Virus record (IMG/VR): IMGVR_UViG_3300025132_000390
Location: 1-20,658 of that record
Source of the DNA: a virus
DNA: 20,658 nt
Reading direction: 5' to 3' (one strand)
In this document: positions 1 to 20,658 of the stretch, piece by piece
How positions within the stretch are numbered: position 1 is the stretch's first letter
Layout of the letters: each line of letters begins with the position of its first letter
Translations under genes and position numbers: made by a program
Notes under the pieces: model-generated
What the model was told of the DNA's origin: nothing
Seen by the model: the letters and a program-made list of their open reading frames with translations, nothing else
Databases searched by the model: none

Positions 1-293
1 AGTATTCGTATATCTAATTCTGGATGTTGTTTTTTAATTAACAAATGTTTGGCTCTATCTTCAGTTGTCCATCTTCCTTTTGCCTCAACCAATATACCAT
101 TTGGTAATGTGAAATCTACCAAATAAGTACGTTTCTTTTCTGGTACTGTAAATGGTACGGTTGTACATTCATATATCTTTTTTGGATCTATTTTATGTTT
201 TGAAATTTGTTGAGCAACCTTACTTTCAAATCCTGATCTATAACCTTCTTTTATTGCCTTTTGCCGTGTTTTACTTTTGCTTCTCCAAGCCAT
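1..293 (-). CDS. T7 endonuclease I-like Holliday-junction resolvase, 3' end cut by window edge
   Basis: Structure-selective nuclease that resolves four-way DNA junctions and branched replication intermediates in the host cytoplasm, probably before packaging. I translated it by hand from the ATG at 293; 97 codons are visible before the left edge. T7 endonuclease I is 149 aa, so about two thirds is present. The match to T7 gp3 is clear from memory of that sequence: RSGFESKV near residue 19, then YLVDFTLPNGILVEAKGRW at 57-75 and HLLIKKQHPELDIRI at 83-97. The four catalytic residues of T7 (E20, D55, E65, K67) correspond to E23, D60, E70 and K72, with the same D-to-E and E-to-K spacing. AAAGG sits 7 bases before the start. 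It lies 19 bases downstream of the 168-aa structural gene, so it is probably cotranscribed with late genes. T4 itself uses endonuclease VII (gp49), so this is a different resolvase family in a T4-like context. Confidence 0.9.
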   Translation of the reverse strand, partial: MAWRSKSKTRQKAIKEGYRSGFESKVAQQISKHKIDPKKIYECTTVPFTVPEKKRTYLVDFTLPNGILVEAKGRWTTEDRAKHLLIKKQHPELDIRI

Positions 294-312
294 ATGTAAC
301 CTTTTATTTTAA

Positions 313-819
313 TTATGCAATTTTTATAGTAAACAACAATGGTTTAAATTTACCTGCAGTAGGATTACCTGAACTTGATGTTGTTTTAAAATATAAATTT
401 CTGTCAGATGTTGTATGCACTGCAGCATTTGATACTATATGCATACCCACAGTCTGCCCAGCTTCTCCTTGAGGACCTCCAAAGAATGACGTATGACATG
501 CATTTAATGCAAATCCTGCTGTCGCATTAGAATAAAGTCCATTTGTATCTAAAGCAACTATAGACGAATCTGACCCATTTTCAGCTGTTCCAACATTTAC
601 ACCCATGTCAGCAGCACTACCAATAGTAAAAGCTTGTGTACATAACATTCCAACTCCCATTAATATTGTATTGGCTGGTTGAGTAACTGCTCCAGATACT
701 GTAGTTGTTGCATCAGTTGCTAATGTTACTTCATCTCCTACAATTGTTTGGAATCCAAATTTTAATCCAATTGTTGAACCTGAAAATGGTTCTATAGTAT
801 TTACTTTTAATATACTCAT
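313..819 (-). CDS. Probable tail-fibre-like virion protein (168 aa)
   Basis: Small protein rich in Gly, Ala, Ser and Thr, with no signal peptide or membrane segment. It opens with MSILKVNTIEPFSGSTIGL. An N-terminal motif of the type LKVNTI...SG is common at the start of fibre-like or other appendage proteins in marine phages; that is general knowledge, not a search result. The remainder alternates short beta-prone stretches (TTTVSGAVTQ, NLYFKTTSSSGN) and ends in a hydrophobic strand, FKPLLFTIKIA, as expected of a beta-rich trimeric appendage. It is the last structural gene of the block, directly after the 754-aa lectin-like protein and 19 bases before the resolvase. Upstream of its ATG there is only a weak purine-rich stretch (AAGAAAG), plus one copy of the intergenic ATATTTATW motif. 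An exact role such as a fibre tip or decoration protein cannot be assigned. Confidence 0.6.
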   Translation of the reverse strand: MSILKVNTIEPFSGSTIGLKFGFQTIVGDEVTLATDATTTVSGAVTQPANTILMGVGMLCTQAFTIGSAADMGVNVGTAENGSDSSIVALDTNGLYSNATAGFALNACHTSFFGGPQGEAGQTVGMHIVSNAAVHTTSDRNLYFKTTSSSGNPTAGKFKPLLFTIKIA

Positions 820-836
820 AATTTTTCTTTCTTATT

Positions 837-845
837 AATAAATAT
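837..845 (-). promoter_or_regulatory. Intergenic ATATTTATW motif upstream of the 168-aa gene
   Basis: The coding strand reads ATATTTATT 17 bases before the ATG of the 168-aa gene and one base off the stop of the 754-aa gene. This is the weakest of four copies, since the last base differs, but it has the same placement close ahead of a start codon. Confidence 0.28.
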
Positions 846-3110
846 TTAATAATCCCACCTAACAATAAAATTCATATCTACATCATCTCTTTTTGTTATT
901 GGTTGTGCCATTTTACCTACTGCCAATAATCTGCAATCATCATCATATAATCCAATTGTTGTTATATACGGAAAAGCTGTTCCTGAAACAAACATATGTT
1001 TACGAAACTCACCTGGTAATGTATTTCTTTGATTTGTTTGACATGCATCACCAACAGTTGGTATTTGATATGTAGCTGATGGATTCATTGAAACATTGCA
1101 TAAATCTTTTGGTACTCGTACTAATACATTATTTTCATAAATTTTATGAGTACCTCTATATCGTAAATGCCAATTATTAAACCATGCACCTGAACCTGAA
1201 CTATATAATGGCATAGGCGATGTTATTACTAGTTGTGCATTTCTATAAAATGCATTTCCAACAACATTAGTTTGATATAATGATCCAGTTAAATAATCTC
1301 GATCTGATAATGATGTAATTGATTCTTCTGCTAGGCCATAATCATACATTCTAAATTCAGCTAGACCAAAATTATCATTTACCCAATCTCCATATACTTC
1401 TACTGTTGATCCAACCTCTTGAGATAATGTACCTCCATTATTAAATGCACCATAAACATTTAATTCAGAACCAGGTCTTGTTATAATAGAACCATTCGCT
1501 GTTACAGTAAGAGCTCCACGTACAGATAAATTTGCACCAGGATTCAATACTAATCTACCATCTACATTCATATCACCTTCAACTTGATAAAATCCTTTAT
1601 CGACAATTAATCCTTTTCGATCGACAGTTGATGTAACAAAACCAACATTATATGTATGATATCTTCCAAACATTAGATCAGATGCATTTGCATTTGGTTC
1701 TTGCGGTAATGAACCACTTGAACCAGTTGCAAATCCATTAATAAAAAAGCTAGCAGTTTGATTTAAATTTCGTACTGTGACATGTTGCCATGCATTCATA
1801 GAATTGTTAGTTCCTCCTGGCTCTGTTGTATTCATACTTGCTGATATATGCAATGCATTTGTCCCATCACTTGATTGGAAATGATATGTTGTTGTATTAT
1901 CTTGATTAACTGCTCCTATTACAAAAGGTGTACGAAAATTATTAAATGTTTGATCAATATCCGGCATTGGGATATTTTTGTCACGTTTTAATACACGTTT
2001 TGTTGTCTTTTTTATTAATTCAATTGATGGCTTTCTTGTTTTAAGTTGAGAACCTCCATCTTTTTTTGAACGACTTGCTTTTTGAATTCCATGATGAGAG
2101 TGTTCATGAACTCTAACACTTTTGACTGGACGTTTTTGCCATGTAGTAAGTTCATCAGTAAATTCTTCCTGTACAATACCTCCTTTTGAAAGTATTGATA
2201 CTTTTGAAATTGATCCATCAGTAAGAGCTTGAGAACCTCTTTCATACCAAAAAGATATTGTCCAATCATCACATCGACCAAATCTATTAAATAAATCATC
2301 ATGTGGTATACGAATATATGAACCAGTTTCATGAAACTTTCCTGCAAATCCTGACCCACGTGCTGCTGAATCTGGAAATGGTTGTTCATCAGGAGTTACT
2401 CCAACCATTAGACGCATTTTTTCATTCATTGAATCATAAAATCTTGAAAATTTTTCATCTCTTCCTAATGCATAACTTATATTAGAAACAGCTGATAATA
2501 TTTTTCCTCCATGATGTGATCCATCAAATTGTTGAGTTTCTCGTACATCTCGAAATGTTTCATTAAATGATAAATATAAAATGTTACGACTTGAAGATGC
2601 CATACTAGCTGTTTTTACTCTATGATCTCGTAAATTACCAAAAGTATCATCTTGACATCCCCAACCATATGATCCTGACATATCAAAACTTGCTGATACA
2701 GATCCTTTTTTAATTTTTTCTCCTACATCAAAATATGGTATTGTTAATACAGAACATGAAACATTTAAATATTTTTCTGCTGTTCTACGATCTGAAAGTT
2801 CCATTGTATTTCCGGGGTCATATGGAAATCTATAATAACGAGCATCTATACCTGCCCATATTACTGCTTTATTTCTTTTACGTCCTTGAAAATCGCTTTC
2901 ATCGCCAGTTACATTGAATAGTTCAGGATATATTTCTGTTTGTGCATGTAAAGGTGGTGGTACTGGAGCGAATTGTCCGTCGTGTCGATGAAATCCTGAT
3001 TCGGTTGTAAATCCTCTACTATCTAACTTATAATGTTTATACGCATAGAGAGGTTGTTGTTGGACGTCATTTGTTTTGATTGGATGAAAAACTGATGGTT
3101 CAATTGGCAT
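846..3110 (-). CDS. ConA/LamG-like tail protein with a nested beta-repeat insert (754 aa)
   Basis: Likely baseplate-periphery or adsorption protein that binds surface glycans. A concanavalin/LamG-type jelly roll is visible from about residue 253. GKFHETGSYIRIPHDDLFNRF and DDWTISFWYERG (281-292) form the first half. WQHVTVRNLNQTASFFINGFATG (441-463) and AEFRMYDYGLAEESI (584-598) form the later strands. Two stretches look inserted: a Lys/Arg/His-rich segment at about 311-385, and at about 500-575 some four units of roughly 20 residues built on LxVxG...G...PG, as in beta-roll or beta-helix folds. The last 40 residues begin YITTIGLY and match the C-terminus of the 423-aa protein next door. Residues 1-250 are not recognised. 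No good Shine-Dalgarno precedes the ATG, so translation may depend on coupling to the gene 23 bases upstream. Glycan binding is inferred from the fold; no catalytic motif was seen. Confidence 0.75.
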   Translation of the reverse strand: MPIEPSVFHPIKTNDVQQQPLYAYKHYKLDSRGFTTESGFHRHDGQFAPVPPPLHAQTEIYPELFNVTGDESDFQGRKRNKAVIWAGIDARYYRFPYDPGNTMELSDRRTAEKYLNVSCSVLTIPYFDVGEKIKKGSVSASFDMSGSYGWGCQDDTFGNLRDHRVKTASMASSSRNILYLSFNETFRDVRETQQFDGSHHGGKILSAVSNISYALGRDEKFSRFYDSMNEKMRLMVGVTPDEQPFPDSAARGSGFAGKFHETGSYIRIPHDDLFNRFGRCDDWTISFWYERGSQALTDGSISKVSILSKGGIVQEEFTDELTTWQKRPVKSVRVHEHSHHGIQKASRSKKDGGSQLKTRKPSIELIKKTTKRVLKRDKNIPMPDIDQTFNNFRTPFVIGAVNQDNTTTYHFQSSDGTNALHISASMNTTEPGGTNNSMNAWQHVTVRNLNQTASFFINGFATGSSGSLPQEPNANASDLMFGRYHTYNVGFVTSTVDRKGLIVDKGFYQVEGDMNVDGRLVLNPGANLSVRGALTVTANGSIITRPGSELNVYGAFNNGGTLSQEVGSTVEVYGDWVNDNFGLAEFRMYDYGLAEESITSLSDRDYLTGSLYQTNVVGNAFYRNAQLVITSPMPLYSSGSGAWFNNWHLRYRGTHKIYENNVLVRVPKDLCNVSMNPSATYQIPTVGDACQTNQRNTLPGEFRKHMFVSGTAFPYITTIGLYDDDCRLLAVGKMAQPITKRDDVDMNFIVRWDY
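1386..1613 (-). repeat. Degenerate ~20-residue beta-repeats inside the 754-aa protein
   Basis: Codons 500-575 encode about four imperfect units, each with an LxVxG-like strand, a second Gly turn and often a closing PG: MNVDGRLVLNPG, LSVRGALTVTANG...RPG, LNVYGAFNNGG...VG and VEVYGDW. The stretch sits between LamG-like strands, so it is best read as an inserted beta-roll or beta-helix segment. The repeats are visible in protein only; I see no clear nucleotide repeat. Confidence 0.55.
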
Positions 3111-3133
3111 ATCATATCGTTTATTTTATTTTT

Positions 3134-4405
3134 TTAAAAGTCTAGTTTTACTTTGACTAGAGCCTCTCTTGTAAAGTTTTTCAATAATGGCTGACTTAGT
3201 TTAGCAGTTGCTAACATTTCACGTCTTTCATTATATAAACCTATTGTTGTAATATATACTTGCGGATCTCTAATAAATGACGAATATGCTAATTCACCTA
3301 ATGAACCAGTCACAAATGTTGGATTATTTGAATAATTATATTCTGCATTTTTAACTCTAACAAAATAATAAGTTGATTTAACTTGTTCTGACGATCTTGC
3401 TTGAATACCACCATTTAAATCTGCTGGAGTTATACCATTTGATCCAGATAAGGATGTAAATAATTTCATAGTATTATCACCTTGAACTAGATTACCAGTC
3501 ACCGTTAAAAATCCTGCATGTTCATCTAATGAATCAGCATTAAGAACAGCTATTCCATGTTGTGGATATAACAATCCAAAATAAACTGGATTATCAGGTT
3601 GAAATGCATTATATCCTCCATCTATTGAACCTGAAATTAAATTATAAACTTGTCCTGATTCTCCTACTGCTGCAGATTGTAAACCTGAGTCATCAATAAT
3701 TTGATTCCATAAATTAGATCCATCTAGTTTAACATTTGAACCTGTATGTGCATTAACTGCCTCTGCTCCAAATCCACCTTCTAACATATGAGAACCTGAT
3801 AAATGTGCTAATGTCAATTCAAAATTTCCTGGATCTAATTTTTCTCTAACTCTTGCTCTATTAAAATTTAATACATAAATATGATCCGAATCAACACCAT
3901 TAAATGTAAATTTTCTATCATTAGGTGCTAATAACAATTGTGCATATTGTTTATAAATTGCACGAGACGGCGTATCATTATTTAAATTACCAGTTAAATC
4001 AACAGAACCTGAACCTGCTGAATGGCCATATGCCATAGATAATTCTGAATTAGCTGGAGTTGTAACACCAGGATCTGCAGAACTAAAAATTTCTTGATAA
4101 TATGTTTTTTGAGTTTGAGTTAATAAAGAAGATGTAAACATATTAACAAGACTACCAGTATTATTAAAAAACAATCCTCTTGTTACTGTTTCAATATTAT
4201 TTGGTAATATATCATTATGATGATCAAATTGAGTATAAATTCTTCCTAATCTTGCTCTTTGTGCTGCTGCATCTCTTTCTCGTATAATTTGATCTGCCAA
4301 CGTACGTGCTAACGTTTCTATTTGTGATCTACCACTAGAACCTCGTGCTGGACTTACTCTTGGTCCTCTAAATCTTGGCCTAATACTTCTTCTATATGCT
4401 ACCAT
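3134..4405 (-). CDS. Virion structural protein, probably baseplate or fibre connector (423 aa)
   Basis: Not matched to a named family. The first 35 residues are rich in Arg, Pro and Gly (MVAYRRSIRPRFRGPR...) and look disordered. Residues 27-55 (QIETLARTLADQIIRERDAAAQRARL) form a helix that could trimerise. From about residue 60 the chain is mixed alpha/beta with many SGS/TGS turns, typical of the other appendage proteins here. The last 40 residues, starting YITTIGLY and ending VKLDF, match the C-terminus of the 754-aa protein at 16 of 40 positions. The two probably attach to the same partner or share a capping or folding module. AAAGG and AAAGAA lie upstream of the ATG. The gene is 27 bases after the 216-aa gene and 23 bases before the 754-aa gene, within the run downstream of the gp7/GpI-like protein where fibre genes normally sit. 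Confidence 0.6.
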   Translation of the reverse strand: MVAYRRSIRPRFRGPRVSPARGSSGRSQIETLARTLADQIIRERDAAAQRARLGRIYTQFDHHNDILPNNIETVTRGLFFNNTGSLVNMFTSSLLTQTQKTYYQEIFSSADPGVTTPANSELSMAYGHSAGSGSVDLTGNLNNDTPSRAIYKQYAQLLLAPNDRKFTFNGVDSDHIYVLNFNRARVREKLDPGNFELTLAHLSGSHMLEGGFGAEAVNAHTGSNVKLDGSNLWNQIIDDSGLQSAAVGESGQVYNLISGSIDGGYNAFQPDNPVYFGLLYPQHGIAVLNADSLDEHAGFLTVTGNLVQGDNTMKLFTSLSGSNGITPADLNGGIQARSSEQVKSTYYFVRVKNAEYNYSNNPTFVTGSLGELAYSSFIRDPQVYITTIGLYNERREMLATAKLSQPLLKNFTREALVKVKLDF

Positions 4406-4432
4406 AATATTTCTTTACCTTTTATGTTTAAT

Positions 4433-5083
4433 TTATCTTGCCGCTGTTACAACTTGTACTTTTTTAACTGTTACTGAAATAGTTGTTCTTCCACCCGTTT
4501 CATTTCCTACAATTAAAATAGTTGCTGATTTATCTGCATCTAAATGTTCTTTTCCTGTTATTTCAAATTCCATACCAGATACTGTTACAGACTGAGCCGC
4601 TTCTGAATCACCAATAAATTGTGGTACAGATGCTGCTGATGCTCCTGCTCTTCGTGTTGCAACAATATCTACAACATCAGAATCTGACAATATTGCAGTA
4701 TATCCAAATCTTCTATTACCTCCTCCAAAGTTAACTGTATTTGGTCTAATTACTGTGCTCTCATTTGCTTCTAATTCTATAGATGTTTGAGATACTCTTA
4801 CTACAGGAATCCTTGCAGATCCTTTTGGTAATGTAACTAGTTTATATCTTAACATTTGAGTTTCATCTGGTAATGCTTCTACAACTGGCATATTTTCAAT
4901 TGCCGAGCCATAAAATGCAGTTCCTAATGGATGATCTGGATTATATAAATCATAATCTACTTCATCATCTGCTAATGCAAATTGTGTTATTCTAAATTCA
5001 TCTCTTCCACGAGCTAACAATTCTCTACCCTTTTTGGTAAGTATTGCATCTACTGTTATTGAATTATTATTTAAGTATCCCAT
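4433..5083 (-). CDS. Conserved-looking tail/baseplate protein of unknown role (216 aa)
   Basis: Begins MGYLNNNSITVDAILTKKG, followed by RELLARG and FRITQFALADDEVDYDLY. This N-terminal pattern is familiar to me from unnamed structural proteins of uncultured marine phages, but I cannot give it a name. The first 120 residues look like one domain. The C-terminal half (about 155-216) is a run of beta strands with alternating Val/Ile/Thr (SVTVSGMEFEITG, TTISVTVKKVQVV) that could be an Ig-like fold. There is no signal peptide or membrane segment. The start is supported by AGGGAA just upstream. The 58-base gap before it is the largest in the window and carries one ATATTTATW motif, so a new transcript may begin or be processed here. 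Its place directly after the giant baseplate protein suggests a role linking baseplate to fibres, which is inference only. Confidence 0.6.
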   Translation of the reverse strand: MGYLNNNSITVDAILTKKGRELLARGRDEFRITQFALADDEVDYDLYNPDHPLGTAFYGSAIENMPVVEALPDETQMLRYKLVTLPKGSARIPVVRVSQTSIELEANESTVIRPNTVNFGGGNRRFGYTAILSDSDVVDIVATRRAGASAASVPQFIGDSEAAQSVTVSGMEFEITGKEHLDADKSATILIVGNETGGRTTISVTVKKVQVVTAAR

Positions 5084-5111
5084 AGTATTCCCTAGCTTTT
5101 GTTTATTTTAA

Positions 5112-5120
5112 TATAAATAT
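5112..5120 (-). promoter_or_regulatory. Intergenic ATATTTATW motif upstream of the 216-aa gene
   Basis: The coding strand reads ATATTTATA, 28 bases before the ATG of the 216-aa gene, in the longest intergenic gap (5084-5141). On the plus strand it reads TATAAATAT, the T4 late-promoter core in the wrong orientation for these genes. The same motif occurs in three other gaps. Function is unproven: late promoter variant or AU-rich RNase E-type cleavage site. Confidence 0.35.
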
Positions 5121-5141
5121 GCTAATATATTAATTTCATCA

Positions 5142-8100
5142 TTATCTAATCCTTAAGTTACCAGGTATTCCATCTTGAGGATCTCTTTGGAATATTAATT
5201 GGTTAGGATTAACATTAAACACTTCTACTACTGGATTTCCATCAATAGCAGATACATCTGATCTAACATTGATTCCTGGTCCAGTTAATTTACACCCATT
5301 ATAAAATAAATTTTCTGTTTGTAGAAAATGATCATCCATATATGGAGCAGGTAAATGAGCAGATCTACTAGTATAATTTCCTGGATAAGATTCTACTAGT
5401 TTATGTTTTCTTTGTCCTAAGGTTGGATAAATTGTATCTCTATAACTTCCTTGTGATGAACTAATATATCTTTGATGATCTCTACCTATTTTAGTATCTC
5501 TACCTGTCGTATCTACTGGATGCATAGTATCACCAGCTGGTGCACTTCCACTAAATCCAAAATAAAATGTTTGTTTTTTAAATTCACTACTTTTTCTACA
5601 TTGATCATATACACCATCAATCATATGATCTGTCATGTCATAACACACTTTTTTAACTGTTATAATTGGAACCACTCTATCGAGAGTCACTTCAACACCA
5701 TTTTTAATTGGTAAGCCTGTATCAGATTCTACAGTTAAAAGATTTCTTATAAAAAATTCAACTTGTGGTTTTTTATTTTTTTCTAATTTTATATCTTTAA
5801 AATGAAAACTAGATGTATATCTAGATCTCTCATTGTTTGCATGTGTTACGATTTGCGGATTTGTACTTATTATTTGTTCTGCACCAATTATTCTGGTTTT
5901 AAAAATAGGCGCTGTTTCTGCACTTGCAGTCATAACTTTATACATAGATTCTTCTTGGATTGGTGCACCCGAACCAAAATTTCCATGCTTAGCATATCGT
6001 GGATGATATCCATGTGCATTGTCATATCCATGTGTAGAGTCCATATCTGTTGTTAAAATTCTTGCACCAAATGAAGCAGAAAATGGAGAATTAAATCCTG
6101 ATCCTGCATCGGCTGGTTGAGTATTTAATTCTTCTCCTTGAAACTCAAAAGATATATCTATTACAGTATCATATGATGATCTATATCCTAACATAAATCG
6201 TAAATAATCTGACGTATCTCCCCTATCTGCATCATAATTGCCTGCATATGATGAACTGTTTAAAGTAACTGCAAATTGTTCGTTTTGGTCACCGTACGGA
6301 CCTTGTAATAATAAAGCTCGGCCACCTTGATGTCTTGCACCATTAGGACCTATAGAAATTGTCCCTGGATGTGAATGAAAATAACCTCCTTGGATTGGTC
6401 CATATGGACCTCCTTTACTACGCCATTTACTAAAGACACGACCTTTTGCAACTTGTGCTGCAACACCATCATGGAAATTTTGTCCAGTTAATGAATGTGA
6501 TACTGAATATACAGCTTCGACTGATGCAGTAAACATAGGTGTCATATCTGCTGGAAATACTTCTTTCAAACAATAATCAGCTGATTGAGATGGAGAAGGT
6601 ATAGCTGGTATTTTACCTACATAATCTCCTACATCAGAATAACCTCCAGATCCTGTGTTAAGATGAACAATTGCCTCTGCAATTTTTAATGGTTCTGGAA
6701 TACTTGCTGATAAAGGTAATATAGATGCTGTTACAACTTTGATAGGTTCAGGTATTCTGCCATTAAACATTGGCTCTTCTTTTTGAGGCCTTCTTGTCAG
6801 TATAACTTTTGCTCTTTCTAACGTATGTGGTTCTACTAATAATCCCATAGCTTCATCAACACGTTCTGGTAACAATTGTTTTATTTGATTAAATAATGCA
6901 AAATCAAATTGACTAAATACTCTTAAATAAGCATTAATATCATTTGCATCATTATATTTTTTAAAATATTCAATAGAAAATACATCTAAATCAGGATATT
7001 CCGGTAAGAATTCATCATCAGGATCGCCTACAAAATCGTCTAATGCAACATCACCGACATGATTAAATATTTCTTTGTTTAATTGATCTGCATGAGAATA
7101 AAATAATCCTAATTTATTTGAATCTAATGGTGATAAATCAAAACTTGATCTTTCTGCAGAAGTTAATGGTGATAATTGTTTAAATAATTCATTATTTTCT
7201 AATCTAATTTTTTGAGATTTTGGTAATGTTCCTCCCAATGAAATTCCTTGCACATAATATGTTTCTTCAACTGGTTCATAATTTCCACGTTCTGAATTTA
7301 TAGGAGTTGGAAAATTAGATGCGGTTGCAAATGAATTTGCACCATCATTGTATGCAGGACTAAAATCTTTATATTTGTTTTGAGCTGGATGACTTGATGT
7401 TATAATTGTATCATATGTTCTATCAACAGCAATCATTTCAGTTCCTAATGGATAATGCCTTACCAATGTATCATATGATGCAGTTGGTGAAATTGAAGAT
7501 ACATATGACGTAGGATTCAATGTATGCAGATCAAATGTTTTTTGATCTAATACTTCTATCCATTCTCTATATTCTTGTATAGAACCTGAGAATGTTATTA
7601 TATTGTCAAAACTATTATCTTGCAGACTATGAGACAAATAATTGTTAACTAGTTGTCCACCACCAACAAATCCTGGGCCACCAAATTGACCTCCTAGGAA
7701 TGATTCCATAGCACCACCACCAGTAGATTCATGAACTTGGTTAGATCCTGTATCATAATATACATCCGTCGGATCACCTTCAGCTGCTCCATTCCAAGAA
7801 GCAGTGCTAGAATATGCTCTCCAATGACTAGCAGTTTCTGGTGTTATAGATAAACTTGCTGAATGTACAATTTTACCAGTTATATAATCTGATGCTTGTT
7901 GTACTTGAACATGATATTTTCCAGCTAAATTATCAGCTGCATTTGCTAATGCTAAAAATTCAGCTGTTGGAACAGCACCACTCACATTTAAATTATGTTG
8001 AGGTAATGATGATGTAGGTTGCCAATAATATCTCAAATTCCAAAAATTTCCATCATATATTGGAACCCATGGTGTAGATGCTGTCATTGGCATACCTAAT

Positions 8101-10409
8101 TTTCGAGCTGGATATTTATTAGCTGCTCCATCTGCGTTCGCAAGTGAATTTGGATCGACATTACCTGCTCCTCCTTGCAACAAATGTACTCGACCATATT
8201 TATTACTTCCAGAAAGTGATGATGTATATTCTATATAGATATGAGATACTGGTCGATATTGATGAGTATTTGGAATTCCATCAGCTGTAAAATGTAATGC
8301 ATTTGTCCACATTAACATGCTTGAAGTAGTTCCTGGTTTAAATCTCCATTCTCGCGTTAATGGTGGAAATTCTCCTCTATCTATACCCCATTTAGGTGGA
8401 GTTGTTATACTTGATGAATACCATTGATTAGGAAAATTAATATGATTATTATCTGGCCCTGGTCGGAGTGCACCTCCGTCAGATCTCAATCTTGAACCAG
8501 ATAATTGTAATGAATATGAAAAACGATCTTCTATTAATAATGGAGCATCTTCTCCTACTTTTGGTCCTCCATATTCTCTAATAGAAAGCAAAGTCTGAGG
8601 AATACCATAAGTATTCATGAGTGTCTTTATGGACCTTGCAGTCCCTTTCGTTTTAAGTAAAAACGGTAGATTATTTACTATTCGTCTCCATACTTCAGTT
8701 GTTATAGCTTCATTTGATTTTGAAAACATTGAACCTGTTGATTGATATGATCCGGTTTGATCTGTACCTAATTTATATTTCCACAAATCTTCAGCTTGTT
8801 GTCCATTTGCCAATGTCCATCCTAAAGATTCAGCTATTTGATATAATACCTCTTTACTTTGACCTAATTTAGGTTGATCTTCTGGTTTATATAATCTAGT
8901 TAAATTATCAATATATGAATACAAAATATCATAATGATGTCCAATCATATTAATAAACAAATCATATTGTTCATTATTTGGATCTCTTCGAATATGCTCT
9001 GGTATTGTTTTTACTAATGCATTTTCATTATGTATATCAAATAATGAAGCTGTTTCAATAAAACCATTATACCAATCTTCTGCAAAACTTGATGTAGTAT
9101 GATGTAGTTTATATTTTCCTGTACCATGACTTGATGAAACAAATTTTGGCCAAGGTTCTAATGTATATGGAGCAGCTCCTATTACAGAACCAGAAACACC
9201 ATGAGTAGAAATAGGCCAATGAACTGAACCAGAACCTGGTTCGTTATATAACCATCTTTCAAATCCATCAAATGATCCAATAACATTGTCTTTTCGTTGT
9301 TCATTGATTGCAACATTACCTTGCAATGCACCATCATCATCTCCAGTAGCGGTATTTAATGTTCTAATTTGTTTATCATAATATTCTATCTGCTGTAATT
9401 TATATTTAAAGCCTTCTAGTCTTTCTTTGGCAGATGAGAAATGTACAAAATTTTCAAATGCTGTATAATCAATTCCTATATCAACTCCCATTAATGAACC
9501 TGAAAAAATTGAATCAACAATTTGTTGAGATGTTGATAAATTTGCATCTAATAAATCATTCCATGTTTTATAATCTGTTTCAGTTAATAATCCAAATTGA
9601 TCTGAAACTTCTAGATTTGGTCCTCTTAATACTCTAGGCTCTAAAGCTTCTGCGCCAGGACCAAGTATTTGTATGTTATCAACATATGCATCAGATAATT
9701 CTTCTACAACCCATAAAAAATCTTTTACATTAATTGTATCTGGTATTGGTTGATACATTCGAACAACAAAGTCATTTTCTTCATCCCAATCTTTACAATT
9801 AACAATTTTATAAATTTGATTATCACCAAAATTTAATGCAATATCATCTGACATTGGTCGTTCAATAGTTGCTTTAACAATTGGACGTCCTTGATCATCT
9901 ATGACTTGTATTTCATTTCCTTCATCATCTATAGTTGTTTCGTATACTGTTTCATAGTAATTTTGTTCACCAAATGAATCTAAAAATGCATCTATATTGA
10001 CATCTGCGCCTGGAGATGCTTGTATCCATAACTCTCTACGATCTTCAGATATTTCTTTAACATATAAAGCATCCGCGCCTTCTTCACCGACTACATTTTT
10101 ATGTATGTTAACTACTACTTCAAATTGACCTCTTTCTATGCCCATTTCTCCGGCCGCACCAGCATAATCAATTAATAGTTCATCTTTATCTACTTTATAA
10201 TTTTCTCCTTCAATTGAACCACCAACTATATGTCTTCCTGCTGCGCCTGGTGTATATAAATGTAACTCTACTGTTGGTAATTCTTGTGGTGTTATATTTT
10301 TGGTATCCAACTGTAGAATTGGCTGGTCTTCTACTTTCCATTCAATGCCTCGCATCTTACCGTCGGTAGCTATAATCTGATTTTTATTTGAATATCTATC
10401 TAATGACAT
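5142..10409 (-). CDS. Giant baseplate wedge/tail protein with GpI/gp7-like core and lectin-like modules (1755 aa)
   Basis: Probable wedge component equivalent to P2 GpI/T4 gp7 (gp7 is 1032 aa), partnering the gp6-like protein. The signature lies at about 465-615: HHYDILYSYIDNLTRLY, then EVWRRIVNNLPFLLKTKGTA and a segment ending YGIPQTLLSIREYGG. This is the KGT...YGIP pattern of tail protein I. Residues about 625-985 resemble a ConA-like jelly roll, ending with FSGSIQEYREWIEVLDQKTF. Residues 1090-1210 form another compact block (LDDFVGDP, FALFNQIKQLLPERV, LLVEPHTLERAKV). Residues 1360-1430 look like a second jelly-roll or carbohydrate-binding module (GGRALLLQG...FEFQGEEL), and 1690-1755 is a small beta C-terminal domain. 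There is no signal peptide or membrane segment. AAGGAAG precedes the ATG, 14 bases after the 1002-aa gene. The core call is fairly secure; the lectin modules are read from pattern only. Confidence 0.75.
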   Translation of the reverse strand: MSLDRYSNKNQIIATDGKMRGIEWKVEDQPILQLDTKNITPQELPTVELHLYTPGAAGRHIVGGSIEGENYKVDKDELLIDYAGAAGEMGIERGQFEVVVNIHKNVVGEEGADALYVKEISEDRRELWIQASPGADVNIDAFLDSFGEQNYYETVYETTIDDEGNEIQVIDDQGRPIVKATIERPMSDDIALNFGDNQIYKIVNCKDWDEENDFVVRMYQPIPDTINVKDFLWVVEELSDAYVDNIQILGPGAEALEPRVLRGPNLEVSDQFGLLTETDYKTWNDLLDANLSTSQQIVDSIFSGSLMGVDIGIDYTAFENFVHFSSAKERLEGFKYKLQQIEYYDKQIRTLNTATGDDDGALQGNVAINEQRKDNVIGSFDGFERWLYNEPGSGSVHWPISTHGVSGSVIGAAPYTLEPWPKFVSSSHGTGKYKLHHTTSSFAEDWYNGFIETASLFDIHNENALVKTIPEHIRRDPNNEQYDLFINMIGHHYDILYSYIDNLTRLYKPEDQPKLGQSKEVLYQIAESLGWTLANGQQAEDLWKYKLGTDQTGSYQSTGSMFSKSNEAITTEVWRRIVNNLPFLLKTKGTARSIKTLMNTYGIPQTLLSIREYGGPKVGEDAPLLIEDRFSYSLQLSGSRLRSDGGALRPGPDNNHINFPNQWYSSSITTPPKWGIDRGEFPPLTREWRFKPGTTSSMLMWTNALHFTADGIPNTHQYRPVSHIYIEYTSSLSGSNKYGRVHLLQGGAGNVDPNSLANADGAANKYPARKLGMPMTASTPWVPIYDGNFWNLRYYWQPTSSLPQHNLNVSGAVPTAEFLALANAADNLAGKYHVQVQQASDYITGKIVHSASLSITPETASHWRAYSSTASWNGAAEGDPTDVYYDTGSNQVHESTGGGAMESFLGGQFGGPGFVGGGQLVNNYLSHSLQDNSFDNIITFSGSIQEYREWIEVLDQKTFDLHTLNPTSYVSSISPTASYDTLVRHYPLGTEMIAVDRTYDTIITSSHPAQNKYKDFSPAYNDGANSFATASNFPTPINSERGNYEPVEETYYVQGISLGGTLPKSQKIRLENNELFKQLSPLTSAERSSFDLSPLDSNKLGLFYSHADQLNKEIFNHVGDVALDDFVGDPDDEFLPEYPDLDVFSIEYFKKYNDANDINAYLRVFSQFDFALFNQIKQLLPERVDEAMGLLVEPHTLERAKVILTRRPQKEEPMFNGRIPEPIKVVTASILPLSASIPEPLKIAEAIVHLNTGSGGYSDVGDYVGKIPAIPSPSQSADYCLKEVFPADMTPMFTASVEAVYSVSHSLTGQNFHDGVAAQVAKGRVFSKWRSKGGPYGPIQGGYFHSHPGTISIGPNGARHQGGRALLLQGPYGDQNEQFAVTLNSSSYAGNYDADRGDTSDYLRFMLGYRSSYDTVIDISFEFQGEELNTQPADAGSGFNSPFSASFGARILTTDMDSTHGYDNAHGYHPRYAKHGNFGSGAPIQEESMYKVMTASAETAPIFKTRIIGAEQIISTNPQIVTHANNERSRYTSSFHFKDIKLEKNKKPQVEFFIRNLLTVESDTGLPIKNGVEVTLDRVVPIITVKKVCYDMTDHMIDGVYDQCRKSSEFKKQTFYFGFSGSAPAGDTMHPVDTTGRDTKIGRDHQRYISSSQGSYRDTIYPTLGQRKHKLVESYPGNYTSRSAHLPAPYMDDHFLQTENLFYNGCKLTGPGINVRSDVSAIDGNPVVEVFNVNPNQLIFQRDPQDGIPGNLRIR

Positions 10410-10423
10410 AAATTATTCTTCCT

Positions 10424-13400
10424 TTAAAATGGCATAAAATTATCAAATGTTAATCCACTATGATATTCATTTAATACTTCTTGTGGGCCTCGCGGCCATT
10501 TTATAGCAAATTTCTTTTTCTTTCCTACTTTTTTGTGACATTTCTTTCTTATAAATTGTACTGCATCGTATTGTCTTTTTAATTGATCTTTTAAAAATGC
10601 ATCTATTTCTGCTCTTGTTCCATGCACATAATCTAATAAACCACCTTGCTGAAGAACTTTAAATAATTCTTGCATAGCCTTTAAAAATTCTAAAGATTGT
10701 TGCATATCTTGTAACGATGCAGCTCTTACCATTTGTTCATCAATTTCAAACATCTGATCATGTAATTTATTTATTACTTGTCTTAACCACGGCATATATG
10801 TATCAGCCGTAATTGCTTTATTATATAACTCAGCAATTCTATCTCCACATTCACGATATATACATCCTTTTAAATACCAATTATCTTTCATAAATCTCCA
10901 TGGAGGTAATTTACGTTTTCCATCTGGAACTTCCCCTACTAATGCATCTATTATTACAAATGCAACTCCAACCATAAATCCTACAGGTGTTGCTAATGCC
11001 ATGGTGGCCATAAATGTCGTAGTTAAAATAACAGGCGACATTCCTGCGGCCATAAATGCATTATCAGCTGCTCTTTGAGCTTGCTGTATTTGAGGTGCCA
11101 TAGGACCTTCTATAACTCCTTGAGTTTGTCCATCAAATCCTCCGCCTGCATTTGCCCAACTTGCAAATTTATCTCTTGCAACTGTCTTCATCCATTTAAA
11201 CTTTTTAACTATATCATTTTCTTCTTTTTCTTTCAATCTAGTTCTAAATCTTCCTGCCTTTTTTATCATTTTAAATAGATTTTTTTCAGCTACTTTAGTT
11301 TTAAGTTTTTTCTTTTTCTTTCTTCCTTTTCTTTTAACATATTTCCATTTACCCGACCTTGAAAGCATTACTTTATATAATGGTCCTTTATCACCTAATA
11401 ATTTATTTGCATAGTCAACATAATTTTGTGGCAATGATTCAAATGCAATTTTCATTTGTTCTATTTCTTTTGATAAAACTGGAAATAATTCCATAATTTG
11501 ATCTTTAACTGCATCTATTTGTTCTTGCATTAATGCTTGTTCTGCATATACAGCAAATTTATCTTGATCATAATAATGTATAGAACCAGGCGGTTCAAAA
11601 GGTGCTAAATGTTCTTGTTCAAATGGCAATCCTCCATTGGACCAATAATCTAAATATTCAACATATTCTGCTAAATCAAAACCAACTATACCATCTGTCT
11701 CAGCTTCTACAATATGCGGAAATAGTTCCCATACAGGATGTGGATCATCATCTTCATGTTCTAATACAGATATTGCACCTCCTTGTACTAATAATTGTAT
11801 TAAACCTGTTGGTCCATATCGACCTTCACCAGCTTCATATGCTTCATCAAAATCTAATACTTCATCGCCAATTACTAACGGAGTATCAGGTTCATATTCT
11901 TTCATATCAACACCACGCTTAATAGCATATAATCTTAATGCTGGATTTGATCTTACTTGCTTCCAATGACCCATCACCATTATTCTTGTACCTAATACCC
12001 AGTCATCAGACTTAACTGGTGTTCCTTGTCTAACTTTTTCATCTGAAGCTTGAGAAGCTCTAATTGGAGGCTCATAAGGTAGTCCTGTTTCTGGATCTAT
12101 TTCTAAATATGGTGCAGGCCATCTTGCAATTACCATTTGACCTTCAAACCTTTGCCTCATTTGTTCTCTAGTAGTTTGTCTTAAAAATACTTGATCATAA
12201 TACATATCATCAGGATCATATTTATTCAATAAATCATTTGGCGGTTGATCAGTTGGTTCATTAATTTCTTCTTGTTGTTGGCTATCAGCTCTTTCTTCTC
12301 TTTGTTCACGTACAATACGAGGCAATCCCATTGCACCACGTTCTTCATCTGCTCTTAAACCTCTTTGTCTTGGTCCTCCTTGTGGATTACTAGTATCATT
12401 TAATTCACCAACATCTGGATTTGTTAATTCAGGATATCTTCCTCCTGGCGCACGTAATGATGCAGGTTTTATATAATCTCCTGGATCTCTTTTAAATGGA
12501 AACATTTGTCGATAACCACTTCTAAATCTTACAAAATAATCCCATTCATTTGATCGATCGGCCATAGCCCTTTCCATATATTCTTCTGCAGGAGTTTTTT
12601 CTTGCATATCCTCGTCTGCTTCTTCATTACCAGGATCTGGATTTTCATATTTATCATAATCTTCCGTCGAATCTTTTCCGTCTAATAATAAATCAAATTC
12701 TTTTATTTGATCAGGCGTTGCTTCTGTTATTATATCATATCCATGTCCTTTTTCTACTAACATTACTTCTAATGTTTTATAATTAGGTATAGGACGTGCT
12801 ACGTTATTATGTATATAAAATACACAGAATACATCTTCAAATGCCATATCATCTGCATCTTCTCCACCAGATAGCAAATGTTGAGGCCCTCTAGTTATAT
12901 ATAAATGATGAAAGTCTTCTCTATCTTTTTCTTGATTAACTAAAAATAGTCCTGATATCCCAGGAGGTACTATTTCTTCTGGATCTTCTTCATCTGCATC
13001 TTCAAATGATTCCCATTCTTCATCTATTAGATCATCTAAAACTTCTTCATCAACTGTTGGATACATTTTTTTCATTTCATATGATGTATATTCTTCTTTT
13101 TCAGAATTAATCATAACTATGTTTTTTTCATTACGCTTTGAAATCAACATATCACGTCTAGTTTCTTCAGGTATTGTAAATCCTTCTCTCGTTTGTTGAG
13201 CTTGAGATCCAGGTGTTAATCGACCTGTACTATATAATGGATCATCAGGAAATTCTTCACGCATTATATTTAATAATGTTCGTGATGCATTTGTTTCATT
13301 GGTCGATTCTTCAGACGATTGTGCTGCTATATATCGATTATTTGTTCGACGTCCGTCAGCATTACCAATACCTTGAGATTGGTCTTGTCTGTCTATATAA

Positions 13401-13432
13401 TCTGTATTTCCATCGTCTCTATTTGCTGCCAT
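10424..13432 (-). CDS. Unrecognised large virion-cluster protein with acidic, basic and hydrophobic segments (1002 aa)
   Basis: I do not recognise a family. In order: a polar, probably disordered N-terminus (1-100); a strongly acidic stretch (110-155, with DDLIDEEWESFEDADEEDPE); a possible folded piece with beta character (about 160-245); a Pro/Gln/Glu/Arg-rich linker (320-400); a mixed alpha/beta region (400-600); a helical region (625-690); a Lys/Arg cluster (695-735, KRKGRKKKKKLKTK); a long hydrophobic stretch (799-832, VILTTTFMATMALATPVGFM onward), enough for one or two membrane segments; and a helical C-terminus (850-965) with possible coiled coil. It sits between the DNRLRE-like gene (1-base gap) and the giant gp7/GpI-like gene, so it is probably assembled into or delivered with the baseplate. 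No convincing Shine-Dalgarno precedes the ATG, and coupling to the upstream stop is likely. Candidate roles are an ejected protein, a membrane-interacting baseplate part or a tail chaperone; none is shown. Confidence 0.6.
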   Translation of the reverse strand: MAANRDDGNTDYIDRQDQSQGIGNADGRRTNNRYIAAQSSEESTNETNASRTLLNIMREEFPDDPLYSTGRLTPGSQAQQTREGFTIPEETRRDMLISKRNEKNIVMINSEKEEYTSYEMKKMYPTVDEEVLDDLIDEEWESFEDADEEDPEEIVPPGISGLFLVNQEKDREDFHHLYITRGPQHLLSGGEDADDMAFEDVFCVFYIHNNVARPIPNYKTLEVMLVEKGHGYDIITEATPDQIKEFDLLLDGKDSTEDYDKYENPDPGNEEADEDMQEKTPAEEYMERAMADRSNEWDYFVRFRSGYRQMFPFKRDPGDYIKPASLRAPGGRYPELTNPDVGELNDTSNPQGGPRQRGLRADEERGAMGLPRIVREQREERADSQQQEEINEPTDQPPNDLLNKYDPDDMYYDQVFLRQTTREQMRQRFEGQMVIARWPAPYLEIDPETGLPYEPPIRASQASDEKVRQGTPVKSDDWVLGTRIMVMGHWKQVRSNPALRLYAIKRGVDMKEYEPDTPLVIGDEVLDFDEAYEAGEGRYGPTGLIQLLVQGGAISVLEHEDDDPHPVWELFPHIVEAETDGIVGFDLAEYVEYLDYWSNGGLPFEQEHLAPFEPPGSIHYYDQDKFAVYAEQALMQEQIDAVKDQIMELFPVLSKEIEQMKIAFESLPQNYVDYANKLLGDKGPLYKVMLSRSGKWKYVKRKGRKKKKKLKTKVAEKNLFKMIKKAGRFRTRLKEKEENDIVKKFKWMKTVARDKFASWANAGGGFDGQTQGVIEGPMAPQIQQAQRAADNAFMAAGMSPVILTTTFMATMALATPVGFMVGVAFVIIDALVGEVPDGKRKLPPWRFMKDNWYLKGCIYRECGDRIAELYNKAITADTYMPWLRQVINKLHDQMFEIDEQMVRAASLQDMQQSLEFLKAMQELFKVLQQGGLLDYVHGTRAEIDAFLKDQLKRQYDAVQFIRKKCHKKVGKKKKFAIKWPRGPQEVLNEYHSGLTFDNFMPF

Positions 13433-13433
13433 T

Positions 13434-14606
13434 TTAATTCACTACTTTAAAATAAAAATCATCAAATGTTTGTATATCATTACCACCATCTCTTTCTACC
13501 TTTAACATTATTTTATAAAATCTTTCAGGCATAAATGAATCCATTCTTAATTTAAAGAAACTTCCATTTGAATCGCCATCAATTCGAGTTGCATTTTTTT
13601 GTTCTCCTGAACCTGTTGCATCAAATGGTATTATAATTTCATTAGTTACTGAATCAATAATACTATAATAACTTGATGTTGGTAATCTTTCTCCTGTTAA
13701 AAAGAAAGAAGATGTTTGAAATGCTTTATTAGGAAATTCTGGCCGAACACCAATTCTAAATTTTGCAATTTCAGACATTCTATATTCATCCTTTATATTT
13801 TTAAAATAAGGAACATATGTATCAGATGAGATTTCTGTTAAATTAAGATATGTAGATTCGGATGGATAATCTCCTATACCTGTAAAAACAACTTCTAGTC
13901 TAGGTACAAATATTGTATGAGATTCTCTACCAAAGAATTTTATTGAACCTAATATATCACTATTTGTTTCATTTTCATATGTATGTTTTACTAAAAATCC
14001 ATTATTTGCATTTGAGCCACTCTTTAACCAATAATTCATTATATCAGTTACGTTCATTCTGATATCTGGAGATTCATTTTGGAATGACTGACTTGCTTCA
14101 AATCCAGAACCAGTAATCCATGTCCCACCTCCTTGTACTTCTGTCAATCCTGTTTGACCATTGCTATGTGCATTATCAATGTCCCATCTATTTACTTGGT
14201 CACGTGATCGATAAAACCATGATGCTCCATTTTTTGTAATAGGATCGTCTGAATAATTTCCATTTCCATTTACCCATGATTGAGATACTGGAAAAGCTTT
14301 TATTTCATATGAATGTAATAAATCGGATGCATCAGCTGCTTTTATATTAAGATATACAGATGCAGAACGTGGATGATTAGCTAATGGTGGTATTTCTCCA
14401 TTTAAAATAGATTGAGATATCGACGTTACTTCAGATCCAAAATCAATTAAAAATCTTGAATTATATTGATTTGTTTGTACAAGGCCATTTAATTTAGATC
14501 CAGAAGCTATTTTAGTAAGTTCTAGTATTTGATCAATACCAGTATTTTGTGATGGATATTGTTCATATAATGTTGTATCTCTTTCTGCGTAATATATTCT
14601 AAACAT
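13434..14606 (-). CDS. DNRLRE-like baseplate-associated protein (390 aa)
   Basis: The N-terminal ~245 residues resemble DNRLRE-type beta domains known from secreted and surface proteins. Visible elements are AERDTTLYEQYPSQNTG (7-23), RFLIDFG (51-57), ASVYLNIKA (82-90), IKAFPVSQSWVNGNG (102-116), and MNVTDIMNYWLKSGSNANNG (184-203). The last element matches the family's V...W..G...N.G signature. FFGRES and PRLEVVF then close the domain. Residues 250-390 form a second beta-rich domain (YFKNIKDEYRMSEIAKFRIGV onward), perhaps Ig-like. There is no signal peptide, as expected for a virion protein. It follows the gp6-like gene by 10 bases with AAGGGA before the ATG, and precedes the 1002-aa gene by one base. 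It may decorate the wedge or bind carbohydrate. T4 and P2 have no known equivalent at this position. Confidence 0.6.
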   Translation of the reverse strand: MFRIYYAERDTTLYEQYPSQNTGIDQILELTKIASGSKLNGLVQTNQYNSRFLIDFGSEVTSISQSILNGEIPPLANHPRSASVYLNIKAADASDLLHSYEIKAFPVSQSWVNGNGNYSDDPITKNGASWFYRSRDQVNRWDIDNAHSNGQTGLTEVQGGGTWITGSGFEASQSFQNESPDIRMNVTDIMNYWLKSGSNANNGFLVKHTYENETNSDILGSIKFFGRESHTIFVPRLEVVFTGIGDYPSESTYLNLTEISSDTYVPYFKNIKDEYRMSEIAKFRIGVRPEFPNKAFQTSSFFLTGERLPTSSYYSIIDSVTNEIIIPFDATGSGEQKNATRIDGDSNGSFFKLRMDSFMPERFYKIMLKVERDGGNDIQTFDDFYFKVVN

Positions 14607-14616
14607 AATTTATCCC

Positions 14617-16470
14617 TTAAGGTTTAATAGCTTTTATTCTTATATCCGCATTTGGATATTTAATTTCAAATATCATTGGATCTAATGATGGATATATAAT
14701 TCCATTTTTTGTAGCGGATGGAATATCATAAATTGTATTAGCATATCTACCACCTATTTTATTTACAAATTCTAAATTTGGTACACTTTGAACACCTTCT
14801 ACTGAATTCATTTCTCCCATAATTGCATTAGTATCTAATGGTCCATTTATTTGCATACGATCTGCATGTAATATAATTTTTAATCTTTCAATACATCGTA
14901 ATATTACTTCATTACTATTATACGATGGCTTAGGTATAACTTCACCTTCGATTTGAATATTAACAATAAATGCAGTTTTAACATTAATTGCATCTGTTAA
15001 TAATCTATATTGTGATAAATATGTTCTAACATTTTCACGTAATGCTTGATTAGGAGCTACAAAATATCCATTTGAATCTTGAGCAAGTAAATATAAATTT
15101 AAACCTAATGGATTGGAAATAGTATCTCTAGGATAATCTTTATCTGCTGTATCTAATTGAATATCTCCAACAATATATGCCTTTGCTATTGTACCAAATT
15201 TAGAAGGCATGGCAAATATTCTTGAAATATAATCTTCACGTGTAATACATCTTTGCTGAGCACCAAATGTTGCAATTGCATTTTGTCTTATTTCTTCTAA
15301 GTCTTGTTTAGATCCACCTCCTACTGCTGGAAATGTATTAGTAATTGCAACTGAATTTTTTGAATCTTCAAGATTAACTTGGCCAAAATCATTTGTATAA
15401 TTTACTTCATCAATTTGTGTAATTGCATTGACTCCAACATTTTCAGCTATAGCTCCTCCTATAGTATATTTTACAGTCAATGATGTATTCATAGGAGCTA
15501 ATCCATATGTACTTGTATATAAAAAGTTAGTTGGATCTATATTATCAGTAGTAGTTCGTTTTAAATATTCTAATCCAGAACCAACATTTTTTGGATTAGG
15601 AATTATTTCTTCATCAGCATTTGATGAAATACCTGAACCAAATTGCAATTCAACTCGATTATCATCTCTTACTCGTACAACAAATCTTCGAGCTGTTCTT
15701 CTTAATTTTAAAATATAAGGTACTGTTGATCTATATTGAGATAGATCTGGATCATTAAATGGAATATTTGCAATATCTTGCATAATAGTATCTTGTGCTA
15801 AATAATCAACTTCAGCCCACTCATTACCTTGTTCGTCAGTCACACTTATAATATCAATGACATTCTCTTCTGGTAGTACAATTTTATCATAAGGTTTTGG
15901 ATCATTAAAGGCATACTCTGTTTCTTTCATTTCACCAGAAACTATAGTTATTTGTTTTTTAAGAAGATATCTTGCAATATCACCAGAACCATTTATTTCG
16001 TATACAGTTATTTCAGGATTTTGATTAAAATCTACAGGACCTGTTGTATGAAATCTAATTCCCTGGTCACTTGCTACTAACATGTTTTCTTTTATTGTCA
16101 ATGCATAATCCATATCTGGTTCTGCATTAGCACCAGTGCCTTTAGCTGGTACTAATTGAAATACATCCAATTTACATGTAGCTGGTGCATTTCGTCTTGG
16201 TTTATATCCAAATAATTGAGATAATCCTAAAATATTATGACTTTCTTGTGCTCTTGATAATAATGATTCTCTAAATGATGAATCTGTATAATATGATAAA
16301 ACATCTCCTACGTAAGCAGACATTTCCATAAACATCATACCAGGGGATGATTCATTAAAATCTTGATATGTTTTTGGAAAATAATTTTTTGCAAAATTTA
16401 TTAAGTTTTGTCTAAATTGTGCAAAGTCTTTATTTAAATAGTTAACATCTTTTTTCACTAAATTTGCCAT
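14617..16470 (-). CDS. 6: Baseplate wedge protein, T4 gp6/P2 GpJ-like (617 aa)
   Basis: Core wedge subunit that, with gp7 and gp25 equivalents, forms the inner ring of the contractile-tail baseplate. Length is close to T4 gp6 (660 aa). The N-terminus has the expected pattern: a helical start, then FNESSPGMMFMEMSAYVGDV (38-57), LSYYTDSSFRESLLSRAQ and LSQLFGYKPRR (83-93). The middle carries the conserved FVVRVRDDNRVELQFGSG (263-280). Next comes the GpJ-like core: AVGGGSKQDLEEIRQNA (382-398), QQRCITREDYISRIFAMP (405-422) and AKAYIVGD (429-436). The C-terminus has VNIQIEGEVIPKP and the helix/turn around IERLKIILHADRMQINGPLD (527-546). The start is set by a strong AGGAG 6 bases before the ATG, immediately after the stop of the gp25-like gene. 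Position between gp25-like and GpI-like genes fits the family order. Confidence 0.88.
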   Translation of the reverse strand: MANLVKKDVNYLNKDFAQFRQNLINFAKNYFPKTYQDFNESSPGMMFMEMSAYVGDVLSYYTDSSFRESLLSRAQESHNILGLSQLFGYKPRRNAPATCKLDVFQLVPAKGTGANAEPDMDYALTIKENMLVASDQGIRFHTTGPVDFNQNPEITVYEINGSGDIARYLLKKQITIVSGEMKETEYAFNDPKPYDKIVLPEENVIDIISVTDEQGNEWAEVDYLAQDTIMQDIANIPFNDPDLSQYRSTVPYILKLRRTARRFVVRVRDDNRVELQFGSGISSNADEEIIPNPKNVGSGLEYLKRTTTDNIDPTNFLYTSTYGLAPMNTSLTVKYTIGGAIAENVGVNAITQIDEVNYTNDFGQVNLEDSKNSVAITNTFPAVGGGSKQDLEEIRQNAIATFGAQQRCITREDYISRIFAMPSKFGTIAKAYIVGDIQLDTADKDYPRDTISNPLGLNLYLLAQDSNGYFVAPNQALRENVRTYLSQYRLLTDAINVKTAFIVNIQIEGEVIPKPSYNSNEVILRCIERLKIILHADRMQINGPLDTNAIMGEMNSVEGVQSVPNLEFVNKIGGRYANTIYDIPSATKNGIIYPSLDPMIFEIKYPNADIRIKAIKP

Positions 16471-16480
16471 TGTTTATCTC

Positions 16481-17164
16481 CTAATATCCTCCTCCGCCGC
16501 CTCCGCCGCCGCCGCCTCCGCCGCCGCCAAATGAGGTAACACCTGTTCCTGCTGTTATTGTTTCAGTTGCTGATCCTAAATCAAAAGTAGATCCCGCACC
16601 TACCTCGCCAACAGCTACTAATTCTTCACCAGTATCTGGTTCTGCATCACTTACAATTAATTCATTTTCTGATAATAATATATTAATTACCATTTCAGAA
16701 CCTAAGGTAGTTACTTGAAAATGTAATCTCATACTTATTGAATGCATATCAGCACTATTTACTATATCAACTTGTTGAACTCGTATATAAGGTAACCAGA
16801 ATGCAATATCTTCATTTAATGTATCTTCTAATTGTGTTCTTAAATCTTCTGTATTATTATCAAATAATATTTCTCTAATTCTAGTACCAAAATTAGGTTG
16901 CATATATCTTTCACCCTTATATGTCATTAATAAATTTTTTAAATTTGATAATGATTGTTCTTCAGTTGAATATGTTTGAGTAAAAACTCCAGTACCACCA
17001 GCAGATCCGGAAGCGTAACTTCCTACATCACCAAATGTTGCAGATCTAAAAAAATCTGTATGAGCTCTCGATGATTTATTAAAAGGTAATGGAACGCCTA
17101 TAGCTACATCAGGCGTTTCATTAATTGGTTGATATTGATATACTGGTCGTTTTTTTAGTGCCAT
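16481..17164 (-). CDS. 25: Baseplate wedge protein, gp25/GpW family, with poly-glycine tail (227 aa)
   Basis: Wedge component that contacts the gp6 equivalent and connects baseplate to sheath in contractile tails. The GPW_gp25 domain lies at about 72-165: LSNLKNLLMTYKGERYMQP (72-90), NFGTRIREILFDNN (91-104), LRTQLEDTLNEDIAFWLPYI (108-127) and a following strand VQQVDIVN. T4 gp25 is 132 aa. Here there are about 70 extra N-terminal residues, including a Gly/Ser-rich segment (SYASGSAGGTG), and a C-terminal extension (about 175-227) ending in 14 consecutive Gly and a final Tyr. The start overlaps the preceding stop as TAATG, so translation is probably coupled; only weak purine-rich sequence serves as an SD. 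The Gly tail is GC-rich within an AT-rich gene. Confidence 0.88.
   Translation of the reverse strand: MALKKRPVYQYQPINETPDVAIGVPLPFNKSSRAHTDFFRSATFGDVGSYASGSAGGTGVFTQTYSTEEQSLSNLKNLLMTYKGERYMQPNFGTRIREILFDNNTEDLRTQLEDTLNEDIAFWLPYIRVQQVDIVNSADMHSISMRLHFQVTTLGSEMVINILLSENELIVSDAEPDTGEELVAVGEVGAGSTFDLGSATETITAGTGVTSFGGGGGGGGGGGGGGY
16487..16528 (-). repeat. GGN triplet tract encoding 14 glycines
   Basis: Forty-two bases consist only of GGC (9) and GGA (5) codons in the last part of the gp25-like gene, just before Tyr and TAG. The tract stands out sharply in base composition from its AT-rich surroundings. Such near-perfect triplet runs can change length by slippage. The final GGA codons also resemble Shine-Dalgarno cores, but they lie too far from the next ATG to be its main site. 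Confidence 0.9.
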
Positions 17165-17616
17165 TATCTATTTTTCTTTTTATCAATTGCTTTCATTAAT
17201 CCACTATAATCTTTTGTCATTGCATTAACAGTTGTTGCAACTTTTTCATTTGACATATTAACAGGCTCGCCATTAATACCAGTTGCTGCTAATGATTGAG
17301 GTTGTCTATTCATACTAAATGACTCTGCCATGTCTGATTTAAAACTATTCATGGTAGGATATTCTTCTTGCATTATAGATGGTCCATTAGATGGTACTCC
17401 TGAAGTTTCATTTAGTATATCATTTAACATATTATTTTTGGTAAAACGTTTTTTCTTACGTTTAATAGGATTACTTGCCATCTCATTTAAATTCATGCCA
17501 TGATTTATAACTTTATTAAAATGAGACTTTTGTTCTGTCAGTATTTCTTTAACCGCTGACTTTACTTCTTCACGTATTATTTTACGTAAAATTTTAACAA
17601 ATGACTTTGAACTCAT
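17164..17616 (-). CDS. Unknown hydrophilic protein in the baseplate cluster (150 aa)
   Basis: Not recognised. Residues 5-30 form a strongly amphipathic basic helix (FVKILRKIIREEVKSAVKEI), followed by a basic patch (NPIKRKKKRFTKNN, about 50-63). The remainder is polar and low in hydrophobics, with many Asn, Ser and Met, so much of it may be disordered. It ends in KKKNR. A strong GGAG lies 7 bases before the ATG. The 44-base gap upstream carries one ATATTTATW motif. Its stop overlaps the start of the gp25-like gene by one base, which suggests the two products are made in linked amounts. It could be a small assembly factor or an inner-baseplate protein, but this rests on position alone. Confidence 0.6.
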   Translation of the reverse strand: MSSKSFVKILRKIIREEVKSAVKEILTEQKSHFNKVINHGMNLNEMASNPIKRKKKRFTKNNMLNDILNETSGVPSNGPSIMQEEYPTMNSFKSDMAESFSMNRQPQSLAATGINGEPVNMSNEKVATTVNAMTKDYSGLMKAIDKKKNR

Positions 17617-17632
17617 ATAGTTTCTCCTTTTT

Positions 17633-17641
17633 TATAAATAT
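17633..17641 (-). promoter_or_regulatory. Intergenic ATATTTATW motif upstream of the 150-aa gene
   Basis: The coding strand reads ATATTTATA 16 bases before the ATG, with GGAG between motif and start. Flanks are ATTAG before and AAAA after, similar to the copy before the 216-aa gene. It could be a late promoter element or an AU-rich RNA-processing site. Confidence 0.35.
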
Positions 17642-17660
17642 CTAATTTATGAAGAATTGA

Positions 17661-17918
17661 TCAAACAACTTTACCTTTACCTGCACCAGTTCCTGTTCCT
17701 ATACCTACATCCATTCCTGAGTCAATGTCGGTTGTAGTTGTTCCAACTTCTGTTATTACATCTCCTGATCTTACGAAGGCGTCTATGGCTCTTGCAAGAC
17801 CGGATGCGACTTCTTCAATTCCTTGAGCTTGATCTTTTACAGCTTCTCCACCTTTTTGGCCTTGGGCTGATAATGTTGCTTTTATTGCTTCTTTCAAAGC
17901 GGCTGTTTGTAATGGCAT
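17661..17918 (-). CDS. Small conserved-looking tail-cluster protein (85 aa)
   Basis: Begins MPLQTAALKEAIKATLSAQG. The pattern of an N-terminal helix, a second helix (IEEVASGLARAIDAFVRSGD, about 34-53), a short Thr/Val strand and a Gly/Thr tail (GIGTGTGAGKGKVV) is one I associate with unnamed small proteins of contractile phages, often near spike genes. There is no signal peptide or transmembrane segment. A strong AAGGAG lies 8 bases before the ATG. It is 12 bases downstream of the gp5-like gene. Its position directly after the hub/spike protein raises the possibility of a spike-tip or hub accessory role, although no PAAR motif is seen. Confidence 0.65.
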   Translation of the reverse strand: MPLQTAALKEAIKATLSAQGQKGGEAVKDQAQGIEEVASGLARAIDAFVRSGDVITEVGTTTTDIDSGMDVGIGTGTGAGKGKVV

Positions 17919-17930
17919 ATTAATTCTCCT

Positions 17931-18992
17931 TTATTGTTTCATTTCTTCTAATAATTTTTGAATCTCTTGTAATTTTGGTAATGCATCAGATGCACCCGTT
18001 GGTCCTGCAGGAGTTGCATATCTAGATTTTCCTTCTGCAAGATCAACACATATTTGTAGCCATGGCTCTATAATTTTTGTAAAATATCTATTTGCATCTA
18101 TTTGCCAATCTGGGATACAAAATTTAATATCTTTTGCAGATACTAAAATTATTGAATGTTTCTTAGCATTAAATATTATTCTTTCAGAACCTATAATTAC
18201 CTGAGATTCTTTATAGTCTTTTAATTTTTCTGGTTCTGGATCTACACCTATACCTTCTTGAGCCAAATCAAATCGTTCTAGTTTTTGTTTGGTAGTTAAA
18301 TATATAAAACTTTTATCATCATTAGGTTCTTCAATTTTGTAATATGGATCATATGTCCCTCCTCCAGAATATCCTTCTAATAATCCTTTAACCTCTGTTG
18401 TTAAAAATATACATGCATCTCCAGCCTTGTCACCTTTCCAAAATGGCTTTTCTTTGTATTTATCTAATTTTACATGAGTACTACTAAATCTTAAAATAGA
18501 TCCAAATCTTGATGCTCTAATTGTATCTCCTTGAAATGGTTGAATTGGTAATACGGCCTTTTCTTCAAATGATATTTGTTGGGGCTCAGCTCCAGGTGCA
18601 ACTTTTGATATACCATCAGAACTATAACTTCTACCAGATACTCTTGCATCTTGTATAAATGGCATAATAGTGTTATTTACTATTCCATGTGCATTAACAA
18701 GATTAATATAAAATAATCGCTGTTCTTTTGTTGCTTCAGCTTTACCATCAATTGCACTATAACATAAAACTTGTTCACCATATAATGGAACTTGTAACAT
18801 AGTAGGATCACCAGGTATAGCCCAGGCCTCAGATGAACCGCCTGCAAATTTACCTCGTATCCTTACTCGTATAGACATAGGAGGTAGATCTTGAGGTGGA
18901 TCTGATTCAGGATCTTGGAATTTATCAAAAAGTGTATGATCTGATTCAGGTTCAAGTACCTGGCATATCTGTAAGTTCAGAGCTGTTATCAT
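17931..18992 (-). CDS. Baseplate hub/spike protein, gp5-like OB-fold and beta-helix, no lysozyme domain (353 aa)
   Basis: Probable equivalent of P2 GpV/T4 gp5, the central spike of the contractile tail. An OB-fold-like domain covers about 38-100 (MSIRVRIRGKF, AIPGDPTMLQVPLYGEQVLC). Next comes QPFQGDTIRASRFGSILRFS (151-170), matching the 'P..GD.I..GRFG.SIR' element of gp5-like hubs in T4-related cyanophages. A beta-helix-like part follows: SFIYLTTKQKL (228-238), SQVIIGSERIIFNAKKHSII (263-282). The last 14 residues form a short coiled coil. T4 gp5 is 575 aa with a lysozyme domain; nothing like it is visible here. The ATG at 18992 is preferred because residues 8-38 look like genuine coding sequence leading into the OB-fold, and because GGAG lies 10 bases upstream. 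The next Met (residue 39) is inside the OB-fold. This start overlaps the 136-aa gene by 41 bases in another frame. Confidence 0.72.
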   Translation of the reverse strand: MITALNLQICQVLEPESDHTLFDKFQDPESDPPQDLPPMSIRVRIRGKFAGGSSEAWAIPGDPTMLQVPLYGEQVLCYSAIDGKAEATKEQRLFYINLVNAHGIVNNTIMPFIQDARVSGRSYSSDGISKVAPGAEPQQISFEEKAVLPIQPFQGDTIRASRFGSILRFSSTHVKLDKYKEKPFWKGDKAGDACIFLTTEVKGLLEGYSGGGTYDPYYKIEEPNDDKSFIYLTTKQKLERFDLAQEGIGVDPEPEKLKDYKESQVIIGSERIIFNAKKHSIILVSAKDIKFCIPDWQIDANRYFTKIIEPWLQICVDLAEGKSRYATPAGPTGASDALPKLQEIQKLLEEMKQ

Positions 18993-19362
18993 TACTCTTT
19001 ATCTCCGGTTTATTTGTTTCTTTTATATTTTGAATTTCTTCTTCAGCTTCTTCTAATAGTCGTTTTCTTTCATCTTCAGATAATCCAAATTCATTTCCGT
19101 CATCGTCTTTCGAATTTGCAGATACTAATCTTTGTACTACAGCTGATAGTTTAACCAATGCGTCATCATTTTTAACTGATACTTCTAAATAGTCTTTTAT
19201 CATTGGGACTATTACTGTAGCATCACCTATATTTTTTATCATAGGTTCTAAATTTTTTATTAATGCATCAATTTGTCGTGACTTCTTTTTTGAATTATGA
19301 TATACATCACGCATTAGATCAGAAAAGTTTGTACCTTTAAATAATTCGAATTCTTGACTCAT
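18952..19362 (-). CDS. Helical protein of unknown role, upstream of the hub gene (136 aa)
   Basis: Predicted almost wholly alpha-helical: FELFKGTNFSDLMRDVYHNS, then KKKSRQIDALIKNLEPMI, a conserved-looking DATVIVPMIKDYLEVSVKND (48-67) and LVKLSAVVQRL. A strongly acidic segment follows (DDDGNEFGLSEDERKRLLEEAEEEI, about 91-115), then a polar tail. I have the impression of similar unnamed proteins in other T4-like marine phages but cannot assign a function. There is no membrane segment. AAGGA lies 7 bases before the ATG, and an ATATTTATW motif is in the 36-base gap upstream. Its last 41 bases overlap the start of the gp5-like gene, so translation of the hub is probably coupled to it. A chaperone or assembly partner of the hub would fit this arrangement, but that is inference. 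Confidence 0.65.
   Translation of the reverse strand: MSQEFELFKGTNFSDLMRDVYHNSKKKSRQIDALIKNLEPMIKNIGDATVIVPMIKDYLEVSVKNDDALVKLSAVVQRLVSANSKDDDGNEFGLSEDERKRLLEEAEEEIQNIKETNKPEIKSNDNSSELTDMPGT
19003..19006 (-). promoter_or_regulatory. Ribosome binding site of the gp5-like gene, inside the 136-aa gene
   Basis: GGAG on the coding strand, 10 bases before the ATG at 18992, slightly longer than ideal spacing. It lies within the coding sequence of the preceding gene and supports the overlapping start over the next in-frame Met at residue 39, which lacks such a site. Confidence 0.5.
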
Positions 19363-19376
19363 AATTTATCCTTTTA

Positions 19377-19385
19377 TATAAATAT
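19377..19385 (-). promoter_or_regulatory. Intergenic ATATTTATW motif upstream of the 136-aa gene
   Basis: The coding strand reads ATATTTATA 14 bases before the ATG, followed by TAAAAGGA, which holds the Shine-Dalgarno. It lies between the sigma-factor gene and the start of the baseplate run, where a late promoter would be expected. It is the T4 late core reversed, so function is unproven. Confidence 0.38.
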
Positions 19386-19398
19386 GAGTATCTTGGGT

Positions 19399-20166
19399 TT
19401 ATGATATCATATAACCGGATTTTGAATATGTTCCAAACATTTTTTGATAATCTCGTTTCATTACATTTAAGACTTTTGTAATGTTTTGAGTTTTAAGACC
19501 AGTTCTTTCTCTTATTAAAATATAAAGAGCTTTTTTATTGAAGTTTTCTATATTTTCTCGTATTCTAAATAATTCTAATATTGTATCTGCTACTACAATA
19601 TCACGTTTATTTGTAAAAATAGAATTCATATTTTTATCATACCATTCAACCCATAAATTTGTAAACTCTTTTAAAGATTCTTGATGATCAGATAATGCAA
19701 CTTCTGCTGATATATTTCTTCTTTCATCTAAAATATCAGTACTCATACGAGCTTTCATTTTAGCATAATTAGCATTATTTTGTATTATCAAATAATTTTT
19801 TGCTATTATAGAAAAGTATGAAAATGCTTTACCTTTTCCTTCTTGAAATTTATCTATTTTTTGTACCAGAAATGCAACTACTTCTGCTTTAACATCTTCA
19901 TATGGTACATCAAAATATGAAAATTTAAATGTATGATAAATATTTTCAACTAGTTTATTAAATGGATAATTAATAAATTCTTTAAAAACTTTATTTCTTT
20001 TACTCCAACTAGGTTCTGTATTATATGCAATTATTGCTTTATCTGTTATGTAAGTGAAATATTGTTTTTTAGAAGGTTTACGGCCTCTTCTTACGCGAGG
20101 TCCATTTTCTTCCAAATCCTTCATTTCGGCTGCATGCCATTCATAAAATTTATCTACCGGTCCCAT
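19399..20166 (-). CDS. 55: Late-transcription sigma factor, T4 gp55-like, extended (255 aa)
   Basis: Directs host RNA polymerase to phage late promoters. A sigma region 2-like segment is visible at about 58-135: NKVFKEFINYPFNKLVENIY (58-77), FKFSYFDVPYEDVKAEVVAF (80-99), then KIDKFQEGKGKAFSYFSIIA (103-122) and KNYLII. This is the gp55 pattern of 'D.....KFD..K...YAYF..I..N'. T4 gp55 is 185 aa. Here there is a basic RRGRKPSKKQ stretch at 26-35, reminiscent of an AT-hook, and a C-terminal helical extension with a possible helix-turn-helix (about 205-240: ALYILIRERTGLKTQNITKV). T4 gp55 has no region 4 and relies on gp33 instead. AAGGGA precedes the ATG, and the start directly abuts the TAA of the 94-aa gene. 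Family call is good; the role of the extensions is inferred. Confidence 0.8.
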   Translation of the reverse strand: MGPVDKFYEWHAAEMKDLEENGPRVRRGRKPSKKQYFTYITDKAIIAYNTEPSWSKRNKVFKEFINYPFNKLVENIYHTFKFSYFDVPYEDVKAEVVAFLVQKIDKFQEGKGKAFSYFSIIAKNYLIIQNNANYAKMKARMSTDILDERRNISAEVALSDHQESLKEFTNLWVEWYDKNMNSIFTNKRDIVVADTILELFRIRENIENFNKKALYILIRERTGLKTQNITKVLNVMKRDYQKMFGTYSKSGYMIS

Positions 20167-20451
20167 TTAAAATCCCTTATTTAAATCATCGTAAATATCC
20201 TTAAGTTCTTTAAAGGCAAATCCAGTTTCATCATCTGCTTCAAATGATCCTAATCGATCGATTTGTTTTAATTTTGAATTTGATTCGCCAATTTGAGTTT
20301 TTAATTTTTGAAAAAATGTATAATATTCAGTATTTGAATTTTCTAATTCTTCAATATATTCAGATTGTGATTCTTGTTTTCTTAATTGATTAATATTAAC
20401 AAATATTGATATTAATAATATTACTGATAAGATTATAATAGTTGTTATCAT
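20167..20451 (-). CDS. Small protein with one N-terminal membrane segment (94 aa)
   Basis: Residues 3-22 are hydrophobic (TTIIILSVILLISIFVNI) and probably span the inner membrane. They are followed by a helical, coiled-coil-prone region (25-65: QLRKQESQSEYIEELENSN and onward). The C-terminal half includes LKQIDRLGSFEADDETGFAF (61-80), which looks conserved and reminds me of unnamed T4-like phage proteins. There is no signal-peptidase site or lipobox. A clear GGAG precedes the ATG by 8 bases. The start overlaps the upstream stop as ATGA, and the stop abuts the gp55-like start, so three genes are translationally linked. An inner-membrane spanin subunit has this layout too, but no partner is present and the conserved acidic C-terminus argues against it. 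Function unknown. Confidence 0.65.
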   Translation of the reverse strand: MITTIIILSVILLISIFVNINQLRKQESQSEYIEELENSNTEYYTFFQKLKTQIGESNSKLKQIDRLGSFEADDETGFAFKELKDIYDDLNKGF

Positions 20452-20658
20452 TTGTTATCTCCAAATAAATCCTTAAACATTTCTTGTGCATTAACTTTTA
20501 TGTTAGGATTAGTTATTGTTTTTGTTTTTCTTTTTATAGGTGCTGTTTGAATAGGTTTATTATTATTCCATCTTTCATATTCAATTCTTGCAGCCATACA
20601 ATCAGCTTGGTGCATAACAAATCCTAAATTAGTTTTTAATTTTGCATCTGCTGTTCTT
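20448..20658 (-). CDS. C-terminal end of an unknown gene, cut by window edge
   Basis: Open frame entering from the right edge; 69 residues plus TGA are visible. The readable part includes NLGFVMHQADCMAARIEYER, then a basic, probably disordered linker (IKRKTKTITNPN), and ends AQEMFKDLFGDNK. The frame is supported by the ATGA overlap with the next gene, which is typical of this operon, and by the absence of stops. I do not recognise the family. The short helical C-terminal motif after a linker could be a docking peptide, but this is speculation. Confidence 0.55.
   Translation of the reverse strand, partial: RTADAKLKTNLGFVMHQADCMAARIEYERWNNNKPIQTAPIKRKTKTITNPNIKVNAQEMFKDLFGDNK

Follow-up and report, generated by a model that had tools for sequence, protein, structure and literature searches.

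The window analyzed here spans the 20,658 bases of a virus record, and in it the genes discussed all lie on the minus strand, in the order gp25, gp6, a 390-amino-acid (aa) protein (U390), a 1002-aa protein (the target) and a 1755-aa protein. The gp25-like baseplate wedge protein (16481 to 17164) matched PHROG 261 and 43, baseplate wedge subunit, and the gp6-like wedge protein (14617 to 16470) matched PHROG 219 at 4.6e-21 and aligned to T4 gp6 at 97.4% in hhalign. U390 (13434 to 14606) belongs to no named family and is conserved across the baseplate clusters of Far-T4-type phages and of Microcystis phage Mel-JY01 and Flavobacterium phage immuto, being 35% and 32% identical to the Mel-JY01 and immuto proteins, respectively; its N-terminal pattern may resemble a DNRLRE-like sandwich. 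The 1755-aa downstream neighbor (5142 to 10409) is conserved in position, and Mel-JY01, immuto and the phage LR756508 encode counterparts at the equivalent site. The first-pass annotation had set the target between a gp6 and a gp7/GpI-like gene; the gp6 assignment held, but U390 separates the target from gp6, and the gp7/GpI label found no support in PHROGs, Pfam or PDB sequences, nor against a three-sequence T4-type gp7 profile (hhalign, 0.1%).

The target is encoded by an uninterrupted open reading frame (ORF) with an ATG start (10424 to 13432). It was 41 to 57% identical to its relatives in IMG/VR, and dN/dS in three pairs of relatives ranged from 0.07 to 0.16, with low values in the N- and C-terminal halves alike, indicating purifying selection. 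Thus, the target is a real, selected gene and not a chance ORF. It had been described as lacking a recognizable family, and indeed nothing was found in Pfam, PHROGs, NCBIfam or PDB sequences, and the matches from a PDB profile search consisted almost entirely of coiled-coil or helical segments. INPHARED phages held no relative of the target or of two divergent members used as queries, no cultured phage carrying the family was found, and searches of cellular genomes confirmed no relative. Two alignment-based scans of IMG/VR with different queries retrieved overlapping sets of 127 and 146 relatives, giving a family of more than 120 relatives there; seven large contigs carried one family match each. 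Distinct full-length members numbered 82, of which 64 were long and 18 were of 322 to 367 aa.

The full target was modeled with AlphaFold using 80 relatives (pLDDT 79.5, pTM 0.66), and model and alignment together delimited its parts. Residues 1 to 46 (13295 to 13432) form a predicted disordered N-terminus (pLDDT below 50), which varies in length in the family and is mostly gapped in the alignment. It is followed by an N-terminal core, about residues 46 to 622 (11567 to 13297), that all members share, the short forms among them, and that is interrupted in the target by a predicted disordered insertion (residues 343 to 394, 12251 to 12406; pLDDT mostly below 50), which is absent from most relatives and shows mostly as gaps in them. 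Modeled alone, as the short member that corresponds to it, the core was predicted to be an alpha/beta protein (pLDDT 85, pTM 0.78); an internal beta-beta-alpha repeat within it, suggested by secondary structure, was unsupported by hhalign. The C-terminal module (residues 623 to 1002, 10427 to 11566), lacking in 18 of the 82 distinct full-length relatives, was modeled as a set of long helices, among them those of residues 851 to 969 (10526 to 10882), and ends in a conserved motif (residues 962 to 998, 10439 to 10549; RKK...KFAIKWPRGPQEVLNEY..GLTFDN), a loose pattern of which was found in 57 of the 64 long members. The compositional features reported by the first-pass annotation were reproduced at their positions: the N-terminal third is acidic (residues 1 to 330, net charge −41), a Lys/Arg cluster occupies codons 695 to 735 (11228 to 11350; net +19 in 41 residues) and is K/R-rich in most long members, and a hydrophobic stretch spans codons 799 to 832 (10937 to 11038), with a Kyte-Doolittle 19-residue mean (KD19) of 2.15. 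This stretch lies in the target's longest uncharged run (38 residues), within a variable loop that connects the basic region to the long helices; confidence in the model was low here (pLDDT below 50 at residues 805 to 832). The strongest membrane-like segment of the window is found elsewhere, at the start of a 94-aa ORF (20167 to 20451; KD19 2.74 at residue 2). One relative, a 1162-aa protein (L221:4423-7911), carries at its end, from about residue 1006, a Hint-like autoprocessing domain that matched Pfam Vint with an E value of 3.5e-5, below the curated cut-off; no such domain was seen in the other family members scanned against Pfam.

The phages that carry this family were traced through gp23. 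Since the Pfam model of gp23 matched nothing, controls included, the protein of Rhodothermus phage RM378 was used as the query, and three of the seven large family contigs, which are partial records, were found to encode a gp23 major capsid protein 43 to 49% identical to that of RM378. Thus, the host phages of the family are Far-T4 phages where this could be tested, the window itself stopping short of gp23. Two other proteins of the window (3134 to 4405 and 4433 to 5083) are distant homologues of RM378 proteins (2e-15 and 1e-9), whereas cultured RM378 itself has no detectable member of the target family and no match to this gp6 profile. Far-T4 phages occur widely in fresh and marine waters, and links to Flavobacteriales and other Bacteroidetes have been reported (PMC4360716, PMC7198788, PMC13037479). 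The target family is a conserved, previously unnamed family that uncultured aquatic Far-T4 phages encode in their tail-baseplate gene cluster.

The placement of the target in a baseplate gene cluster, also claimed at first pass, proved firm. All related contigs that were long enough shared one gene order. U390 was present in 210 loci and a 1755-aa-type neighbor in 153, and the sole break across these was one small extra ORF of 165 aa, located between the target and the 1755-aa-type gene in two contigs (L139:10994-11491, and also L141). Loci were also collected with U390 alone, which makes for a less biased test of gene order: in all 74 of these loci with enough sequence the next gene was a family member, the sample being the non-random 80 closest to the U390 query among 585 found. 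The gene thus lies within the gp25-gp6 wedge block, as would be expected of a T4-type baseplate wedge component. As with the proteins of the T4-type wedge (gp25, gp6, gp7, gp8), the target gene shares a single collinear block with homologues of gp25 and gp6; unlike in that wedge, two extra proteins, U390 and the target, come between gp6 and the next large gene.

The cultured phages Mel-JY01 and immuto and the uncultured phage LR756508 share the order gp6, U390 homologue, a slot and a 1755-aa-type protein, and in Mel-JY01 and immuto an annotated gp25-type gene stands immediately upstream of gp6. They differ in the slot that the target occupies in the window, which holds an unrelated-looking 413-aa protein in Mel-JY01 (L006:17044-18285), an unrelated-looking 112-aa protein in immuto (L007:16916-17254) and just a 226-bp gap in LR756508. 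Such a wedge can therefore do without the target. The 413-aa and 112-aa proteins were considered as target homologues and rejected, since no similarity was detectable, including by hhalign; both end, by eye, in a coiled-coil-like segment, and no relatives of the 413-aa protein were retrieved from IMG/VR. A literature search returned no virion proteomics of immuto and no paper on Mel-JY01.

Variation within the family centers on the C-terminal module. The first six short forms examined align to the target from about residue 75 to residue 622 and end just past an EPxGSxxYY motif. A tree of gp6 plus U390 groups its four short members in a single clade (support, 1.0), nested among long members, and the module was thus most simply lost in the short clade. 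No homologue of the module was found elsewhere in the contigs of the short members, which are incomplete. Three long members (L130, L141 and L221) were missed by the module's profile, and by eye they appear to keep a diverged form of the terminal motif. The contigs of the short clade (L104, L098, L114 and others) also have the shortest 1755-aa-type neighbors (1178 to 1249 aa versus mostly 1247 to 1786 aa), a difference that is confounded by phylogeny and by possible miscalls of start sites.

We consider it probable that the target serves as a structural part of the baseplate wedge of Far-T4 phages, made up of an invariant core and an accessory helical arm. Judging from gene order, the protein is likely to be present in the virion. 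As a wedge part, it would dock through its N-terminal core onto U390 and the 1755-aa protein and be obligatory there, while the C-terminal module would form a helical arm that packs against its copies in neighboring wedges or against peripheral parts, with the hydrophobic loop, where present, buried in the contact made by the arm. The arm would be an accessory, given that one clade is without it and that about half of the members lack hydrophobicity in the loop. Two results weigh against this reading, namely that the target matched no baseplate protein in sequence or fold and that the related phages Mel-JY01, immuto and LR756508 have no family member in the slot.

The hydrophobic loop invites another reading, in which contraction exposes or ejects the helical module and the basic patch and loop insert into the host membrane and aid the passage of DNA, and it had led the first-pass annotation to propose action through membrane segments. 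In favor of it, 28 of the 57 members examined had a loop KD19 of 1.6 or more, and uncharged runs there extended to as many as 105 residues; in the remaining members the loop is short, charged, Pro/Thr-rich or mildly hydrophobic. When the loop was scored as hydrophobic, not hydrophobic or short, parsimony on the tree required at least 9 state changes, as against a mean of 20 and a minimum of 14 for shuffled labels, so that the trait follows lineages yet changes repeatedly. A membrane segment was thus not conserved across the family, in which about half of the members have no hydrophobic loop and 18 of 82 have no module at all. The same KD19 scan applied to gp7 as a control gave 2.07 for T4 and 1.84 for Acinetobacter phage 133. 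T4 gp7, which resembles the target in being large and in having a hydrophobic stretch in its C-terminal part, bears in the T4 record the label of a predicted integral membrane domain at its C terminus, yet it is a rigid wedge protein. Hence, little can be concluded about membrane function from a hydrophobic peak in a wedge protein.

The same reading likens the module to tape-measure or helical pore-forming proteins. Seven members weakly matched a tape-measure PHROG (best, 2.2e-4) over the hydrophobic part and the helices that follow, and the helical part was weakly similar to helical pore-forming proteins in VIA (Z 3.0 to 4.0), which is within the stated noise of the tool: unrelated long helices commonly score below a Z of about 13. 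The family is like the tape-measure proteins and the tape-measure-related contractile-injection effectors (PMC13277306) in this weak match and in having a hydrophobic segment followed by helices, and is unlike them in that its conserved part is an alpha/beta core and its helical half is dispensable. Overall, a membrane-active arm working in the manner of tape-measure or pore-forming proteins appears unlikely. Less likely still is the wider version in which an invariant docking core bears a helical module that can be exchanged, and the module's variable hydrophobic loop acts on the host envelope on contraction; we regard as similarly doubtful the extension of that version to the Hint-like autoprocessing domain added in one relative; to our knowledge, delivery by an arm of this kind has not been described for T4-type baseplates. 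As far as the sequences indicate, insertion or ejection as a function shared by the whole family is not supported, whereas ejection or membrane contact may be possible for some members with a hydrophobic loop. Since the helical tail is dispensable and the greasy stretch occurs in about half of the relatives, the target is probably a structural part and not a dedicated membrane-piercing protein.

A structural part could also be a known one in disguise, that is, a homologue of a wedge protein such as T4 gp53, gp8 or part of gp7 that is so distant or rearranged as to lie beyond the reach of our searches. The wedge position is compatible with this, and T4 wedges hold several proteins besides gp6 and gp25. 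However, both halves of the target gave at most 0.3% in hhalign against small profiles (2 to 3 sequences) of T4-type gp5 to gp11 and gp53, a lack of similarity that sets the target apart from the T4-type wedge proteins tested. Foldseek and VIA searches with the full model and the core returned nothing above noise among solved or viral structures; no baseplate protein was among the PDB matches listed, no gp7, gp8 or gp53 fold was listed for the target, which does not prove that its fold differs from theirs, and no PDB match of the core model exceeded Z 2.8. The first-pass annotation had named, as a result that would speak against its proposal, a confident match in structure to a known baseplate protein; such a match was sought with these tools and none was found. 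Such homology is, in our estimate, improbable. The absence of a match for a predicted core does not, in turn, show that its fold is new.

T4-type phages encode assembly chaperones alongside structural tail proteins, and the target could accordingly be an assembly factor or chaperone that the baseplate cluster encodes but that stays out of the virion. We regard this as very unlikely, because a large size, a strongly conserved core and a fixed place among structural genes are more usual for a structural part. That the target is the tail tape-measure protein itself, as its helical C-terminal half with a hydrophobic stretch and the weak PHROG matches of some relatives might suggest, is scarcely credible, since a tape measure is mostly a long helical protein whose length sets that of the tail, whereas 18 members of only 322 to 367 aa do without the helical half and the conserved part is modeled as an alpha/beta core instead of a long helix.

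The machinery by which Far-T4 phages attach to their hosts is little known. The target family is a conserved, Far-T4-associated baseplate-cluster protein whose modeled core matched nothing found among the structures searched, and its relatives with and without the predicted helical arm offer a natural comparison for the role of the arm.
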